A stretch of 64,000 bases of DNA from Eubacteriales bacterium (GTDB lineage Bacteria > Bacillota > Clostridia > Acetivibrionales > JANLFN01): assembly GCA_024655885.1 (NCBI GenBank), contig JANLFN010000003.1, positions 94,792 through 158,791 on the forward strand, read 5' to 3'. Under the pieces are notes generated by a model. That model was not told where the DNA came from, made no database searches, and worked only from the letters and a program-made list of their open reading frames with translations. Positions 1 to 64,000 of the stretch are shown in pieces (the first letter of the stretch is position 1; the number at the start of each line of letters is the position of its first letter). Made by a program: the position numbers and the translations under genes.

Positions 1-947
1 CCGGGACGAATGACCCTGATATTTTTTTCGGTGAATTTCTCGCCCTTTTTAATGTCTTCCACAACAAAGATGGATTTTCTCAACGACCTGCTGGCCTTTT
101 CTCCCTCCGAGAGGTCATAGCTGATTTTCCCGAGGGCTTTTTCCACAGACCGTATGTCATCCACCATTTGTTTAAATTCCTCGGGTTCCATTGAAAAGGA
201 TGCATCAGGGTTTTCAATCTTTCTGCTGATGCAGAAGTGTTTTTCGATAACCTTTGCTCCCACGGCGACAGCCGCAACAGCGGCAATGGACCCCATGGAG
301 TGGTCTGACAGGCCTGCTGCCACATCAAAAGTCTCTTCAAGGTGCCTGATGGTTTTAAGATTCATATCTTCCAGAGGGGCCGGATATGTGCTGGAACACT
401 TCAAAAGGCAGAGATTTTCGTTCCCCTGGGACCTGACTGCGTGAACTGCGTCTTCAATTTCTCCAAGGCTGGCCATGCCCACCGACATTATTACCGGCTT
501 GCCTTTTGCCGCGATGTATTTGACAAGCGGAATATCTACAACCTCAAAGGATGCGATTTTATAGAAATCTACGCCCAGTTCTTCCAAAAAATCAACGGCG
601 GTCTTATCAAATGGGGTAGAAAGAAAATCAATTCCCGCCTTTTCAGCTTCTTCCTTCAGTCTTCCCTGCCATTCCCAAGGAGTAAACGCCTTTTTGTATA
701 AACCGTAAAGATTTTCTCCATTCCACTGGCCGCCTTTTATCGTAAAAAACTCTTTATTTGAATCAATAGTTAATGTATCCGCCGTATAAGTCTGTATTTT
801 GATGCAGTCGGCACCCGCCTCCCTGGCGGCATGGATGATCTCTACGGCTCTGTGGATATCTCCTGCATGATTTGCGGACATTTCGGCAATGATATAGCAG
901 GGATGCCCCTGGCCTATAGATCTATTTTTGATTTTAATTTGCTTCAT
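1..947 (-). CDS. pseI: Pseudaminic acid synthase (PseI/NeuB family), 3' end outside window
   Basis: Condenses phosphoenolpyruvate with a 2,4-diacetamido-trideoxy hexose to give a nonulosonic acid, most likely pseudaminate. About 315 residues are visible from ATG 947, preceded by AGAGGTAAAGCT. The NeuB barrel shows AEMSANHAGD (residues 21-30), KIQTYTADT (50-58), STPFD (110-114), KIASFE (130-135) and SDHSMGS (214-220), followed by VIEKHF and the Ser-Met-Glu-Pro region near 252. The C-terminal SAF/antifreeze-like domain begins near residue 287 and is cut by the window start. It is last in the visible pseB-pseF-pseI order. Legionaminate or sialate synthase is possible; the DASFSMEPEEFK stretch and neighbouring pseB favour pseudaminate. 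Confidence 0.85.
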   Translation of the reverse strand, partial: MKQIKIKNRSIGQGHPCYIIAEMSANHAGDIHRAVEIIHAAREAGADCIKIQTYTADTLTIDSNKEFFTIKGGQWNGENLYGLYKKAFTPWEWQGRLKEEAEKAGIDFLSTPFDKTAVDFLEELGVDFYKIASFEVVDIPLVKYIAAKGKPVIMSVGMASLGEIEDAVHAVRSQGNENLCLLKCSSTYPAPLEDMNLKTIRHLEETFDVAAGLSDHSMGSIAAVAAVAVGAKVIEKHFCISRKIENPDASFSMEPEEFKQMVDDIRSVEKALGKISYDLSEGEKASRSLRKSIFVVEDIKKGEKFTEKNIRVIRP

Positions 948-997
948 AGCTTTACCTCTCCACCCATCGCTCACAACTTTTTTAAGCAGAGAAATAC

Positions 998-1744
998 CTA
1001 TTTACGATCCTGTAATTTCTTCTGCCGGACCTGTGAATTAATCTCCCTAAGCGCAGGAAATTTATTTAGTAAATTCAATATATCCTTGTAGAAAAAATCA
1101 TGCCTGCCTTTATACAAATGCCGGTAAATCCTTTCAATAAGCTCAAAATCCTCCGGTGTGTCAAGCGTCCACCTCAAGTCGGAATGGTCTTCCTTATCCT
1201 TATAATAAAAAACCCTATTGCTCGTTTCATAGATAAATGGCGTTACATGTTCCCTCTGGTAGCTTTTTGATGCATTGAAAAAGGCATTTTCCAGCGCGTC
1301 GAAGGAAAACACCTCGGTATCAAGCCCTCTTGGATATGTCCTGTCCCCCTTTCCCGGACCGGCATTTGACACCATATCATAGCGGTTCTTCCTGTAGAAG
1401 AAAATAATTTCATCCGCCACTTTTGGGTCGATCAAGGGACAGTCCGAGGTTATACGTACAATTGTATCTGCTTTGTTTTCCCTGGCCGCATAATAGTACC
1501 TGCTCAGGACATCCTCTTCACTGCCCCTGAAATATTTAACTCCACATGCTTCTGCCAGTTCAGCCAGCACCTCATTCCCAGGTGAATCGGCAATGGCTAT
1601 CACAACCTCATCGATGAATCCGGCCTGTTTTACTCTATCAATCACATGCTCCAATACAGTTTTCCCGCATATATTTAGAAGCACCTTCCCATGCAGTCTT
1701 GTGGAACCCATTCTGGCCTGAATTATACTCACGGTCTTTTTCAT
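998..1744 (-). CDS. pseF: CMP-sugar cytidylyltransferase of SpsF/PseF type
   Basis: A 248-residue nucleotidyltransferase likely to activate the nonulosonic acid with CTP before transfer. The N-terminal signature ARMGSTRLHGK (near residues 9-19) is the nucleotide-binding motif of the CTP_transf_3 family, and RITSDCPLIDP holds the metal-binding Asp. I chose ATG 1744 because GGTGG lies just upstream and homologues start at this MKKxVSIIQAR position; the longer frame adds 13 unrelated residues. It sits between a 4,6-dehydratase and a pseudaminate synthase. SpsF-type proteins are annotated both as spore-coat glycosyltransferases and as cytidylyltransferases; the neighbours favour the second. Confidence 0.75.
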   Translation of the reverse strand: MKKTVSIIQARMGSTRLHGKVLLNICGKTVLEHVIDRVKQAGFIDEVVIAIADSPGNEVLAELAEACGVKYFRGSEEDVLSRYYYAARENKADTIVRITSDCPLIDPKVADEIIFFYRKNRYDMVSNAGPGKGDRTYPRGLDTEVFSFDALENAFFNASKSYQREHVTPFIYETSNRVFYYKDKEDHSDLRWTLDTPEDFELIERIYRHLYKGRHDFFYKDILNLLNKFPALREINSQVRQKKLQDRK

Positions 1745-1848
1745 TCTTCCACCTTCAATATTTTTTGTTCTGCGGAATCTCAAGCCGGCATAGAACTTTT
1801 TACAATATCATTTTCAGGCATGCCTTTCAACACACATTTGGAAAACGG

Positions 1849-2847
1849 CTATTCTGCCAGAATATTTCTGATCTCATCTTTATCAAGCGGCTTTTGATAC
1901 CTTGAACTGCAGCAGTGCTTTTCCACCTTTTTTGTGTGTGAATAAACGGATTCATTATAAATCGACGGCAAAATGTACATGTTTTCCGTCTCGACTGCCC
2001 TTGCCATCTCATCTTCAGAAAATAATTCCTCATACATCTTTTCTCCGGGCCTCAGTCCTATCTTTTCTATCTTAATATTTCCGGGATTCAGTTTTTTTTC
2101 GCTGCAGACATTTTCTATTACAACTTCGGCAAAATCCTTTAAAACAACTACCGGCATTTTTAATACGAACACCTCTCCTCCCTGTGACATCTCACACGCC
2201 TGCAGCATCAGCTCCACCGCCTGCCGCCGCGACATCATAAACCTTGTCATCTCAGGCTCGGTGACGGTTACACAGCCCTTTTCAATTATCTGCTGCCTGA
2301 ACAGGGGAAGCACCGATCCTCTTGAGCCGATTACATTTCCAAACCTGACGGACGCAAAAACCGTCCTTTTATTGCCTTTTGAATAAGCGGCTGAAGCCAT
2401 AAGCCTTTCCGCCAGCAATTTGGTTGCCCCCATGGTGTTCGTCGGAGAAACCGCCTTATCACTGCTGGCATAGATTACTCTTTCCGCATTGTTTTCCAAA
2501 GCGCAGTCAATCACGTTTTGTGTTCCCAGCACATTTGTCTTGACCGCTTCAAAGGGGTTATATTCACATAAAGGCACATGTTTCAGCGCCGCAAGGTTGA
2601 ATACAATATCTATATCGTTCATAGCCCTGCGGAGCCGCTCCTTATCCCGGACATCACCAATCAGGTACCGGATATTATTATTCCCGGCAAAGCGCCTGCT
2701 CATAAGGAACTGTTTATGCTCATCCCGGCTGAATAATCTGATAACCGCCGGCTGCTGCTCAATGAGCCTGCTGATCAAAGCTTGTCCAATTGTGCCTGTG
2801 CCGCCGATGACCAAAATTTTTTTATTTTTCAACATAGACTGCATCAT
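1849..2847 (-). CDS. pseB: UDP-N-acetylglucosamine 4,6-dehydratase (inverting), PseB type
   Basis: Short-chain dehydrogenase/reductase, 332 residues, expected to convert UDP-GlcNAc to UDP-2-acetamido-2,6-dideoxy-arabino-hexos-4-ulose, the first pseudaminate step. The Rossmann motif GGTGTIGQAL is near residue 15. The extended-SDR polysaccharide-biosynthesis (CapD-like) family is indicated by SSDKAVSPTNTMGATK, where the active-site Tyr of YxxxK is replaced by Met, as is usual in PseB/FlaA1. The start could be 2847 or 2835; neither has a strong ribosome site. PseC, PseH and PseG are not visible and may lie beyond the window start. Confidence 0.82.
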   Translation of the reverse strand: MMQSMLKNKKILVIGGTGTIGQALISRLIEQQPAVIRLFSRDEHKQFLMSRRFAGNNNIRYLIGDVRDKERLRRAMNDIDIVFNLAALKHVPLCEYNPFEAVKTNVLGTQNVIDCALENNAERVIYASSDKAVSPTNTMGATKLLAERLMASAAYSKGNKRTVFASVRFGNVIGSRGSVLPLFRQQIIEKGCVTVTEPEMTRFMMSRRQAVELMLQACEMSQGGEVFVLKMPVVVLKDFAEVVIENVCSEKKLNPGNIKIEKIGLRPGEKMYEELFSEDEMARAVETENMYILPSIYNESVYSHTKKVEKHCCSSRYQKPLDKDEIRNILAE

Positions 2848-2890
2848 ACCGCTCTTTATTCTTACACTTCTGGGGATTCTTTTAAGAACT

Positions 2891-2919
2891 ATTATACAAT
2901 AAAAAATTTGTATAAAAAA
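2891..2919 (-). promoter_or_regulatory. Possible promoter for pseB-pseF-pseI
   Basis: In the gap upstream of pseB a perfect TATAAT lies at 2891-2896 (minus strand) with an A/T-rich block in place of a clear -35. It would start a transcript about 40 bases before pseB. The -35 is poor, so read-through from the upstream sugar operon is equally possible. Confidence 0.3.
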
Positions 2920-2950
2920 GTCGGCTTCCGCATTATAAGAACCGTCTCTT

Positions 2951-3991
2951 TTACAAAGGCAGTTGTATTTCTCTGCGCTCCCTGGCCGCTTTATATATTC
3001 CCAGGATAATCTCCAGCGACTTCTTTCCTTCCCTTCCGTCGGTCATTGCTTCCCCGCGTTTCAGCAGGGTATCCGCTACATTTTTATAATATCCCGTATG
3101 GCCGAATCCATAAACGCTGGGCGGCGTATAGCCGGATATGTCCACCAGCTTATCGTCGTCATCGTAATCGCTGAATTCCCAGTGGTCTATCCTGTTAACC
3201 GCAGTACCTCCAATCCTTACGGTACCTTTTTCCCCTAAAATTGTAAGACTGCCTTCCATGTTCTTGGGGTAAGTCAGCATTGTAACATTAATATTTCCGA
3301 TGGCCCCGTTTCTAAATTTCAGGATTGCGCTTCCCGTATCCTCCGTCTCAATTTTCCTGGCCAGCGTGGCAGTCATTGCGGAAACGCTTTCAACAGGGCC
3401 GATCAGCCATTCAACCATATCCACATAATGGCTTGCCTGGTTCATGAACGCCCCTCCGTCAAATTCCCAGGTGCCTCTCCACCTGGCTGCGTCATAATAG
3501 CTCTGAGGCCTCTGCCAGAAAACATTTACAGTGGCCATGTAAATCCTTCCAAACCTGTTTTTGTCAATAGCCTTTTTTACCAGCTGCAGGGTGCTGTTCA
3601 ACCTGTTCTGTTTTACAACGAACAGCTGCACCCCTGCCTCATCGCAGGCATTTATGAGTTCCTCGGCCATTTTCAAATTTGTTCCCATAGGTTTTTCACA
3701 GACCACATGAAAGCCTTTCCGGGCCGCCATTATACCATGTTGAGGATGCATCCCGCTTGGCGTGCAAACAGATACGATATCGATATCCTTTCTCTCCAGC
3801 ATTTCACTAAATGAATAGTAAATATCCGCCCCGGTCTTGTGTCCCGCCGCGTCCGCCTTTTCAGGGACAACATCGCAAACGGCAACCAGTTCCAGGCTGT
3901 CGGAATTATTTTTAATGGCATCAAAGTGGTATTGTGATATCCTGCCGCAGCCTACCAGGGCAACTCTCAATTTTTTATCGCTGTCACTCAT
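2951..3991 (-). CDS. Gfo/Idh/MocA oxidoreductase, WlbA/WbpB-like
   Basis: NAD-dependent sugar oxidoreductase of 346 residues. The Rossmann motif GCGRISQYH is near residue 14 and the family EKP motif occurs as CEKPMG near residue 96; the substrate-binding C-terminal domain follows, with FMNQASHYVD. Next to a UDP-sugar 6-dehydrogenase, a 3-aminotransferase and a hexapeptide N-acetyltransferase, the natural role is oxidation of UDP-GlcNAcA at C3 (WlbA/WbpB step) toward UDP-2,3-diacetamido-2,3-dideoxyglucuronate. That substrate is inferred from context. It is last of four genes read from 7103 toward 2951. Confidence 0.78.
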   Translation of the reverse strand: MSDSDKKLRVALVGCGRISQYHFDAIKNNSDSLELVAVCDVVPEKADAAGHKTGADIYYSFSEMLERKDIDIVSVCTPSGMHPQHGIMAARKGFHVVCEKPMGTNLKMAEELINACDEAGVQLFVVKQNRLNSTLQLVKKAIDKNRFGRIYMATVNVFWQRPQSYYDAARWRGTWEFDGGAFMNQASHYVDMVEWLIGPVESVSAMTATLARKIETEDTGSAILKFRNGAIGNINVTMLTYPKNMEGSLTILGEKGTVRIGGTAVNRIDHWEFSDYDDDDKLVDISGYTPPSVYGFGHTGYYKNVADTLLKRGEAMTDGREGKKSLEIILGIYKAARERREIQLPL

Positions 3992-4016
3992 AAGTACACT
4001 TCCTTAAATGACATAT

Positions 4017-5324
4017 TTATAATACTTCAATATTGCTGCGTTCTCTGATATTGCTAAAAGCGTTCTTTGTGTCAAAAATCATTTTAGCGTTGGCGGCTAT
4101 TAGTTCATAGTCAAATTTGGTATGCATGGTCGTTAAAATCAAAAGGTCGGCGGCGCTTATGCTGTCCTTGTCCAGCAGTACGGAGGTGTATGTCTTCCCA
4201 TGACGCCTGAACTTCGGAATATGCGGATCGGCATAGCTGACAACCGCCCCTTCTCTCTCAAGGCAGTCCAATACTTTGAGCGCAGGAGACTCGCGGATAT
4301 CGTCAATATCCTGCTTGTATGCGACCCCCAAAAGTAAAATTTTTGACCCGTTCATCGGCTTCTTGAACCTGTTCAGGATGCTCATGCTCCTCTGAGTTAT
4401 AAACTCGGGCATATAATTGTTTATTTCACCCGCAGTCTCGATAAGACGCGTATGATAGCCGTATTCCCTTGCTTTCCAGGTCAAATAAAAGGGGTCTATG
4501 GGAATGCAGTGGCCCCCCACACCCGGTCCGGGATAAAAAGCCATGAAGCCGTAGGGTTTGGATTTTGCAGCATTGATGACCTCCCAGACATTTATTTTCA
4601 TCCTGTCGCATAGAATAGCCATTTCATTGGCCAGGGCTATATTGATATTCCGGAACGTGTTCTCCAGGATTTTCTCCATCTCGGCTACTGCCGGGCTGGA
4701 AACTTCATAGACCTCACTCTCCAGCACACTTCTGTATAAAGCGGCGGCAATTCTGGTGCTTTCTTCTCCAACCCCGCCTACCACTTTGGGCGTATTCTTT
4801 GTCCCATAGAGCTTGTTTCCCGGGTCCACCCTTTCCGGAGAAAACGCGAGATAAAAATCCCTGCCGCAGACCAGTCCCGTCTTTTCAAAGATGGGCTTTA
4901 AAACCTCCTCCGTAGTTCCCGGATATGTGGTGCTTTCCAGTATTACAAGCATTTCCCTGTGAAGATGCCTGGCGATATCCCTTGCAGACTTGACCACATA
5001 GGAAATATCGGGCTGGTAATACCTGTCCAATGGGGTTGGTACGCAAATGGTTACGCAGTCAACGTTTTTAACAAAGCTGAAATCTGAAGTAGCCGTCAGT
5101 TTTTTCCGGGCCACAACCTCTTTAAGATCGCTGTCCACGATATCCCCTATATAATTTATTCCTTCATTTACCTTACGCACTTTCTCCTTTTGAACATCAA
5201 ACCCGATTACCTTATATCCTGCTTTGGCCTTTTCCACGGCAAGGGGCAGGCCCACATACCCCAGGCCCACAACGCCTATGACGGCAGTTTTATTTAAAAT
5301 TTTCTGCAAAAGGACCTCGCTCAT
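4017..5324 (-). CDS. UDP-N-acetylglucosamine 6-dehydrogenase (WbpA-like nucleotide-sugar dehydrogenase)
   Basis: A 435-residue UDP-glucose/GDP-mannose dehydrogenase family enzyme, oxidising C6 of the nucleotide sugar in two NAD steps. The N-terminal GVVGLGYVGLP motif binds NAD; the catalytic Cys lies in GVGGHCIPIDP around residue 270; the C-terminal domain carries LGVAYKQDIDDIRESPAL. ATG 5324 was chosen because GGGAGG precedes it and it overlaps the stop of the acetyltransferase gene as ATGA, suggesting translational coupling; the longer frame would run back into that gene. It supplies UDP-GlcNAcA for the neighbouring oxidoreductase. Confidence 0.85.
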   Translation of the reverse strand: MSEVLLQKILNKTAVIGVVGLGYVGLPLAVEKAKAGYKVIGFDVQKEKVRKVNEGINYIGDIVDSDLKEVVARKKLTATSDFSFVKNVDCVTICVPTPLDRYYQPDISYVVKSARDIARHLHREMLVILESTTYPGTTEEVLKPIFEKTGLVCGRDFYLAFSPERVDPGNKLYGTKNTPKVVGGVGEESTRIAAALYRSVLESEVYEVSSPAVAEMEKILENTFRNINIALANEMAILCDRMKINVWEVINAAKSKPYGFMAFYPGPGVGGHCIPIDPFYLTWKAREYGYHTRLIETAGEINNYMPEFITQRSMSILNRFKKPMNGSKILLLGVAYKQDIDDIRESPALKVLDCLEREGAVVSYADPHIPKFRRHGKTYTSVLLDKDSISAADLLILTTMHTKFDYELIAANAKMIFDTKNAFSNIRERSNIEVL

Positions 5325-5902
5325 ATTCCAGCCTCCCTCACAACGGCATCCCCTTCCTTTATATAGCGCTTTTGACAGGCGCCGCAGGCCGCATGGCTGC
5401 CGCTGAACTCCAGCTTTTCCCCGCAGCTGCACACCCAGCCAATCCTCCTGGCCGGGTTTCCCACCGCCAGCGCATGATCCGGTATGTCTCCGGTAACCAC
5501 CGCCCCTGCGCCCACAAGCGCATATCTCCCTATGGTATGCCCGCAGACAATGGTGGCATTGGCGCCAATGGACGCGCCCTGCCTGACCACCGTCTTTTTA
5601 TATTCACTTTTGCGGTTGACATGGCTTCTGGGATTGATCACATTTGTAAAAACACATGAGGGGCCCAAAAATACATCATCTTCACAGATTACCCCAGTGT
5701 AAACGGATACATTGTTCTGGATTTTCACATTGTTTCCTATGACAACCCCCGGGGAAATCACCACATTCTGGCCTATATTGCAGTTCTCGCCGATAACGCA
5801 GTCCTGCATGATATGGCAGAAGTGCCATATTTTCGTGCCATCGCCGATTTTGCACGGCTGGTCGATATAGCTTGATTCGTGAACAAAATAGCCTTTCTCC
5901 AC
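5321..5902 (-). CDS. Left-handed beta-helix N-acetyltransferase (WbpD/WlbB-like) with C-terminal zinc-ribbon-like tail
   Basis: About 193 residues. The hexapeptide-repeat core (turns such as IGDGTKI, IGENCNIG, IGNNVKI, IGANATIV) matches the LbH_WxcM_N class, which N-acetylates a 3-amino-UDP-sugar. A GTG at 5902 one base after the aminotransferase stop, with AAGGGG upstream, is the preferred start; the longer frame begins inside that gene. An unusual C-terminus has CSCGEK...CGACQKR, a four-Cys arrangement resembling a small zinc ribbon, after the last helix turn. Its place between aminotransferase and 6-dehydrogenase fits the acetylation step. Confidence 0.8.
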   Translation of the reverse strand: MEKGYFVHESSYIDQPCKIGDGTKIWHFCHIMQDCVIGENCNIGQNVVISPGVVIGNNVKIQNNVSVYTGVICEDDVFLGPSCVFTNVINPRSHVNRKSEYKKTVVRQGASIGANATIVCGHTIGRYALVGAGAVVTGDIPDHALAVGNPARRIGWVCSCGEKLEFSGSHAACGACQKRYIKEGDAVVREAGI

Positions 5903-5903
5903 C

Positions 5904-7103
5904 CTAACCCCTTCTCTCAAATTCATAAATGCAGGAGACAATGTAATTCTGCTCTTCTTCGGTTAATTCGGGATACAGGGGCAGCGCAAACGTCCTGCCG
6001 GACAAATACTCCGCCACAGGCAAATCTCCCTTCCTATAGCCCAGATTCATGTACACCTTCTGCAAATGCAGGGGTACGGGATAGTAAATTCCCGTGGCTA
6101 CGCCTTTTTCCCGTAAGAATGCAGTAATTTCATCCCTCTTTTCCGACTGTACGGTATAGAGGTGGTATACACTTTCTGTATCGGCATTTACCCCAGGAGT
6201 AATAAGTGAGGATTTTTCCAGCTTTCTATTATAAAGCAGGGCCTTCTCTTTTCTCTTCTCATTCCAATTATCCAGATATTTGAGTTTCACTCTGAGAACT
6301 GCCGCCTGCATTTCATCAAGCCTTGAATTGTATCCTATGAGATAGTTGTAATACTTCTCGGGATTGTAAACAGTTTCATTAACCCCATGGCTTTCTACTG
6401 CTCCGGCCTCTATTCCATTTATGGCATCAAACGCCTCTTTGCCTGCGCTCCCGCTTCCATGCACACGCAGAGCCCTGACAATTTTAGCGGTCTTTTCATT
6501 ATTTGTAACAACCATGCCCCCGTCGCCGAAAGCCCCCAGGTTTTTAGTGGGGAAAAATGAAAAGCATCCCACATCTCCTATGGTGCCGGCCTTTCTGCCC
6601 TTATAGCTCGCCCCTATTGCCTGGCAGGCATCTTCGATGACAAGAAGGTTGTATTTTTCGGCGACAGCCATTATGGAATCCATTTCAGCCGGCTGGCCGA
6701 ACAAGTGCACGGGCAGGACCGCTTTTGTCCTTTTTGTGATTTTCTCTTCCATCTTTTCCGGATTCATGCTGTAAGTGCCTTCAAGCACATCAACAAAAAC
6801 GGGCAGCGCTCCAACCCGTGAAATTGCTTCCGCTGTGGCAAAAAAGGTGAAGGGAGTGGTTATAACCTCATCCCCCTGGCCTATGCCCAGGGCGCTGAGG
6901 GCGAGAACCAGCGCATCTGTGCCGTTGGCACAGGAGATGGCGTAGCGGCAGCCCAGGTACCGGGCCATTTCGGACTCGAAGGCCCTGACTTCGGGTCCCA
7001 TGATGTACTGGGCGGAAGCCATGACCTCAATAATCTTAATTTCAATTTCTTCCTTAATTTTTTTATATTGCTCCTTGAGATTCAGTAAAGATATATCCAT
7101 CAT
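5904..7103 (-). CDS. UDP-sugar 3-aminotransferase (DegT/DnrJ/EryC1 family, WbpE-like)
   Basis: PLP-dependent sugar aminotransferase of 399 residues. The Lys that would bind PLP is in FFPTKNLGAFGDGG; VIEDACQAIGA contains the PLP-stacking region; the N-terminal GTDALVLAL and TTPFTFFAT motifs are typical. A stretch after VHGSGS (about 30 residues, ending before YYNYLIGYNSRLDE) is longer than in many family members. First gene of the tightly packed four-gene set 7103-2951, which together would make an N-acetylated aminouronate nucleotide sugar. A QuiC/FdtB-like role cannot be excluded. Confidence 0.83.
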   Translation of the reverse strand: MMDISLLNLKEQYKKIKEEIEIKIIEVMASAQYIMGPEVRAFESEMARYLGCRYAISCANGTDALVLALSALGIGQGDEVITTPFTFFATAEAISRVGALPVFVDVLEGTYSMNPEKMEEKITKRTKAVLPVHLFGQPAEMDSIMAVAEKYNLLVIEDACQAIGASYKGRKAGTIGDVGCFSFFPTKNLGAFGDGGMVVTNNEKTAKIVRALRVHGSGSAGKEAFDAINGIEAGAVESHGVNETVYNPEKYYNYLIGYNSRLDEMQAAVLRVKLKYLDNWNEKRKEKALLYNRKLEKSSLITPGVNADTESVYHLYTVQSEKRDEITAFLREKGVATGIYYPVPLHLQKVYMNLGYRKGDLPVAEYLSGRTFALPLYPELTEEEQNYIVSCIYEFERRG

Positions 7104-7151
7104 ATTATCACTCGCCTTCTCTCGTTTAGATCCATTAACGGCAGTATTTAA

Positions 7152-7182
7152 TAACTCCTTGTATTTGTAACTCCTTGTATTT
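7152..7182. repeat. Short direct repeat, two 15-base copies
   Basis: TAACTCCTTGTATTT occurs at 7152-7166 and again at 7168-7182, separated by one base, in the gap between the aminotransferase and the giant glycosyltransferase. It looks like slippage or a small scar rather than a functional site. Confidence 0.6.
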
Positions 7183-7217
7183 CTTCTAGGGCACCAATTT
7201 TCATCATGGGTGCCTGC

Positions 7218-10200
7218 TTATTTTTCGCACACGGCAATCATATCATATGCCGTTTCTTTCATTCCTTGTTCTACTTTAAAATTGCTTATAGAGTAAAATT
7301 TAACATTATTAAAATATCTTTTTACAATTTCTTGCAACTCATTAAATCCATATTCTTTTATATGAAATGGATTATTCATATGTTTTCTTGTCTCTCTGTT
7401 AGGTGTGGATATTATAAATTTACCCGATTTTTTAATAACCCTATATCCTTCCTCAATATGCTTTACTGCTATATCAACCGGTAAATGCTCAAAAACCTCG
7501 TAAGAAACATATATGTCAAATTCATTATCATTATAGGGTAGTTTTGTTACATCTCCATTTACCCAGTTGATATTTTCATGTCTATAAGCTTCTTTAGCAA
7601 ATACAATATTGTCTTTTTCAATATCTAAAGCTTCTACTTGTTTGCATATCTTTGAAAAGTAAGCTGCGCCATAGCCAAATCCGCAAGGTGCCTCAAGCAC
7701 TTTGTGGCTTTTATCCATGAAACCTGCGGCAAAAGTATATCTTTCAACGATTCTTAAATATCCCAATAAGGGCATATACTGTGACGCAGGTATACCCCTC
7801 TCCCAAACATAAGCTAAAGAATTTTTTCTTATATCTTCAATAATACTTTGATCAAAAATGAATCCTGCTATATTATTTACAAATTCCAACTTATAACCTA
7901 ATATTTTTTTTGCTAAATTTATGATATATTCCGAATTTTTGCTTTTTTGCATTGGATCCGGTAAAATGAATTTATTATCGGAAATATCATACCAAATATT
8001 ATTGAATATCAGCTTAGAGTTTTGATTATTATTTAAAATGAATTCTATCACTTCATAGTTGTCTGTTACTTTTTCCCTTCTGCCAATAGCCACTTGGGCC
8101 GTGCTAAAGTCATAATCATCAAAATCATAGTGGCTATACGCTATAAACTCATTCATTTTTTTTTGAATATACTCTAAAGATGCACTGCCGTCTTCTTCCA
8201 ATTGGTTTAGAAGTTCATTGATTTTATGAAGCAGACTGCGGCATGCCATATTGCTTTGATTTAAGTTTTCGCTTATCGCTCCGATGCCATCCCTTATTTT
8301 ATCTATATCCAATAGATCCTTTAAGTCAAAATGAATACCCCTTTGTCTTCCCTTTTTTTGTACAATCAATAATTTTTCAGATAGGCCAAAGTTGTTTTGA
8401 TACAGCAATTGTTTATCTTTATAGGATAAATACTCCCCCATCAACCGTTTTTCATCATGGCTGATGGAGTTATCTGAAAATATTTGGCCAATTAAATTAA
8501 AAATAGCAACAGCAAGGCTTCCCTTTCTGCCAACCGCTTCGCTGTCAAACGGATAATTCATAAAATATGCAGTCGGAAGCATTTCTATCAATTCTAACCG
8601 GTTATTTTCCAGAACTTTTTTTATTTGCTCTTTATCCCGTATTACCACATGAGGTGATTTGCTTTTTGTATGAATGACACTGACCGGATCAAGCAATATG
8701 CAAATTCCATTTTCTTCCAAATGTTCCGATATATTTTTTATTGTTTTTTCATAATTGTCTTCGTCGGTGATATGAAGCAATACATCGGCTGCAAAAATTA
8801 AATCATACGTTCCCTCATAGTTATAGCTGTCCGAAACATCTCCCTGCTTAAAATGGTAGTCTTTGTATTTCCTGCTTAATTCAACGACAGATTTTTCAGC
8901 GATATCTATGGCATGATATTCTTTAACGCCTTTATTGTGAAAGTACTCGGTAAAAATCCCTATTCCCGGGCCCAGCTCCAAAACCTTTTTATTGCTTAGT
9001 CCATCAAATGCTTTGTTTATCACGCCTTCCACTATATCTATCCTATTCTGGTAGAGAAATTGATTGTAAATTTCCCCCAATCCTATATAGCCTACGCCTT
9101 CTATATTAAATTTAGAATTAAGTCTTTGATTCCAATAGTCTTTATAATTAAATCCCCTAATTTTTTTATCTTTCACTGCCAATTCATCTATCATCTTATT
9201 GATTGTTTTCAACTGCTTTGCTAACGAATAATTCTCTTCTATAAATTTCCTGTATTCCATGGAGTGATAGCTCTTTTCCTCTATCATTCCGACAGCTTCG
9301 TCGATGGTATTGAATAAATACCTCTTATCCCATATTTCACCAGCAAATATGAAGTTATGAATAACAGGTTTTATCCCTTTTGCCATGGCTTCTGCAATAC
9401 CATATCCAAAACTTTCATGGATGCTGGTAGATAATATATAATTTTTATTCTCAAGCCAATTACTAATATACTCCTTCCAGCCTTCAAATATTACATTGTT
9501 TTCCAGGCCCATCTGCTTTATTTGATAGTTCCAATATACCTCAATTAATGGTTCCTGAAACTGTCCTGCAATATATAATTTATACCTTTTATCCCTTTTT
9601 ACCAGTTGATTGATAATTTGAAGGAGTAAAACCGGGTTTTTCCGCGAGTGGATATACCCTACATAGGCTAAATTAAACCCTTTTGTTCTTTCCTTAAAAT
9701 TATATTTTTCTAAATCAACACCATTCTCCACTGTTTCTATACTGACTTGTTTCTCAATATCAGGAATACTTGAAACAAGAAATCTTTTAAGATGACTTGC
9801 AACAATAATAAGTTTATCAACATTTTCCCATGCCACATTTTTAGGGAAACCAGAAAATACTTCATACCTGTGCAATCTGCAGATTAACCTTTTTCTTTTG
9901 GCTATTTCCAGCTTGCTTCCATATATAACAAGCTCGTCGCACCACTCAAACCAGCATATATCCGCCCATTCCATTCCTTTATCTATTTGAGGATACTCTG
10001 TAACAACAATTTTCCTTGTCTCATATTCTTCAGAGAGGCCGGCAATGATATCGTTCAGGAAGCTATCCATGCCCTGTTTTACAAAAAAAGCCAATTTCAG
10101 CCTTTCTTCTTTAATGGCTTCCTTATGTTCCCTCTGAATCTTTTCTATTTTACTATCGATATTTTCCATAATATCTTTGTCCTTGCAGCTTTCCCTTGCT

Positions 10201-12422
10201 TTCTTATACGCATGCAGGGCGCTGTCGAACCTGCCGGACTGCTCATAAATATAACCCAGGTTGTACAGCAGGTCAAAGCTTGTGCCGTCAATCTCAAGCC
10301 CGGAGTGAATAATTTTTTCCGCATCCTCTGGCCTTCCTTCCATAAATGCCATCACAGCCTTCATGGAATATACTTCCGCATCCTTTTTGACAATGCTCTC
10401 ATACTCTTGTATCAAGGCCCCGGCGGCCTCTAATTGTCCTTCATTGATTAAACGGCCTATATTTTCTTTCACCTGCGCTTTATAGCTCTCAAAATCGGCA
10501 TTTTCTTGACCGTTCTGCTCTTTAAACTCGTTCATAAGCAGTTCAATGCCTTTTTTCATATAAGGGTATATATCCAAAGCTTTCCTCAAATAGCGGACAT
10601 ACCCCAGGCTGTCGGAAGATTTAATCTCTTCCGCGCGCAGCATAAGGAGGATAAATGCATCCTCAAGGCTTTTAACCTCATAGACCATTTCATTCCTGAT
10701 GACGTTCTCACTGTAAATACCCCGGATACTCTTTATGGAAGTGCCGATATATTTTCTAAAAAGCCTTAAATAATCACCGTCGTCCATATTGCCGAACAGC
10801 AGGGCATAGCTTTGCAGGGCTTTCTGTACTTTAATGCCGCTAAGTCCGCCGCTGTTGAAGTCACCCTGCAGGTATTCAACAACGGAGGAAATAAAATCCT
10901 CATATTTTCTTGTTAAATAATTAAAAAACCGGTTTATATTGGACTCGGAAACATGGGCCAGCAAGGGCTCCAGGGGATTTTTCATTTTTAGCTTGAAATA
11001 TATCAGGTCCCCGAAATAATCGGGCTGTTTGTTTAAGTCCAACTGCCCGGCAAACTTGTCTATTACCGGGCCCAATTCCTCACCGGAGCTGCTCCAAAAT
11101 GAAACCCTGATCCTGTTTAAAAACGAATAGGTATCCTTGTCGCCGGCAAACAAAGACATTACCGGTATCTGTTTCTCTTTTTCCAGGCTGTTGATATTGA
11201 TCTCCAGATATTCATAAAACAGCTTAACCGTATCTTTATCCAGGTCATAGACCTTTTCTCTATAAAAATTTTTCAAGCCCCGGTAATCCTCAATTTTCGC
11301 ATAGGATCCCGCAATAAACTCCATGGCGTCTTTTATATGCTTTTCACTCGTCAGTTGGTTCAAATACTCTGCCGCTGAATTGAATTTCTTCTGTTTATAA
11401 TAGAGGATGCCCAAATCATGGAAAACTTCTTCCACCCTGCACAGCGTCTGCAGCTGGACCGAAGGGTTCAGTCTGATAGCCAGGCTGTCATAGTTTTTCA
11501 CCAGCTCCAGGTATTTCTCATAAATCCTTGCGGCCTCAGCCGGATTGCCCAGATTAACTTCTATTTTCGCTAAAAAGTAATACAGGTCGATGTACTCCTT
11601 TTCCAGCTCTATCCCCTTTTGGCAGGCCTCCTTTGCTTTACAAAAACTTTCGAAGTCGTCGAAATACAGATATGCGGTTGCCAGCTGGGAGTATACATAA
11701 ATATGCAGCTTTCTTTCCGCCTCGTCACGCTTCAGCAGCAAGTTATAGGCCTTTTCCGCCTGTTCCAGGGCCTCCTTATAGTCCTTGTGCATCGCATAGG
11801 TCACGGATAATTGAAAATTGTAATATATATTTTCCGGATCCTTTTCCAGTTCGGACTTCAGCAGGCTGCCGGTTCTTTCAAACTTCCTTTCCATTAATTC
11901 TTCGTCATCCGAAATATAGCCATAATGTATAATCGAAGTGTTAAGCGCTAAAACAGGATATTTGTAAACGGGTAAATTATGAATGGCGCCTTTATATCCA
12001 AAAGTGCCGTCATTTTTAAACAACCTGTGTGAAACTAGAAGCACAAAGTCGTCACTATTGTTATAAACAAGGCTTTTCACCTTCACGGTGCACGTGTTGA
12101 AATGATCAGGGTATTCCGATTTGAAAAACACAATAATTTCTTCCGCATCCGCCACTTCTTCATCCGCATCCAGGATAAATACCCACTTGCCCGTCGCATA
12201 GCCTATAGTAATATTCCTCATTTCGGAGAAGTTGTTGTTCCACTTGTGGAAATAAACCCTGTCGGTATACTTCCTGGCTATTTCTACGGTCCCATCCTCG
12301 GAGCCGGTATCCACAATGATGATTTCGGCATCAATTTGTTCCATTATGGGCTTTAAGCTTTTTAAGCACCGGTCCAGGTTCTTTTCCTCATTTTTTACCA
12401 TCATGCAAATACTTAAATCCAA
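7218..12422 (-). CDS. Giant multidomain glycosyltransferase/methyltransferase with TPR-like repeats (flagellin modification candidate)
   Basis: One uninterrupted frame of 1734 residues. Order: GT-A (GT2) domain at about 1-230 (MDLSICMMVKNEEKNLDRC; IIIVDTGSEDGT; FILDADEE); TPR-like helices at about 240-400 and 650-770; a GT-B/GT4-like region at about 780-1060 (VENGVDLEKYN; YVGYIHSRKNP; STSIHESFGYGIAEAMAKG); a first SAM methyltransferase at about 1110-1240 (VLELGPGIGIF); a linker; a second methyltransferase at about 1580-1720 (VLEAPCGFGYGAAYF; YEVFEHLP). No signal peptide is seen. The 3' half, from about 9990 down to 7218, is visibly more A/T-rich than the 5' half, suggesting that modules of different origin were joined. 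The flagellin gene lies just upstream on the same strand, so glycan transfer to flagellin plus methylation of the glycan is the best guess. Confidence 0.8.
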   Translation of the reverse strand: MDLSICMMVKNEEKNLDRCLKSLKPIMEQIDAEIIIVDTGSEDGTVEIARKYTDRVYFHKWNNNFSEMRNITIGYATGKWVFILDADEEVADAEEIIVFFKSEYPDHFNTCTVKVKSLVYNNSDDFVLLVSHRLFKNDGTFGYKGAIHNLPVYKYPVLALNTSIIHYGYISDDEELMERKFERTGSLLKSELEKDPENIYYNFQLSVTYAMHKDYKEALEQAEKAYNLLLKRDEAERKLHIYVYSQLATAYLYFDDFESFCKAKEACQKGIELEKEYIDLYYFLAKIEVNLGNPAEAARIYEKYLELVKNYDSLAIRLNPSVQLQTLCRVEEVFHDLGILYYKQKKFNSAAEYLNQLTSEKHIKDAMEFIAGSYAKIEDYRGLKNFYREKVYDLDKDTVKLFYEYLEININSLEKEKQIPVMSLFAGDKDTYSFLNRIRVSFWSSSGEELGPVIDKFAGQLDLNKQPDYFGDLIYFKLKMKNPLEPLLAHVSESNINRFFNYLTRKYEDFISSVVEYLQGDFNSGGLSGIKVQKALQSYALLFGNMDDGDYLRLFRKYIGTSIKSIRGIYSENVIRNEMVYEVKSLEDAFILLMLRAEEIKSSDSLGYVRYLRKALDIYPYMKKGIELLMNEFKEQNGQENADFESYKAQVKENIGRLINEGQLEAAGALIQEYESIVKKDAEVYSMKAVMAFMEGRPEDAEKIIHSGLEIDGTSFDLLYNLGYIYEQSGRFDSALHAYKKARESCKDKDIMENIDSKIEKIQREHKEAIKEERLKLAFFVKQGMDSFLNDIIAGLSEEYETRKIVVTEYPQIDKGMEWADICWFEWCDELVIYGSKLEIAKRKRLICRLHRYEVFSGFPKNVAWENVDKLIIVASHLKRFLVSSIPDIEKQVSIETVENGVDLEKYNFKERTKGFNLAYVGYIHSRKNPVLLLQIINQLVKRDKRYKLYIAGQFQEPLIEVYWNYQIKQMGLENNVIFEGWKEYISNWLENKNYILSTSIHESFGYGIAEAMAKGIKPVIHNFIFAGEIWDKRYLFNTIDEAVGMIEEKSYHSMEYRKFIEENYSLAKQLKTINKMIDELAVKDKKIRGFNYKDYWNQRLNSKFNIEGVGYIGLGEIYNQFLYQNRIDIVEGVINKAFDGLSNKKVLELGPGIGIFTEYFHNKGVKEYHAIDIAEKSVVELSRKYKDYHFKQGDVSDSYNYEGTYDLIFAADVLLHITDEDNYEKTIKNISEHLEENGICILLDPVSVIHTKSKSPHVVIRDKEQIKKVLENNRLELIEMLPTAYFMNYPFDSEAVGRKGSLAVAIFNLIGQIFSDNSISHDEKRLMGEYLSYKDKQLLYQNNFGLSEKLLIVQKKGRQRGIHFDLKDLLDIDKIRDGIGAISENLNQSNMACRSLLHKINELLNQLEEDGSASLEYIQKKMNEFIAYSHYDFDDYDFSTAQVAIGRREKVTDNYEVIEFILNNNQNSKLIFNNIWYDISDNKFILPDPMQKSKNSEYIINLAKKILGYKLEFVNNIAGFIFDQSIIEDIRKNSLAYVWERGIPASQYMPLLGYLRIVERYTFAAGFMDKSHKVLEAPCGFGYGAAYFSKICKQVEALDIEKDNIVFAKEAYRHENINWVNGDVTKLPYNDNEFDIYVSYEVFEHLPVDIAVKHIEEGYRVIKKSGKFIISTPNRETRKHMNNPFHIKEYGFNELQEIVKRYFNNVKFYSISNFKVEQGMKETAYDMIAVCEK

Positions 12423-12469
12423 ATCGACTCATCCCCTTCAATATCCGGTTTCCGCCATATGTTAATTGT

Positions 12470-12503
12470 AAAATAAGGGATAGAAAGCTCTATCCCTTAT
12501 TTT
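12470..12503 (-). terminator. Perfect palindromic terminator downstream of flagellin
   Basis: AAATAAGGGATAGA and its exact complement form a 14-bp stem around a four-base loop, flanked by A/T tracts on both sides. It lies between flagellin and the giant glycosyltransferase, so it probably ends the abundant flagellin transcript. Confidence 0.75.
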
Positions 12504-12569
12504 GATGAAATTTTCAATAACAGCTCTTCACTTGGTTGTTAAAGCCATAAACTTGAACCGCCGTCCCAA

Positions 12570-14276
12570 TTATCTCAGCAGCTGCAGAACACCCTGGGGC
12601 GCCTGGTTGGCCTGGGCCAGCATTGCCTGGGCCGCCTGGGTCAGGATGTTGTTCTTTGTGAAGTTCATCATTTCTTTTGCCATATCCACGTCTCTGATGC
12701 GGGATTCAGCAGCCGTCAGGTTTTCAGAAGAGGTACCCAGGTTGTTGATGGTGTGCTCCAAACGGTTCTGAACAGCACCAAGCTTTGCACGCTCCGCCGA
12801 CACCTTTTGAAGTGCGCCATCAAGGACGGCCAGTGACTTGGAAGCGTTCTCCGCCGTTGTAATGTCAAGGGCCGCCTCCGCATTGACGTCATTGGTCCCG
12901 TTGGTAACATTGAGGGTCTTGGAGAAGCCGGTCTGCCCCGCATTGCCCGAGATGCCGAGAGCCGCCGCACGCATGTCGTCAATGACCATCTGCATGGACT
13001 GGCCTTTGTTGGCACCGATCTGGAATTTGGCCGTAAACCCGCTGCCTTCCGCACCTGGGCCAACCACCTGGTATATGTTGCCGACGGTTTCGTCAATAAC
13101 ACCGTCCGAACCACTATCTGTAAACCCTAGGACGCTTACCAGAGGAGTATTGGTGCCATCCTTTATTACTATATCCTTGCCGGTCTCTGAAATAAACTGA
13201 AGCTTGTTGTCTTTGGAGAGAGACGCGGTCACCTTGCCATCCAGGCCGGCTCCCTGCAGCGCGGCATTGATGTCTTTTACAAGATCCTGCATGGCCGCCT
13301 TTGCCACATTGGCGTCGGCATTGCTGGTGTCATAGGTCTTGCCGTTTTCCAGCTTGACTGTTACGGCGCTCTCCGACCCAACGGTAACCTGGAAGGTGGA
13401 ATTGGCGGTTATGGTCACGTCTGAGCCGGTTAAAACGTTTGTAGCCTGTATTCCTGCCCTCTCCATCAAGGTCGGGTCGCCGGTTGCCGACAGAGTGCCT
13501 GCGGCAGCCATAGAGAATATGCTGGCAGCTGTGGCGTCTGTTGTAACCAATGTAATCTTGCTGGTATCGCCGCTGGATTTGGCCGTAAACTGGATGTGGC
13601 TGGAGCCGTCATCCTTGATGTCCACCAGATCGGACAGCTTCACCCCTCCCGAAGTTACATCCTTCAGCTTGCCGATAACCGCGCCAATAGTTGCGGCGGC
13701 AGCCGTATCAATTGCAATGGACGACAAGTCGAATGTAACATCGTCAACGGTGATTTTTGCCTGCAGCCCGCCTGAAAATGAAGCGCCCGCAAATGCTACA
13801 GTCCCGGCAACAACAGCGCTTGTGGCCTTGATGATCTTCGCGCCGTCGGAGGAACTTAGACCGCCGTTCAACAGCTTCTGGGTGTTGAACTCGGTGGTGT
13901 TGCCGATCCTGTTGATTTCCGAGGTCAGCTGGTTCAGCTCGTCCTGCAGCGCCTGGCGGTCCGCATCGGTGTTGGTTCCGTTGGCGGACTGGTTGGCAAG
14001 CTCACGCATCCTCTGGAGGATGGAGTGGGTTTCATTCAACGCGCCTTCTGCCGTCTGTATCATGGAGATGGCGTCCTGGGCGTTTCTTGAAGCCTGGTCC
14101 AGGCCCCTGATCTGGGCGCGCATTTTTTCGGATATGGCAAGGCCTGCCGCGTCATCCCCGGCTTTGTTTATGCGGAGGCCGGAGGACAGCTTTTCCAGTG
14201 ATTTTGCCGTGTTGGCGGTGTTGGTGGTTAAACGCCCGTACGTGTTTAACGCTTCGATGTTGTGATTGATAATCAT
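12570..14276 (-). CDS. fliC: Flagellin
   Basis: Filament subunit, 568 residues from ATG 14276, which follows GGGAGGTAATATTC. The conserved N-terminal D0/D1 (MIINHNIEALNTYGRL; KAGDDAAGLAISEKMRAQIR) and C-terminal D1/D0 (ESRIRDVDMAKEMMNFTK; QANQAPQGVLQLLR) are intact. The variable middle, about residues 180-480, is large and rich in Ser/Thr/Ala/Asp and holds a flagellin-IN-like stretch near VTVKLENGKTYD. It has its own leader with a CsrA-type hairpin and a sigma-D-like promoter, and is terminated by the palindrome at 12470. The Ser/Thr-rich centre is the expected glycosylation target of the products encoded at 1-12.4 kb. The symbol hag is equally suitable. Confidence 0.95.
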   Translation of the reverse strand: MIINHNIEALNTYGRLTTNTANTAKSLEKLSSGLRINKAGDDAAGLAISEKMRAQIRGLDQASRNAQDAISMIQTAEGALNETHSILQRMRELANQSANGTNTDADRQALQDELNQLTSEINRIGNTTEFNTQKLLNGGLSSSDGAKIIKATSAVVAGTVAFAGASFSGGLQAKITVDDVTFDLSSIAIDTAAAATIGAVIGKLKDVTSGGVKLSDLVDIKDDGSSHIQFTAKSSGDTSKITLVTTDATAASIFSMAAAGTLSATGDPTLMERAGIQATNVLTGSDVTITANSTFQVTVGSESAVTVKLENGKTYDTSNADANVAKAAMQDLVKDINAALQGAGLDGKVTASLSKDNKLQFISETGKDIVIKDGTNTPLVSVLGFTDSGSDGVIDETVGNIYQVVGPGAEGSGFTAKFQIGANKGQSMQMVIDDMRAAALGISGNAGQTGFSKTLNVTNGTNDVNAEAALDITTAENASKSLAVLDGALQKVSAERAKLGAVQNRLEHTINNLGTSSENLTAAESRIRDVDMAKEMMNFTKNNILTQAAQAMLAQANQAPQGVLQLLR

Positions 14277-14305
14277 GAATATTACCTCCCTGTTATTATG
14301 GAACT

Positions 14306-14326
14306 CAGGGGCATCCATGCCCCCTG
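14306..14326 (-). promoter_or_regulatory. Hairpin with GGA in its loop in the flagellin leader (CsrA-site candidate)
   Basis: On the mRNA strand a G/C stem (CAGGGGGC with GCCCCTG, one bulged G) presents AUGGAU in the loop, about 30 bases upstream of the flagellin start. GGA in a hairpin loop is the usual CsrA recognition element, and a second GGA lies in the ribosome site GGGAGG. In Bacillus subtilis CsrA represses hag through two such sites. Binding here is inferred. Confidence 0.6.
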
Positions 14327-14400
14327 TTTCACCGAAACAAATAAAACATTTTTCTATCCGGCCGGATTACAAAAAATGCATTATTGGCTTTACAATACAT

Positions 14401-14428
14401 ATATCGATCAATTTCTCCCAACACTTTA
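14401..14428 (-). promoter_or_regulatory. Sigma-D (sigma-28)-like promoter for flagellin
   Basis: TAAA (minus strand of 14425-14428), 16 bases, then ATCGATAT (14401-14408), compared with the consensus TAAA-N15-GCCGATAT. Six of eight -10 bases agree. The predicted start leaves a leader of about 115 bases that includes the CsrA-type hairpin. Confidence 0.55.
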
Positions 14429-14437
14429 GAGAAAAAC

Positions 14438-14468
14438 GAAAAAATTCCGCTCTTTTTGCGGAATTTTT
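14438..14468 (-). terminator. Rho-independent terminator after csrA
   Basis: AAATTCCGC and GCGGAATTT form a 9-bp stem with a 7-base loop, followed by a T-run on the minus strand. It ends the flagellar operon just after csrA and separates it from the flagellin promoter. Confidence 0.8.
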
Positions 14469-14483
14469 ATCCGGCCGGCAAGC

Positions 14484-14714
14484 CTATTTCTCGTCCTTGC
14501 CCTTCAGCAGCCCGTCAAGAGGCACCACCTTCACCTCGGAAGCCTTCCTGTTTTCTTCCTGGATTTCAAGGAAAATCTCTTTCCTGTGAACAGAAACGCT
14601 CTTGGGCGCGCTTATGCCGATACGCACCTGGTCTCCCTGAATATCTATAATCGTAACTTCAATGTTGTCATTTATTATGATGGATTGTTCCTTCTTTCTT
14701 GTCAGAACAAGCAT
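14484..14714 (-). CDS. csrA: Carbon storage regulator CsrA (RsmA)
   Basis: RNA-binding translational repressor, 76 residues. The N-terminus [20 protein letters not shown] and [15 protein letters not shown] are the conserved core, including the Arg-containing strand that contacts GGA. Its start lies inside the 3' end of fliW (47-base overlap), so the two are translated together. In Bacillota FliW sequesters CsrA, and CsrA represses flagellin translation; all three parts of that loop lie side by side here. The C-terminal tail after residue 60 is longer than in enteric CsrA, as usual for FliW-containing bacteria. Confidence 0.95.
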
Positions 14715-15165
14715 GGGCGCCTACCTCCTGTCTGCGGAGCTCTTCCAGGATATAGTGTCTCACACTATACCTGTCGGTGTCAAGGACCACCTGCATCCCC
14801 CTTTTGTTTTTCACATTGATTACCAGTGGCGCTCTCAGGTTCATGGTCATAAGGGAAACGTCTTCCGGGATCACAACAATGGAGTATATGAGCACATCCT
14901 CCGCTTTTTCTATTCCCATAGCCTCCAGCACTTCATCCTTTATATTGACCTCATAGTCATTTTTTATTTTGAAGGGGTCGACTATGACAAAAGCCAGATC
15001 CGGTTCATCCACGCTCTGTAGCCATTTAAACGGTGTCTCCTCATTGCTGGCGTCAAGAATAACAAATTTTTTCACATGCTCAAAGCTGGGCAAACCTTCC
15101 GGAAAATCCAGTATACCTTCCTCATTAATTTCTACAACCCCAAAATGCTTGGTATCCAGTTGCAT
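14668..15165 (-). CDS. fliW: Flagellar assembly factor FliW
   Basis: About 165 residues; antagonist of CsrA that also binds flagellin, linking cytoplasmic flagellin level to its translation. Start ATG 15165 is set by GGGGAGGAAAAAGA; the longer frame adds 34 residues without family character and overlaps the upstream gene. Family features seen: [20 protein letters not shown] near the N-terminus, [17 protein letters not shown] in the middle and [20 protein letters not shown] near residue 125. It overlaps csrA and follows the YviE-like gene, as in other Bacillota. Confidence 0.93.
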
Positions 15166-15232
15166 TCTTTTTCCTCCCCGTAAATCTTCAACACTCTCTG
15201 CCCGTTTAACCCGCAGCCTGTTGCCCATAGCC

Positions 15233-15814
15233 TCATATATACCTGTCCACCTTATTCCCCGGTTCATATCTGAACCTTATTGAAGCATATTGCTTCATAT
15301 AAATCCTCACCTGCGCCGGCGTGTAGCTGTAGCTTACGCCTCCGGGAATAAATTTGATTTCCACACCATTGAGGCCGCTTCCCCCGTTTCTTTCAGGCTC
15401 GATTATGACTTCTCCGCCTTTTACGTCAAACTTCGGTCCTGTTGCCGGCATGGTAACCATGCCGAATTCATGCTCCGGGTAAGCATCCCGCTCCGCTATA
15501 TCCGCCAGCGGGCTGCCGCCCTTTTCTATGGCGGCCAGCCTGTCCCCGTCCTCCGCCGTCTTCCCTATAAACTCCATCACCTGCTGGTAGCCCCTCCCGG
15601 CGGCCTCCCTTGCCAGTTCAAGAAAGTTTTTCAAACCTGAACTGGCAAAGGCATCATGCTGGTCGATCTGTACCTTGGGCAGTTCGGTATGGATATTAAC
15701 CCTGGCCTGCTCCTGGTGGATTTGGAGCTTTGCCGCTCTACAGCGCATCTCCATATGGCCGGGAGTGGTTTCTATGCCGATCCGCGCATGCGTCTGAGTA
15801 ATTATTATGCCCAT
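15233..15814 (-). CDS. YviE-like flagellar-operon protein (DUF6470)
   Basis: A 193-residue protein of unknown function. The opening IITQTHARIGIETTPG and the later KVQIDQHDAFASSGLKN match proteins found between flgL and fliW in Bacillota (B. subtilis YviE). No signal peptide or membrane segment is visible. The C-terminal part (GVEIKFIPGGVSYSYTPAQV) looks beta-rich. Position after flgL and before fliW is the conserved one. A role in flagellar assembly is inferred from position only. Confidence 0.8.
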   Translation of the reverse strand: MGIIITQTHARIGIETTPGHMEMRCRAAKLQIHQEQARVNIHTELPKVQIDQHDAFASSGLKNFLELAREAAGRGYQQVMEFIGKTAEDGDRLAAIEKGGSPLADIAERDAYPEHEFGMVTMPATGPKFDVKGGEVIIEPERNGGSGLNGVEIKFIPGGVSYSYTPAQVRIYMKQYASIRFRYEPGNKVDRYI

Positions 15815-15884
15815 TGTTTCACCATCCGTGGTGCAAAATCATCCTTCCAGTGTCCGGTTCCCCGCTCCCGGCCCGGCGGACTCC

Positions 15885-17147
15885 CTACTTCAGGAAATCC
15901 ACGAGGGTGGGCTGTATGATTCTCGCTCCTCCCGCCAGCGAGGACCTGTATACGTTTTCTTCATTTTTCAAATTCATTATGGCTTCCGCCATATCAACGT
16001 CCTCATTGTCGCTCATAAGCTTTGTAAAGTTTATGGTGTCGTTGTCCAGCCTGTTGGAGGTAAGGTCAATCCTGTTCTGCCGCGCGCCCACATCCGCTCT
16101 GACTCTGAGCAGGTTGTTGATGTTTTCGTCAAATGTCCCCAAAAGATTGCCGATGGTCTGGTGGTCGCCCGACTCCAGGGCCGCGATAAAATCGCTCATG
16201 ACCTTGATCATCTTGCCTTCCTGGAGGGAAGTCCCATTCACCTCTGTTGTGGAAGAGAACCCCAGGCTTCCCGCAGCGCTGGAAGAGCTGTCAATGTGGA
16301 CGGCCGAGGTATCGCCCTGGCTCCCGCTTGTGATCCGCAGGCTGTTTCCCACAAGGGTAACCGAAACATCCGCCGCTGTTGCTGTGGCGTTGTTGATCTG
16401 GGTTTGTATTTCCGCCGCCAGGGCATTGTTATCCGCATAAACCTGGGGAGTTATGTTGATGGACACCGCTTCGCCGTCTACAGTGAGGTTCAGTGCCGTA
16501 TTTCCTCCTGTAAAGTCAAGGGAGGAAATGGGCAGGTTCCCTGTGGCGGTGCCGCTGGTGTCCACCGTAGCCGCCCCACCCATGTTGAAAAGGTCGCCGC
16601 CCGGCACGTTGATATTTATGTCATCGCCTATTCCTATTTCATACCTGATATTTTCGCTGTTGGAAACCGGAATATTGAATTTGCCGAAATTGGGATCGTT
16701 AGGATCGTCAATGATCAGCTTTTTATCCGTTTTATAGCCTGAAAAAATATACCTCCCTGCATAGGTGGAGTTGGCCAGGTGAATCAACTGAGTTTTCAGT
16801 TGTTTCGCCTCTTCGGCGATCTTTTTGGTATCATCGGGTGTGGCTGTACTGCTTGCCCCCTGCACCACAAGCTCTCTGGCCCTTTGCATTATATCCCCGA
16901 TGCCGGACAATGCGCTCTCGGTGACATCCATCCAGGACTGCCCGTCCTTCACGTTTTTCTGATACTGCTCCACCTGGGACACATCGGTGCGCAGCTTCAG
17001 CGCCCTTGTCGCAACCACCGGGTCGTCGGAGGGAACGGCAATCTTCTTGCCGGTAGCAAGCTGTCTCTGGTATTTTTCCATCCTCGTCAGGTTGTTTCCT
17101 ATATAGTTGATCATGTTGTTGATCAGCATATTGTTTGTGATCCGCAT
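15885..17147 (-). CDS. flgL: Flagellar hook-associated protein 3 (hook-filament junction protein FlgL)
   Basis: 420 residues, longer than the roughly 300 of short FlgL forms. The N-terminal helix region MRITNNMLINNMINYIGNNL and LATGKKIAVPSDDPVVATRAL are typical; the flagellin-like C-terminus includes MAEAIMNLKNEENVYRSSLAGGARI. The added length is a middle domain near residues 190-300 with NLTVDGEAVSINITPQ and LAAEIQTQINNATA, a flagellin-IN repeat. It follows flgK with a short gap and forms the second junction layer of the filament. Confidence 0.92.
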   Translation of the reverse strand: MRITNNMLINNMINYIGNNLTRMEKYQRQLATGKKIAVPSDDPVVATRALKLRTDVSQVEQYQKNVKDGQSWMDVTESALSGIGDIMQRARELVVQGASSTATPDDTKKIAEEAKQLKTQLIHLANSTYAGRYIFSGYKTDKKLIIDDPNDPNFGKFNIPVSNSENIRYEIGIGDDININVPGGDLFNMGGAATVDTSGTATGNLPISSLDFTGGNTALNLTVDGEAVSINITPQVYADNNALAAEIQTQINNATATAADVSVTLVGNSLRITSGSQGDTSAVHIDSSSSAAGSLGFSSTTEVNGTSLQEGKMIKVMSDFIAALESGDHQTIGNLLGTFDENINNLLRVRADVGARQNRIDLTSNRLDNDTINFTKLMSDNEDVDMAEAIMNLKNEENVYRSSLAGGARIIQPTLVDFLK

Positions 17148-17190
17148 ATGAAAAACCTCCGTTTAACGTTTACCCATGTTTGCCGCCTTT

Positions 17191-18837
17191 TCACACTCCC
17201 AGCTTGTTGATCAGCGTGTCATAAATCTCCGCCATGGTGGTGATCATCTTGGCCGAGGCATTGTAGGCGTGCTGGAACTTCACCAGGTTTGCCATCTCCT
17301 CGTCCGCCGACACCCCCGAGTCCGAAAGGCGGCGGTTGTCTATCTGCTTTACGATGGCCTGCTGGTTGTCCGAAAGTCTCACGGCCTGCTGGGAATCTAT
17401 GCCCACGGTGGCAACCAGGGATTTCATGAAGTCCTCCGGGGTACCTTCCGCAAACATATGGGGGTCGCTCCTCAGCTTAAGAAGCGCATTCAGGGTGTCT
17501 ATATTTCCCTCCATCCCCGCCTCGCCGGAAGTGGAGATGGCGTTGTAGTCGGTCATGACATCGCTGCTGACGGCTAAGTTTTTTGCCGTAATATTCTTAT
17601 ACCGGTCTACAATTCCCGAAACCGAGGTCTCTCCGTTAATCAGGGTGCTGCTGCTGACAGGGTTCCCGTCCTCTCCGAGAAAGGTAAAAAACCTTATGCC
17701 TGAGGGCGTATCGGCTGTAGAATTCAAGGCATACCCGTCGGCATGGCCCGCACCGTCCACAAGCCCGGAGGTATCCACACTTCCGTCGCTGTTGCGCACC
17801 AGGTTTGAATAGCCTTCATTGAAGGACATGGCAAAGGTCTGGACGAACTCATTCAGCTTGTTCATGTAGAAAGGGATCCCCTTGTACATGGGGCTGGCGG
17901 TGGTGCCGTCAAGCCCTGTTTTTCCGTCATTGCCGTCCCGCATGTCCAGGTAGCCCCTGAGCTCTCCGCTCTTCACCTCCAGGCTGTTTCCGTCCTTCCA
18001 TCCCACTTCGTAAAGGTTGTCCACATCCTCTGCGTTCAGCTTGTGGGATTCATCCCTCTCCTTCACCGCCAGTTCGCTGAAATTGAAATGGTCCACAAAG
18101 GCTTTCCCGCTGATGGTAATGACAAAATGCTTGTCGTCTTTCCCGTTGGGCAGCTTGCCCGTCACCACTTCGCCGGCGTCAATGTTGATGAGCTTGGACA
18201 GCTTGTCCACCAGGAGGGTCCTCTGGTCCCGCAGGTCATTGGCCTTGCTGCCGTCCAGCTCCAGTGTGTATATCTGCCTGTTGAGCTGCTGTATCTGCTT
18301 GCCCAGGGAATTGATTTCCTCCACCTTTGTGTTGATCCTGTAGTTCAAATCGCTTTGAAGCTTTTCCAGGTGAACCGCGGTGCTGTTAAAATACTTGGCC
18401 AGGGTCACGCCCCTCTCCCTGACAAGGGCCCTTGTGGCTCCACTGCCCGGATCCTTTGCCAGTTCCTGGAGAGAGTTGTAAAAGTCATTCATGATGGTGG
18501 TAAATCCGCTGTCCGACGGTTCATTAAAGGTGGCCTCCAGGTCGGACAGCACTTCGCTTTTTGCCTCCCACTCCCCCTGGGCCGTATATTCGCTCCAGTA
18601 CTTGAAGTCCAGGTACTCATCCCGGACCCTCTGCACCGAAACTACGTCCGAACCGGTTCCCACCATGCCCCTGCCGTCGTAGACGGACAAGGGGTTTGAG
18701 GCGGATATGACCGCCTGCTGCCGGGAATAACCCGGCGTATTGATATTGCTGAGATTGTGGTTAACCACGTCAAGGGCCTTCTGCGCCGTAAAAAGCCCGG
18801 TTGCGGCTACATTAAGGCCGAAAAAGGAACTTCTCAT
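17191..18837 (-). CDS. flgK: Flagellar hook-associated protein 1 (FlgK)
   Basis: 548 residues. The N-terminal FlgK domain has FFGLNVAATGLFTAQKALDV and HNLSNINTPGYSRQQAVI; the C-terminal domain ends with VNLVKFQHAYNASAK-like coiled helices (actual: MANLVKFQHAYNASAK and MITTMAEIYDTLINKLGV). It lacks insertions and is probably the canonical junction protein, whereas the preceding paralogue carries a vWA domain. Spacing to that paralogue is only 6 bases, so both are cotranslated. FlgN encoded upstream is the expected export chaperone. Confidence 0.92.
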   Translation of the reverse strand: MRSSFFGLNVAATGLFTAQKALDVVNHNLSNINTPGYSRQQAVISASNPLSVYDGRGMVGTGSDVVSVQRVRDEYLDFKYWSEYTAQGEWEAKSEVLSDLEATFNEPSDSGFTTIMNDFYNSLQELAKDPGSGATRALVRERGVTLAKYFNSTAVHLEKLQSDLNYRINTKVEEINSLGKQIQQLNRQIYTLELDGSKANDLRDQRTLLVDKLSKLINIDAGEVVTGKLPNGKDDKHFVITISGKAFVDHFNFSELAVKERDESHKLNAEDVDNLYEVGWKDGNSLEVKSGELRGYLDMRDGNDGKTGLDGTTASPMYKGIPFYMNKLNEFVQTFAMSFNEGYSNLVRNSDGSVDTSGLVDGAGHADGYALNSTADTPSGIRFFTFLGEDGNPVSSSTLINGETSVSGIVDRYKNITAKNLAVSSDVMTDYNAISTSGEAGMEGNIDTLNALLKLRSDPHMFAEGTPEDFMKSLVATVGIDSQQAVRLSDNQQAIVKQIDNRRLSDSGVSADEEMANLVKFQHAYNASAKMITTMAEIYDTLINKLGV

Positions 18838-18843
18838 CTCTCA

Positions 18844-20946
18844 TCACCTGCCTGCCAATCCCATTCTTGATATTATGGTGTCAATCATTTCATCTATGGC
18901 GTTAAGAACTCTTGATGAAGCATCATAGGCGTACTTGTACTTCATCATGTTCGTCATTTCTTCATCCATGGACACTTCGGCAATGGACTTCCGGCTTGCG
19001 TCCGCGGAATTTACCAGGTTCAGCTGGCTTTCGGAAATCCTTGAGGCCTCCGAGCCGCCGCTGCCCACCTTGAGTATGATGGACTGGTAGTACTCATCCA
19101 GGCTCAGGGTTTTATTCACCTCTTTCATAACCGATTCATTCCTCAGGTTGGCAATGGAAAGGGCAACGGTGTTGTCCCCGTTTGACCCGGCGGAAGATGC
19201 CACAATATTGTTGAGGTCCGAAAGGTTGTCGTTCAGTTTGATATTTCCCATTTCCATGGGGTAGGCGCTGTTGATGACCGTAAAAAAATCATCCCCCGGA
19301 CCGCCCGGATTTCCCATGGTGGTACCGCTCCTGTGCAGAGCATTCACTTCCCTTGCCATGATATTGACCAGGGCATTAAGCCTTTTCCTCAAATCAGGTA
19401 TAATATTGCTGGATCCACCCACCGAGCTTATTTTTCCATTGACATCGCTGTTTATATCCTTGTTGATGCTGGCCATGACGCCGTCCAGGTTCGCTGAATC
19501 CATGCTGTACAGTTTCCCCCCCGTGGCGTCGGCGATGCTGTTCCAGCCTGCATCCCCTGCGCCTGCCCCTGAAGTAAAATAACCCTCCGGAGCCACAATG
19601 GAGGTGCTGACCCCTGCGGCGTTCAGGCTTGCAGCCAGCGCAGCGGCAGCCGCTGCGTCCACTTCCGTCCCCTCGTCTCCGCCGATGCTTTCCCCGGTGA
19701 ATACCACGGCGTACCTGGAAGCGTCCTGCCTGTAGGGTGTGTTCACCAGGGCGCTCACTACCCCGGTAGAATCGTCAAAGTTGTTCCCGCTGTCGCCGGT
19801 GTTTTCGGTAATGGCGTTGACGGCTTCGGCAAAGGAACTCCCCGCCGCATCTATGTTGGATTTGTCCCACACCATGGAATTCATGCTGGAACTGCTGCCG
19901 AAGGTGACAAGGCGCAGGTTGAAGTCCAGCCCCTTGCTTTTAAGTTCATCCACGTACTTGTTGATGGAGGCCTTGATCTTCTCAAGGTTTGCACCGCTTC
20001 CGGCGGAGTTGTCCACTACAAATGTAATGTCGGCCTTTGTATTGGGCGATCCGTTTTCAGTGCTGCCTTTGGCTCCAAACACCTCTCCCCTGGATTCCAT
20101 CAAGCCTTTTATAATACCGCTTTTAACAGGAACCTCCATATCGGTTCCCTCCAGCTTGGGCACGTAGAACAACCCTCCCGTGCTGTCTTCGGCGGCATAG
20201 AGGCTGGTGTGTTCATCCTTGTTCACAAGAAAATACCCTCCCAGGGTTATGGCAAGCTGGCCGTCCTGCATTTCAGTGACATCGGCGTCCACCAGCTTTG
20301 ACAGCCTGTCCACCAGGGCATTCCGCTGGTCCCGGTAATCATTGGCTCTGTCGCCGGATACCTCCTCGGTCATGATTTTTAAATTCAATTGGGCAATCTT
20401 TGCAGTGATGTCGTTTACTTCATTGATCCTTACCTGGATTTCCGAATTCAGGTCCTCCTGCATTTTATCCAGCTGCTGGCCCAAATGGTTGACCTGTAAT
20501 ACCAGGTCTTCTCCCCTCTGCCTCACAAGCGCTCTCACCGTAAGGCTGGCGGGGTCCTTTGAAAGCTCCTGCCATGCATCCCAGAACTGGTTCATCACAT
20601 TCTGGAGCCCCGAACCCATGGGTTCGCCTAAGATGGCCTGTATGTCCTGAAAAGTCTTGTTCCGGGATTCCCAGTAGCCCAAGGTGGTATTCTCCTGCCT
20701 GTATACATTGTCAAGGAACGTATGCCTTATTTGCCTGATCTGCTCAACGTCGGCCCCCAGCCCCAACTGGTACATTCCGTCCCGGGAATACTCGGTCCGG
20801 TATTGTGCGGAAGCAATCATAAGCTGCTGCCGCACATACCCTGGAGTATTCACGTTGGAAATGTTGTGGCCTGTGACATTGAGCCCCTGCTCGCTGACGC
20901 TTAATCCTGTTCTCGCTATTTCATAGCTTCCAAAACCTACCGACAT
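18844..20946 (-). CDS. FlgK paralogue with inserted von Willebrand factor A domain
   Basis: 700 residues. Both ends are FlgK: FGSYEIARTGLSVSEQGLNV and HNISNVNTPGYVRQQLMI at the start, MTNMMKYKYAYDASSRVLNA and MIDTIISRMGL at the end. Between about residues 307 and 497 lies a vWA-like fold beginning DITFVVDNSAGSG (a MIDAS-type DxSxG), then a helix with IKASINKYVDELKSK, LRLVTFGSS, a DDSTGVVSALVN stretch, YAVVFTGESIGG and a C-terminal GGKLYSMDSANLDGVM. Without it the protein would be ordinary FlgK length. It would display a metal-dependent adhesion-type domain at the hook-filament junction. The gene is followed directly by a plain flgK. Confidence 0.88.
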   Translation of the reverse strand: MSVGFGSYEIARTGLSVSEQGLNVTGHNISNVNTPGYVRQQLMIASAQYRTEYSRDGMYQLGLGADVEQIRQIRHTFLDNVYRQENTTLGYWESRNKTFQDIQAILGEPMGSGLQNVMNQFWDAWQELSKDPASLTVRALVRQRGEDLVLQVNHLGQQLDKMQEDLNSEIQVRINEVNDITAKIAQLNLKIMTEEVSGDRANDYRDQRNALVDRLSKLVDADVTEMQDGQLAITLGGYFLVNKDEHTSLYAAEDSTGGLFYVPKLEGTDMEVPVKSGIIKGLMESRGEVFGAKGSTENGSPNTKADITFVVDNSAGSGANLEKIKASINKYVDELKSKGLDFNLRLVTFGSSSSMNSMVWDKSNIDAAGSSFAEAVNAITENTGDSGNNFDDSTGVVSALVNTPYRQDASRYAVVFTGESIGGDEGTEVDAAAAAALAASLNAAGVSTSIVAPEGYFTSGAGAGDAGWNSIADATGGKLYSMDSANLDGVMASINKDINSDVNGKISSVGGSSNIIPDLRKRLNALVNIMAREVNALHRSGTTMGNPGGPGDDFFTVINSAYPMEMGNIKLNDNLSDLNNIVASSAGSNGDNTVALSIANLRNESVMKEVNKTLSLDEYYQSIILKVGSGGSEASRISESQLNLVNSADASRKSIAEVSMDEEMTNMMKYKYAYDASSRVLNAIDEMIDTIISRMGLAGR

Positions 20947-21027
20947 TTTGATCCTCCGAAATCCGTCTAGTGTTTAACCCCTAGGGTTTATTAACCCGTC
21001 CCCTCCTGGGAAGCATGCCCTCATGCC

Positions 21028-21537
21028 TTAAAGCTTTATGTCGAAAAAGCTGCGCTTTTCGGTTCCGCTGGCCTGGCCTGTGCTCCCGTAGTTGTTGTTT
21101 CCCGTACTTATCCCGGCGAACATATTAATGGAAAAATTGATAAAGTCAAGAGAGTTTTTAATGAGCCTGGCATTCAATTCATTGGCACTTTTCAAGCCGT
21201 CCAGTATGCCGGCCATATGTTCCTGGGCGTTTTTCAATTTCTGCGCGTCCTCTTCATCCACATACTTTTGCAGTTCGGTTATGGTCAAGTTTGAGATATC
21301 GTCTCCTGTCTGCTTTGAGCATTTTTCCACAATCTCCTCCCTCATGGCTTCAAGCCGCCCCACCTGAAGCACCAGGGACTGCTCCAGTTTTACCATGTTT
21401 TCAAGCTCTCCCACTTTCCCTTCCACAATGATTCTTGTTTTGTCCTTCGACATTTTAAGCAGGCTTTCATATACCCTTGCTTCCTGGCCAAGAACCCCTA
21501 TCAATTCGCCGATCACATTAGCATCCAGTTTATTCAT
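21028..21537 (-). CDS. flgN: Flagellar export chaperone FlgN
   Basis: 169 residues of predicted long helices; FlgN binds FlgK and FlgL before export. ATG 21537 follows GGGGGATGCAGG; the longer frame adds 16 residues without family character. Matching features: LIGVLGQEARVYESLL at the start, LEQSLVLQVGRLEAMREEI in the middle, and a Ser/Gly-rich tail ending RSFFDIKL. It is directly upstream of the two flgK genes, its expected clients. Confidence 0.85.
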   Translation of the reverse strand: MNKLDANVIGELIGVLGQEARVYESLLKMSKDKTRIIVEGKVGELENMVKLEQSLVLQVGRLEAMREEIVEKCSKQTGDDISNLTITELQKYVDEEDAQKLKNAQEHMAGILDGLKSANELNARLIKNSLDFINFSINMFAGISTGNNNYGSTGQASGTEKRSFFDIKL

Positions 21538-21691
21538 CCTGCATCCCCCATTGTCCGCAACAGATTGCTTACATCCACCATTCATTATAAATACGCTGCG
21601 AGTTGAACAAATTAAAGCCCCTTCCCCAGATTCTTATCATGTAAATTTTCAGTATAAATTATAAATAAGGTAGATACCGCGCATATAACAC

Positions 21692-21723
21692 ATTTGCGGG
21701 ATAAGAAAACGTATCCCGCAAAT
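21692..21723. terminator. Palindrome between flgM and flgN
   Basis: ATTTGCGGGATA and its complement make a 12-bp stem with an 8-base loop in the 242-base gap between flgM and flgN. The minus-strand 3' side has only a weak T-tract, so it may attenuate rather than stop transcription, or stabilise a processed end. Confidence 0.45.
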
Positions 21724-21779
21724 AAAATAATTAGATATTCCAAACACGTCAAATACAAGTGTGGTTTTTTGATGGATGC

Positions 21780-22067
21780 TTACACTTTTTTGTCTACAAT
21801 GGAGCTTATTATTTTATCCGCCACTTCACTGCCGCTTACAGTGTAATTTCCCGAACGGTATTTTTCCGCCAGCTCGCTCACTTTGTCCAGCCGTATATCC
21901 GGTATCTCCTTCACAGCTTTCAGGGCTGTCTGATAGTCTTTCGCCTGGTTGGACAAGGACAGCACATCCCTTTTTGACGCCGTACCTGCCGTCTTATCCA
22001 CTTTACCCGCGCTTTTCAGGTTATCGTAGACACCCAGGACCTTCGGGATCTCCCCCCATATTTTCAT
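21780..22067 (-). CDS. flgM: Negative regulator of flagellin synthesis (anti-sigma-28 factor) FlgM
   Basis: 95 residues. FlgM binds sigma-D until the hook is complete and is then exported. The sigma-binding C-terminal half is recognisable: DVLSLSNQAKDYQTALKAVK, IPDIRLDKVSELAEKYRSG, and YTVSGSEVADKIISSIVDKK. The N-terminus is short and disordered-looking, as in the family. A strong sigma-D-type promoter lies about 100 bases upstream, giving the usual feedback of sigma-D on its own inhibitor. Confidence 0.93.
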   Translation of the reverse strand: MKIWGEIPKVLGVYDNLKSAGKVDKTAGTASKRDVLSLSNQAKDYQTALKAVKEIPDIRLDKVSELAEKYRSGNYTVSGSEVADKIISSIVDKKV

Positions 22068-22169
22068 AAACTCCTCTCACTCCTAAAACATTACTCATGC
22101 CGCCGACACATACGAACCGTCAATAGGCCGCTGATACCATATCATTCTCCATTGCCCGGTCTAATATAA

Positions 22170-22196
22170 ATATCGGTATTATTCAAAAAAAATTTA
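22170..22196 (-). promoter_or_regulatory. Sigma-D (sigma-28) promoter upstream of flgM
   Basis: TAAA (minus of 22193-22196), exactly 15 bases, then ACCGATAT (22170-22177), seven of eight bases of the GCCGATAT consensus. It lies just downstream of the yvyF-type gene and drives flgM and probably flgN-flgK-flgL and beyond. Confidence 0.75.
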
Positions 22197-22204
22197 TATG
22201 CAAT

Positions 22205-22630
22205 TTACTTTTTTTCAGTCTTATTCAGGTATCGCATTTCAAAGGGCTTTTTCGATGTTTCCGGCGGATCCAATCTGCTTTTCATCTGCTTGGCCGTTGA
22301 GCTAAAATCCTTGACAAGCATCTTGGAGCACTCGTTGCACAGTCTTCCGGTCCTTATGGACCTGCCGCAGTTCTCACACTCCAGCACAATGTTGCCTTCA
22401 TCGCCTACGATTTCAAGCCGCCCTTCCTTCAGGTACATTTTGATTTTTTCAACACTGATATCCAGTGTGGAAGATACCTCCGACAGTGTGGCACCCGGAT
22501 TTTCATACAGGTACTCCTTTACGCGCTTGAAATCCTCCTCATCGGCCTCTCTGCACGCAGGGCAGATGGGGGGGCCTCCTATGTGGTTGTAAATTTTTCC
22601 GCATCTTCTGCAATTTCTCACATCCGGCAT
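22205..22630 (-). CDS. Flagellar operon protein, YvyF/TIGR03826 type (zinc-ribbon and helix-turn-helix-like)
   Basis: About 141 residues from ATG 22630, six bases after GGAGGT. It has two Cys4 sites: CRRCGKIYN...CPAC near residues 7-29 and CENCGRSIRTGRLCNEC near residues 88-104. Between them LSEVSSTLDISVEKIKMYLKEGRL resembles a small DNA-binding helix-turn-helix. Family members lie between comFC and flgM in Bacillota. Its role is not established; a regulatory one is suggested by the fold. Confidence 0.85.
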   Translation of the reverse strand: MPDVRNCRRCGKIYNHIGGPPICPACREADEEDFKRVKEYLYENPGATLSEVSSTLDISVEKIKMYLKEGRLEIVGDEGNIVLECENCGRSIRTGRLCNECSKMLVKDFSSTAKQMKSRLDPPETSKKPFEMRYLNKTEKK

Positions 22631-22651
22631 TTTCATACCTCCATTCCAATA

Positions 22652-22716
22652 GTTGAAAGTTGAAAGTGGAGAGTCGGGATTTGCCTGTTCCTTTCAATTT
22701 TCAACATTAAACGTTC
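22652..22716. repeat. Degenerate inverted GTTGAAA-type intergenic repeat
   Basis: AGTTGAAAGTTGAAAGTGG is mirrored about 35 bases later by TTTCAATTTTCAAC and GTTCAACG. Such GTTGAAA/TTTCAAC arrays recur in intergenic regions of many Bacillota. No open reading frame or clear terminator is associated. Confidence 0.4.
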
Positions 22717-22733
22717 AACGCCAAACCGCTTTT

Positions 22734-23420
22734 TCAACTTTTCACCGGCCAAGATTTTCTTCCTGAAGCAAGGACCGCTGCCATTACGCTTTTAGCCCCG
22801 GCCTCCTTTAATACCCTGGCACATTCTTCCAGTGTACTCCCTGTGGTAAATATATCGTCAATAAGCAAAATAGTTTTATTGCTAATTTTGTCCGGATGAT
22901 GAACCATAAAAGCATTCATTATATTGGTGCGCCTTCGGCTTCTATTCAAAAGGCTCTGGCTTTCGGTATCCTTCACCCTTGACAGCAGCCGGGAGCATTC
23001 CGCCACACCTGTTTCCCTGCTCAACACCTTTGAAATCAGATAGGACTGGTTGAACCCCCTTTTCCATTCCTTACGCCTGTAAAGGGGTACACTAATGATC
23101 ATATCAAATTTATGCCGCTCCATCAAGCCTTTTACCCTGTCTGACAATAGAGCCGCAAATGTCCTGCCGTAAGCCGGCCTGCCAAAAAACTTGTATCTTA
23201 TGAGGGCATCCCTGATTATGCCTGCATAGTCGCATACGCACACAATTTCATCGCAATACCTGCCGCTAAAATCCACATCGGACCCGCCGTCCCCATTTTG
23301 CATAAATGGAATTTTGCCGTAGCAGGCATCACAAATGCCCACCCTTGCCCATACGGGGAGGAAAGCTCCGCAAAATATGCACCTGGGGGGAAAGATAACA
23401 TTTAAAATTCTGCCAAGCAT
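22734..23420 (-). CDS. comFC: ComF family protein (ComFC-like phosphoribosyltransferase)
   Basis: 228 residues. A double zinc ribbon opens the protein (CIFCGAFLPVWARVGICDAC, residues 14-33), followed by a phosphoribosyltransferase domain with LLIDDIFTTGSTLEECARVL (about 185-204), the PRPP-binding motif. In competent bacteria ComFC assists uptake of single-stranded DNA. comFA is not present. Placement upstream of the flagellar yvyF-flgM genes is conserved in Bacillota. The 527-base gap upstream divides it from kimA, which is transcribed the other way. Confidence 0.88.
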   Translation of the reverse strand: MLGRILNVIFPPRCIFCGAFLPVWARVGICDACYGKIPFMQNGDGGSDVDFSGRYCDEIVCVCDYAGIIRDALIRYKFFGRPAYGRTFAALLSDRVKGLMERHKFDMIISVPLYRRKEWKRGFNQSYLISKVLSRETGVAECSRLLSRVKDTESQSLLNRSRRRTNIMNAFMVHHPDKISNKTILLIDDIFTTGSTLEECARVLKEAGAKSVMAAVLASGRKSWPVKS

Positions 23421-23718
23421 ACCTGTCCTTTTTTATTTTTTACTGCAAATTTTTATATAAATAATTCTACTACATTTTTATGTAAAAATAAACATTATTT
23501 TCATGCATTGCGGTATAAGCGACCTGCAATAAAGAACAGACTTTTCCCCTCGCTAATTTTATTTGAATCCTATGTAAATATCTTTTCCGCAAGAAAAAAT
23601 GCGACGATAAACGGAGATAGAAATAGAAATAATTACTTACAGTGCAAATTTGAGCAGCAAAACAAAAGCATTATGTAAAAGATTTATAAAACGGGAAAAA
23701 AGGCATCTAGACCGCATT

Positions 23719-23746
23719 TTGAATAAAATATGAAATGTATTATAAT
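23719..23746 (+). promoter_or_regulatory. Sigma-A promoter for the KimA-type permease
   Basis: TTGAAT (23719-23724), 16-base spacer, TATAAT (23741-23746). It would give a leader of about 195 bases ahead of the permease start at 23948. The rest of the gap 23421-23718 is A/T-rich and I see no gene in it. Confidence 0.6.
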
Positions 23747-23772
23747 CAGTCAGTATATAAAAATATTCACTG

Positions 23773-23821
23773 CTACAAATGGTGCTCAAGGGTATGTATA
23801 CCCGTTTTCACTTTTTTGTAG
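23773..23821 (+). promoter_or_regulatory. Long hairpin in the leader of the KimA-type gene
   Basis: CTACAAA (23773-23779) pairs with TTTGTAG (23815-23821) around an inner GGGTATGTATACCC palindrome. The T-rich 3' side could let it act as a terminator. The conserved blocks of the c-di-AMP (ydaO) riboswitch, which often precedes kimA, are not seen. Confidence 0.4.
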
Positions 23822-23947
23822 TTTATTTTTTCGTGAATGCAAATTTCCTTATATACCGTAGTGAAGAAAATTTTGTTTGGCAGAAGCTTTTAATAAATCG
23901 CTGACCATGTGTAAAAAATAAAGAGGTAGAAAGTCATAGGTGATTTT

Positions 23948-25816
23948 ATGCTTGACAGTGTAAAAAGGTTTCTGATAGGAAGGCCTTTAAAAAATGAAGC
24001 ATTGAATGAAGAAAAATACGGCATATTGTGGGGTCTGCCCATTCTTGCCAGCGATGCCCTGTCGTCGGTTGCCTACGCAAGCGAGGAGATTCTGCTTGTA
24101 CTGGTACCGGCCATAGGAGTTCTGGCATACAGCAACCTGTTGTATATTTCCGCTGCCATCATAGCCCTGGTGGTAATACTGGCTTTTTCCTACAGGCAGA
24201 CCATACAGAACTACCCAAACGGAGGGGGAGCCTATATCGTCGCCAAGGAGAACATCGGGGTGGTAGCCGGAGTCACCGCAGGGGCCGCACTTTCAGTGGA
24301 CTACGTGCTGACGGTGGCCGTCAGTATATCTTCAGGCGTCGCACAGGTAACCTCCGCCTTCCCAGTCCTGATTCCTTACACGGTGCCCATCTGCATAGCC
24401 GTTGTGCTGCTTTTGATGATGGGGAATTTAAGAGGCATCAGGGAATCGTCAAAGATGTTCAGTATACCGGCCTATGCCTTTATTTTCGCCATACTGTCCA
24501 TGCTGGTGGTAGGCTTTATAAAAATCAAAAGCGGGTATGTCCCCCCTGAGCCCTCTTTGAAAACGGCTGTTGAACCGGTTAGCCTGGCACTGCTGCTGAC
24601 CGCGTTTTCCAACGGCTGTGCGGCGGTCACGGGAATAGAGGCGGTGAGCAATGCGGTCCCCAACTTCAAGGCGCCCTCCACAAAGCATGCAAAAACCGTC
24701 ATGCTGCTCCTGGCAGGATTGGTGATCATCCTTTTCGGAGGTACTTCCCTGCTGGCCAATACGTTCCATGTAGTACACAGTGAAGAAAAAACGGTGTTGA
24801 TCCAGATTGCCGAAGAAATATTTGGCAACGGATTTATGTTCTATTATATCATGGCCTCCACTTTTATAATCCTTGCAATGGCTGCCAACACTGCATTTTC
24901 AGGATTTCCCCTCCTTGTGTCCGTTATGGCGAAAGAGGGCTTTGCCCCCAGGCAGCTCAGCATGCGGGGGGACCGTTTAAGCTTTTCAAACGGAATCATC
25001 GCACTGTCGGTAATAGCCATCCTGCTCATTGTCGTATTTAATGCCAATGTCTCTTCCCTGATAGGACTGTACGCCATCGGCGTATTCATATCCTTTACAT
25101 TGTCCCAGTCGGGCATGTTTCTCCACTGGTGCAGGACCCGTGAAAAAGGCTGGGTGCACAAAGCCTTTATTAACGGGCTTGGTGCCCTGGTAACGGGCAT
25201 TGTTGTTGTGATTATCGCAGCCACAAAATTCCATGAGGGCGCATGGATTGTGGTGGTGGTGGTACCCATTTTAATTCTCATGATGTTAAAGATCAAAAAG
25301 CATTACACGGCGGTTTCAAAGCAGCTGCGGATATCGGCGGAGGAGCTCTCCGCCGTGGAAATTCAACATGACGCCTACAGGAACAGGGTTATCGTGCCCA
25401 TTGAAAGTGTAAACAGGGCGAGCATTCGGGCGTTAAAATATGCCAAGACCATTTCGGACAACGTGGTGGCCTTCAGTGTGTCCATAGACGAGGAACAGGC
25501 CCAAAAGATGAAGGATAAGTGGGGTTATCTGAACACTGACATCCCCCTCATAGTAAAATATTCCCCTTTCCGGAAGGTTGTGGACCCTTTGCTGAAGTTT
25601 ATAGAATCCGCCGAGTACGACTATAAAAAAGGAGACATGATCACGGTCATCCTCCCTCAATTTTCGGTCAGGTCCTGGTGGAACAAGATCCTCCACAACC
25701 AGACCACCCGCTATATAGAGCGCCAGCTTTTAAAGCACAAGCACATTGTGGTGTCGGTAATGCCTCTTCAGCTCAAAGAGGATGACTTTGTTTTAAAAAG
25801 CAAGAACTATTCATAG
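23948..25816 (+). CDS. APC-superfamily permease, KimA-like potassium importer
   Basis: 622 residues with about 12 membrane segments, then a cytoplasmic C-terminal domain from about residue 460. It strongly resembles B. subtilis KimA: opening KRFLIGRPLKNEALNEEK, SDALSSVAYASEEILLVL, SYRQTIQNYPNGGGAYIVAKENIG, VDYVLTVAVSISSGVAQVTSAFP. KimA is a high-affinity potassium:proton symporter inhibited by c-di-AMP. ATG 23948 follows AGAGGTAGAAAG at a somewhat long distance. The gene converges with the DUF3842 gene with a 10-base overlap of the 3' ends. Amino-acid transport is the alternative for this superfamily. Confidence 0.82.
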   Translation: MLDSVKRFLIGRPLKNEALNEEKYGILWGLPILASDALSSVAYASEEILLVLVPAIGVLAYSNLLYISAAIIALVVILAFSYRQTIQNYPNGGGAYIVAKENIGVVAGVTAGAALSVDYVLTVAVSISSGVAQVTSAFPVLIPYTVPICIAVVLLLMMGNLRGIRESSKMFSIPAYAFIFAILSMLVVGFIKIKSGYVPPEPSLKTAVEPVSLALLLTAFSNGCAAVTGIEAVSNAVPNFKAPSTKHAKTVMLLLAGLVIILFGGTSLLANTFHVVHSEEKTVLIQIAEEIFGNGFMFYYIMASTFIILAMAANTAFSGFPLLVSVMAKEGFAPRQLSMRGDRLSFSNGIIALSVIAILLIVVFNANVSSLIGLYAIGVFISFTLSQSGMFLHWCRTREKGWVHKAFINGLGALVTGIVVVIIAATKFHEGAWIVVVVVPILILMMLKIKKHYTAVSKQLRISAEELSAVEIQHDAYRNRVIVPIESVNRASIRALKYAKTISDNVVAFSVSIDEEQAQKMKDKWGYLNTDIPLIVKYSPFRKVVDPLLKFIESAEYDYKKGDMITVILPQFSVRSWWNKILHNQTTRYIERQLLKHKHIVVSVMPLQLKEDDFVLKSKNYS

Positions 25817-26244
25817 CCTGACTTTTTATCCATCTTCAGGCTTTTACCCACAGCTTCAACCGCACTGTCGATCAAATGGGGCAAGGGCTCGCTCTTATCC
25901 ACCCCTACAATTTCTATGTTGCACCGGTTCAGCGGTAAAAGCAGCTTTCTGGCAGGACTTTCGGATATTGCCTTCGCCATCAAGGTGGTCAGCTCCCCGC
26001 TCATGGAATTGGCGACCACCACGCTGATGGTGCCCATGATGACATCCACCTTATGGACATTATATACAATTGCGTTTTCGCCTGTAGCCGCTTCATTCGC
26101 CCCCGCCTTGATCATGGAAGACGTGGCGATGGCGTTTGTGCCCAGCGCAATAATTTCAACATCTTCAGGAAGCTCTCTCCTCAGCTTTTCCACAATGGCC
26201 CTGCCTATGCTGCCCCCCTGGCCGTCTATTACAGCGATCCTCAT
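25807..26244 (-). CDS. DUF3842 family protein, nucleotide-binding-like fold
   Basis: 145 residues of unknown function. ATG 26244 is chosen because AAGGAGGATTTGT precedes it; a longer in-frame reading runs into the structured leader. The opening MRIAVIDGQGGSIGRAIVEKL resembles a Rossmann GxGGxxG dinucleotide loop, followed by NAIATSSMIKAGANEAATGENA and MSGELTTLMAKAISES. A conserved-looking Cys lies in LPLNRCNIEIVGV. No membrane segment or signal is seen. It carries the same double-hairpin leader as the metal-acquisition genes at 43-57 kb, so it likely belongs to their regulon. Confidence 0.8.
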   Translation of the reverse strand: MRIAVIDGQGGSIGRAIVEKLRRELPEDVEIIALGTNAIATSSMIKAGANEAATGENAIVYNVHKVDVIMGTISVVVANSMSGELTTLMAKAISESPARKLLLPLNRCNIEIVGVDKSEPLPHLIDSAVEAVGKSLKMDKKSGYE

Positions 26245-26268
26245 ACAAATCCTCCTTAGACAATGAAA

Positions 26269-26438
26269 GGCCATGAAAACCGGTTTAACCGCTTCTGCGA
26301 TTAAATCAGCCTTCATGGCCAATCTCTTTTTTTTGAACTTCGATAATTAAAAAAAATACCGGACGGCAATCCCTACACAAGCAAGCCTTCATGGCTTAGA
26401 ATTGCAATCATTATACCACATTATGCCGGGCAAGTCCA
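26269..26438 (-). promoter_or_regulatory. Double-hairpin leader RNA, copy 1 (DUF3842 gene), with promoter
   Basis: Extended -10 TGGTATAAT (TATAAT at 26410-26415) with TGGACT as weak -35. Hairpin 1 at 26383-26397 is AAGCC-ATGAA-GGCTT. Hairpin 2 at 26306-26322 is TTGGCC-ATGAA-GGCTGA; its 5' arm can instead pair with TTTTCATGGCC ending near 26269, giving a long alternative stem. The U-tract after that stem is weak (TTTCATTG), so this copy may act by another route, for example on ribosome access. Same design as the leaders at 43, 44, 45 and 57 kb. Confidence 0.65.
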
Positions 26439-26455
26439 GCGGAGATGCAGAGAAT

Positions 26456-28210
26456 TTAGGAAGGAAACTGGGAAGAGATCAATTCCTTATAGGCCCCATC
26501 CTCAGCCATGAGTTCATCATGGCGTCCTGTCTGCACTACCCGTCCATTGCTTAATACCACCAGCCTGTCCGCAGAGAGGATGGTGGAAAGCCGATGGGCG
26601 ATAACCAGAGTAGTACGGCCTTTTCTCAACCTCTGCAGCGCTTTTTGGATGTCGTTTTCATTCTCCGAATCGAGATTGGATACCGCCTCATCCAGGATCA
26701 AAACAGGCGAATTCTTCAGCAGAGCCCTCGCAATGGCGATCCGCTGTCTCTGCCCGCCCGAAAGCTGAACTCCCCGCTCTCCCGTCATTGTGTCGTAGCC
26801 TTCAGGCAGCCCGGCGATGAACTCATGGGCAAGGGCCGCCTTTGCGGCTTTCTCCACCTCCTCATCCGATGCCTCGGGACTTCCCAGGCGGATGTTCTCA
26901 CGGACGGAGGTGTTGAAAAGGTAGACATCCTGGAGCACCGCCGACGTCATGTCCCTCAAGCTGTCCAGGGACATGTCCCTTATATCCCGGGACCCGATTT
27001 TGACCTGTCCCTCCTTCACATCCCAGAACCGGAGAAGGAGATTGATGCAGGTGGTCTTGCCCGCACCCGAGTGCCCTACCAGAGCCACCGTCTCGCCCGG
27101 CTTCACCGCAAATGAAACCTTATCCACCGCATTGGCCAGATCCTCCCTGTAGCTGAAGCTCACACTGCAGAATTCCACCGCCGGCTCCAGCGCCTTTGCC
27201 GGAACGGATTTCCCATTGTCCTCTACCAGCGCCTTCCCTTCAAGGACCTGAAACACCCTGTCCGAAGCCGCCGCAATCAGCCCGAAATTCCTGGCGATGG
27301 AGCAGATCTCCAGGACAGGGGCAAAGGTGTAAACCGCCAGAATCACCGAAACGGTAAACCATTCGAAGCCCAGTTCTCCCTTCAATGTCAGAAAAGCGGA
27401 GGCGGCCATCACCGCCACCATGGCAAATCCCGTAAAGGCATTTAAAAGAGCGCCCTCAAGGCCCAGGCGCCTTCCGTACGCCACCTGGCTTTCTCCCAGG
27501 AGCCCCATGGCCTGTCCCATTTTCTTCAAATAGCCTCCCCTGTAGTTCATGGCCAGGATTTCCCTGAGCCCCTGGATGCCCTCAACCGTCCCGGCGTTTG
27601 CATCCGCAAGCTTCTCACGGACGTCCCTTCCCTGGATGTCCGCCTTTTTGCGCATCCAGAAGGGAACCAGGGCGACCAGCAGGATAAACAGGAGCAGCAG
27701 AGCCGCAAGGGCCCAGTTCAGTATGCCGAGAAACGCCAGCACAATGGCCGGAACGATGAAAGCCACCAGCATGGTGCCGAAGGTATGGGCAAAAAACCAT
27801 TCCAGCACTTCCACGTCGCTCATCAGCGTGGATGCCAGCTGTCCTGAGCGCATGTTGAGAAGGATGGCCGGCGCGACCCGCTCCACTGCCCTGTAGAGGA
27901 GGATGCGGAAGTCCGCCAGGATGCGGTAGGCCACTTCATGGGCAAACCACATCTCCGCATAGTACATCCCCGCCCTCAGCACGGCGATGGCCCCAAGAAC
28001 CGCAAAAAATGTGGCCCCCACGGTGTGAAAGGCTCCTTTGGCCACGAGTCCCACCATGTAGGCGCACACCACCGACAGGGAGATGGCCAGGAGATGGTTG
28101 AGCACGCCGCTGCCTACCGCCAGGGCCATCCCCCTCCTATAGGGCTTCAGGTATTTAAACAGTTTTATAAATCGGCTCATCCGTCCGCTCTCAGTTTTCA
28201 GCCTGTTCAT
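26456..28210 (-). CDS. ABC transporter, fused permease-ATPase (half transporter B)
   Basis: 584 residues: six-helix type-IV membrane domain (1-320), then an ATPase with GHSGAGKTT (about 378), signature LSGGQRQRIAIARALL (about 483) and VLILDEAVSNLDSE. The start overlaps the upstream gene stop as ATGA; a second in-frame Met (28180) is possible. Paired with the following half transporter it would form a heterodimer. Such pairs export small molecules, but YbtPQ/IrtAB-type pairs import metallophores. It ends the module of Opp transporter and methyltransferase, which suggests handling of the same chelator. Confidence 0.85.
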   Translation of the reverse strand: MNRLKTESGRMSRFIKLFKYLKPYRRGMALAVGSGVLNHLLAISLSVVCAYMVGLVAKGAFHTVGATFFAVLGAIAVLRAGMYYAEMWFAHEVAYRILADFRILLYRAVERVAPAILLNMRSGQLASTLMSDVEVLEWFFAHTFGTMLVAFIVPAIVLAFLGILNWALAALLLLFILLVALVPFWMRKKADIQGRDVREKLADANAGTVEGIQGLREILAMNYRGGYLKKMGQAMGLLGESQVAYGRRLGLEGALLNAFTGFAMVAVMAASAFLTLKGELGFEWFTVSVILAVYTFAPVLEICSIARNFGLIAAASDRVFQVLEGKALVEDNGKSVPAKALEPAVEFCSVSFSYREDLANAVDKVSFAVKPGETVALVGHSGAGKTTCINLLLRFWDVKEGQVKIGSRDIRDMSLDSLRDMTSAVLQDVYLFNTSVRENIRLGSPEASDEEVEKAAKAALAHEFIAGLPEGYDTMTGERGVQLSGGQRQRIAIARALLKNSPVLILDEAVSNLDSENENDIQKALQRLRKGRTTLVIAHRLSTILSADRLVVLSNGRVVQTGRHDELMAEDGAYKELISSQFPS

Positions 28211-29952
28211 ATAGCTTCCCCCCCCTCATAGTATTGGGCTTTCACCAGCCTGGAATAGGCTCCTCTTCTTTCCAGCAGCTCCTCATGAGTGCCCCATTCC
28301 ACCAGACGGCTGTTTTCCAGCACAAATATGCGGTCCGCCTTCCGCACCGTAGACAGCCTGTGGGCGATGATGAGGGTGGTCCGGTCCTTCATGAGAAGCT
28401 CCAATGCCTGCTGGATGGCCCTTTCACTTGCCGCGTCCACGCTGGAGGTGGCCTCGTCCAGGACCAGGAAAGGGGCATCCTTTAATATGGCCCTGGCAAT
28501 GGCGATCCTCTGGCGCTCCCCTCCCGAAAGGGTGGCCCCCCGCTCGCCCACCAGGGTCTGATATCCCCTGGGAAGCTTTGCTATGAATGAATGGGCATTG
28601 GCCATTCTTGCGGCTTTTTCAAGTTCTTCCGCCGTGGCCGACGGTTTTGCCATGCGCAGGTTTTCCTCTACCGTGCCGTAAAACAGGTAGGTCTCCTGGA
28701 ATACCACGGCAATCCGGCTTCTTAAATATTCCAGGGAATAGTCCCGGATATCCTTCTCTCCAAACAAGATCTGCCCCTCCTGGGGGTCGAAAAACCGGAG
28801 CAGCAGGTTCACCACCGTAGATTTGCCCGCTCCGCTTTTTCCGGCGATAGCCACCCTTTCTCCGGGTTTGATGTCAAAGCTGACATGTCTCAAAGCCGTC
28901 CTTTTTCCGCCGCTGTACGCAAAGGACACATCCCTGAAGCAGACGCCGGGCAGAAAACGGGCATGGTCCCCTGCCCGGGCGGTTTCCTCTTCAGCCGCTT
29001 CCACCGGTTCATCCAGCAGGGAGAAAACCCCTCTGGCCGCCGAGAAGCCCAGGAAGCTTGAATGCCAGTAGTTATTCAGCTCATTCACCGGCCGGAAGCA
29101 CTCGACCACGAGGAAAAGCACCACAAAAAGCGCGGATAAAGGCATATATCCGTTGGCGACCCTCCATGCGCCCACGGCAACCGAAAAAGCATAGCCTGCG
29201 GCCGACGCCAGCAGGATTAGGGCTGAATCGCACAGGGAAATGGTGGTTTCCCTCACCGCCTTTTTATAGAGCGTTTTTGCGTCCTCCTCCAGCTCTTCCC
29301 CTTTTTTTCCGCTGGCATTAAAAACCTTCAGGGTGGTCATTCCCTGCATGGCGTCAATAAACTGGGCGTTTAAAACCGCATAGGACTGCCAGTATCCCAG
29401 AATGTATTTATTGATGAAGCGCATGCCGATTTGAGGCCCGAAAACCGCCAAGGCGATTCCCGCCAGAATCACGGCGGCAACCACGGGGTCCAGCGTGAAG
29501 ACATAGGCGGTTATGAAAAACGCCGAGGCAAGGACCACAAAAAGCTGGGGGATGTAATTCACCAGAAAATGTTCCAGGGATTCGATCCCGTCGGTGATCA
29601 GCGCCTGGACATTGCCGCTGCGCCGGCTGTTCAGGTATCCCGGCCCCAGCTGCATCACCTTGTCCATCACGATTTCCCGGATGCGTGCCTTCACGTCGCA
29701 GGCCGCCTTTCTGGAATACACCTCGTTTTGCCGCAGCAAAAAAGCACGGATGGCAATACATAAAACAGAAATGCAAACCATGGTGAAAAAGTAAGACCAG
29801 CCGCTCTGCCGAAAAACCGCCGAAATGCCGTTGGCCGTGGCAAAGGCCTGGCCTACATAGGTTGCGGTTATCAGTATCCCCATCCCCACTTTTACCGCGA
29901 TCTGCTTTTTGATTTGGCCTGCAAAGAGGCACAGCCTCAGGTAAAAATTCAT
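28207..29952 (-). CDS. ABC transporter, fused permease-ATPase (half transporter A)
   Basis: 581 residues with the same layout as its partner: membrane domain 1-320, Walker A GKSGAGKST (about 375), signature LSGGERQRIAIARAIL (about 477), Walker B FLVLDEATSSVDAASE. Both subunits keep consensus ATPase motifs, with no degenerate site apparent. It begins 15 bases after the methyltransferase stop and overlaps the next ABC gene by 4 bases, so the three are cotranslated. No linked NRPS or other chelator-synthesis gene is visible. Confidence 0.86.
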   Translation of the reverse strand: MNFYLRLCLFAGQIKKQIAVKVGMGILITATYVGQAFATANGISAVFRQSGWSYFFTMVCISVLCIAIRAFLLRQNEVYSRKAACDVKARIREIVMDKVMQLGPGYLNSRRSGNVQALITDGIESLEHFLVNYIPQLFVVLASAFFITAYVFTLDPVVAAVILAGIALAVFGPQIGMRFINKYILGYWQSYAVLNAQFIDAMQGMTTLKVFNASGKKGEELEEDAKTLYKKAVRETTISLCDSALILLASAAGYAFSVAVGAWRVANGYMPLSALFVVLFLVVECFRPVNELNNYWHSSFLGFSAARGVFSLLDEPVEAAEEETARAGDHARFLPGVCFRDVSFAYSGGKRTALRHVSFDIKPGERVAIAGKSGAGKSTVVNLLLRFFDPQEGQILFGEKDIRDYSLEYLRSRIAVVFQETYLFYGTVEENLRMAKPSATAEELEKAARMANAHSFIAKLPRGYQTLVGERGATLSGGERQRIAIARAILKDAPFLVLDEATSSVDAASERAIQQALELLMKDRTTLIIAHRLSTVRKADRIFVLENSRLVEWGTHEELLERRGAYSRLVKAQYYEGGEAI

Positions 29953-29967
29953 AAGTAAAACCTCTCC

Positions 29968-30729
29968 TCACTTTACAGCCGTCTTCACCCCGCCTACCAT
30001 AAACATGGGTGTGGACCTGTACATAATTTTTTCAGATTCATCCCAGACCCTTTCGGTAATATCGGTCTCCGAAAACACCGGTGAAAAGCCGCAGCCCTTC
30101 AAGGCCTCCAGATCCCACTGGGGCCTTCTCTCCCGGCTTAAAGGCAGTTCCCTGCTGATGCGGTCCGACTCCTCCATGTCCGCCTGGTCATGGGGGTTCC
30201 TCAAGCCCAGCTCTCTGCTTCTTTCCATATCCTCCTCGTACTTTCTCCTCATCTCCTGGTCAAAAAGGCGCAGGTGCCAGTTGGCATCAAAGATCAGCAG
30301 CCTTCCCCCCGGTCTCAGGACCCTGTTCCATTCCTTATAGGCTTGCTCGGGCTCCCTCAGGGTCCAGGTCAGATTCCTGCACACAATCAGGTCAAAGCTG
30401 CCGTCGTCAAAAGCCAGCTTATGGCTGTCCATTTTGAAAAAGCGCGGTGAGACACCGGCTGCTTCAGCATTTTGACGGGCAAAGGCCAGCATGTTCTCGG
30501 TGCAGTCCACCGCCCACACCGAATGGCCCAGGCCGGACAGGATGATGGCAAAAAAGCCGGGCCCGGTGCCGATATCCAATATATCCAATTTTTCTTTTTG
30601 GGGAGCGTGCTCCGTGATTATTTTAAGCCATGCCTCCCTTTTAAAACCGGAAAGCTCGTTCTGGATAGACTCGCTGTACCTCTGGGCTTCACCGTCCCAG
30701 TACCGCTCGATGCGGGATTGAATTTCCAT
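29968..30729 (-). CDS. Class I SAM-dependent methyltransferase, metal-transporter-linked family, copy 1
   Basis: 253 residues. Motif I is LDILDIGTGPGFFAIIL (about residues 48-64), then VWAVDCTENMLAFARQNAE; post-I acidic Asp in AVDC; motif IV region NLTWTLREPEQAYKEWNRVLRPGGRLLIFDANWHL. The C-terminal third (SRERRPQWDLEALKGCGFSP; MYRSTPMFMVGG) is shared with the copies at 49956 and 54485 but not with UbiE in general. Substrate unknown. Each copy is embedded in an Opp/Nik transporter operon, so methylation of an imported or exported metal chelator is an inference from context. Confidence 0.85.
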   Translation of the reverse strand: MEIQSRIERYWDGEAQRYSESIQNELSGFKREAWLKIITEHAPQKEKLDILDIGTGPGFFAIILSGLGHSVWAVDCTENMLAFARQNAEAAGVSPRFFKMDSHKLAFDDGSFDLIVCRNLTWTLREPEQAYKEWNRVLRPGGRLLIFDANWHLRLFDQEMRRKYEEDMERSRELGLRNPHDQADMEESDRISRELPLSRERRPQWDLEALKGCGFSPVFSETDITERVWDESEKIMYRSTPMFMVGGVKTAVK

Positions 30730-30744
30730 ACCGATTCCTCCTTG

Positions 30745-31701
30745 TTAATAGTGATGACAGGCAACATAATGCTTTTCAGATACTTCTTTAAGTCCGGGAG
30801 CCGTATCAAGGCACCGGGCCGAAGCCCTTGCACACCTTCGCGCATAGCTGCATCCCCCGGGGCCTGTCCCCGGCTTCTCATTCTCATCATTTTTCACTTC
30901 CATATTTTTGATTTTCCCGGGATCCGCCGGCAGGACAGAGGAAAGCAGTTTCTCGGCGTACGGGTGGCAAAGCGCTTCAAACATGGATATATCCGCAATA
31001 TATTCCACCACATTGCCTAAATACATGACGGCAAGGGCGTCGGACAGATAGTATACCGCCTCTATATCGTGGGATATAAAAAGGTAGGAGAGGCCGTACT
31101 CCTTTTTCAAATCCGCGAGGAGGTTCAGAATCTGAGCCTGCACCGATACATCCAGGCTGCTCAAGGGTTCGTCCAGGACAATCAGCATCGGCTTCACTGC
31201 AAGGGCCCTTGCGATGCACACGCGCTGCAGCTGGCCTCCGCTGAACTGTCCCGGATACTTGTGCCTGTCCTCCTTATTCAGCCCCACGGTTTCCAGAAGC
31301 TTTTCCACCATCCCCTCTTCCTCATCCTTATTCAGCTTCAAAAAATTCCTGATGGGTTCGCCGATCACTTTACCCGCCGTGTGCCTTGGATTTACCGAAC
31401 CGGTACAGTCCTGAAACACCATTTGCAGCTCCTTTCTCATCAAAAGCCGTTGACTCCTCGGGGAACTGAGCATGCTGCTTCCCATCAGCAATATCTCTCC
31501 CTGGTCGGGCTTCTCGATTCCTGCGGCGATTTTTCCCAGGGTGGTTTTCCCGCAGCCGCTTTCACCCACCAGGCCCAGGCAGGTCCCCTGTTCAATAGAC
31601 AATGTCACCCCTTTAACCGCCTCTATAACCTTTTTCCTTTGCCAGAAGTACCTCTTGAAGGAGTACTTCCGGCTGACGTCCCGCATTTCAAGAACATGCA
31701 T
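30745..31701 (-). CDS. Opp/Nik-type ABC transporter ATPase (OppF/NikE-like), module C
   Basis: 318 residues. Walker A GESGCGKTT near 47, signature FSGGQLQRVCIARAL near 155, Walker B LIVLDEPLSSLDVS. The C-terminal oligopeptide extension holds CSYARRCARASARCLDTAPG...YVACHHY, the Cys cluster of long OppD/OppF proteins that in recent structures binds an iron-sulfur cluster. The start overlaps the upstream ATPase gene by 14 bases. Last transporter gene before the methyltransferase and the half ABC pair. Confidence 0.86.
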   Translation of the reverse strand: MHVLEMRDVSRKYSFKRYFWQRKKVIEAVKGVTLSIEQGTCLGLVGESGCGKTTLGKIAAGIEKPDQGEILLMGSSMLSSPRSQRLLMRKELQMVFQDCTGSVNPRHTAGKVIGEPIRNFLKLNKDEEEGMVEKLLETVGLNKEDRHKYPGQFSGGQLQRVCIARALAVKPMLIVLDEPLSSLDVSVQAQILNLLADLKKEYGLSYLFISHDIEAVYYLSDALAVMYLGNVVEYIADISMFEALCHPYAEKLLSSVLPADPGKIKNMEVKNDENEKPGTGPGGCSYARRCARASARCLDTAPGLKEVSEKHYVACHHY

Positions 31702-32689
31702 CCATTTTCACCTCTTCTTCACCGGCATACAGCAGGCACCTCACCGAATGGCCGCCTGTTGCGCCCGTTTCCTTCATGTCAAATTCCAGGCAGTCCTTCC
31801 GGGCACAGCGGCATCTTTCGTAAAAAGGGCAGCCCCGGCTGCGCTTCATGAGAGAAGGAGGATAGCCCTCCAGCACGTTCAGCCTGTCTTTCGTAAATGC
31901 CGGTCTTGATTTCATCAAACCCCGGGTATACGGGTGCATGGGGTTGCAGAATATTTCCCTTGAAGGAGCCTGTTCCACCACATAGCCCCCGTACATCACC
32001 GCAACTTCATCCGCCATCTGGGCAATCACGCCCAAATCATGGGATACCAGAAGCATGGCGGTCCTGTAATGGTCCCTGAGCTCTGCCAGCTCTTTCAGTA
32101 TTTGATACTGCACCGTTACATCCAGGGATGTGGTGGGTTCATCTGCAATCAGTACGTGGGGGCACATAAAAAGGGCAATGGCGATCATAACCCTCTGAAG
32201 CATTCCCCCGCTCAACTGAAAGGGATACTGGCCCATGACCTTCTCAGGCTCGGACAGGTTGAGCTTCAAAAGCATTTCAACGGCAATTTGACCGGCCTCT
32301 CTCCGGGTAACCTCTTTGTGGGTCCGTATGGTTTCAGTGAAATGCTGCCCTACGGTAAGCAAGGGATTAAAGGAGCTGATGGGGTTTTGCATCACCATGG
32401 CCACACTGCTGCCCCGCAGACGCCTGATTTTCTCCCGGTTTAAGTATGGAAGCTCCTTTCCCTTCAGCCGGACACTGCCTTCCACCTTCCACCGGTCTTT
32501 TTCCAGAAGCCCCAGGAGGGACAGACAGGTTATGGATTTCCCGCAGCCGCTTTCGCCGATGAGGCCCAGCACTTTTCCCTCTTCAAGGCAGAAGGAAACA
32601 TCCCTTACAACGCTGATTTCCCGCTGCCGGTGCAGGAGGCTCACACACAGCCCCTCCACATCCATCACTTTTTCTTTTATCATTTGCAT
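31688..32689 (-). CDS. Opp/Nik-type ABC transporter ATPase (OppD/NikD-like), module C
   Basis: 333 residues. Walker [10 protein letters not shown] near 43, signature [16 protein letters not shown] near 160, Walker [15 protein letters not shown]. The GGMLQR form of the signature is typical of OppD/NikD. The C-terminal extension carries RGCPFYERCRCARKDCLEF and a final Cys in SVRCLLY, the same Cys cluster type as its partner. Follows the OppC gene by 10 bases. Confidence 0.86.
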   Translation of the reverse strand: MQMIKEKVMDVEGLCVSLLHRQREISVVRDVSFCLEEGKVLGLIGESGCGKSITCLSLLGLLEKDRWKVEGSVRLKGKELPYLNREKIRRLRGSSVAMVMQNPISSFNPLLTVGQHFTETIRTHKEVTRREAGQIAVEMLLKLNLSEPEKVMGQYPFQLSGGMLQRVMIAIALFMCPHVLIADEPTTSLDVTVQYQILKELAELRDHYRTAMLLVSHDLGVIAQMADEVAVMYGGYVVEQAPSREIFCNPMHPYTRGLMKSRPAFTKDRLNVLEGYPPSLMKRSRGCPFYERCRCARKDCLEFDMKETGATGGHSVRCLLYAGEEEVKMDACS

Positions 32690-32699
32690 CCGCCCCCTT

Positions 32700-33548
32700 T
32701 CATGTTACACTTTCATCCAGTACGTCCCGGAGAGCGTCCCCGATAAGGTTGAAGGAGATCACTATGAGGGTTATCAGCATGCCCGGATAGAACATCAATT
32801 CAGGAGCACTCCTTATAAACCTCCTGCCCTCTTCAATCATCGCACCCCATTCGGGTGTGGGCGGCTGCACCCCGAAGCCGAGAAAGGAATACCCCGAAAA
32901 GTGCAGGATAAGGCTCCCCAGGTCCAGCGTGGAGAGTACAATCAGCTGGGGCAGCACATTAGGAAGAATATGCCTGAAAATAATCTTCATGTCCGATGTC
33001 CCCGCCACTTTTGCCGCACTGACAAACGTGCGCTCTTTTATGCTCAGCACAAGGCTTCTTATGATGCGGACATACCAGAGCCACTGGACCAGGATCATCC
33101 CGATGATGACATTGACCATGCCGGAACCCAGCACGCCTATGATTACCAGCACCAGCACCAGGCTGGGAAATGAGAGAAAAATATCGCAAAGCCTCATCAG
33201 CAAATTGTCTATGCGTCCTCCCCGGTAAGCCGAAAAAATTCCGACGGCGGTGCCGATGGTCAGAGAAAAGCTCATGACGAGAAAGGCAGACCCCAGGGAG
33301 ATCCGGGTGCCGTAAAGCAGTCTTGAAAGGATACACCGCCCCAGGTGGTCGGTACCCAGCGGGAATTGCCCCCCGGGCCCCAGCAGCTTGAGTTTGAGCT
33401 CAATCTTGTTCGGGTCGTTGGGCGCAAGCCAGGGGGCAAAAATCCCGCCGGCAATGACCGCAAGAACGAAGAACAGACAGAGCACGGCCGCTTTATGCTT
33501 TACGAACCGGCTTAAAAATTTATCAAACCCCAACCCGATCATCTCCAA
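32700..33548 (-). CDS. Opp/Nik-type permease (OppC/NikC-like), module C
   Basis: 282 residues with an N-terminal anchor helix (AVLCLFFVLAVIAGGIFAP), the OppC_N region LGTDHLGRCILSRLLYGTRISLG, five further membrane helices and the ATPase-contact EAA-like loop AAKVAGTSDMKIIFRHILPN. The C-terminal FSGYSFLGFGVQPPTPEWGAM is characteristic of the DppC/NikC subgroup. Overlaps the OppB gene start region by 26 bases at its 5' end. Confidence 0.87.
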   Translation of the reverse strand: MEMIGLGFDKFLSRFVKHKAAVLCLFFVLAVIAGGIFAPWLAPNDPNKIELKLKLLGPGGQFPLGTDHLGRCILSRLLYGTRISLGSAFLVMSFSLTIGTAVGIFSAYRGGRIDNLLMRLCDIFLSFPSLVLVLVIIGVLGSGMVNVIIGMILVQWLWYVRIIRSLVLSIKERTFVSAAKVAGTSDMKIIFRHILPNVLPQLIVLSTLDLGSLILHFSGYSFLGFGVQPPTPEWGAMIEEGRRFIRSAPELMFYPGMLITLIVISFNLIGDALRDVLDESVT

Positions 33549-34470
33549 TCCTGATTCTCGGGTCTATAATGGCACTTGCGATGTCGGCCAAAAGGTTTGA
33601 CAGCACGAAAACCACCGCCATCAGCGCCACATAGCCCTGGATCATGGGATAATCCCGGTTGAAAATGGACTCGGTGATCAGCCTTCCAAGCCCCGGCCAC
33701 GCGAAAATATTTTCCACAATGACACTCCCTGCCAGCATATAGCCAAAGCTCATCCCAAAGGCGTTGACCACGGGCAGAAGCGCATTTTTCAACGCATGCT
33801 TTCCAATCACCAGCTTTTGCTTCAGGCCTCTGGCTCTGGCATAGAGAATAAACGGCTGCTTTAGATTTTCCAGGATGCCTGACCTTAAGAGCCGGGTATA
33901 GCTTGCCGCATAGTTCAGCGCCAGTGTGAGGGAGGGAAGAATGAGATGCTGCCAGGACCCCTTTCCCATGACAGGCAGCAAGCCAAGCTTCAGCGCAAAC
34001 AATTCGATCAAAAGGAAGCCCAGCCAGAAGGGCGGGGCAGACGCGGCCACAAATGTGAACGCCCTGCTTAAGTGGTCAACGATGCTGTCCTTGAATACTG
34101 CAGACAAAAACCCTAAAGGAAGAGCCAGCAAAATCAGCCAGCCCACAGCGGCCAGGGTGAGCAGCAGGGTGGAAGGGAAACTGTGTTTCAGCTCCTCCAG
34201 CACCGGTTCCTGGCTGACGTAGGATTTTCCCAGGTCCAGCCTCAGCGCCTTTCCCAGCCAGGTAAAATATTGCTCCGGGAGAGGCCTGTCCAGCCCAAAC
34301 TCCGCCCGGACCGCCGCAACCGCCCTTTCGGTAGGCGGCGTATTGGTGGCCGTCATATAGGCGTGGGCCGGGTCCACCGGGACCATATGGATCAGGATGA
34401 ACGTGAGGATGGTTATTCCAAACACGACGGGCACCAGACTGATCAACCTTTTAATTATATAAGCCCTCAT
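33523..34470 (-). CDS. Opp/Nik-type permease (OppB/NikB-like), module C
   Basis: About 315 residues starting at ATG 34470 (MRAYIIKRLISLVPVVFGIT), preceded by AAAGGTT; the longer frame adds 17 residues. Family features: FILIHMVPVDPAHAY, an EAA-like loop with RARGLKQKLVIGKHALKNALLPV, and the C-terminal ENIFAWPGLGRLITESIFNRDYP. Six membrane helices. Pairs with the following OppC-like permease. Confidence 0.86.
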   Translation of the reverse strand: MRAYIIKRLISLVPVVFGITILTFILIHMVPVDPAHAYMTATNTPPTERAVAAVRAEFGLDRPLPEQYFTWLGKALRLDLGKSYVSQEPVLEELKHSFPSTLLLTLAAVGWLILLALPLGFLSAVFKDSIVDHLSRAFTFVAASAPPFWLGFLLIELFALKLGLLPVMGKGSWQHLILPSLTLALNYAASYTRLLRSGILENLKQPFILYARARGLKQKLVIGKHALKNALLPVVNAFGMSFGYMLAGSVIVENIFAWPGLGRLITESIFNRDYPMIQGYVALMAVVFVLSNLLADIASAIIDPRIRIGDDRVGV

Positions 34471-34566
34471 AACCTTTAACACCTTTTCTACAAATTCTAC
34501 GAGTATAGGGCTGCTCTCCAATCAGACCGCAAGCTGCCGTATGAAGAGCAGTTCCCCGTCTGTGTT

Positions 34567-36183
34567 CTATTGCTGGTTTATATCCACATTCACCAGCGGA
34601 ATTTCGTTGGTTGTCGCAAAGGTAACCCCTGTGACGTTTTTCCGGAATACGGCCATATTGGTCCTGTAGGATATGGGCAGATAGACTCCCTGCTCATGCA
34701 GGGTCCTTAAAATGTAATCGTACATCTTCTGACGGCTCGACTCATCGGTGGAAATCAGCACCTTGCCGATGGTTTCGTCAATGGCCTTTTTCATGGGCAG
34801 CCCCAGCTGGGCCTGGTAGTCGAAATGGGACGGCTCCCGGAAGGAAGACACCAGGGAATGGGGGTCATAGGGCGCCCCCCAGGACTCTCCGAAAATCATG
34901 CCAAAGTCGCCATTTTTTTGGCGCTGGTAGAAGGAATCCTCCTCTTCTCCCACCAGGTTCACCTTGATGCCTACTTTTTTGCAGTCCGCCTGTATTGCCT
35001 CGGCTATGGACCTGTCCACGCTGTCCGCCGCAATGAAGCACAAATCCAGTTCCAGGGCCTTCCCGTCCTTTTCGCGGTAATCCTTTCCCGGCTGGAGCTT
35101 CCAGCCCGCATCCTCCAGCAGTTTTCCCGCTTTTTCCGCGTCATAGCCCCGGGCCTCCAGCCCCAGCTTGCAATAAGGGAAGTTTTCAGCGAACAGGGTA
35201 TCCGCCCTCTTTTCGGTCCCGTATAGAATATTCTCCACAATGCTGTCCTTGTCCACCGCATACTGCAAGGCCATGCGCACCGACAGGTCCTTTGCGGCGC
35301 CTCTGTTGGAATTGATGCCGATGACCCGGGTGGTCATGGGGTCGGAGGTAAGGGTTGTGAACCTGCCGGACTTGCTCAGCTCCCTGAAGGTATCAATGCT
35401 GATTACGCCGCTGCCGTAAATCATGTCGATCTCGCCCTTTTCCAGGGCCGCCGCCGCGGTCTCCCCATCCGGGATCACCTTTACAATCACCTTGGAAAGC
35501 CTGGGCTTTTCGCCCCAGTAGTTGTCATTCCGTATAAAGGTGGCATATTCGCCTTTTTTATGTTCGCTCAGAACCCAGGGACCCGTCCCTATGGGCGCCT
35601 TGATGTCCTTGGAGGTGTCGCCGTCCTCAAGAAACCCGGCTGCGCCCAGGATTCTCATGGGCCTTATGAGGGTGAGCTCCTGGAGGGCAGGATAATAGGG
35701 GTTCTTAAAATATATTTTGAAGGTGCTGCCGTCCACCGCTTCGGTCCTGTCCATCTGGTTGACCAGCTCCAGCCAGCTGTGCTGGTCCCTTGCCTTCAGT
35801 ACCGCATCATAGTTTTTCTTTACGATTTCAGCGTTGAAATCGGAGCCGTCGGAGAACTTGACGCCCTTTCTCAAATGAAAAGTGTAGACCTTTCCGTCCG
35901 GTGAAATCTCCCAGGTCTCCGCCAGGCAGGGTTCAATTTTCCCATCCTTGCCGTACTTCAAGAGGTTCTCATAGACAAAATCCTGTGCGAACATCTCGCT
36001 GTTGTATTGATGGGGATTCAATGTCCCGATGTCGTTGGTGCTGGATATTGTGAGCACCTTTTCGGAGGCGGGGGCGTTTTGCGCCCCGCCGTCCCCGGCC
36101 GGCTGTTTTCCGCAGGCTGCCAGCAACCCGGACAGCATTGCAAAAACCAGCAGTCCGGACAGTAAAAACCGTATTTTTCTCAT
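34567..36183 (-). CDS. Extracellular solute-binding lipoprotein, family 5 (OppA/NikA-like), module C
   Basis: 538 residues. Signal peptide with lipobox LLAACG near residue 24, so the mature protein is tethered to the membrane by a Cys. The SBP_bac_5 core shows ETWEISPDGKVYTFHLRKGVKFSDGSDFNAE near residue 100 (a run typical of OppA/NikA/DppA), and GTGPWVLSEHKKGEYATFIRNDNYWG. Ligand is not deducible: peptides, nickel chelates and opine metallophores all use this fold. It precedes the two permeases and follows module B by 58 bases. Confidence 0.87.
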   Translation of the reverse strand: MRKIRFLLSGLLVFAMLSGLLAACGKQPAGDGGAQNAPASEKVLTISSTNDIGTLNPHQYNSEMFAQDFVYENLLKYGKDGKIEPCLAETWEISPDGKVYTFHLRKGVKFSDGSDFNAEIVKKNYDAVLKARDQHSWLELVNQMDRTEAVDGSTFKIYFKNPYYPALQELTLIRPMRILGAAGFLEDGDTSKDIKAPIGTGPWVLSEHKKGEYATFIRNDNYWGEKPRLSKVIVKVIPDGETAAAALEKGEIDMIYGSGVISIDTFRELSKSGRFTTLTSDPMTTRVIGINSNRGAAKDLSVRMALQYAVDKDSIVENILYGTEKRADTLFAENFPYCKLGLEARGYDAEKAGKLLEDAGWKLQPGKDYREKDGKALELDLCFIAADSVDRSIAEAIQADCKKVGIKVNLVGEEEDSFYQRQKNGDFGMIFGESWGAPYDPHSLVSSFREPSHFDYQAQLGLPMKKAIDETIGKVLISTDESSRQKMYDYILRTLHEQGVYLPISYRTNMAVFRKNVTGVTFATTNEIPLVNVDINQQ

Positions 36184-36241
36184 AGCATTTTTTCCCTTTT
36201 ACTTATATATTTTTTAGGCGGTCATATCGCCCCTCTGTTTT

Positions 36242-37042
36242 TTACACCACTCTTTTATCGGGGTGGCTGACCGGAAGAGACTGAAAAAGTTTTTTAGTGT
36301 ACGGATGCCGCACCTGGTATTCCCTGTTCTTATTGTCAATTTCCTCCACAATCCGGCCTCTTTTCATGACAAGGATCCGGTCGGATATAAATCGCACTAC
36401 GTTGATGTCATGGGAGATAAAAATAAGGGACATTCCGAACTCCTTTTTCAATTCCTTCATTAAATTCAGTATGGAGGCCTGGATGGAAACATCCAGGCTG
36501 GAGATGATCTCGTCGCAGATCAGAAGTCTGGGGGTCAAAAGGAGTGCCCGGCAGATGTTGACCCTTTGGAGTTCTCCTCCGCTCAAAGTCTGGGGAAACC
36601 TCTCCAGGACACCCGCTCCCAGCTTAACCTTTTCCAGCATATAGGCTATCCTGCGGTGTATCTCCTGTTTGCTCAGCTTAAAATGGTTTACAAGGGGCTC
36701 TTTTAAAATATCCCCTATTTTCAATGAGGGGTTGAGGGAAGACAGGGAATCCTGAAATATGATCTGGCAGCTTCTGATGTAATTTTTTAAACTAGTCCCT
36801 TTCAACAAGCTTATATCTTCTCCCTCAAAGTAGATTTTTCCCGCTGTGGGCACTTCAAGCCTCACCAACTGCCTGGCAAGGGTGCTTTTACCACACCCGC
36901 TCTCTCCTACGATGCCCACCACCTCATCTCTGCCCACAGAGAAACTCACTCCGTCCACGGCCTTTACCACGGCCGTATTTTTCCGCATCAGAGAGAGATT
37001 TGACAGGTAATTCTTTTTCAGTTCAACTACCTCCATTAACAT
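36242..37042 (-). CDS. Opp/Nik-type ABC transporter ATPase (OppF/NikE-like, short), module B
   Basis: 266 residues. Walker [10 protein letters not shown] near 44, signature LSGGELQRVNICRALL near 150, Walker B LLICDEIISSLDVS (Ile-Ile in place of the usual Pro-Thr/Val). It lacks the Cys-bearing C-terminal extension seen in module C, ending soon after HPYTKKLFQSLP. Overlaps the OppD-like gene by 7 bases. Confidence 0.85.
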   Translation of the reverse strand: MLMEVVELKKNYLSNLSLMRKNTAVVKAVDGVSFSVGRDEVVGIVGESGCGKSTLARQLVRLEVPTAGKIYFEGEDISLLKGTSLKNYIRSCQIIFQDSLSSLNPSLKIGDILKEPLVNHFKLSKQEIHRRIAYMLEKVKLGAGVLERFPQTLSGGELQRVNICRALLLTPRLLICDEIISSLDVSIQASILNLMKELKKEFGMSLIFISHDINVVRFISDRILVMKRGRIVEEIDNKNREYQVRHPYTKKLFQSLPVSHPDKRVV

Positions 37043-37842
37043 GTCTGATCCACCTCCTTGTCAAAAGTTGCCTTAATCAGCGCTTTGGTGTAGGCATCCC
37101 GCGGATAGTTGAATATCTGGCGCACCCCGTTTTTTTCCACAATCCTCCCCTCCTTCATAACGATGACATCATCGGCAATTTCCGCCACCACTCCGAAATC
37201 ATGGGTGATAAGAAGAATTGTGGCCCCCCATTGATCCCTTATTTCCCTGAACTGTCTCAGAATCTCCTTCTGCACCGTAACGTCAAGGGCCGTGGTAGGC
37301 TCATCCGCAATAATGAGCTCAGGCTTTGAATACACAGCGAAAGCGATAACCATCCGCTGGAGCATTCCCCCGCTCAGTTGAAAGGGATATTTTCTTAAAA
37401 CCGAATAGGGATTGGAAAAATTCATCCTTTCAAGGATTTTGCCCATGTCCCTGTAAAATTTCCCTTTATCCTGGGCTCCATGGCTCACAGCCATCTCAAA
37501 AAGCTGTTTCCCCGTAGTTATACTCCTGTTCAGCGAGTTCATAGGGTTCTGGAAGATGGAAAAAATGTGCCTTCCCCTGATTTGAGCCATCTTATAGGGA
37601 GGCAAGGCCAAGAGGTCCTGTTCTTTGAACAGGATTCTGCCCTCTATCTTCCCCGAAGGCGGAACCATGTTGATGATAGACAGGGCCGTCAGGCTTTTCC
37701 CGCTTCCGCTCTGCCCTACGATGCACGCAATCTTTCCCGCCGCCACTCCGAAGCTTATGCCGTCCACCGCCTTGAACCAGCCGTTGCCCGTATCAAAGCT
37801 GATGCTTAAATTTTCGACCTCAAGCAAATTTTTCATCCTCAA
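37036..37842 (-). CDS. Opp/Nik-type ABC transporter ATPase (OppD/NikD-like, short), module B
   Basis: 268 residues. Walker A GQSGSGKSL near 43, signature LSGGMLQRMVIAFAVY near 156, Walker [15 protein letters not shown]. No Cys-rich C-terminal extension; ends after DAYTKALIKATF. Short NikD-like length fits nickel/metallophore transporters better than peptide OppD, though length alone does not decide substrate. Ten bases downstream of the methyltransferase gene. Confidence 0.86.
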   Translation of the reverse strand: MRMKNLLEVENLSISFDTGNGWFKAVDGISFGVAAGKIACIVGQSGSGKSLTALSIINMVPPSGKIEGRILFKEQDLLALPPYKMAQIRGRHIFSIFQNPMNSLNRSITTGKQLFEMAVSHGAQDKGKFYRDMGKILERMNFSNPYSVLRKYPFQLSGGMLQRMVIAFAVYSKPELIIADEPTTALDVTVQKEILRQFREIRDQWGATILLITHDFGVVAEIADDVIVMKEGRIVEKNGVRQIFNYPRDAYTKALIKATFDKEVDQTC

Positions 37843-37852
37843 ATCCCTGCCT

Positions 37853-38638
37853 TCAAGGCTTTACACCTTCTATGACCATCCGCTTGTGGGGGTTCAGCAG
37901 CTTCTGCTTTAAAGGCATTGCGCTTTTTTCCGCCCTCTCCACCTCTTCCAGCCCTGTTGCCCGGATGTTCTTCAGTCCGCATTTTTCCACAAGAGAGACC
38001 GCATTCCGCGCATTTTTGCTCCTGATCATGGGAAGCTTTTTTTTCAATGTCCTATCATAATCGCTCTTATTGTTCCACGGATTCCGGAATTCGGTCAGAG
38101 CTACAAGCAATTTCCCCAGGAAAACGCTCAGAAAATAGGACGGCTTTGTGTAAAACCAGTCCCCGTCGATAACAACGAGCTTGCCGCCCGGTTTCAAAAC
38201 CCGGATCCATTCCCGGACCGCCTTTTCAGGATATTGCAGGGTCCAAAGGAGATGTCTGTTGATGACAACGTCATAAGCGTCGTCCGGTTCTCCGAGGTTT
38301 TCCGCATCGCCATATTCAAACCGGATGGACAGATTTTTTCCTTCCGCCTTTGTCCTCGCTTCCTCCATCATGCCCTCCGAGATGTCCACCCCTTTTACCA
38401 CGTGCCCCATCTCTGCCAGCAAGATTGCAATAAAACCTGTTCCCGTCCCTACATCCAGCACTTTTTTCCTGTCGGCGCCTATTATTTTTTCCAGCGCTCT
38501 TTTCCACTCCTCTTCCTCACGGCTGCTTTTCAAGCCGTGGGCATATTGCAAATCATATTCTTTTGCGTGGCTGTTCCAGCTTGACGCAATCTTCTCTTTA
38601 ACCTCACTGTCCAAAACCTCATCCTCCTTGAATTCCAT
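37853..38638 (-). CDS. Class I SAM-dependent methyltransferase, module B (divergent copy)
   Basis: 261 residues. Motif I is VLDVGTGTGFIAILLAEMGH near residue 61, acidic GVDISEGMMEEA follows, and the motif IV/V region is INRHLLWTLQYPEKAVREWIRVLKPGGKLVVIDGDWF, parallel to the NLTWTLR motif of the other copies. The C-terminal half differs: KPSYFLSVFLGKLLVAL, then a basic segment KKKLPMIRSKNARNAV. It overlaps the OppC gene by 20 bases at its start. Same genomic logic (methyltransferase inside an Opp module) but a different branch of the family. Confidence 0.82.
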   Translation of the reverse strand: MEFKEDEVLDSEVKEKIASSWNSHAKEYDLQYAHGLKSSREEEEWKRALEKIIGADRKKVLDVGTGTGFIAILLAEMGHVVKGVDISEGMMEEARTKAEGKNLSIRFEYGDAENLGEPDDAYDVVINRHLLWTLQYPEKAVREWIRVLKPGGKLVVIDGDWFYTKPSYFLSVFLGKLLVALTEFRNPWNNKSDYDRTLKKKLPMIRSKNARNAVSLVEKCGLKNIRATGLEEVERAEKSAMPLKQKLLNPHKRMVIEGVKP

Positions 38639-39455
38639 ATTTCCTTTTCAATGCCTCTCCCAGGAAGTTGATGGAAAGAAGCGACATCACGATCATCAGA
38701 CCCGGAAAGACGCCTACCCACCAGGCTCCGGTCAGGATGGCGTTCTGTGCGTTATTGAGCATATTTCCCCAGGAGGGAATGTGGGGAGGTATGCCCATGC
38801 CCAGGAAGCTCAGGGAAACCTCTGTAAAAACAGCATTGGCACAGTTGAATACCGCAATGACAAAAATTCCTGAAAGACTGTTCCTGAGCAGATGGGTCAT
38901 GATGATTTTCCACCCGGGCATACCTAGAACCCGCGCTGCTTTCACAAATTCCTTCTGCTTTAATTCCGCAAACTGGGAACGGACAATCCTCGCCGTTGAC
39001 ATCCACCCCGTCAGGCCGATAATGAGGATCATGCTGAAGACGCCTCCCTTGACAATGGCCTGCAGCGCAAGCATGACAATCAATGTGGGGACGGCAAGAA
39101 AGGCGTCCAGGATTCTCATCATAGCACTGTCCAGCCATCCGCCCAAGTAGCCGCTGACACCGCCGAAGGCAATTCCTACGGATGTGGATATGGCCACCGA
39201 CAGAACGGATACGCTCAACGATATCCTGCCCCCGTATAAAATCCTGGAGAATACGTCCCGGCCCATACCGTCTGTTCCCAGAAGGTTTTCCGGCCCCGGA
39301 GGAGAGAATACATTCTTCAGGTCCACCTCTGTGGGATTATGCGCCGAAAGCAGGTTTGCAAACACAGACATCAAAATGATTACAGTGAGGATGCTTCCCC
39401 ATAGGAAAATGCGCCTGGTGTTCTTATCTTTTATAAATTTTTTCATCCTTTTCAT
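38619..39455 (-). CDS. Opp/Nik-type permease (OppC/NikC-like), module B
   Basis: 278 residues, six-helix permease. LGTDGMGRDVFSRILYGGRISLSV is the OppC_N-linked signature, the EAA-like loop is AARVLGMPGWKIIMTHLLRN, and the C-terminus has VSLSFLGMGIPPHIPSWGNML. Start overlaps the OppB stop as ATGA. The end overlaps the methyltransferase start by 20 bases. Confidence 0.86.
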   Translation of the reverse strand: MKRMKKFIKDKNTRRIFLWGSILTVIILMSVFANLLSAHNPTEVDLKNVFSPPGPENLLGTDGMGRDVFSRILYGGRISLSVSVLSVAISTSVGIAFGGVSGYLGGWLDSAMMRILDAFLAVPTLIVMLALQAIVKGGVFSMILIIGLTGWMSTARIVRSQFAELKQKEFVKAARVLGMPGWKIIMTHLLRNSLSGIFVIAVFNCANAVFTEVSLSFLGMGIPPHIPSWGNMLNNAQNAILTGAWWVGVFPGLMIVMSLLSINFLGEALKRKYGIQGG

Positions 39456-40420
39456 TTTGAGCCGTCCCTCCTGAGTCCGGGATTGAGCGCCATGGAAGCG
39501 ATATCCGTTATAAGAATGCTCACAACCACAATAATGCCGGTGACCATCAGCGCGCCCATGAGGAGAGGATAGTCCCGCGTGACTGCCGCCTTGACCGAAA
39601 GCTGTCCCAGCCCCGACCAGGAGAACAGGGATTCTATGACTATGGAGCCGCCAAAAAAGCCAGGGATGGTTATGCCCAGATAATTCACATACGGAATCAA
39701 GGCATTTTTCAATATGCCTTTCACGAGGAAGCCCTCCTTGAGTCCATTGGCCCTTGCCACCCTCACATAATAGCTTTTGCTCTCATCCTTTATTTTTTCC
39801 TGTATAAACCGGGCGTATAATCCCACATGGGTAGTGACCATAACCAGCACGGGCAGGACAAGGTGGCGCAGCCTGTCGGCCATCCCTCCGCCCTCCCGGA
39901 GGCTTTGGGTTCCCGAAGACGGAAGGACTCCCAGGTTGACCGAAAAAAGCAATATGCACAGAATTCCAAACCAGAAAGCAGGTATGGAGCTGAATACAAT
40001 GCTGAAAGCAGATAGTCCCCTGTCCCAGATAGAGCCTTCGCAGAGCCCTCCCCTAACTCCAAGGGCTATTGAAAATGCAACAATGAGCAGTATGGAGCAG
40101 GAAAAAAGAAGAATCGTGTTTGGCAGCCTCTCTCCGAGGATTTGCACGACTTTCCTCCCTTCCCTGTAGGACACCCCCATATCCCCATGGAGCATTTGAT
40201 TGGCCCACTTGAAGTATCTCACCATGACCGGCTCGTCCACTCCGTAGATGTGGTTGATCCTTGCCCTCTCGGAAGGGGCAAGCCGTTGGGCGTCATTTCC
40301 GAACAGGGCCAAGGCGGGGTCTCCCGGAGCCGCATTAATCACCGCAAAGGAGATAATGCTGACAAGGGCAAGCACCATCACGCCTTGCAGCAGCCTCTTC
40401 ATCAAAAATGAGCTAATCAT
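39452..40420 (-). CDS. Opp/Nik-type permease (OppB/NikB-like), module B
   Basis: About 322 residues from ATG 40420, which overlaps the stop of the broken binding-protein gene and has GGAGG 12 bases upstream; the longer frame lies inside that gene. Features: [34 protein letters not shown], the EAA-like loop with [26 protein letters not shown] (only fragments quoted elsewhere), and [23 protein letters not shown]. Intact, although the upstream binding protein is truncated. Confidence 0.85.
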
Positions 40421-41144
40421 TGATGGTCCATTCCTCCATGTTCCACAAAAAGCCTGCGCCGTGGTGTCCAAGGGTTCTTTCCTTGATTCCGCTTACTTTT
40501 TTATTAACCCCGTATAGTGCCTTCAGGTACACAATGAAGTTATAAGGAGGATTCTGGGAGAGCTCTTCCTGGAAATCCTGGTAAATCTTTTTCCTCTGTT
40601 GGGGGTCCGAAGTGGTCCGTCCTTTCTGCAAAAGTTCATCCACCTTGGGGTCGCTGTACGCCCCGAAATTATAGCCCGTGCCGCCGATCTGGCTGGAGTG
40701 GAAAAGCTTGAAAGTATGGTCGTCCGCATCAAAGGGGCTCCCCCAGCCTATAACAAAAGCATCGCATTTGGCAATATCAATTACGCTCCAATCAAGGGCA
40801 TCCACCTTTACCTCAGCGCCGATCTTTTTAAACTGGGAAGCCAGATAATTGGCCATATTGACCCTCACCTCATCGGTGCTGGGAGCCGTAATAGTGAATG
40901 CCAGCTTTTTTCCGTCCTTTTGCCTCACGCCGTCGCTGCCTTTGATCCACCCCGCCCGGTCAAGAAGCTCACCGGCTTTTTGCAGGTCATACGTATATTT
41001 CTCAACCTTATCGTTGTTGAAGGGGTTCAGCTGCAGGGGCGAATAGGCCTCAAAGCCATATCTCTTGAGAATTCCGTCCACGATGGCTCTCCTGTCCACC
41101 GCATAGTTGAAGGCCTTCCTCACATCGGCATCCTTTTTATACAA
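40413..41144 (-). pseudogene. N-terminally truncated family 5 binding protein (OppA/NikA-like), module B
   Basis: Only the C-terminal 243 residues remain, starting at [19 protein letters not shown], which in intact relatives lies near residue 300. The signal peptide, lipobox and first lobe are missing, so export and ligand closure are impossible. The break is next to a 206-base stretch without recognisable content (41145-41350). The transporter genes downstream look intact and may use another binding protein, for example the one at 34567. A promoter or double-hairpin leader for this module was probably lost in the same deletion. Confidence 0.8.
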
Positions 41145-41350
41145 TTTTTTCTATAATTTTTTATTGGTCACACAGCAAAAACCTCTACGGCATATTGCCG
41201 GCATGATGCCTCTTCCCGGTTTTTAGAGCGGCGATTGCGGATGTGCGTATTAAAGCCGTTTTCCGCACAAGGCTCTACCGCGCTTCTCCTTATACCTTTG
41301 GAAGTGCCCACTGTCAAGACGGCTTTCAAGCCCGTCGCTCCCCATATCAA
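41145..41350. other. Unassigned stretch at the deletion junction
   Basis: G/C-rich compared with ordinary intergenic DNA, with short inverted repeats (GCATATTGCCGGCATGATGC) and a 60-codon minus-strand frame without recognisable family. The sequence AAAGCCGTTTTCC and ACGGCTTTCAAGCC share a core. It may be a remnant of a mobile element that removed the first part of the binding-protein gene. Confidence 0.35.
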
Positions 41351-41722
41351 TTAATTGTTGTTTAAAGCCGTCTGTACAGGCGGCTCATATTTTCCCAGGA
41401 TAACCTCTATGCCCGGGAACCGGCATTCAAGCAGCAGCTGGTACTCATACCTGAAAGCGCAGAAAAAACTCATACAGTTCGTAAAATGGATTTTATCCAC
41501 ATCAAACCCCATCAGATGCTCCATCACTTGGATAATCCTCTCGGAACCGGACTGGGAGGGACATCCGGGGCAGTTGATTATTCCCACCAGATCAAGGCAT
41601 TGAGAATTTTTATACCTTTCATAAGATCCTTTCCTGCTTCTCATCTCCTTCAGGCATTCCGCACAGGAGCAGCCCAGCTTGTTTGTCACCTTTGGACAGC
41701 AAAATATAACAATATTAGCCAC
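41351..41722 (-). CDS. Small Cys-rich protein, CGGC-domain-like
   Basis: 123 residues with nine Cys: FCCPKVTNKLGCSCAEC near the N-terminus, INCPGCPSQSGSERI in the middle, and TNCMSFFCAFRYEYQ later. CGGC-domain proteins (PF08821) have a central CGGC replaced here by CPGC and are presumed metal or redox binders. Start is a GTG at 41722 with AGAGGAAG upstream. It follows the methyltransferase and ECF S genes on the same strand after about 100 bases and probably shares their leader-controlled transcript. Function unproven. Confidence 0.68.
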   Translation of the reverse strand: MANIVIFCCPKVTNKLGCSCAECLKEMRSRKGSYERYKNSQCLDLVGIINCPGCPSQSGSERIIQVMEHLMGFDVDKIHFTNCMSFFCAFRYEYQLLLECRFPGIEVILGKYEPPVQTALNNN

Positions 41723-41825
41723 TAAAAGGCACTTCCTCTCCCATTAATTTCAACTTTCCCACGCCATGATTGTCGTGCATAGGGATCTCAATCTTCTACT
41801 TTGGGGGCCCTGTGGTTGAACCCAT

Positions 41826-42422
41826 TCAAGCCCGCTTCTTCTGCCCGATAACCACAAACAGCCTCTCGTCGTCCACTTCAGCCACCGTGCTGAGACCCGC
41901 GCTGGAAAAATACCCCCGGAGGGTGCCCCCATCGGGCAGATAATCCCTTGAAACCGTCTCCGAGGCATTTTTGTGCATCTGATTGATTTCATCCCTGCTC
42001 TGGGAGTGGCAGATCACAAGCTTTCCGCCCGGCTTTGCAAATCCCCCCAGCTTTTCTACGGCTTCAAGCTTGGATCCAAAATGCGGAAATACCGAATAGC
42101 ACATGATCACATCAAAATATCCCATGGGCATGTCCAGATTAAAAACATCGCCTGCAACAAACTTCACATTGGCATAATCATGTTTCCTCTTGGCCATTTC
42201 AATCATTTTTTCGGCAAAATCCACGGCGGTAACCTGGCCGGCGATACCCACCCTGGAGACGAGGAAAGGTATGAGAATCCCGGTGCCGGTGCCCACATCC
42301 AGGACCCTGTCCCCCTTCCGGATATCCGCCAGGTCCAGTATCTCTCCTATTTTGTCCGGGTCATGGCGGCAAATGCTGTCCCACTTTTCCGCCATGGAGT
42401 TGAAAAATTCCCTATGATCCAC
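41826..42422 (-). CDS. Class I SAM-dependent methyltransferase linked to an ECF S component
   Basis: 198 residues. Opens HREFFNSMAEKWDSICRHDP, as in UbiE-type proteins. Motif I is VLDVGTGTGILIPFLVS near residue 39, followed by VTAVDFAEKMIEMAKRKH, and VIMCYSVFPHFGSKLEAVEKLGGFAKPGG. Overlaps the S component gene by 11 bases, so they are coupled. It is shorter than the three NLTWTLR-type copies. Substrate unknown. Confidence 0.83.
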   Translation of the reverse strand: MDHREFFNSMAEKWDSICRHDPDKIGEILDLADIRKGDRVLDVGTGTGILIPFLVSRVGIAGQVTAVDFAEKMIEMAKRKHDYANVKFVAGDVFNLDMPMGYFDVIMCYSVFPHFGSKLEAVEKLGGFAKPGGKLVICHSQSRDEINQMHKNASETVSRDYLPDGGTLRGYFSSAGLSTVAEVDDERLFVVIGQKKRA

Positions 42423-42954
42423 TGGACAACCCCTCTCTTTTAATCAGATTGTTCTTGCTCAGAATCAGAACTAAAGCGGGAATAAACAGGAGCTGGATGA
42501 TAATCCCCGGTATCCCCTGGACAATGCCTCCGGATATGAACACCAAGGGACCCGGGAGCTTTGCCATGAAAAAAGTAGCCATGACCCACACCACGAGGCC
42601 CGACACAATTCTGCCCGCCGCCATGCTCCCCACAAGGGAGACATATACGTTCAGCCTCAGTTTTCTGTACAGGAAACATGCGACCCCTCCATAGGCGGCC
42701 AGCTCAAATACCATATAGGGCAGAACGGGAAACATGGGGGGCATCCCCGTTAAGACAGAGCTTAAAATAGGGGTTGCCGCCCCCACGGCGACGGCGAAGG
42801 GCAGGCTCACCACAAAGCCCGCCAGCAATACCGGGATGTGCATGGGCAAAAAGGTGGACCCCAGGCCGAAGGCGTGGAAAATCATGGGCAGCAATAGCCC
42901 CATGGCAACAAGCAAGCCGGAAAGAACCACTTCTCTGACGGATTTACTTTTCAT
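42412..42954 (-). CDS. ECF transporter S component (substrate unknown)
   Basis: 180 residues with six hydrophobic segments and no ATPase. The N-terminal VREVVLSGLLVAMGLLLPMI is a typical S-component opening, MHIPVLLAGFVVSLPFAVAVGA is the family loop, followed by SVLTGMPPMFPVLPYMVFELAAYGGV. It stands apart from any T or A component; the nearest are cbiQ-cbiO (45.5-47.2 kb) and the ecfT-ecfA set (61-64 kb), either of which could serve it. First gene after leader copy 2 and overlapping a methyltransferase gene, so the substrate may be a metal chelate or a methylated cofactor. Confidence 0.8.
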   Translation of the reverse strand: MKSKSVREVVLSGLLVAMGLLLPMIFHAFGLGSTFLPMHIPVLLAGFVVSLPFAVAVGAATPILSSVLTGMPPMFPVLPYMVFELAAYGGVACFLYRKLRLNVYVSLVGSMAAGRIVSGLVVWVMATFFMAKLPGPLVFISGGIVQGIPGIIIQLLFIPALVLILSKNNLIKREGLSSGS

Positions 42955-43051
42955 AAAAATCCCCTTTCATTTATAAAATTATTTTGCTTATAAGGCGGCT
43001 GAAAATATAGCCCTTATGCGCTTTACTCTGGCCGCGGCCATTCAGGCGGCA

Positions 43052-43251
43052 ACAAAAAAACCACAAAAATTCTTCCATTCTTTTCGAGAACAAAGAACCT
43101 TCGTGGCTCAATTACTATCTTTAAATATGGCAACGGCTAACAAAAGCCAATATGGCATAAAAAATGTGAAAATGATTCGATAAAAACCCGAATCGGGCCT
43201 TCATAACCCAGATTACTAGAGATTATATATAAATTCCGGTCTCCATTTCTA
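43052..43251 (-). promoter_or_regulatory. Double-hairpin leader RNA, copy 2 (ECF S operon), with promoter
   Basis: Promoter TAGAAA (43246-43251) and TATAAT (43222-43227), spacer 18. Hairpin 1 at 43195-43209 is GGGTT-ATGAA-GGCCC. Hairpin 2 at 43095-43109 is GAGCC-ACGAA-GGTTC, and this segment is also the 5' arm of a terminator of about 15 bp whose 3' arm AAGAATTTTTGTGG is followed by TTTTTTTG. The two folds of the second element exclude each other. Confidence 0.75.
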
Positions 43252-43304
43252 TAATTTTATTCTTTTTTTTTGTAATAATTCAGTTAAATATACCGCCTCC
43301 CACA

Positions 43305-43338
43305 GAAAAAACAGGGGTCCCCGGGCTCCTGCCCGGGG
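43305..43338 (-). terminator. Terminator downstream of the DUF4198-like gene
   Basis: CCCCGGGC-AGGA-GCCCGGGG hairpin (43319-43338), 8 bp and very stable, followed on the minus strand by ACCCCTGTTTTTTC. It ends the DUF4198-like unit before the promoter of leader copy 2. About 90 bases separate it from the gene stop, with no further gene seen there. Confidence 0.7.
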
Positions 43339-43426
43339 CTGTAGAAATTTGTGGATATAATAAAATGGAAGGTAATTCCACACCTGTATACTTAAACAAT
43401 CCTCCTCTTGTTTCCCATGGGCTGCC

Positions 43427-44182
43427 CTATTTCACAACAATAAAAGAAAGAGTATAAGTAAACCGCGTATCCCTGCAAATCCCTTCCTCCCCTTGGGGAT
43501 GGGTATACCGGACAATAGCAAGATATTTCCCCGGCGTTTCCGCTTTGATCCTGACTACTCCATTTTCATCCGTATTTACGGCGCTCTGCGCCACCTCTTC
43601 TTCAAAGCCCTTTGAAAAAGCCACGTCCACCGGAGTATGGGACACCGGCCTGTTTTGAAAATACAGGCTGAATTCAATCTCATCCCCGGCCCGCCACTTT
43701 CTCCACTTTGCAGGCCGCAGGCACAGCGGGATTTCCGGCATCCTTGGAGCTTCCTCCTCCGGAATATCGTGGCCCACCGACACCATTACATGGGAGTACT
43801 GGATAAAAGCCGTAGCCTGGGAAGCGTCGGGATATTCCCTCAAGGTTCCGCGCAGGTGCTTTCCGCTGACATCCACCACATAGTATCCCCGGTTCTCGCA
43901 CACCACGTGGTACACCCCCTCGGTTTCGGGGAGAAAGCTTATAACATAGCCGTCCTGACTGCTTTCACCAACGGGCAGGTCCTCCCGCTTTCCGTCCGGC
44001 CCCACCACATAGGCCGACAGGCCCTCTTCCCTTACCGAGCCGTGGGGCTGCATATTGTGGCCCCAGTTGAAGCAGATATTCACATTTTCCCCTTTGTGGG
44101 CGTGGCTGAAAGACTTTTCAAGCCACCCTTCATGCCCGTATATCATAAAATCGGTTGTGTCCAAAAAAATCCTGTCCTTCAC
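43427..44182 (-). CDS. DUF4198-like protein, nickel/cobalt-uptake-associated type
   Basis: About 251 residues from GTG 44182, eight bases after GGAGG; ATG 44197 is the alternative. Opening FLDTTDFMIYGHEGWLEKSF and WGHNMQPHG carry several His, as in DUF4198 proteins, where His near the N-terminus is thought to bind metal. Two beta-rich domains follow; the second (PVSHTPVDVAFSKGFEEE; VNTDENGVVRIKAETPGKYLAIV) is an Ig-like domain common in the family. No signal peptide is visible, which is unusual since most members are exported. It stands alone behind leader copy 3. Confidence 0.68.
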   Translation of the reverse strand: MKDRIFLDTTDFMIYGHEGWLEKSFSHAHKGENVNICFNWGHNMQPHGSVREEGLSAYVVGPDGKREDLPVGESSQDGYVISFLPETEGVYHVVCENRGYYVVDVSGKHLRGTLREYPDASQATAFIQYSHVMVSVGHDIPEEEAPRMPEIPLCLRPAKWRKWRAGDEIEFSLYFQNRPVSHTPVDVAFSKGFEEEVAQSAVNTDENGVVRIKAETPGKYLAIVRYTHPQGEEGICRDTRFTYTLSFIVVK

Positions 44183-44254
44183 TCTTCCATCCTCCATTCT
44201 GTTTTTAATGCGCCTGCTTCCTGGCCTTGGAGGCAAACCTTATCCTCCTCTTCC

Positions 44255-44437
44255 AAAACAAAAAAGGCCACAAAGATTTTACTCCTTTTTGAAATAAAAA
44301 CCTCCGTGGCTTCCATTAAAGATACTTCTTTTTCGAAACACTCTCATGCCGTTCAATACTTTCTGAAGCTTCAAAACCTGCGTGAGCCTTCATGACTCAT
44401 TTTAAACTATTGTACGTCCTATCAGAAAAAATGTCTA
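44255..44437 (-). promoter_or_regulatory. Double-hairpin leader RNA, copy 3 (DUF4198-like gene), with promoter
   Basis: Promoter TAGACA (44432-44437), 17 bases, TACAAT (44409-44414). Hairpin 1 at 44383-44399 is TGAGTC-ATGAA-GGCTCA. Hairpin 2 near 44296-44314 is AAGCC-ACGGA-GGTTT and overlaps the 5' arm of a terminator whose 3' arm AAAATCTTTGTGGCC (44266-44280) is followed by TTTTTTGTTTT. Roughly 70 bases separate the two hairpins. Confidence 0.75.
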
Positions 44438-44484
44438 TAATTTTATTTGTTTTATGAGCCCTTTTTTATAAAAATTTTGACATT

Positions 44485-44655
44485 TTATTGGCCGGAGGAC
44501 TCCCTCAGGGGACACGCCCCGGCAGGAATGCCCCGCATATGCCTCAAGGCGTGTCCCTTTGCGCAATTCCACCGGCAGGCATTGCACCCCGCCTGCGCGC
44601 AAAAGCCGGTTTCACGCGCCCGGAATGCCGGACTACCCGTGTGTGGCCACTTCAT
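44485..44655 (-). CDS. Small Cys-rich ORF (56 residues), possible metal-binding protein
   Basis: Starts at ATG 44655 inside the end of the 57-residue ORF and stops at 44485. Five Cys in FCAQAGCNACRWNCAKGHA...GACPLRE, spaced C-x4-C-x2-C-x3-C-x16-C, with His at positions 35 and 39. No good ribosome site, so translation would depend on coupling to the upstream ORF. It is third after cooT in a leader-controlled unit, and short Cys/His clusters of this type often bind metal. I do not recognise a family; this is a prediction from composition and position. Confidence 0.5.
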   Translation of the reverse strand: MKWPHTGSPAFRARETGFCAQAGCNACRWNCAKGHALRHMRGIPAGACPLRESSGQ

Positions 44656-44806
44656 GGTACAGTCTGTGGTACAATTCCACCACAGACTTGACCTTCTCTT
44701 CGGTGGTCATATTTTCAAAAAACTTCTCATTTTTTACCACAGCGCACACAATTTCCGCCACCGTGCCTGTCTGTTTTTCCTCCATCTCCAGATCCGATCC
44801 GCACAT
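44633..44806 (-). CDS. Small hypothetical protein (57 residues) downstream of cooT
   Basis: ATG 44806 with a strong site, GGGAGGTGATG, six bases upstream. The protein opens MCGSDLEMEEKQTGTVAEIV and continues with a helical, charged stretch ending YHRLYHEVATHG. It has two Cys and three His and no membrane segment. The very good ribosome site supports it as a real gene. It follows cooT by 70 bases and overlaps the Cys-rich ORF. No family recognised. Confidence 0.6.
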   Translation of the reverse strand: MCGSDLEMEEKQTGTVAEIVCAVVKNEKFFENMTTEEKVKSVVELYHRLYHEVATHG

Positions 44807-44876
44807 TTTTACATCACCTCCCCGGGACAAGCGGTCTACAGGCATAGAACATCCCTTTGGCCCAACAGGTCTTATT

Positions 44877-45074
44877 TTACGCCCGGATCCTCTCAATAAC
44901 GATGCGGTGGTCCACCAGTGCCATCTCTTTTATTTTCGCATTGATATACTTTTTCTCGTAAAAGATGTTCTCCAAGCACAGCTGGTCCCCTTCAGGCAGA
45001 ATCTTATCCACCGCCTCCAGAAAAAGTATTTCGTTCCCGTCTTCATCCAATAAATACACATTGGCTTCACACAT
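44877..45074 (-). CDS. cooT: CooT-like nickel-binding protein
   Basis: 65 residues, starting MCEANVYLLDEDGNEILFLE with the conserved Cys2 and Glu3. In Rhodospirillum rubrum CooT is a dimeric nickel-binding protein for carbon monoxide dehydrogenase maturation, with Cys2 as key ligand; the Pfam family (PF10133) was earlier called a predicted RNA-binding protein. The pattern LLDEDGNE and VLENIFYEKKYINAKI-like core (here LCLENIFYEKKYINAKI) agree with small beta-barrel members. ATG 45074 follows AAGAGGTGACGAAAA. Behind leader copy 4, about 210 bases downstream of its terminator. Confidence 0.85.
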   Translation of the reverse strand: MCEANVYLLDEDGNEILFLEAVDKILPEGDQLCLENIFYEKKYINAKIKEMALVDHRIVIERIRA

Positions 45075-45285
45075 TTTTCGTCACCTCTTACTTTTAGAAA
45101 TACCGTTTCCCTTGTCCTTTTCTTAAATCACGGCACCTGCTCCCGGCCTTCCCGCACCATCTCATCCTGTTGCCTCCCCTTTGGAAATGTCCGCAGGCCT
45201 TACAGTTTTAAAAATCCTGTGGAAAAGGGGAGCATTCATATAAAAGCCAATACCCGGGCATGAAAAAACCGATTCCGTCAAAAAA

Positions 45286-45447
45286 CAAAAAAGCTACAAA
45301 AATTTTTATTCTTCCTGAGATTAAAAACCTTCGTGGCTTTTCATTCAAAAGATTCAATTTTCCAGGCAATATCCCGCTGCCCTCAAATCTCCCTGCCTGT
45401 CCACAACCCTTATATAAAATTATATGACATCTTTGCACACATGTCTA
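45286..45447 (-). promoter_or_regulatory. Double-hairpin-type leader RNA, copy 4 (cooT operon), with promoter
   Basis: Promoter TAGACA (45442-45447), 17 bases, TATAAT (45419-45424). The second element is clear: AAAAGCC-ACGAA-GGTTTTT (45323-45341), also the 5' arm of a terminator with 3' arm AAAAATTTTTGTAGC and a T-run (to 45286). The standard first hairpin is not evident; instead CAGGCA (45394-45399) can pair with TGCCTG (45363-45368). It is the most divergent copy. Confidence 0.65.
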
Positions 45448-45514
45448 TGATTTTTTTTATATCGTTTAAAAAAAGTCTTACCCGTCTGTCCTTGAAGGGG
45501 ATACCGCCGGCATT

Positions 45515-46390
45515 TCACTCACGGTAAACCCTACGGGTCCTGGCACCGGCTTCCCTCCACTGCTTCAGCGCCTTCCTCGCTTCGGATATGGTCACCGCCG
45601 TTTCGGTAAACTCAAAATCGTCCTTGTCCTTCAGGATCTCCATCAGGTGCCCCACACGGGGCAGCCTCAAGTGGACGCTCCGGATCTTCCCCGCCTCCGA
45701 AAAAACTTCCTTGGGAGTCCCTCTGAGGACCACCTGCCCCCCGTCCATAACATAGCAGTAGCTGCAGTAAAGGGGTACAATATCAATATCGTGGGTGGAA
45801 AGCACCACCGATATCCCCATCTCCTCCTGGGCCTCCTTCAAGAGCTTCATGATTTCACTGACACCCAGGGGGTCCAGTCCCGCCGTCGGTTCGTCCAGCA
45901 CCAGCACTTCCGGCTCCATGGCCAGGACGCCCGCAATGGCCACCCTTTTTTTCTGCCCGAAGCTCAAGAAGTGGGTGGGTTTATCCTTAAGGTGGAGGGT
46001 CCCCGTCCTCTTCATGGCCTCCTCCACCCTCCGGCGGACTTCTTCCTCCGGCAGCTTCATGTTGACCACACCAAAAGAAATATCCTGGTACACGCTGGCC
46101 GAGAACAGCTGGTTGTCAGGATCCTGGAAAACAATGCCCACCCGCCTGCGCAGCTCCTTAAGGCCGCTGCGGGAGTAGTCCAGCGGCTTTCCGTCCAGCA
46201 AAACCAAGCCGGATAGCGGCTTCAGTATTCCGTTCAGATTCAAGAACAGGGTTGACTTGCCGGCCCCGTTCCCCCCCAGGATGGCCGTGGTTTGACCCCT
46301 TTTGATGTCAAGGGTCACGCCCTTTAAGGCCTGAGTTCCGTCGGCGTACGTGTAATGAAGGTCTCGTACCTCCAGTATGTTTTCATCCAT
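45515..46390 (-). CDS. cbiO: Cobalt ECF transporter ATPase CbiO
   Basis: 291 residues. Walker A GGNGAGKST near residue 39, signature near residue 140 as LSFGQKKRVAIAGVLAM (Phe in place of the second Gly, common in CbiO), Walker B VLVLDEPTAGLDPLG and the H-loop STHDID. It drives the transporter formed with CbiQ and CbiM/CbiN. The start base 46390 is also the last base of cbiQ. The operon is under a cobalamin riboswitch, which points to cobalt rather than nickel. Confidence 0.92.
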   Translation of the reverse strand: MDENILEVRDLHYTYADGTQALKGVTLDIKRGQTTAILGGNGAGKSTLFLNLNGILKPLSGLVLLDGKPLDYSRSGLKELRRRVGIVFQDPDNQLFSASVYQDISFGVVNMKLPEEEVRRRVEEAMKRTGTLHLKDKPTHFLSFGQKKRVAIAGVLAMEPEVLVLDEPTAGLDPLGVSEIMKLLKEAQEEMGISVVLSTHDIDIVPLYCSYCYVMDGGQVVLRGTPKEVFSEAGKIRSVHLRLPRVGHLMEILKDKDDFEFTETAVTISEARKALKQWREAGARTRRVYRE

Positions 46391-47181
46391 TAAAGCAGTC
46401 CTCCTGTAAGCTGCGGCATAAGCAAGGCAGCCAGAATAAGCGCCAGGTTTACCAGTACCGCCGCGGCATATCCCGTCCAGCGGACATTAAAAGGTTCCTC
46501 CAGCACATTCAGTTCACCGTCGTACCCCCGGGCCTCCAGGGCGGTGTACAGCTCATCCGAGCGCTTGTAAGCGCGGATGAAAAGAGTGGAGGCAAGGGCC
46601 CCCAGGGAGCGGTATCCCGAAGAAAGGCTTGAATATCCCAGTCTGGAGTCCTGGGCCGTATGCATGGTATCCGCCGTTTCCAGCAGTACAAAAATAAACC
46701 GGTAAATAAGCCCCATCAGCTCTACCAGGAGCTTGGGCACCTTCAGCCTCCGGAGGGCTCCCAGCAAATCCACCATGGGTGTGCTGAGAGACAGGTAGTA
46801 CAGGCAGGAAACCGCTCCCAGGGCTTTGAAGAAAAGCCGCACCGCATTGTGAATTCCTGCCAGGGATACACCGATATGGGTCCCTGCCGCATAGACCGAA
46901 AATATAAAAACACCCGGATTGTCCGAAGCATTCACCGCAATGGTCAAAACCCCGATGACCAGAAAGGACATGGGCACAAGCAGCAGCTTCATGAAAAGGG
47001 CCGGAGGGGTGCCGCCCCTGCAGACGGTCACCCACCCCATGATGAAAAGGACCAGAACAGATATGGCTATGGAATTTGCCCACAGGCAAACCCCCAGGGT
47101 CAGTAAGGCAAACAAAAGCTTTTGCATGGGGTCCGTCTTTTTTAGCTTTGATAAATAGGCATAATTGTCTATATTGATCAT
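46390..47181 (-). CDS. cbiQ: Cobalt ECF transporter T component CbiQ
   Basis: 263 residues with about five membrane helices. The coupling-helix Arg motifs that contact the ATPase are visible: TALEARGYDGEL near residue 225 and the preceding RAYKRSDEL. The N-terminal NIDNYAYLSKLKKTDP is typical of CbiQ. Start overlaps the cbiN stop as ATGA, and its end touches cbiO. Could energise stand-alone S components as well. Confidence 0.92.
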   Translation of the reverse strand: MINIDNYAYLSKLKKTDPMQKLLFALLTLGVCLWANSIAISVLVLFIMGWVTVCRGGTPPALFMKLLLVPMSFLVIGVLTIAVNASDNPGVFIFSVYAAGTHIGVSLAGIHNAVRLFFKALGAVSCLYYLSLSTPMVDLLGALRRLKVPKLLVELMGLIYRFIFVLLETADTMHTAQDSRLGYSSLSSGYRSLGALASTLFIRAYKRSDELYTALEARGYDGELNVLEEPFNVRWTGYAAAVLVNLALILAALLMPQLTGGLL

Positions 47182-47504
47182 GATTTCTCCACACTATTTT
47201 TCGTTTTGCGTCCCCGGACATACCCTATGTAGTAGCCGATGAAGCCCGCCCCCAGCGCTGCCTGCATTGCAAAAAGCAGGCTCTCGATTTCTCCGCTGGG
47301 CGGCTCCCATACGGGGGAGAACCAGGGTTTATAATCCGCATTGATTTCGGTAATCGCCTGTTCCGCCCGGCCGTCGGCCCCGCCGAACTCGGCATCTTTA
47401 AGCAGAAGAAGCGGTATGACGGCAATGGCCACCACAAGGACAACCAGTAGGATATTCTTTCTCAGCATGCTGCTCTTTCCTGCCGTATTGCTCATCGTGC
47501 TCAT
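47178..47504 (-). CDS. cbiN: Cobalt transport protein CbiN
   Basis: 108 residues with two membrane segments: an N-terminal one ([18 protein letters not shown]) and a C-terminal one ([20 protein letters not shown]). The extracellular part has [12 protein letters not shown] and the hallmark [19 protein letters not shown]. CbiN assists metal insertion into CbiM. Overlaps cbiM as ATGA. Some nickel systems have a different small protein (NikN/NikL); the sequence here is CbiN. Confidence 0.9.
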
Positions 47505-48247
47505 ATTCTTACCTCCTCCGATAATATCCTCAGATCTTTTAATTCATTGCTGCTGTAAGCAAGCAGCGCATTGAATATCAAAACCGTAAGCAGTCCCTCG
47601 CTGATTGCCAGCGGTATCTGGGTGACCGCGAAAATGCCCATGAATTTCACAAGGGATGCGGCAAATCCTCCCGTCTCCGCAGGGAAGGCCAGCGCAAGCT
47701 GTACCGAAGTCGTCACGTAGGTGAGCAAATCTCCCAGGGCAGCGGCGAGAAATACGGCCAGCCACTGAGGGCCCTTCATTCTTTTGACCAGCTTGTACAC
47801 CCCAAAGGATACCAGGGGCCCCACCACCGCCATGGAAAAGGTGTTCGCCCCCAGTGTGGTAAGGCCGCCGTGGGCAAGCAGAAGCGCCTGGAACAGCAAA
47901 ACGATGATGCCCAATACGCTCATGGCCGTGGGCCCGAAAAGGATGGCACCCAGGCCTACGCCGGTGGGATGGGAGCAGCTGCCCGTAACCGAAGGTATCT
48001 TAAGGGCGGATAAAACAAAGGCAAAAGCCCCGGCCATAGCCAGCAGCATTTTCAGCTTGGGATTCTGCTTGACGGTTTTCTGGATGGAAAACACACCCAT
48101 CACAAGAAAAGGAATGACCAGAACACCCCAGGATATGCACCATACAGGGGGAAGAAAGCCTTCCATAATATGCATGGCAAAAGCCGCCTGCGGCATAAGA
48201 AGGATCATTAGCACAAGTCCGAGACCAAGTTGGTACTTTTTCGACAC
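47501..48247 (-). CDS. cbiM: Cobalt ECF transporter substrate-specific component CbiM
   Basis: About 248 residues. Start GTG 48247 is chosen, with ATGAGGTG upstream; the frame extends three residues further. A signal-like segment [14 protein letters not shown] leads to [12 protein letters not shown], where the mature N-terminal Met-His forms the metal site in CbiM/NikM. Family marks include [17 protein letters not shown] and [18 protein letters not shown]. First gene after the cobalamin riboswitch. Confidence 0.92.
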
Positions 48248-48424
48248 GACAATCACCTCATGTAATTATTTGAAAACAACCCATATTTCTCCGTTTCACG
48301 GCATAACACTAAAAAAGCGTCTGAGGAAATGCACTCACCCTGTGCAGAAAGGTATGTAGTCCCCCGTAAGGTCGTAATCAAAAGGGGAATAGAGCCTTAC
48401 TTGCCGGATCCGTACATAAACTGA

Positions 48425-48451
48425 AACCTCCTGACTAAAAATCAGGAGGTT
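48425..48451 (-). promoter_or_regulatory. Hairpin between cobalamin aptamer and cbiM (expression-platform candidate)
   Basis: AACCTCCTGA and TCAGGAGGTT make a perfect 10-bp stem with a 7-base loop, about 80 bases after the aptamer. The U-run after it is short (TTTCAGTTTA), so it is a weak terminator; it could be the switching element of the riboswitch. The rest of 48257-48424 shows no gene. Confidence 0.5.
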
Positions 48452-48528
48452 ATCCATATCCGTATAAACAGATTTTGCACATTCAAATCACCCTCCATCT
48501 CTCGTAGAGTTACTGGCATTGAATAACA

Positions 48529-48704
48529 GGCAGGTCTTCTGGCTAAAGCATCCTCACCCTCCTTGCCTTCCCGGCTTACCAGTGGCACTCGTCGGAGGAC
48601 TCCTCTATTACAGCGGCGGGACCGCGCGGGATTTTCACCCGACTTCCCTTTTCACCAGTTATGATTCTATCCGTCCGCATCATAACTGACACCTGTTTCA
48701 AATG
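48529..48704 (-). ncRNA. Cobalamin (AdoCbl-type) riboswitch
   Basis: On the mRNA strand the characteristic blocks occur in order: ACAGGTG near the 5' end, GGTGAAAATCCCGCGCGG with CCCGCCGCTGTAA, AGTCCTCCGACGAGTGCCACTGG, and finally AGCCAGAAGACCTGCC at 48529-48544. These are the conserved cobalamin-riboswitch elements, including the B12 box GCCACTG. It precedes cbiMNQO and should shut off cobalt uptake when cobalamin is plentiful. Confidence 0.95.
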
Positions 48705-48718
48705 TTTAGTTTTTCTAT

Positions 48719-48747
48719 ATTTTATTTTAGCACTCCTGTGCCGGCAA
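48719..48747 (-). promoter_or_regulatory. Promoter for the riboswitch-cbiMNQO transcript
   Basis: TTGCCG (48742-48747), 17-base spacer, TAAAAT (48719-48724); the predicted start is a few bases before the first conserved riboswitch block. Confidence 0.6.
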
Positions 48748-48881
48748 TGCAATAAAAACTTTCTAAGACAAGGGGAGGGTTAGTGTGAAAACAATGTAAG
48801 CTGAGAAAAGGAAAAAGAGAAAAATAAATAAAACCTGCTTGCCTTAAACAACAGGAAAGATATAAAATATTAATAAAGCTA

Positions 48882-49673
48882 TTACCGTGAAAGCTGTGAT
48901 TGAGCCGATTCTTTTTGATAGGGTAAAGAAAGCTTCTCCATGTCGGCAAGTATTGTGTCAATATCCTTTTGACAATCATCCAGTTTTTTAAGGAGAAGTT
49001 CAAGAAGTCGGCATTCACTTCTTGTGAGCTTTCCACAAACAGCAGATTCAATTTCATCTAGTGGCCTTTTTATCCTGCGACCAACTGCACTTAACACATC
49101 CGAAGAGGTAATGCAGCCTTTTTCCACAAGAGTATTAAGCAAATTGCGTCCGCTTAATCCCATAATATTGCTTAAAACAGAAGAAAGCTTAAAGCCATGT
49201 GTTTGGAGGAATTTCTCAAGCCTATTTAAATCCCTGGACCTCTCCTGCACAAACGATTTATGTAACCTTGAATATTCCCTTAAATTGCGGATCTCTCTGT
49301 CAGGAATAAAGCTTGCTGTTAACAAGCCGTGCCTTAGTAAAGTTGCAATCCACTCTGCGTCTTTAACGTCCTTCTTCCTTCCGGGAAGATTGCGCATGTG
49401 ATGAGCATTAACAACGAGTAATTGCTCATAATCCTTCAAATGTTCCTCAATGGCTTCATATACTGGTATCCAATAGACACCTGTGCTTTCCATAGCGATA
49501 TTTGAGCAGCCATTCCCATAAAGCCAGTTAACAAAATCAATTAAGCCTGACTGTGTGGTTTTAAATTGCTCACGAATCGTATTTGGCTTTTTGCCTTTGC
49601 CCTTTAAAATACATACCTCAATCATGTCTCTATGAACATCTACTCCGCAGCAACAATTTAAAAGGGCTTGCAT
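48882..49673 (-). pseudogene. IS110-family transposase, C-terminally truncated
   Basis: 263 residues against about 400 in full-length members. The N-terminal DEDD RuvC-like domain is present (CCGVDVHRDMIEVCIL, AMESTGVYWIPVYEAI, KKDVKDAEWIATLLRHGLL), but reading stops after EKLSLPYQKESAQ, before the Transposase_20 domain that carries the catalytic Ser. No continuation is seen in other frames of 48722-48881. The element is therefore probably inactive and marks a rearrangement between cbiMNQO and Opp module A. Confidence 0.85.
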
Positions 49674-49850
49674 AAAAAATCACTCCTACAGATTTATTTG
49701 CAGGAATGATTGTCTGAATAAATGAAATTTAGTGTACGCTGTCATGCAGCAGTTCTCTGTGCTCAAAGACAATCTGATCATGTTCTAACAACGGAGTTTA
49801 TCTCCAAACCGTCCCTCGACCTTCCTGCCTAATCATTATATCATCTTGTT
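49674..49850 (-). ncRNA. Possible bridge-RNA region of the IS110 element
   Basis: In IS110-group elements a non-coding bridge RNA lies between the left end and the transposase start. The corresponding 177 bases here contain hairpin-forming pieces such as GGAGATAAACTCC, a pair GACAATCATTCCTGC near the gene, and CAGTTCTCTGTGCTCAAAGA. Assignment rests on position only; the target and donor loops were not identified. Confidence 0.35.
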
Positions 49851-49880
49851 TTCATCTGTTCTGCTGCGTCAGATTTGTCA

Positions 49881-49926
49881 TGGTTGTTCTTCTGTCTGGT
49901 TTAACCAGACAGAAGAACCGTCCCCT
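49881..49926. repeat. Long palindromic repeat (GTTCTTCTGTCTGG type), copy 1
   Basis: GTTCTTCTGTCTGG-TTTAA-CCAGACAGAAGAAC followed by CGTCCCC. The same palindrome occurs at 60429-60487 with longer arms. This type is dispersed in many Clostridia genomes. Here it separates the IS110 remnant from a methyltransferase gene and could also stop transcription. Confidence 0.8.
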
Positions 49927-49955
49927 TGCCTATTGTCTCAGTCTCTTTTTTATCC

Positions 49956-50702
49956 CTACTTCTCCGCTACAACCAGGAACATGGGGGTGGACCTGTAAAG
50001 GATCCTGTCCTCTTCATCCTGAACCCTGTCGGTGATGTCCGCATTGATAAAGATCTCCTTAAAGCCCACCTCCAGGAGGGCCCCCGCATCCCAGTGAGGG
50101 CGCAGGCGGGTGCTTAAAAACAGCTCTTTGGCGATTCGGTCCCCTTCTTCCGGGTTCACATGGCCCAGGCGGTGAATTCCCCGCCTCTCGGCTTCCGCTT
50201 TGTCCTCTTCATATTTTTTCCGCATCTCCGGGTCATTCAGGTGCAGGTTCCAGTTGGCGTCGAAAATCAGCAGTCTCCCGCCGGGCTTTAAAACCCGGCG
50301 CCACTCCGCATAGGCGGCCTGGGGGTCATGGAGGGTCCATGTCAGATTCCGGCACAGCAGCAGGTCAAAGGAGTCATCCTCAAAGGTGAGGAGGTGGGAG
50401 TCCATCTTGAGAAATTTCGCCGTCAGCCCCACCGTCCTCATGTTGTTCTGCGCTTCGGCCAGCATGTTGCTGCTGCAGTCGACGGCGGTCACCCTATGGC
50501 CCATCTCGGCCAAAACCATGGCGAAAAAGCCGGGGCCTGTGCCTATATCCAGCACCTCCAGGGGGTTGCCCGCAGGTCTGTGCTCGTCGATCAGGTTCGC
50601 CCAGGCCTGCTTTTTAAAGCTGTTCATCTCCTTCCAGATGCCTTCGCTGTAGCGGGAAGCCTCTCCTTCCCAATAGTTCTCAATCCTTGTCTGCATTTCC
50701 AT
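49956..50702 (-). CDS. Class I SAM-dependent methyltransferase, metal-transporter-linked family, copy 2
   Basis: 248 residues from ATG 50702 (AAGGAGAGGATCGCT upstream); the frame extends upstream without family character. Motif I VLDIGTGPGFFAMVLAEMGH near residue 49, acidic TAVDCSSNMLAEAQNNM, then LLLCRNLTWTLHDPQAAYAEW and LLIFDANWNLHLNDPEM. C-terminal HWDAGALLEVGFKEIF and ILYRSTPMFLVVAEK match copies at 29968 and 54485. Last gene of module A, about 120 bases after the binding-protein gene. Confidence 0.86.
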   Translation of the reverse strand: MEMQTRIENYWEGEASRYSEGIWKEMNSFKKQAWANLIDEHRPAGNPLEVLDIGTGPGFFAMVLAEMGHRVTAVDCSSNMLAEAQNNMRTVGLTAKFLKMDSHLLTFEDDSFDLLLCRNLTWTLHDPQAAYAEWRRVLKPGGRLLIFDANWNLHLNDPEMRKKYEEDKAEAERRGIHRLGHVNPEEGDRIAKELFLSTRLRPHWDAGALLEVGFKEIFINADITDRVQDEEDRILYRSTPMFLVVAEK

Positions 50703-50823
50703 AGCGATCCTCTCCTTTTTATTCAACCTCAAATTTTTTCCACGGGAAGCCGAGATGGGACAAAACTCCGGCTGTTCCCCGTCTGCGGTTTTGATAAAAA
50801 ATTCAACCCCGCTTGCAGGGCGG

Positions 50824-52467
50824 TCACTTGACATCCAGTTCTTCCCATTTCACAGGGGAATAGGAGTTGGTGCCGAAGGCGAACCCGCTCACCTTTTTGT
50901 TGAACACAAAAATCTCATCAGGGTAATAGAGGGGTGCACACACCGCCTTCTGATACATCAGGGCGAATATTTCGTCGTACTTTTTCTGTCTTTCGTTCTC
51001 ATCCATGAGGGGCATCACCTGGTCGATGAGCTTTTCCAGTTCCGAATCCGACCAGGCCACCGCCGCCCCGTCTTTAGTCTTATGGAAAAGGCCCATGAGG
51101 AAGCCGTGAGGGTTCCAGGAATCCGAATAGGTGCGGTAGATAATCAGGTCATACTGCCTGTTTGTCCAGAGGGCATCATAGTATGCGTTGGATTCCAGCA
51201 TTTGCAGGTTCAGCTTGATCCCTATTTCCTGCAGCTGGGCCTGGGTAAACTCGCACATGGTTTTCCACTCGGGGTATTCCTGGTTCTGGAGCACCAGGTT
51301 CAGCTCCAGGGGCTTGCCGTCTTTCTCCAAAATTCCGTCGCCGTTGGTATCCTTATAGCCCGCCTTTTCCAGCAGGTCTTTGGCTTGGGCCTGATCATAC
51401 TCGTACCACTGGTTGTTGGCCTCGGTCACATAGGGGACGGTAAACTGGAAAAGCCCCTGGGCCGGCTTTCCCACTCCGCCCAGCAGGTTGTCCACCATGC
51501 TCTTTTTGTTCAGGGCCAGGTTGATGGCCTTGCGCACATGGATATCCTGCAGCAGCGGATTCTGGTAGTTAAAGACCAGAAAATAGGATGTGGTGCTGGA
51601 GGTGCTCTCCATTTTAAGGGTGTCGCTGTTTTTAATGGTGGGAATACTCTCCAGGGGGATCTTGCCCATGGTTCCCCCCGAGAAGTCCACCTCTCCGCTC
51701 TTTAAGGCCATCACCCTGGACTGGGGGTCAGGAATGACCTTCAGCACAATTTTGGAAAGGTTGGGCTTTTTGCTCCAATAGTTGGGGTTGGGCACCAGCA
51801 CGGCCTGCTGGTCCTTGGTATAGCTTTCCACCATCCAGGCTCCCGTACCGATGGGCTTGACAAACTTGCCCTTCACGTCTCCCTTGGGTTCCACCGCCGA
51901 CGGGCTGATGATGCGGACAGGCCGGGGGTAGGTGAGCTCTGAGAGAAAAGGATAGTAGGCCTTGTCAAAGGTGAGCTTAAGGGTGTACGGGTCCACCGCC
52001 TCCACCGACTTTAACGCATTTGAAACGTTTAATGAGGAGTTGGCCGGGTCCCCATACCACCTCTCCATGGAAAACTTGGCCGCTTCGGCGTTGAAGTCGG
52101 TGCCGTCCGAAAATTTGACGCCCTTGCGCAGGTGAAAGGTATATACCTTGCCGTCTTCCGAAATGTCCCAGGATTCGGCGAGGGAGGGCAGGATTTCCCC
52201 TTTTTCCCCGTATTCCACCAGCCCGTCGTAAATCATGGGGTAGGCCTGGATCAGGCCTTTATAAGAGGCAGCGTCCAGCTGGTCGACGCCCACGTCGGTG
52301 GAAACCGCCACCACCAGCTGTTTGTCATTGGCGCTCTGCCCGGTCCCAGGCTGTTGGGTGTCCGAGGCCGTTCCGCTGCACCCTGCCGTAAAAGCAGCCA
52401 GCAAAAGGAAAATCAAAGCCACAGCCCTCTTTTGCTCCTTAAAAATTTTTTTGACAAAAGAATTCAT
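50824..52467 (-). CDS. Extracellular solute-binding lipoprotein, family 5 (OppA/NikA-like), module A
   Basis: 547 residues. Signal peptide with lipobox FTAGCSG near residue 30. SBP_bac_5 marks: ESWDISEDGKVYTFHLRKG and KFSDGTDFNAEAAKFSMERW, then IGTGAWMVESYTKDQQAVLV and DNLLGGVGKPAQGLF. The N-terminal VAVSTDVGVDQLDAASYKGL resembles NikA-type nickel-binding proteins more than peptide OppA, but the ligand cannot be proven. Overlaps the OppC gene as ATGA. Confidence 0.87.
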   Translation of the reverse strand: MNSFVKKIFKEQKRAVALIFLLLAAFTAGCSGTASDTQQPGTGQSANDKQLVVAVSTDVGVDQLDAASYKGLIQAYPMIYDGLVEYGEKGEILPSLAESWDISEDGKVYTFHLRKGVKFSDGTDFNAEAAKFSMERWYGDPANSSLNVSNALKSVEAVDPYTLKLTFDKAYYPFLSELTYPRPVRIISPSAVEPKGDVKGKFVKPIGTGAWMVESYTKDQQAVLVPNPNYWSKKPNLSKIVLKVIPDPQSRVMALKSGEVDFSGGTMGKIPLESIPTIKNSDTLKMESTSSTTSYFLVFNYQNPLLQDIHVRKAINLALNKKSMVDNLLGGVGKPAQGLFQFTVPYVTEANNQWYEYDQAQAKDLLEKAGYKDTNGDGILEKDGKPLELNLVLQNQEYPEWKTMCEFTQAQLQEIGIKLNLQMLESNAYYDALWTNRQYDLIIYRTYSDSWNPHGFLMGLFHKTKDGAAVAWSDSELEKLIDQVMPLMDENERQKKYDEIFALMYQKAVCAPLYYPDEIFVFNKKVSGFAFGTNSYSPVKWEELDVK

Positions 52468-53375
52468 GTTTTTTTCTCCTCTCCTATTTTAAAGAATGAT
52501 ATTTTAAGCAGTGGGCGTTTTGCCCGCAGGCCCCCTCCCTCCTGTTTTCCCTGTCCTCCTGTTCCGGGGCTGCTGATGGCCTTCTGCAACCCCTCTCCCA
52601 CAAAGTTGAAGGCCATCACCGCCAGCATGATGGTGAGCCCGGGAAAAAGCATGAGGTGGGGTGCCGTTTCGATGTAAGGCTTGCTGTCGCTGAGCATGGC
52701 GCCCCATTCGGGGGTCGGGGGCTGGGCTCCCAGGCCCAAAAAGGACAGGCCGGAAATGGCCAGGATGATAGAGCCGATTTCCAGGGTAGCCAGCACCAGG
52801 ATGGGCGATACGGCATTGAGGAGGATGTGCCGGAAGACCACCTTGAGGTGGGAATCACCGCAGGCTTTTGCCGCCAGCGTAAAATCTTTTTCTTTGATTT
52901 GCAGCACCATTCCCCGTATAATTCTGGCAAAACTGATCCACCAGACCGCCGCAAGGGCAAGCAGCATATGGATGAGTCCCGGCCCCATGAGGCCGGTGAT
53001 GGCCAGGGCCAGAATCATGCTGGGAAAGGCCAGCAGGATGTCGATGATGCGCATAATCCAGTTGTCCACTCTGCCCCCCACATATCCCGCTATGGTTCCG
53101 ATGGGGATGCTGATGGCCAGGATCATTCCCAGGACCAGTACGGCGTCCAGAAGGGAAGTCCTGGTGCCGTAAAGGAGACGGGACAGAATGCACCGTCCCA
53201 GCTGGTCGGTCCCCAGGGGATGGGCTGAAGATGGGGGCATCAGCTTGTGCTCCAGGTCCACCTTCAAGGGGTCCGCCGGTGCGATATAGGGCGCCAGCAG
53301 GCTGGCGGCAAAAAAAGCCAGGATGACGACCAGTCCCGCCACTGCCTGCTTTTGCCGGAAAAATTTTTTAGCCAT
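52464..53375 (-). CDS. Opp/Nik-type permease (OppC/NikC-like), module A
   Basis: About 303 residues from ATG 53375, nine bases after AAGGAGG; the ATG three codons earlier sits too close to the same site. Features: LGTDQLGRCILSRLLYGTRTSL, the EAA-like loop AAKACGDSHLKVVFRHILLN, and GLSFLGLGAQPPTPEWGAML. The C-terminal tail GGQGKQEGGGLRAKRP is long, polar and unusual for the family. Confidence 0.86.
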   Translation of the reverse strand: MAKKFFRQKQAVAGLVVILAFFAASLLAPYIAPADPLKVDLEHKLMPPSSAHPLGTDQLGRCILSRLLYGTRTSLLDAVLVLGMILAISIPIGTIAGYVGGRVDNWIMRIIDILLAFPSMILALAITGLMGPGLIHMLLALAAVWWISFARIIRGMVLQIKEKDFTLAAKACGDSHLKVVFRHILLNAVSPILVLATLEIGSIILAISGLSFLGLGAQPPTPEWGAMLSDSKPYIETAPHLMLFPGLTIMLAVMAFNFVGEGLQKAISSPGTGGQGKQEGGGLRAKRPLLKISFFKIGEEKKT

Positions 53376-53390
53376 GGCACCCATCCTCCT

Positions 53391-54329
53391 TTAACTCAGC
53401 CTGATGCGGGGATCCAGAAAGACATAGCATAGGTCCACCAGCAGATTGACCAGAACAAAAATCACCGCCATAAGCAGCACATACCCCTGGATGACCGTGT
53501 AATCCTTCAGGAAAATGGCATCCACCGCATATTTCCCGATGCCCGGCCAGGAAAAGATGGTTTCCACAATAAAGGAGCCGCTCAGCAGTCCCCCGAAATT
53601 CATCCCCAAAAGGGTAACCGCCGGAAGAAGGGCGTTTTTCAGCGCATGCCGCGCAATGACCAGCCTTTCCCGGAGTCCCTTAGCCCTGGCCGTATTGATG
53701 AAATCCTTTTGCAGCACTTCCAGCATGCTGGTCTTAAGCAGCCGGATGTAGGGGGCCGCCAGGCCAAAGCCCAGGGTAAAGGCGGGCAGCACCAGGTGCT
53801 TGATCCCCCCCATGCCCACCACCGGGAATAGCTTTAACCGCACGGCCAGAGCATAGATCAGGAGCAGCCCCAGCCAGAAGCCGGGCATGGAGGAGCCCAG
53901 CAGGGCGCATACCCGGCTGATGTGGTCTATGGGCGAGCCGGGATAGATCGCCGCAAAGATGCCCAGGGGCAGCGCAATGACGGCCGTGAATGCCAGAGCG
54001 CACAGCGCCAGCCTCAAGGTGGCCGGAAAGCGCAGCAGCAGCTCCTGGGCCACAGGCAGTCCCGAGTTGAAGGACTGGCCGAGATCCAGGTGGATCACCT
54101 TCCACAGCCAGCGGATATACTGGCGGTATACCGGACCCTCCAGGCCCAGCTTTTGGCGCATGGCTTCCACGGCTTCAGAGGTGGGCTGCACCCCCGAAGC
54201 CCTGATGGCAATTTCCGCCGGATCTCCGGGAGTCAGGTTGATCAGGGCAAAAGTGACCACCGAAACCCCCAGCAAAACCGGGATCAAAGCCAGCAGGCGT
54301 TTTAACAGAAACCGTTTTATCTCACTCAC
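53391..54329 (-). CDS. Opp/Nik-type permease (OppB/NikB-like), module A
   Basis: 312 residues. FALINLTPGDPAEIAIRA near the N-terminus, the EAA-like loop TARAKGLRERLVIARHALKN, and ETIFSWPGIGKYAVDAIFLKDYT at the C-terminus match NikB/DppB. Six membrane helices. Situated between methyltransferase copy 3 and OppC; 155 bases separate it from the methyltransferase stop. Confidence 0.87.
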   Translation of the reverse strand: MSEIKRFLLKRLLALIPVLLGVSVVTFALINLTPGDPAEIAIRASGVQPTSEAVEAMRQKLGLEGPVYRQYIRWLWKVIHLDLGQSFNSGLPVAQELLLRFPATLRLALCALAFTAVIALPLGIFAAIYPGSPIDHISRVCALLGSSMPGFWLGLLLIYALAVRLKLFPVVGMGGIKHLVLPAFTLGFGLAAPYIRLLKTSMLEVLQKDFINTARAKGLRERLVIARHALKNALLPAVTLLGMNFGGLLSGSFIVETIFSWPGIGKYAVDAIFLKDYTVIQGYVLLMAVIFVLVNLLVDLCYVFLDPRIRLS

Positions 54330-54484
54330 CTTCTTTCCTTTTTTTCACATCCCCGGTTCCATGCCGGGGGAAAGCTGGGATAAAACAAAATTCCGGCAAT
54401 ACCCCTTCTGCTCTATCAGCACGGGATAGGAGCCTGTTTCCGCCGCTTTTCCGCCGTGAAGCACCACCGGATTATCCGCCCCCT

Positions 54485-55234
54485 CTATTTTTCCACGGCC
54501 AGCATAAACATGGGCCTTGACCTGTACTTCAGCCTTTCGGCCTCATCCCACACCCGTGCGCCGATATCCACATTGCAGTAAATTTTTTTGAAGCCGGTGC
54601 GGATGAGCGCATCAAAATCCCATTGAGGGCGCAATCGGCTGTTCATGGGCATGGACCGCCGAAAATCGTCCATCTTTTCCCCATGCTTGTCCAGGCGGGC
54701 CTTTTCTCCATACTTTTCCATATAGGCACGTTCATCCTCTTCAAACTTCCGCCTGTACTCCTCGTCGAAGAAGCGCAGATTCCAGTTGGCATCGAAGATG
54801 AGGATTCTTCCGTCGGGGCGCAGGACGCGCTTCCATTCCCTGTACGCAGCTTCCGCATCCCGCAGGGTCCACGTCACGTTGCGGCTGACAATCAGATCAA
54901 AGCTCTCCTCTTCAAAGTTCAGGCTGTGGCTGTCCATGACATGAAAGGTGGGCTGGACCCCGGAACGCCGTGCGTTTTCCCGGGCATAAGCGATCATTTC
55001 CCCGGTGCAGTCCACCGCTGTGACATTGTGACCCGCAAGGGTTAAAATAATTGCAAAAAATCCGGGGCCCGTACCCACGTCGAGGATATCCAGTTTTTCC
55101 TTGGGAGGTGCGCTCTCCAGGATCAGTTCGGCCCATGCCTTTTTTTTGAAGCTGTCCAGCTCCTTTTGCACAATGTGGCTGTAGTTTTCCGCCGAGTCGG
55201 CCCAATTGTTTTCAACAAGTTCCTGTAAATCCAT
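54485..55234 (-). CDS. Class I SAM-dependent methyltransferase, metal-transporter-linked family, copy 3
   Basis: 249 residues. Motif I LDILDVGTGPGFFAIILTLAGH near residue 47, acidic TAVDCTGEMIAYARENA, then VSRNVTWTLRDAEAAYREWKR and RILIFDANWNLRFFDEEY. The C-terminal block RLRPQWDFDALIRTGFKKIY and LKYRSRPMFMLAVEK matches copies 1 and 2. It sits between the ATPase and permease genes of module A, so this module has two methyltransferases. Closest relatives by eye are the other two copies in the window, which suggests duplication within the island. Confidence 0.86.
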   Translation of the reverse strand: MDLQELVENNWADSAENYSHIVQKELDSFKKKAWAELILESAPPKEKLDILDVGTGPGFFAIILTLAGHNVTAVDCTGEMIAYARENARRSGVQPTFHVMDSHSLNFEEESFDLIVSRNVTWTLRDAEAAYREWKRVLRPDGRILIFDANWNLRFFDEEYRRKFEEDERAYMEKYGEKARLDKHGEKMDDFRRSMPMNSRLRPQWDFDALIRTGFKKIYCNVDIGARVWDEAERLKYRSRPMFMLAVEK

Positions 55235-55270
55235 CTTGTATCCCCCCTACCTCGTATAAAAAAATTAATT

Positions 55271-56284
55271 CTATGCTGACTGTCCAGCCGACGGATCCGG
55301 TCCCTGCAGCCGGCATCCTTTCCCTTGCATTCCTCTAAAAAGGTGGCAGGCCACCTGATGGTGGTCATCCACAAACTTCAACGCCGGCTTCGCCGTTTTG
55401 CACACAGGCTCTGCGTACAGGCACCGGTTGTTGAAAAGACATCCGTCGGATGCTGTTCCGCGCTCCAGTTCTCCTTTGAGCAACACTTTTTTTTCTCTGC
55501 GCTTTCTGGGGTCGGTGGTTAAAGCTGCGGAAAGCAGGGCCACCGTATAAGGATGGCGCGCCTTGCCGCTCTCCACCGCCTCGCGGGGGATAACCTCCAC
55601 AATGCTACCCATATACATGACGGCAATTCGGTCGCACATGCGCTTCACCGCCGACAGGTCATGGGATATGAACAGGTAGGTCAGCCCCAACTGGCTTTTC
55701 AGGTTTCCCAGCAGCCGCAGCACCTGTCCCCGGATGGTAAAATCCAGGCTGGACACCGGCTCGTCACACACCACGAACTCCGGATTCAGCACCAGCGCCC
55801 TGGCAATGCCCACCCGCTGGCGCTGCCCTCCGCTGAGCTGGGACGGGTACCGGAAGGCATATTCCTCGTCCAGCCCCACCTTTTCAAGCACCTGGACCAC
55901 CTGTTCCCTGTAGGCCGTCCTGGACATCTTTTTGTAATTGGCCAGCGGCTCGGTGATAATCTGTTCCACCGTAAAATGGGGATTGAAGGAGCTGCCGCTG
56001 TTTTGAAAGATGATTTGAATATCCTTCCGGAGCCTGCGCATATGGCCGTATCTGTAGCCGGTAATATCCTCCCCTTTGAAAAGCACCTGGCCTGAAGTGA
56101 TTTTCTCCAACCGGAGGATCATCCTGCTCAGGGTGCTTTTCCCGCAGCCGCTTTCGCCCACCAGTCCCAGAGTTTCACCCTTCAGGATGGTCAGATTTAC
56201 ATCTGAAACCGCATATATCCTGTGGGACGCAGGGCTGTCCTCGTTATAGCACTTTGATAAGCCTATGGTTTCAATCAGTTTCAT
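55271..56284 (-). CDS. Opp/Nik-type ABC transporter ATPase (OppF/NikE-like), module A
   Basis: 337 residues. Walker [10 protein letters not shown] near 44, signature LSGGQRQRVGIARALV near 150, Walker B FVVCDEPVSSLDFT. The C-terminal extension has DGCLFNNRCLYAEPVCKTAKP and YKVACHLF-type end (actual HHQVACHLF), the Cys cluster seen also in module C. Precedes the methyltransferase by 36 bases. Confidence 0.86.
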   Translation of the reverse strand: MKLIETIGLSKCYNEDSPASHRIYAVSDVNLTILKGETLGLVGESGCGKSTLSRMILRLEKITSGQVLFKGEDITGYRYGHMRRLRKDIQIIFQNSGSSFNPHFTVEQIITEPLANYKKMSRTAYREQVVQVLEKVGLDEEYAFRYPSQLSGGQRQRVGIARALVLNPEFVVCDEPVSSLDFTIRGQVLRLLGNLKSQLGLTYLFISHDLSAVKRMCDRIAVMYMGSIVEVIPREAVESGKARHPYTVALLSAALTTDPRKRREKKVLLKGELERGTASDGCLFNNRCLYAEPVCKTAKPALKFVDDHHQVACHLFRGMQGKGCRLQGPDPSAGQSA

Positions 56285-56313
56285 TTCTCTCTTTCCTTCC
56301 GGAGAAGTGTATT

Positions 56314-57105
56314 TCAGGAAATTGAACCCAGGAGCTCTTTTGTGTAGCTATGGCGCGGATTTTCAAAGATACCATATACGCTGCCCTTTTCTACGATCTT
56401 TCCGGCCTTCATCACGTATACGTCATCCGCCATTTCCGCCACAACCCCCAGGTCATGGGTGATGAGGAGCACACCCATGCCTGACTCCTTCTTAAGCCGG
56501 TTCAGTTCCTCCAGTATTTCCGCCTGTATGGTCAGATCAAGGGCGGTGGTGGGTTCATCCGCAATCAGCACCGACGGATTGGACGCCATGGCTATGGCGA
56601 TCATTACCCTCTGGCACATTCCGCCGCTGAGCTGGAAGGTATAGCTTTTCATGATCTTTTCAGGGCGATCCAGACCCACTTTTTGAAGCAGCCGGAGGCT
56701 GCGTTCCCGCGCCTCTTCCCCGGATACCTTCTCGTGGGCCAGTATGGCTTCCGATAACTGCCATCCGATTTTCATCACCGGATTCAACGCGGCGTACGGG
56801 TCCTGGAACACCATGGATATTTCCCTGCCGCGGACTCCCCGCATTTCCTCCCTGCTACACTTGCGGATATCCCGGCCCTTCAGCAGCACCTGCCCTGAAA
56901 CAATCTTTCCGGGCCTTTCAATCAGGCCCAACACCGAAAGGGAAGTTATGGATTTTCCGCAGCCGCTTTCACCCACCAAAGCCGTTATCCTGCCCTTATA
57001 TACGTCAATATCCACTCCGTCCACCGCTTTGACTGCCACATTCCCACGGCTGTCATAAAAATAGGTCCGCAGATCCCTAATGCTCAATACCGCTTGATCT
57101 TCCAC
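56314..57105 (-). CDS. Opp/Nik-type ABC transporter ATPase (OppD/NikD-like, short), module A
   Basis: About 263 residues from GTG 57105, six bases after GGAGGG; the frame upstream runs through the leader terminator and is not translated. Walker [10 protein letters not shown] near 45, signature [16 protein letters not shown] near 160, Walker [15 protein letters not shown]. It lacks the Cys-bearing C-terminus of its partner. First gene of module A, immediately behind leader copy 5. Confidence 0.86.
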
Positions 57106-57125
57106 CCTTTTCCCTCCTGGTATCA

Positions 57126-57310
57126 AAAACAAAAAGCCACGAAGTTTAAAATAATCGCGTTTGCGGCTTATCTTAACCTCCGTGGCTAAACTATCTAGAG
57201 TATGAACTTTTTAAACCTGAACTGCGTGATTGTATCCCAACAGACCCATCTTAGCCTTCGAAGCTAAATTGTAATGAGTGTATTATAATATAAGTTTTTG
57301 GTGTTGTAAA
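57126..57310 (-). promoter_or_regulatory. Double-hairpin leader RNA, copy 5 (Opp module A), with promoter
   Basis: Promoter TTTACA (57305-57310), 17 bases, TATAAT (57282-57287). Hairpin 1 at 57251-57267 is TTAGCT-TCGAA-GGCTAA. Hairpin 2 at 57173-57189 is TTAGCC-ACGGA-GGTTAA; the same strand forms the 5' arm of a terminator whose 3' arm TTTAAACTTCGTGGC is followed by TTTTTGTTTTTG. The first gene begins about 20 bases after the T-run. This is the cleanest copy. Confidence 0.78.
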
Positions 57311-57335
57311 TAAATATTTTCTCTATTTTGTAACT

Positions 57336-57827
57336 TTATTCTTCATTTTTTTCGGAGTGGTTTTCTTTAAACTCTTGAAGTCTTCTCATAACGTCGGGAT
57401 TCCTGTCAAGAAACTCGTTTAAGAGTTCAATATTTTTAAGGGTATTCACGCTGATGCTGTGCTCCACCAGTTCGGTTTCCTCCAGAATGTTTTCGCTGAC
57501 ACCGATGGCTTTAAAAAATTTTTCAATGATATTGTGCCTGTTCAAAAGGAATCTGCCCAACGCTTTTCCGTTTTCGGTCAAAAAAATAATCCCGTATTTT
57601 TTGTAATCCAAAAGTCCCAGGTCTGTGAGCTTCTGAACCATCTTTGTGGCAGAGGAAGGCTTGACGTTCAGCAGCTCGGACAGGATATTTATCCTCATAT
57701 AGCCATCTTCCATAATATTTCTGTAAATCATCTCCAGATAATCCTCCATGGCCGAAGTCAGCGCATTCTTATTCTGGCTGAGGATCTGGTATCCCCGTAC
57801 CGTATGAAATGTTTCACCGTCATGCAT
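57336..57827 (-). CDS. DtxR/MntR-family metal-dependent transcriptional regulator
   Basis: About 163 residues from ATG 57827. Winged helix: AMEDYLEMIYRNI, then INILSELLNVKPSSATKMVQKLTDLGLLDY near residues 46-75, with a wing YKKYGIIFLTENGKAL. The dimerisation/metal domain follows: RFLLNRHNIIEKFFKAIGVSENILEETELVEHSIS, where His and Glu ligands are in the expected places. No C-terminal SH3-like domain, as in MntR. Divergent from feoAB, which it may control with Fe or Mn; it lies just upstream of the leader copy 5 promoter on the same strand. Confidence 0.85.
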   Translation of the reverse strand: MHDGETFHTVRGYQILSQNKNALTSAMEDYLEMIYRNIMEDGYMRINILSELLNVKPSSATKMVQKLTDLGLLDYKKYGIIFLTENGKALGRFLLNRHNIIEKFFKAIGVSENILEETELVEHSISVNTLKNIELLNEFLDRNPDVMRRLQEFKENHSEKNEE

Positions 57828-57996
57828 GTCTACCACTACCTCACTTGCGGAAAAAATTCTACTCTAATTTAAATTATATTCGTAGCACTCTCATTATATA
57901 TTTCATATATTGTATTAGTCCCGGGAAAAACTATTTCTTTCCTCTTTAAAGGGATAAATAAAGCATAGACGTAACAATGGCAGGAGGTCTAATTCT

Positions 57997-58236
57997 ATGG
58001 AAGAGAGGCTTATACCGTTAAATTTTTTACCTCTGGGAAAAAAGGCGAAAGTAAAGGAGCTCACATCGGAGGGAGCCGTCCGGAGAAGGATGCTGGATCT
58101 CGGACTGATTTCGGATACTGTGGTGGAGGCGCTTCAAAAAAGCCCTTCCGGTGATCCGACGGCATACCACATCAGGGGAGCCGTCATCGCCCTTCGTTCG
58201 GAGGAAGCCTGCAAAATTATGGTGGAATCGCTTTAG
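57997..58236 (+). CDS. feoA: Ferrous iron transport protein FeoA
   Basis: 79 residues, a small SH3-like beta-barrel that associates with FeoB. PLNFLPLGKKAKVKELTSEG, RRRMLDLGLISDTVVEAL and SGDPTAYHIRGAVIALRSEEACKI are all typical. ATG 57997 follows GGCAGGAGGTCTAATTCT. It precedes feoB by 40 bases. The A/T-rich region upstream, shared with the divergent DtxR-type gene, probably holds its operator. Confidence 0.93.
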   Translation: MEERLIPLNFLPLGKKAKVKELTSEGAVRRRMLDLGLISDTVVEALQKSPSGDPTAYHIRGAVIALRSEEACKIMVESL

Positions 58237-58276
58237 CCGTCTGCAGCACACCATTTATGAAGGAGGGATTTCTAAC

Positions 58277-60427
58277 ATGGGACTTACCAACCAATCTACA
58301 GGCGTAGGCGTACTGGGAGGCGGCCTCAGGATTGAACGCACTACGCCGGATGACAGGATCATCGCACTCACAGGAAACCCAAACGTGGGAAAAAGCACGG
58401 TTTTCAACAGCCTGACGGGATTGAACCAGCACACCGGAAACTGGCCCGGTAAAACAGTCACCAATGCCCAGGGAAAATACAGGTATAAGGGAAGGAATTT
58501 CATTCTGGTGGACATACCGGGAACTTACTCCCTAATGGCCAATTCGGTGGAGGAAGAGGTGGCCAGGGATTTCATCTGCTTCGGCAAACCGGATGCGGCG
58601 GTTGTGGTTACCGATGCAACCTGCCTGGAAAGAAACCTGAACCTGGTTCTGCAAACCCTTGAAATTACAGACAAGGTGGTGGTTTGTGTCAACCTTGTAG
58701 ACGAGGCAAAAAGGAAAAAAATAAACATCGACTGCAAAGAGCTGTCAAAACGTCTGGGCGTACCCGTGATTCCCACCAGCGCACGAAGCGGAGAAGGGCT
58801 TAAGGAGCTAATGGACGCGGTCTATGAGGTTTCAATCAGGAATCACATCACCGACCCTATTCACATTACATATGACGCCCCTATTGAAGAGGCGGTGCAA
58901 GCACTGGAAACCAGAATATGGGAGCTGATCGACGGCAGGATCAATAACCGCTGGGTTGCACTCAAGCTCCTTGAAGGAGATGCGGTCCTGCTTGATTCCC
59001 TAGGCAGGTACTTGAAATTTAACCTTCTGGAGGACAAAGACCTGTGTTTCCTTGTGGAGCGTGCAAAAAGACAGCTAGCTGAAAAGGGCGTGAATACCGA
59101 TGAACTGCGGGACAGGATGGTATCCCGGATCATTGACACAGCCGAAAACATCTGCAGCCGTGCGGTAACCTTCGAAAACAAGCAGTACAACAGCACAGAC
59201 AGAAAAATCGACAATATCCTTACCTCAAGGGCATTCGGGATACCCATCATGCTGGGACTGCTGGCGGGGATATTCTGGCTCACCATTGCCGGCGCCAATA
59301 TTCCCTCCGAAATGATCGCCTCTTTTCTTTTCGGGCTTGAAGAAAAACTGACGGATTTCTTCCTAAGAGCAGGTGCCCCCGGCTGGGTTCACGGCGCCCT
59401 GGTGCTTGGCATGTACCGCACACTCGCCTGGGTGATTTCGGTAATGCTGCCCCCCATGGCCATTTTCTTCCCTCTGTTCACCCTTTTGGAAGACCTGGGT
59501 TACCTGCCGAGAGTGGCCTTTAACCTGGATAACCTCTTCAAAAAGGCATGCGCCCACGGGAAACAGGCCTTGACCATGTGCATGGGCTTCGGCTGCAATG
59601 CCGCAGGCGTTACAGGGTGCAGAATTATTGACTCTCCAAGGGAACGACTGATCGCCATCCTGACCAATGTGTTTGTTCCCTGCAACGGACGTTTCCCCAC
59701 ACTGATTGCCATATCCTCCATTTTCATAGGAGGCACGGTGGGCGGCGCTTTCCATTCGCTTGCTTCTACCCTGGCCCTTACAGGGCTTATCCTGTTCGGC
59801 ATTATGATGACACTGCTGGTGTCCAGCATCCTATCCAGGACAATCCTTAAAGGCCTGCCTTCCTCTTTTATCCTGGAGCTCCCCTCCTACCGCAAGCCCC
59901 AGGTGGGAAGGATTATTATCCGCTCCATACTTGACAGGACCCTGTTTGTCTTAGGCCGCGCCGCTGCGATTGCCGCGCCTGCAGGGCTGGTCCTGTGGAT
60001 TATGGCCAATATCCGGGTGGGGGACCTAAGCCTGCTGACCCACGCCGCAGGCTTCCTGGACCCCTTTGCAAAACTGCTGGGAATGGACGGGTATATCCTG
60101 ATGGCTTTTATACTGGGTTTACCGGCAAATGAAATTGTTGTCCCCATTATCATCATGAGCTATATGGCGTCTAATTCCATATTGGAATTGGAAAAAATGG
60201 AGGATTTGAGACAGCTTCTGGTATCCCACGGCTGGACCTGGCTTACGGGAGTATGCGTCATGCTGTTCTCCCTCATGCACTTTCCCTGTGGCACCACCCT
60301 GTGGACCATCCGGAAGGAAACCCAAAGTGTGAAATGGACCTTTGTCTCCTTCGTCCTGCCCACCGCCGCCGGCATCCTGGTATGCTTTATTGCCGCAAAT
60401 GCAGCGCGGCTGCTGGGATTGGCATAA
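58277..60427 (+). CDS. feoB: Ferrous iron transporter FeoB
   Basis: 716 residues from ATG 58277, which follows AAGGAGGGATTTCTAAC; the longer frame overlaps feoA. GTPase domain: G1 GNPNVGKST, G3 DIPGTYSL, G4 here NLVDEAKR in place of NKxD, common in FeoB. Membrane part: Gate motifs CMGFGCNAAGVTGCRII and PCNGRFPTL, with LPANEIVVPIIIM. About ten helices. Some N-terminal residues before the GTPase (TNQSTGVGVLGGGLRIERT) are unusual. Iron(II) uptake under low oxygen. Confidence 0.94.
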   Translation: MGLTNQSTGVGVLGGGLRIERTTPDDRIIALTGNPNVGKSTVFNSLTGLNQHTGNWPGKTVTNAQGKYRYKGRNFILVDIPGTYSLMANSVEEEVARDFICFGKPDAAVVVTDATCLERNLNLVLQTLEITDKVVVCVNLVDEAKRKKINIDCKELSKRLGVPVIPTSARSGEGLKELMDAVYEVSIRNHITDPIHITYDAPIEEAVQALETRIWELIDGRINNRWVALKLLEGDAVLLDSLGRYLKFNLLEDKDLCFLVERAKRQLAEKGVNTDELRDRMVSRIIDTAENICSRAVTFENKQYNSTDRKIDNILTSRAFGIPIMLGLLAGIFWLTIAGANIPSEMIASFLFGLEEKLTDFFLRAGAPGWVHGALVLGMYRTLAWVISVMLPPMAIFFPLFTLLEDLGYLPRVAFNLDNLFKKACAHGKQALTMCMGFGCNAAGVTGCRIIDSPRERLIAILTNVFVPCNGRFPTLIAISSIFIGGTVGGAFHSLASTLALTGLILFGIMMTLLVSSILSRTILKGLPSSFILELPSYRKPQVGRIIIRSILDRTLFVLGRAAAIAAPAGLVLWIMANIRVGDLSLLTHAAGFLDPFAKLLGMDGYILMAFILGLPANEIVVPIIIMSYMASNSILELEKMEDLRQLLVSHGWTWLTGVCVMLFSLMHFPCGTTLWTIRKETQSVKWTFVSFVLPTAAGILVCFIAANAARLLGLA

Positions 60428-60428
60428 A

Positions 60429-60487
60429 GACAAGGGGGACGGTTCTTCTGTCTGGTTTAACCAGACAGAAGAACCGTCCCCCTTGTC
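60429..60487. repeat. Long palindromic repeat (GTTCTTCTGTCTGG type), copy 2
   Basis: GACAAGGGGGACGG, then GTTCTTCTGTCTGG and exact complements, making a stem of about 27 bp with a TTTAA centre. Same core as 49881-49926. It sits between the convergent feoB and ECF S genes and may terminate both. Confidence 0.85.
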
Positions 60488-60502
60488 GTCGACTTGTCGA
60501 CT

Positions 60503-61189
60503 CTATCGTTCCAATAAGCCGTACTTGAGCTTTATGCGTTGCAGCACCTTCAGCCAGCTGTTGGACAGCAGCCCCAGGAAGAAGGCGTTGGACAGCCCGT
60601 GCACCAGGTCGAAGTAAAAGCTGGCGGCGAACCCTCCCAGTACAGTCTCCCAGGTGAGGGGGTGGATGAAGCCGATGACGTACCACACGTCCATAATCCA
60701 GCCGAATATAAAGCCCCAGACCAGCCCAAAAGCCATCAGGCCAAGTCTTTTCTCAAGCCGGCTTTTTTTCTGCAGCAGTCCCGCCGTCAGCCCCATCAGG
60801 CCCCAGGAGAACATCTGCCATGGGGTCCACGGCCCCTGGCCGAAAAACATATTGGACACAATAGCGGCGACGGCCCCCACCATAAACCCGGCTTCCGGCC
60901 CGAAGGCCAGGCCCGTCATGATGACCACGAAGGAGGTGGGCTTTACATTGGGCAGAGCTGCAAAAAGCACCCTGCCAGCGGCAGCAATGGCGGCAAGCAT
61001 TGAAATGAGCACCATTTCCCTTGCATTCTGCTTCCCGGCCTCAAACCGGATAAAAAAGGGCACGGTTGAAATCAGCACCAGCAAAATTCCCAGCAACAGG
61101 TACTGGTCCTGCAGCCAGAAGGTCGAAATGCCCAGAACCGCCACAAACAGCAGGACCACTACCATCAGGCGGGGTTTTAAATGTTGCAT
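60503..61189 (-). CDS. ECF transporter S component, cobalamin-type candidate
   Basis: 228 residues with about six helices. After two N-terminal segments, the S-component core opens REMVLISMLAAIAAAGRVLFAALPNVKPTSF and continues GLAFGPEAGFMVGAVAAIVSNMFFGQGPWTPWQMFSWGLMG, a signature of the CbrT-like and related S components. With a linked DUF4430 protein, cobalamin is the best guess. Overlaps the ATPase gene by 13 bases. Confidence 0.75.
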   Translation of the reverse strand: MQHLKPRLMVVVLLFVAVLGISTFWLQDQYLLLGILLVLISTVPFFIRFEAGKQNAREMVLISMLAAIAAAGRVLFAALPNVKPTSFVVIMTGLAFGPEAGFMVGAVAAIVSNMFFGQGPWTPWQMFSWGLMGLTAGLLQKKSRLEKRLGLMAFGLVWGFIFGWIMDVWYVIGFIHPLTWETVLGGFAASFYFDLVHGLSNAFFLGLLSNSWLKVLQRIKLKYGLLER

Positions 61190-62871
61190 GCCTTCATCAC
61201 ATCCTCATCGGTAACGGCGTAGGGCAGATAATCCCTTACCACACGGTTGACCGCTGTAGTATAAAAATAGTTTCCGCTGAAGAACACCGCCGGCTCCGAG
61301 CAGCCGGTGACCGAGCCGTCGAACAGCATGGCGCACTTCTGGGCGTGGCGGGCGGCAAATTCGGTGTCGTGGGTCACCATGACAATGGTGGTCCCTTTCT
61401 TTCCCAGTTCTTTTAGAAGCAGGGCGAAATTTTCCTTGGATATGGCATCCAGCCCCTTGGTGGGCTCGTCGATCAGCAGAAGCTCGGGCTGGGGAATGAG
61501 GGCGCACGCAATGGCCAGCTTTTGCTGCTGCCCTCCGCTCAGGTCGTAGGGGTGCCTGGAAAGCAGGCCCTTTAAGCCGAACAGTTCTATGATTTCTTCC
61601 GTTTTTTCCCCGGAAGAAGTCTTGCCCGACTTCCGGACCATGTATTGGAGCTCCCCTTCTACAGTATCGAAGGTGAAATGAAGCAGAGGGTTTTGCGCCA
61701 CATAGCCTATGATTTCATGCCTCTCTTTGGGGTGAATGAGTTCCAGCTTCTTTTTCTTGAAATAGACGCTCCCCTGCTGGGGCCTGATGAGTCCTGCCAT
61801 CACTTGAAGCAGCGTGGATTTCCCCGCCCCGTTTCCTCCGAGGATCACCAGGAACTCGCCTTTCATCACCGAAAGGGACAGTTTTTGCAGGATCAGGGGT
61901 TTTTCCCTGTCATACCGGAAGCTGATCTCCTTACACACCAGCAGGGGGTCCCGGTCTATTCCCTCTTCGCCGGGGGTGCGGCGCTCCATTTTCCCATTTT
62001 TTTCAATGAAGGATTGGATCCTGCCCTTTATTTTTTCCATGAACCGCTTCCCCTCCCGGACGCTTAAAGGGATGTCTCCGGTTCCTCCCCCCCCTTTGCC
62101 CTGCTGCATGTAAAAAAACATGCGGGTCACCGACGGAAGGAAGGGTTCGGTTTTCAGGTCCCTTTTTTCCATGACCCCCCGGCTCATATCCCTGGGGGTA
62201 CAGTCGTATTTTACAGTCCCTTCTTCCATAAACGTAATGCGGTCGGCAATGGGAAACAGCTGCTCAAGCCTGTGCTCGCTGAGGATCACTGTTACGGAAA
62301 GCTCCTGGTTGATCTGGTATACCATTTTGATGAGCTCATGGGCGGCCACGGGGTCAAGCTGGGAGGTGGGCTCGTCCAAAAGCAGCACCCTGGGCTTTAA
62401 AAGCATGACCGAGCAGAGGTTCACCACCTGCTTCTGTCCTCCCGACAGCTCGGCCACAGGTTTGTGGAGGCAGTCTTCCAGTCCGAAAAAAGTTGCCATT
62501 TCACCAATCCTCTTTTTTATATCCACAGGCTGAAGCCCGAAATTTTCCAGAGAAAAAGCCAGTTCGTGGATCACCGTGTCCATCACAATCTGGTTCTCAG
62601 GGTCTTGAAAAACCATTCCGATCTCTTTTGCCGCCGCCTCATCCGGCAGTTCATACAGCGGCCTCCCGCCGTAGAAAATGCTGCCCGTCCTTGTGCCCGC
62701 AGGAGTGACTTCCCTTTTCAAATTCCGCAGCAGTGTGGTCTTCCCGGAGCCTGAAGGCCCGCACAGCACTACGAACTCTCCCTCTTCCACCGTAAGGTTC
62801 ACATGGGACAGGGCCTTTGTTTTTTCCTCCGGGTAAGTAAAATTCAAGTCCTTTATTTCTATGAGCGCCAT
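61177..62871 (-). CDS. ECF transporter ATPase with two fused nucleotide-binding domains (EcfA1-EcfA2)
   Basis: 564 residues. First domain: GPSGSGKTT near 39, LSGGQKQVVNLCSVML near 140, LLLDEPTSQLDPVA. A linker of about 90 residues (QQGKGGGGTGDI; RFMEKIKGRIQSF) leads to the second: GGNGAGKST near 345, LSGGQQQKLAIACALI near 440, LLIDEPTKGLDAIS. The fused form serves as a full ATPase dimer. Cotranslated with ecfT and the S component by short overlaps. Confidence 0.9.
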   Translation of the reverse strand: MALIEIKDLNFTYPEEKTKALSHVNLTVEEGEFVVLCGPSGSGKTTLLRNLKREVTPAGTRTGSIFYGGRPLYELPDEAAAKEIGMVFQDPENQIVMDTVIHELAFSLENFGLQPVDIKKRIGEMATFFGLEDCLHKPVAELSGGQKQVVNLCSVMLLKPRVLLLDEPTSQLDPVAAHELIKMVYQINQELSVTVILSEHRLEQLFPIADRITFMEEGTVKYDCTPRDMSRGVMEKRDLKTEPFLPSVTRMFFYMQQGKGGGGTGDIPLSVREGKRFMEKIKGRIQSFIEKNGKMERRTPGEEGIDRDPLLVCKEISFRYDREKPLILQKLSLSVMKGEFLVILGGNGAGKSTLLQVMAGLIRPQQGSVYFKKKKLELIHPKERHEIIGYVAQNPLLHFTFDTVEGELQYMVRKSGKTSSGEKTEEIIELFGLKGLLSRHPYDLSGGQQQKLAIACALIPQPELLLIDEPTKGLDAISKENFALLLKELGKKGTTIVMVTHDTEFAARHAQKCAMLFDGSVTGCSEPAVFFSGNYFYTTAVNRVVRDYLPYAVTDEDVMKACNI

Positions 62872-63731
62872 AGCAATATTTCCTTCCCCTCCACAAAAAT
62901 CGGTATCAAGAGCAGCAGGCAGAATGCGCCGTAAAACGCCAGGCTTGCGGGTTCAAAGGATACTGCCCCCAGAGTGGGGTATACGGCCAATGTTCCATAC
63001 CCCAGATAGCTCCCCGCGGCAGTAACCGCTGCCAGCACCAGTATGGCCGCAAGCAGCACCCGGTCCTCCCTGCCCATTTTGTAGTCCCAATAGCAGCTCC
63101 TTTTCGTGACCCCATACCCCCGGGCCTTCATGGAATCCGCCGTTTGCAGCGCTTCCTCCAGGGACCAGGTGATGAGAATATGCAGGATCTGCATGCCGTC
63201 CCTGGACCTCTTTTTTACCGGACCGCTGGTCATATCCAGGCCCCTCGTTTTTTGCACCACCGAAATCTGCTTCATCCTCCCCAGCAGCAGAGGGACAAAG
63301 CGCATGCACATCATGAGCAGAAAGGCTGTCTTGGGCAGGAAGGAGGAAAACAGGTACATGAATTTATGATTGTCCACCACCTGCTGGTAACAGGCAAAGA
63401 CAGCCAGCACGTCCAGAAGGGACAGCATGAGCATAGCCCCGTAGACCGTCGCCTCCAGGGTTATGGGGTTGTCAAAAAGATAAAACAGGATGGTTGAGCC
63501 CCTGTGGTTTATCAGGGGGTTGATGAGGAGTACCGCCAGCCCCATGAGGCCGAAGAAAACCCAGGACTTTCCCCGGGCCCTCCCCCGGCCGTGCAGCAGG
63601 AGAAAAGCGGCCTGCGCCGCTATGGACAGTAAAAGGTAAACCGGGTGAAACAGCAGCATGGCAAATAGGATAATGAAAATATAATAAGTAAAGCAAACCG
63701 CCGGGTGTACCGATGAAAAACCCCTATCCAT
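62859..63731 (-). CDS. ECF transporter T component (EcfT)
   Basis: 290 residues with about six hydrophobic segments. The coupling motifs are QKTRGLDMTSG near residue 162 and DSMKARGYGVTKR near 205, both with the Ala/Thr-Arg-Gly signature that contacts the ATPase. Overlaps the ATPase gene start by 13 bases and follows the DUF4430 gene by three bases. Confidence 0.88.
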   Translation of the reverse strand: MDRGFSSVHPAVCFTYYIFIILFAMLLFHPVYLLLSIAAQAAFLLLHGRGRARGKSWVFFGLMGLAVLLINPLINHRGSTILFYLFDNPITLEATVYGAMLMLSLLDVLAVFACYQQVVDNHKFMYLFSSFLPKTAFLLMMCMRFVPLLLGRMKQISVVQKTRGLDMTSGPVKKRSRDGMQILHILITWSLEEALQTADSMKARGYGVTKRSCYWDYKMGREDRVLLAAILVLAAVTAAGSYLGYGTLAVYPTLGAVSFEPASLAFYGAFCLLLLIPIFVEGKEILLWRS

Positions 63732-63734
63732 GGG

Positions 63735-64000
63735 TCATGTGCCTCCAATCCCCGCTTCGTACTCTTTCCCCAAATCCACCGTATAAAGCCACTCGATTAC
63801 ATCTCCGCCTTTTACGCCGTATACTCCCGCGCCGCTTTTGGGCACGGTGCCGTTGACCCTGTAAATCCATCCGCTTTTGGCGCCGTAGTCAAACTCATAG
63901 ATGTTGTCGATGCCCTTCACATAGGCGGTGGCCTTGGCTCCGGTGACTTCCATCTGTATTTTTTTCTCCCGGGTGACCCTTTTGAGAATATCCATGACCG
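63735..64000 (-). CDS. DUF4430 domain protein (partial, 5' end outside window)
   Basis: The visible 86-88 C-terminal residues contain FDYGAKSGWIYRVNGTVPKSGAGVYGVKGGDVIEWLY, the DUF4430 signature shared with the beta domain of intrinsic factor and transcobalamin. In bacteria such domains are found in secreted proteins near ECF transporters. The start and any signal peptide lie beyond 64000. Together with the ECF genes it forms a likely surface capture and uptake set for a corrinoid. Confidence 0.75.
   Translation of the reverse strand, partial: VMDILKRVTREKKIQMEVTGAKATAYVKGIDNIYEFDYGAKSGWIYRVNGTVPKSGAGVYGVKGGDVIEWLYTVDLGKEYEAGIGGT

Follow-up and report, generated by a model that had tools for sequence, protein, structure and literature searches.

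The leader ahead of the Opp-methyltransferase operon raises two questions: whether it is a complete transcription attenuator, and if so what signal and what factor would work it. It lies on the minus strand (57310-57125) of the window, by which we mean the whole 64,000-nucleotide stretch analysed here, and is referred to as copy 5. A sequence-only reading had claimed for it a promoter, a first hairpin, a 60-base linker, a second hairpin and a strong terminator with T-run, followed after some 20 bases by the first gene, and each of these elements was found on the minus strand. The promoter (TTTACA-17-TATAAT, 57282-57310) agrees with the consensus at 11 of 12 positions and is the top promoter match of the region, from which we infer a transcript start near 57275. 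Hairpin 1 (TTTAGCU[UCGAA]GGCTAAG, 57250-57268) has the loop UCGAA against a family consensus of ANGRA, and its stem covaries across the family. The linker (57191-57249) measures 59 nt and differs in sequence between copies. Hairpin 2 (TTTAGCC[ACGGA]GGTTAAG, 57172-57190), with the loop ACGGA, is the putative antiterminator and overlaps the 5' arm of an intrinsic terminator (AGCCACGGAGG..CTTCGTGGC, 57125-57188, T-run 57135-57125), which is matched by model R1, a covariance model built on hairpin 2 and the terminator. The terminator (AGCCACGGAGG...CTTCGTGGCTTTTTGTTTTT) has its last base at 57125 and contains hairpin 2 in its 5' arm. The shared hairpin pattern TTTAGCNNCGNAGGYTAAGAT has two matches in the window, where 0.05 are expected by chance, and these are hairpins 1 and 2 of copy 5.

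Promoter, leader and terminator thus stand before the first gene together with a competing upstream structure, the arrangement of a transcription attenuator. The folding energy of the leader is -44.1 kcal/mol, lower than the -32.1 +/- 3.6 of shuffles (z -3.3). Its terminator stem, at about -25.7 kcal/mol, is much more stable than hairpin 2 alone (about -4.9), and the switch would therefore need help to stay open. A leader peptide was considered and rejected: an ATG followed by 12 codons lies past hairpin 1 (MGLLGYNHAVQV), and by eye it has no equivalent in the copies c26, c43 and c44 described below.

The operon behind the leader is of nickel type. Its first gene, a NikD/OppD-type ATPase (56314-57105, minus strand), has its best start at GTG 57105, behind AGGAGGGA (57118-57111) and 19 nt past the T-run, the longest open reading frame call being TTG 57132 inside the T-run itself. 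The remainder (49956-56284, minus strand) encodes an ATPase, a methyltransferase, Opp2B and Opp2C permeases, a NikA-type binding protein and a second methyltransferase; the two methyltransferases, inside the operon or at its end, are related to each other. The NCBIfam cut-offs for nickel transport are passed by NikA (402 vs 393 bits), Opp2B (420 vs 350) and Opp2C (308 vs 300). With these genes downstream, a terminator overlapping hairpin 2 and membership of a conserved family, the proposal of a complete attenuator for a metal-related Opp-methyltransferase operon is well supported in silico.

The genome has seven copies, copy 5 included, every one ahead of nickel- or metal-type genes. Four more lie in the window, all on the minus strand. 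The copy c26 (26260-26398; hairpin 1 26382-26398, hairpin 2 26303-26325, then a terminator) precedes a gene for a DUF3842 protein (PF12953, family match E 1.4e-56; 25807-26244, minus strand), a candidate for the trans-acting factor. The copy c43 (43050-43210) precedes an ECF S component (42412-42954) and a methyltransferase (41826-42422), and c44 (44257-44399) precedes a DUF4198 protein (43427-44236). In c45 (45283-45343) there is hairpin 2 with a terminator and no clear hairpin 1; it precedes cooT (44877-45074, minus strand), whose product, of the nickel-binding accessory protein family CooT (PF10133), is thereby a regulon member. Model R1 adds the remaining two, at C36:64800 before an FmdE-type gene and at C25:19693 before a long CbiM/NikM. 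The genome also has a second DUF3842-cooT pair (L128, G000 C62:428544-429216), with no motif copy detectable upstream.

Across copies only the hairpin loops are conserved (ANGRA or NGAA, 4-5 nt), and the linker ranges from 4 to 98 nt, a combination that points to a loop-reading factor rather than a compact aptamer. Almost all of the 45 aligned copies have hairpin 2 as CC-ANGRA-GG. An (A)NGRA-loop hairpin 1 is present in 35/52 copies where dinucleotide shuffles predict 1.0, under strict rules by which some genuine cases, c43 and c57 for example, are missed. Among aligned pentaloop hairpins, the first loop base is A in 28/30 and the closing pair C-G in 25/30. In the hairpin-1 stem (30 sequences) standard pairs fill 99.4% of cells, a percentage raised by the choice of sequences for forming a stem; stronger evidence comes from the variety of pair types, with all six pairs covarying and two-sided changes in 64 cells, vs 15.2 in shuffles and no more than 16 with the partners slid. 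At the terminator apex the same loop motif recurs in 24/44 copies, compared with 1.3% of shuffles, and the apical hairpin of the copy-5 terminator is without it. Copy 5, which had been suggested as the best single copy for testing termination and antitermination, is complete without being the most typical, since its hairpin-1 loop is UCGAA and is closed by U-G; the copies at 26398 (c26) and 44399 (c44) are closer to the consensus.

These figures leave little room for the idea that copy 5 is an ordinary unregulated promoter and terminator with an incidental likeness between its loops. Symmetrical terminators can indeed score weakly with the model, as in the genomes G359 and G404; the excess of hairpin 1, the strong covariation and the recurrence of the motif ahead of one set of nickel genes across many families nevertheless make the idea barely credible. 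The weak matches in G154, G359 and G404 were themselves read as chance symmetrical terminators, that in G154 being marginal and 34 nt long.

The RNA family is widespread in anaerobic Firmicutes and apparently undescribed. Matches were found in 18/60 relatives with R1, in 35/291 genomes of the class with R2 and in 56/299 of the phylum with R3; counted as motif genomes, the figures are 34+8/291 for the class (the 8 being added by lax filters) and about 54/299 for the phylum. Named carriers include Heliorestis acidaminivorans, Mobilitalea sibirica, Desulfotomaculum copahuensis, Bacillus marasmi and Paenibacillus sp. J2TS4. Our literature search returned no description of the RNA family or of a DUF3842 function, and none of the papers covered names DUF3842 at all; subscription papers fell mostly outside that search, and a published description is possible. 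The targets that recur across families, named in relatives from translated sequences by eye and mostly without a library scan, are NikA-type SBP/ABC genes, CbiM/NikM, FmdE with ABC genes, ECF S components, methyltransferases, CooT and LarE; DUF4198 is a target as well. LarE belongs to the nickel-pincer cofactor pathway. With CooT, LarE, CbiM/NikM and FmdE among the targets, and NikA, Opp2B and Opp2C above their cut-offs, we regard this as a nickel regulon, and the motif may serve as a regulatory tag by which further genes (ECF-S with methyltransferase, FmdE with ABC, Opp-methyltransferase) can be recognised as nickel-related. Two observations stand beside this list. At L024 of genome G026 (1501-1562) hairpin 2 and a terminator, without clear hairpin 1, precede an rnfC-like gene, a possible non-transport target. 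Genome G403 (L287-L288) has 11 model matches, eight of them within about 35 kb of Opp and other genes, and some are near-identical repeats.

The metal link that had been claimed for copy 5 is upheld with a correction: nickel is the most likely metal, and the sensor is probably a trans-acting protein, with DUF3842 as candidate, rather than an aptamer in the linker. A riboswitch, in which the leader would bind nickel or some other ligand with no protein involved, would suit the metal-type regulon and the terminator-type expression platform, and metal riboswitches provide the precedent. The NiCo (czcD) riboswitch is a nickel/cobalt leader RNA of Firmicutes that acts at a terminator, and its class has a compact aptamer and is known mostly from efflux genes. 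The nickel motif differs in preceding uptake genes and in having no conserved aptamer in the leader; conservation confined to hairpin loops, around a linker of such variable length, fits a compact aptamer poorly. When the window was searched with the Rfam covariance models, the cobalamin riboswitch alone passed, outside the leader, NiCo and all other families being unmatched, and a relaxed Rfam search of the copy-5 leader returned a single match, due to chance. Tight co-occurrence with a protein family, shown below, would also be unexpected of a riboswitch, and we consider one unlikely here. The cobalamin riboswitch (48512-48711, minus strand, 104 bits) precedes the window's cbiMNQO and adjoins nickel-type motif copies; because cbiMNQO follows this riboswitch instead of the motif, cobalt and nickel genes seem to be kept apart.

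The closest known logic is that of the ANTAR leaders (eut of Enterococcus faecalis, nasF, amiE; PMC3369931), which likewise have tandem small hairpins with near-identical loops, the second exclusive with an intrinsic terminator, and for which, as here, a trans-acting protein is expected. The genome encodes three ANTAR proteins, any one of which might run copy 5. The two systems differ, however, in loop, linker length and regulon, which is nickel-type here. The loops of ANTAR-target RNAs are hexanucleotides whose first base is A and whose fourth is G, and in the eut RNA the linker is 5-12 nt, with 14 nt impairing function (PMC3369931), as against loops of 4-5 nt (NGAA/ANGRA) and a 59-nt linker in copy 5. 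Among the 291 class genomes ANTAR proteins occur in 21/35 with the motif, leaving 14 without, vs 124/256 others, which is no association (p 0.21). ANTAR proteins were ruled out as the factor on loop, linker and co-occurrence, and an ANTAR-type system appears highly improbable. A CsrA/RsmA site (GGA in the loop, ANGGA) was rejected likewise, the loops being mostly GAA and not GGA.

The protein that does track the motif is DUF3842. In the class sample (291 genomes) it occurs in 34/35 motif genomes, the exception being G154, vs 62/256 others (p 1e-17), and in the nearly separate phylum sample in 51/56 vs 82/243 (p 9e-16), p-values that ignore the relatedness of the genomes. Within the four mixed families, where both states are present, the association holds with a combined chance of about 2e-4. 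Of the five phylum exceptions, G359 and G404 are like chance terminators, while G337, G554 and G607 have credible copies in draft assemblies, and a search of these three for DUF3842 down to E 10 found none. Lax filters add a motif match in 8/40 DUF3842-positive and 0/39 DUF3842-negative genomes, the weak match of G154 aside; no motif was found with model R3 in 32 of the 40 positive genomes tested, and DUF3842 may therefore have another role. Linkage points the same way as co-occurrence. The motif immediately precedes the gene in the window and at L223, L215, L161 and L210, with a degenerate form in G197, and thus in at least five lineages; the gene adjoins motif-bearing ECF-S operons in 5/20 neighbourhoods, and in a sixth it immediately precedes cooT and an SBP operon headed by the motif. 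On these two lines, DUF3842 is the leading candidate, and most probably the factor of the switch.

The same co-occurrence would also arise were DUF3842 merely a nickel-handling protein, co-regulated with the rest, and the attenuator worked by some other protein or by a small RNA. DUF3842 belongs to the regulon itself and frequently sits beside cooT, three motif genomes are without it, and many DUF3842 genomes are without the motif, all of which would be natural on such an account. It is a possibility to be taken seriously, if a distinctly less probable one, because the co-occurrence of DUF3842 is far tighter than that of the regulon member CooT, found in 8/35 motif genomes of the same 291 (a weak association, p 0.02), and because in many cases DUF3842 appears to be transcribed from a promoter of its own that lacks the motif, which could suit a regulator. 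CooT, a nickel-binding homodimer, was tried as the factor and rejected, being absent from 27/35 motif genomes. The structure model of DUF3842 (pLDDT 85.7) is Rossmann-like with no evident RNA-binding surface; a fold search with it gave no PDB match with E <1e-3 and is therefore silent on function. DUF3842 has no solved relative and no recognisable RNA-binding one.

Anatomy, conservation, hairpin-1 covariation, nickel-type targets and DUF3842 co-occurrence were all computed for copy 5 and its family, and from them we think it probable that copy 5 is the attenuator of a nickel-uptake operon, belongs to a widespread RNA family, has DUF3842 as its RNA-binding factor and is active at low nickel. 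Nickel as the signal, and operation at low rather than high nickel, are suggested by the fact that the targets are uptake genes. RNA starting near 57275 would fold first into hairpins 1 and 2, presenting near-identical ANGRA loops, which DUF3842, perhaps as an oligomer, would grip when nickel is scarce. With hairpin 2 held, the 5' arm of the terminator would be sequestered and RNA polymerase would read into the operon, hairpin 1 acting as an anchor for the bound factor near the 5' end. On release with nickel, hairpin 2 would be left unheld, the more stable terminator would form and transcription would stop at about 57125. The loops at the terminator apex could offer DUF3842 a second, opposite handle.

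Anaerobic Firmicutes need nickel for CODH/ACS, hydrogenases and lactate racemase, and an RNA switch before nickel genes together with one strongly co-occurring protein makes the control of nickel uptake in these organisms directly testable; the association also gives DUF3842 a candidate function. NikR, by contrast with the nickel motif, is a DNA-binding repressor of the NikABCDE and NikMNQO uptake genes. Since a comparative study found it in less than half of the organisms that bear NikABCDE, NikR-independent regulation has been predicted (PMC2667541), and the motif RNA is a candidate to fill that gap. More broadly, we would put at about even the prospect that DUF3842 founds a new class of nickel-responsive, Rossmann-like RNA-binding antitermination proteins, acting on arrays of (A)NGRA-loop hairpins and running nickel uptake in much of the Firmicutes.

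The surroundings of copy 5 have features of their own. Directly upstream is a gene for an MntR-like DtxR-family regulator (57336-57836, minus strand), divergent from feoB, which may add metal control at the DNA level. An IS110-type transposase gene (48882-49673, minus strand) separates the cobalt cluster from the Opp cluster. Downstream of feoB is a perfect 29-nt palindrome; a near-identical copy of 40 nt lies 10.5 kb from it (60429-60487, 49886-49925), and the pair looks like a dispersed palindromic (REP/MITE-like) repeat.
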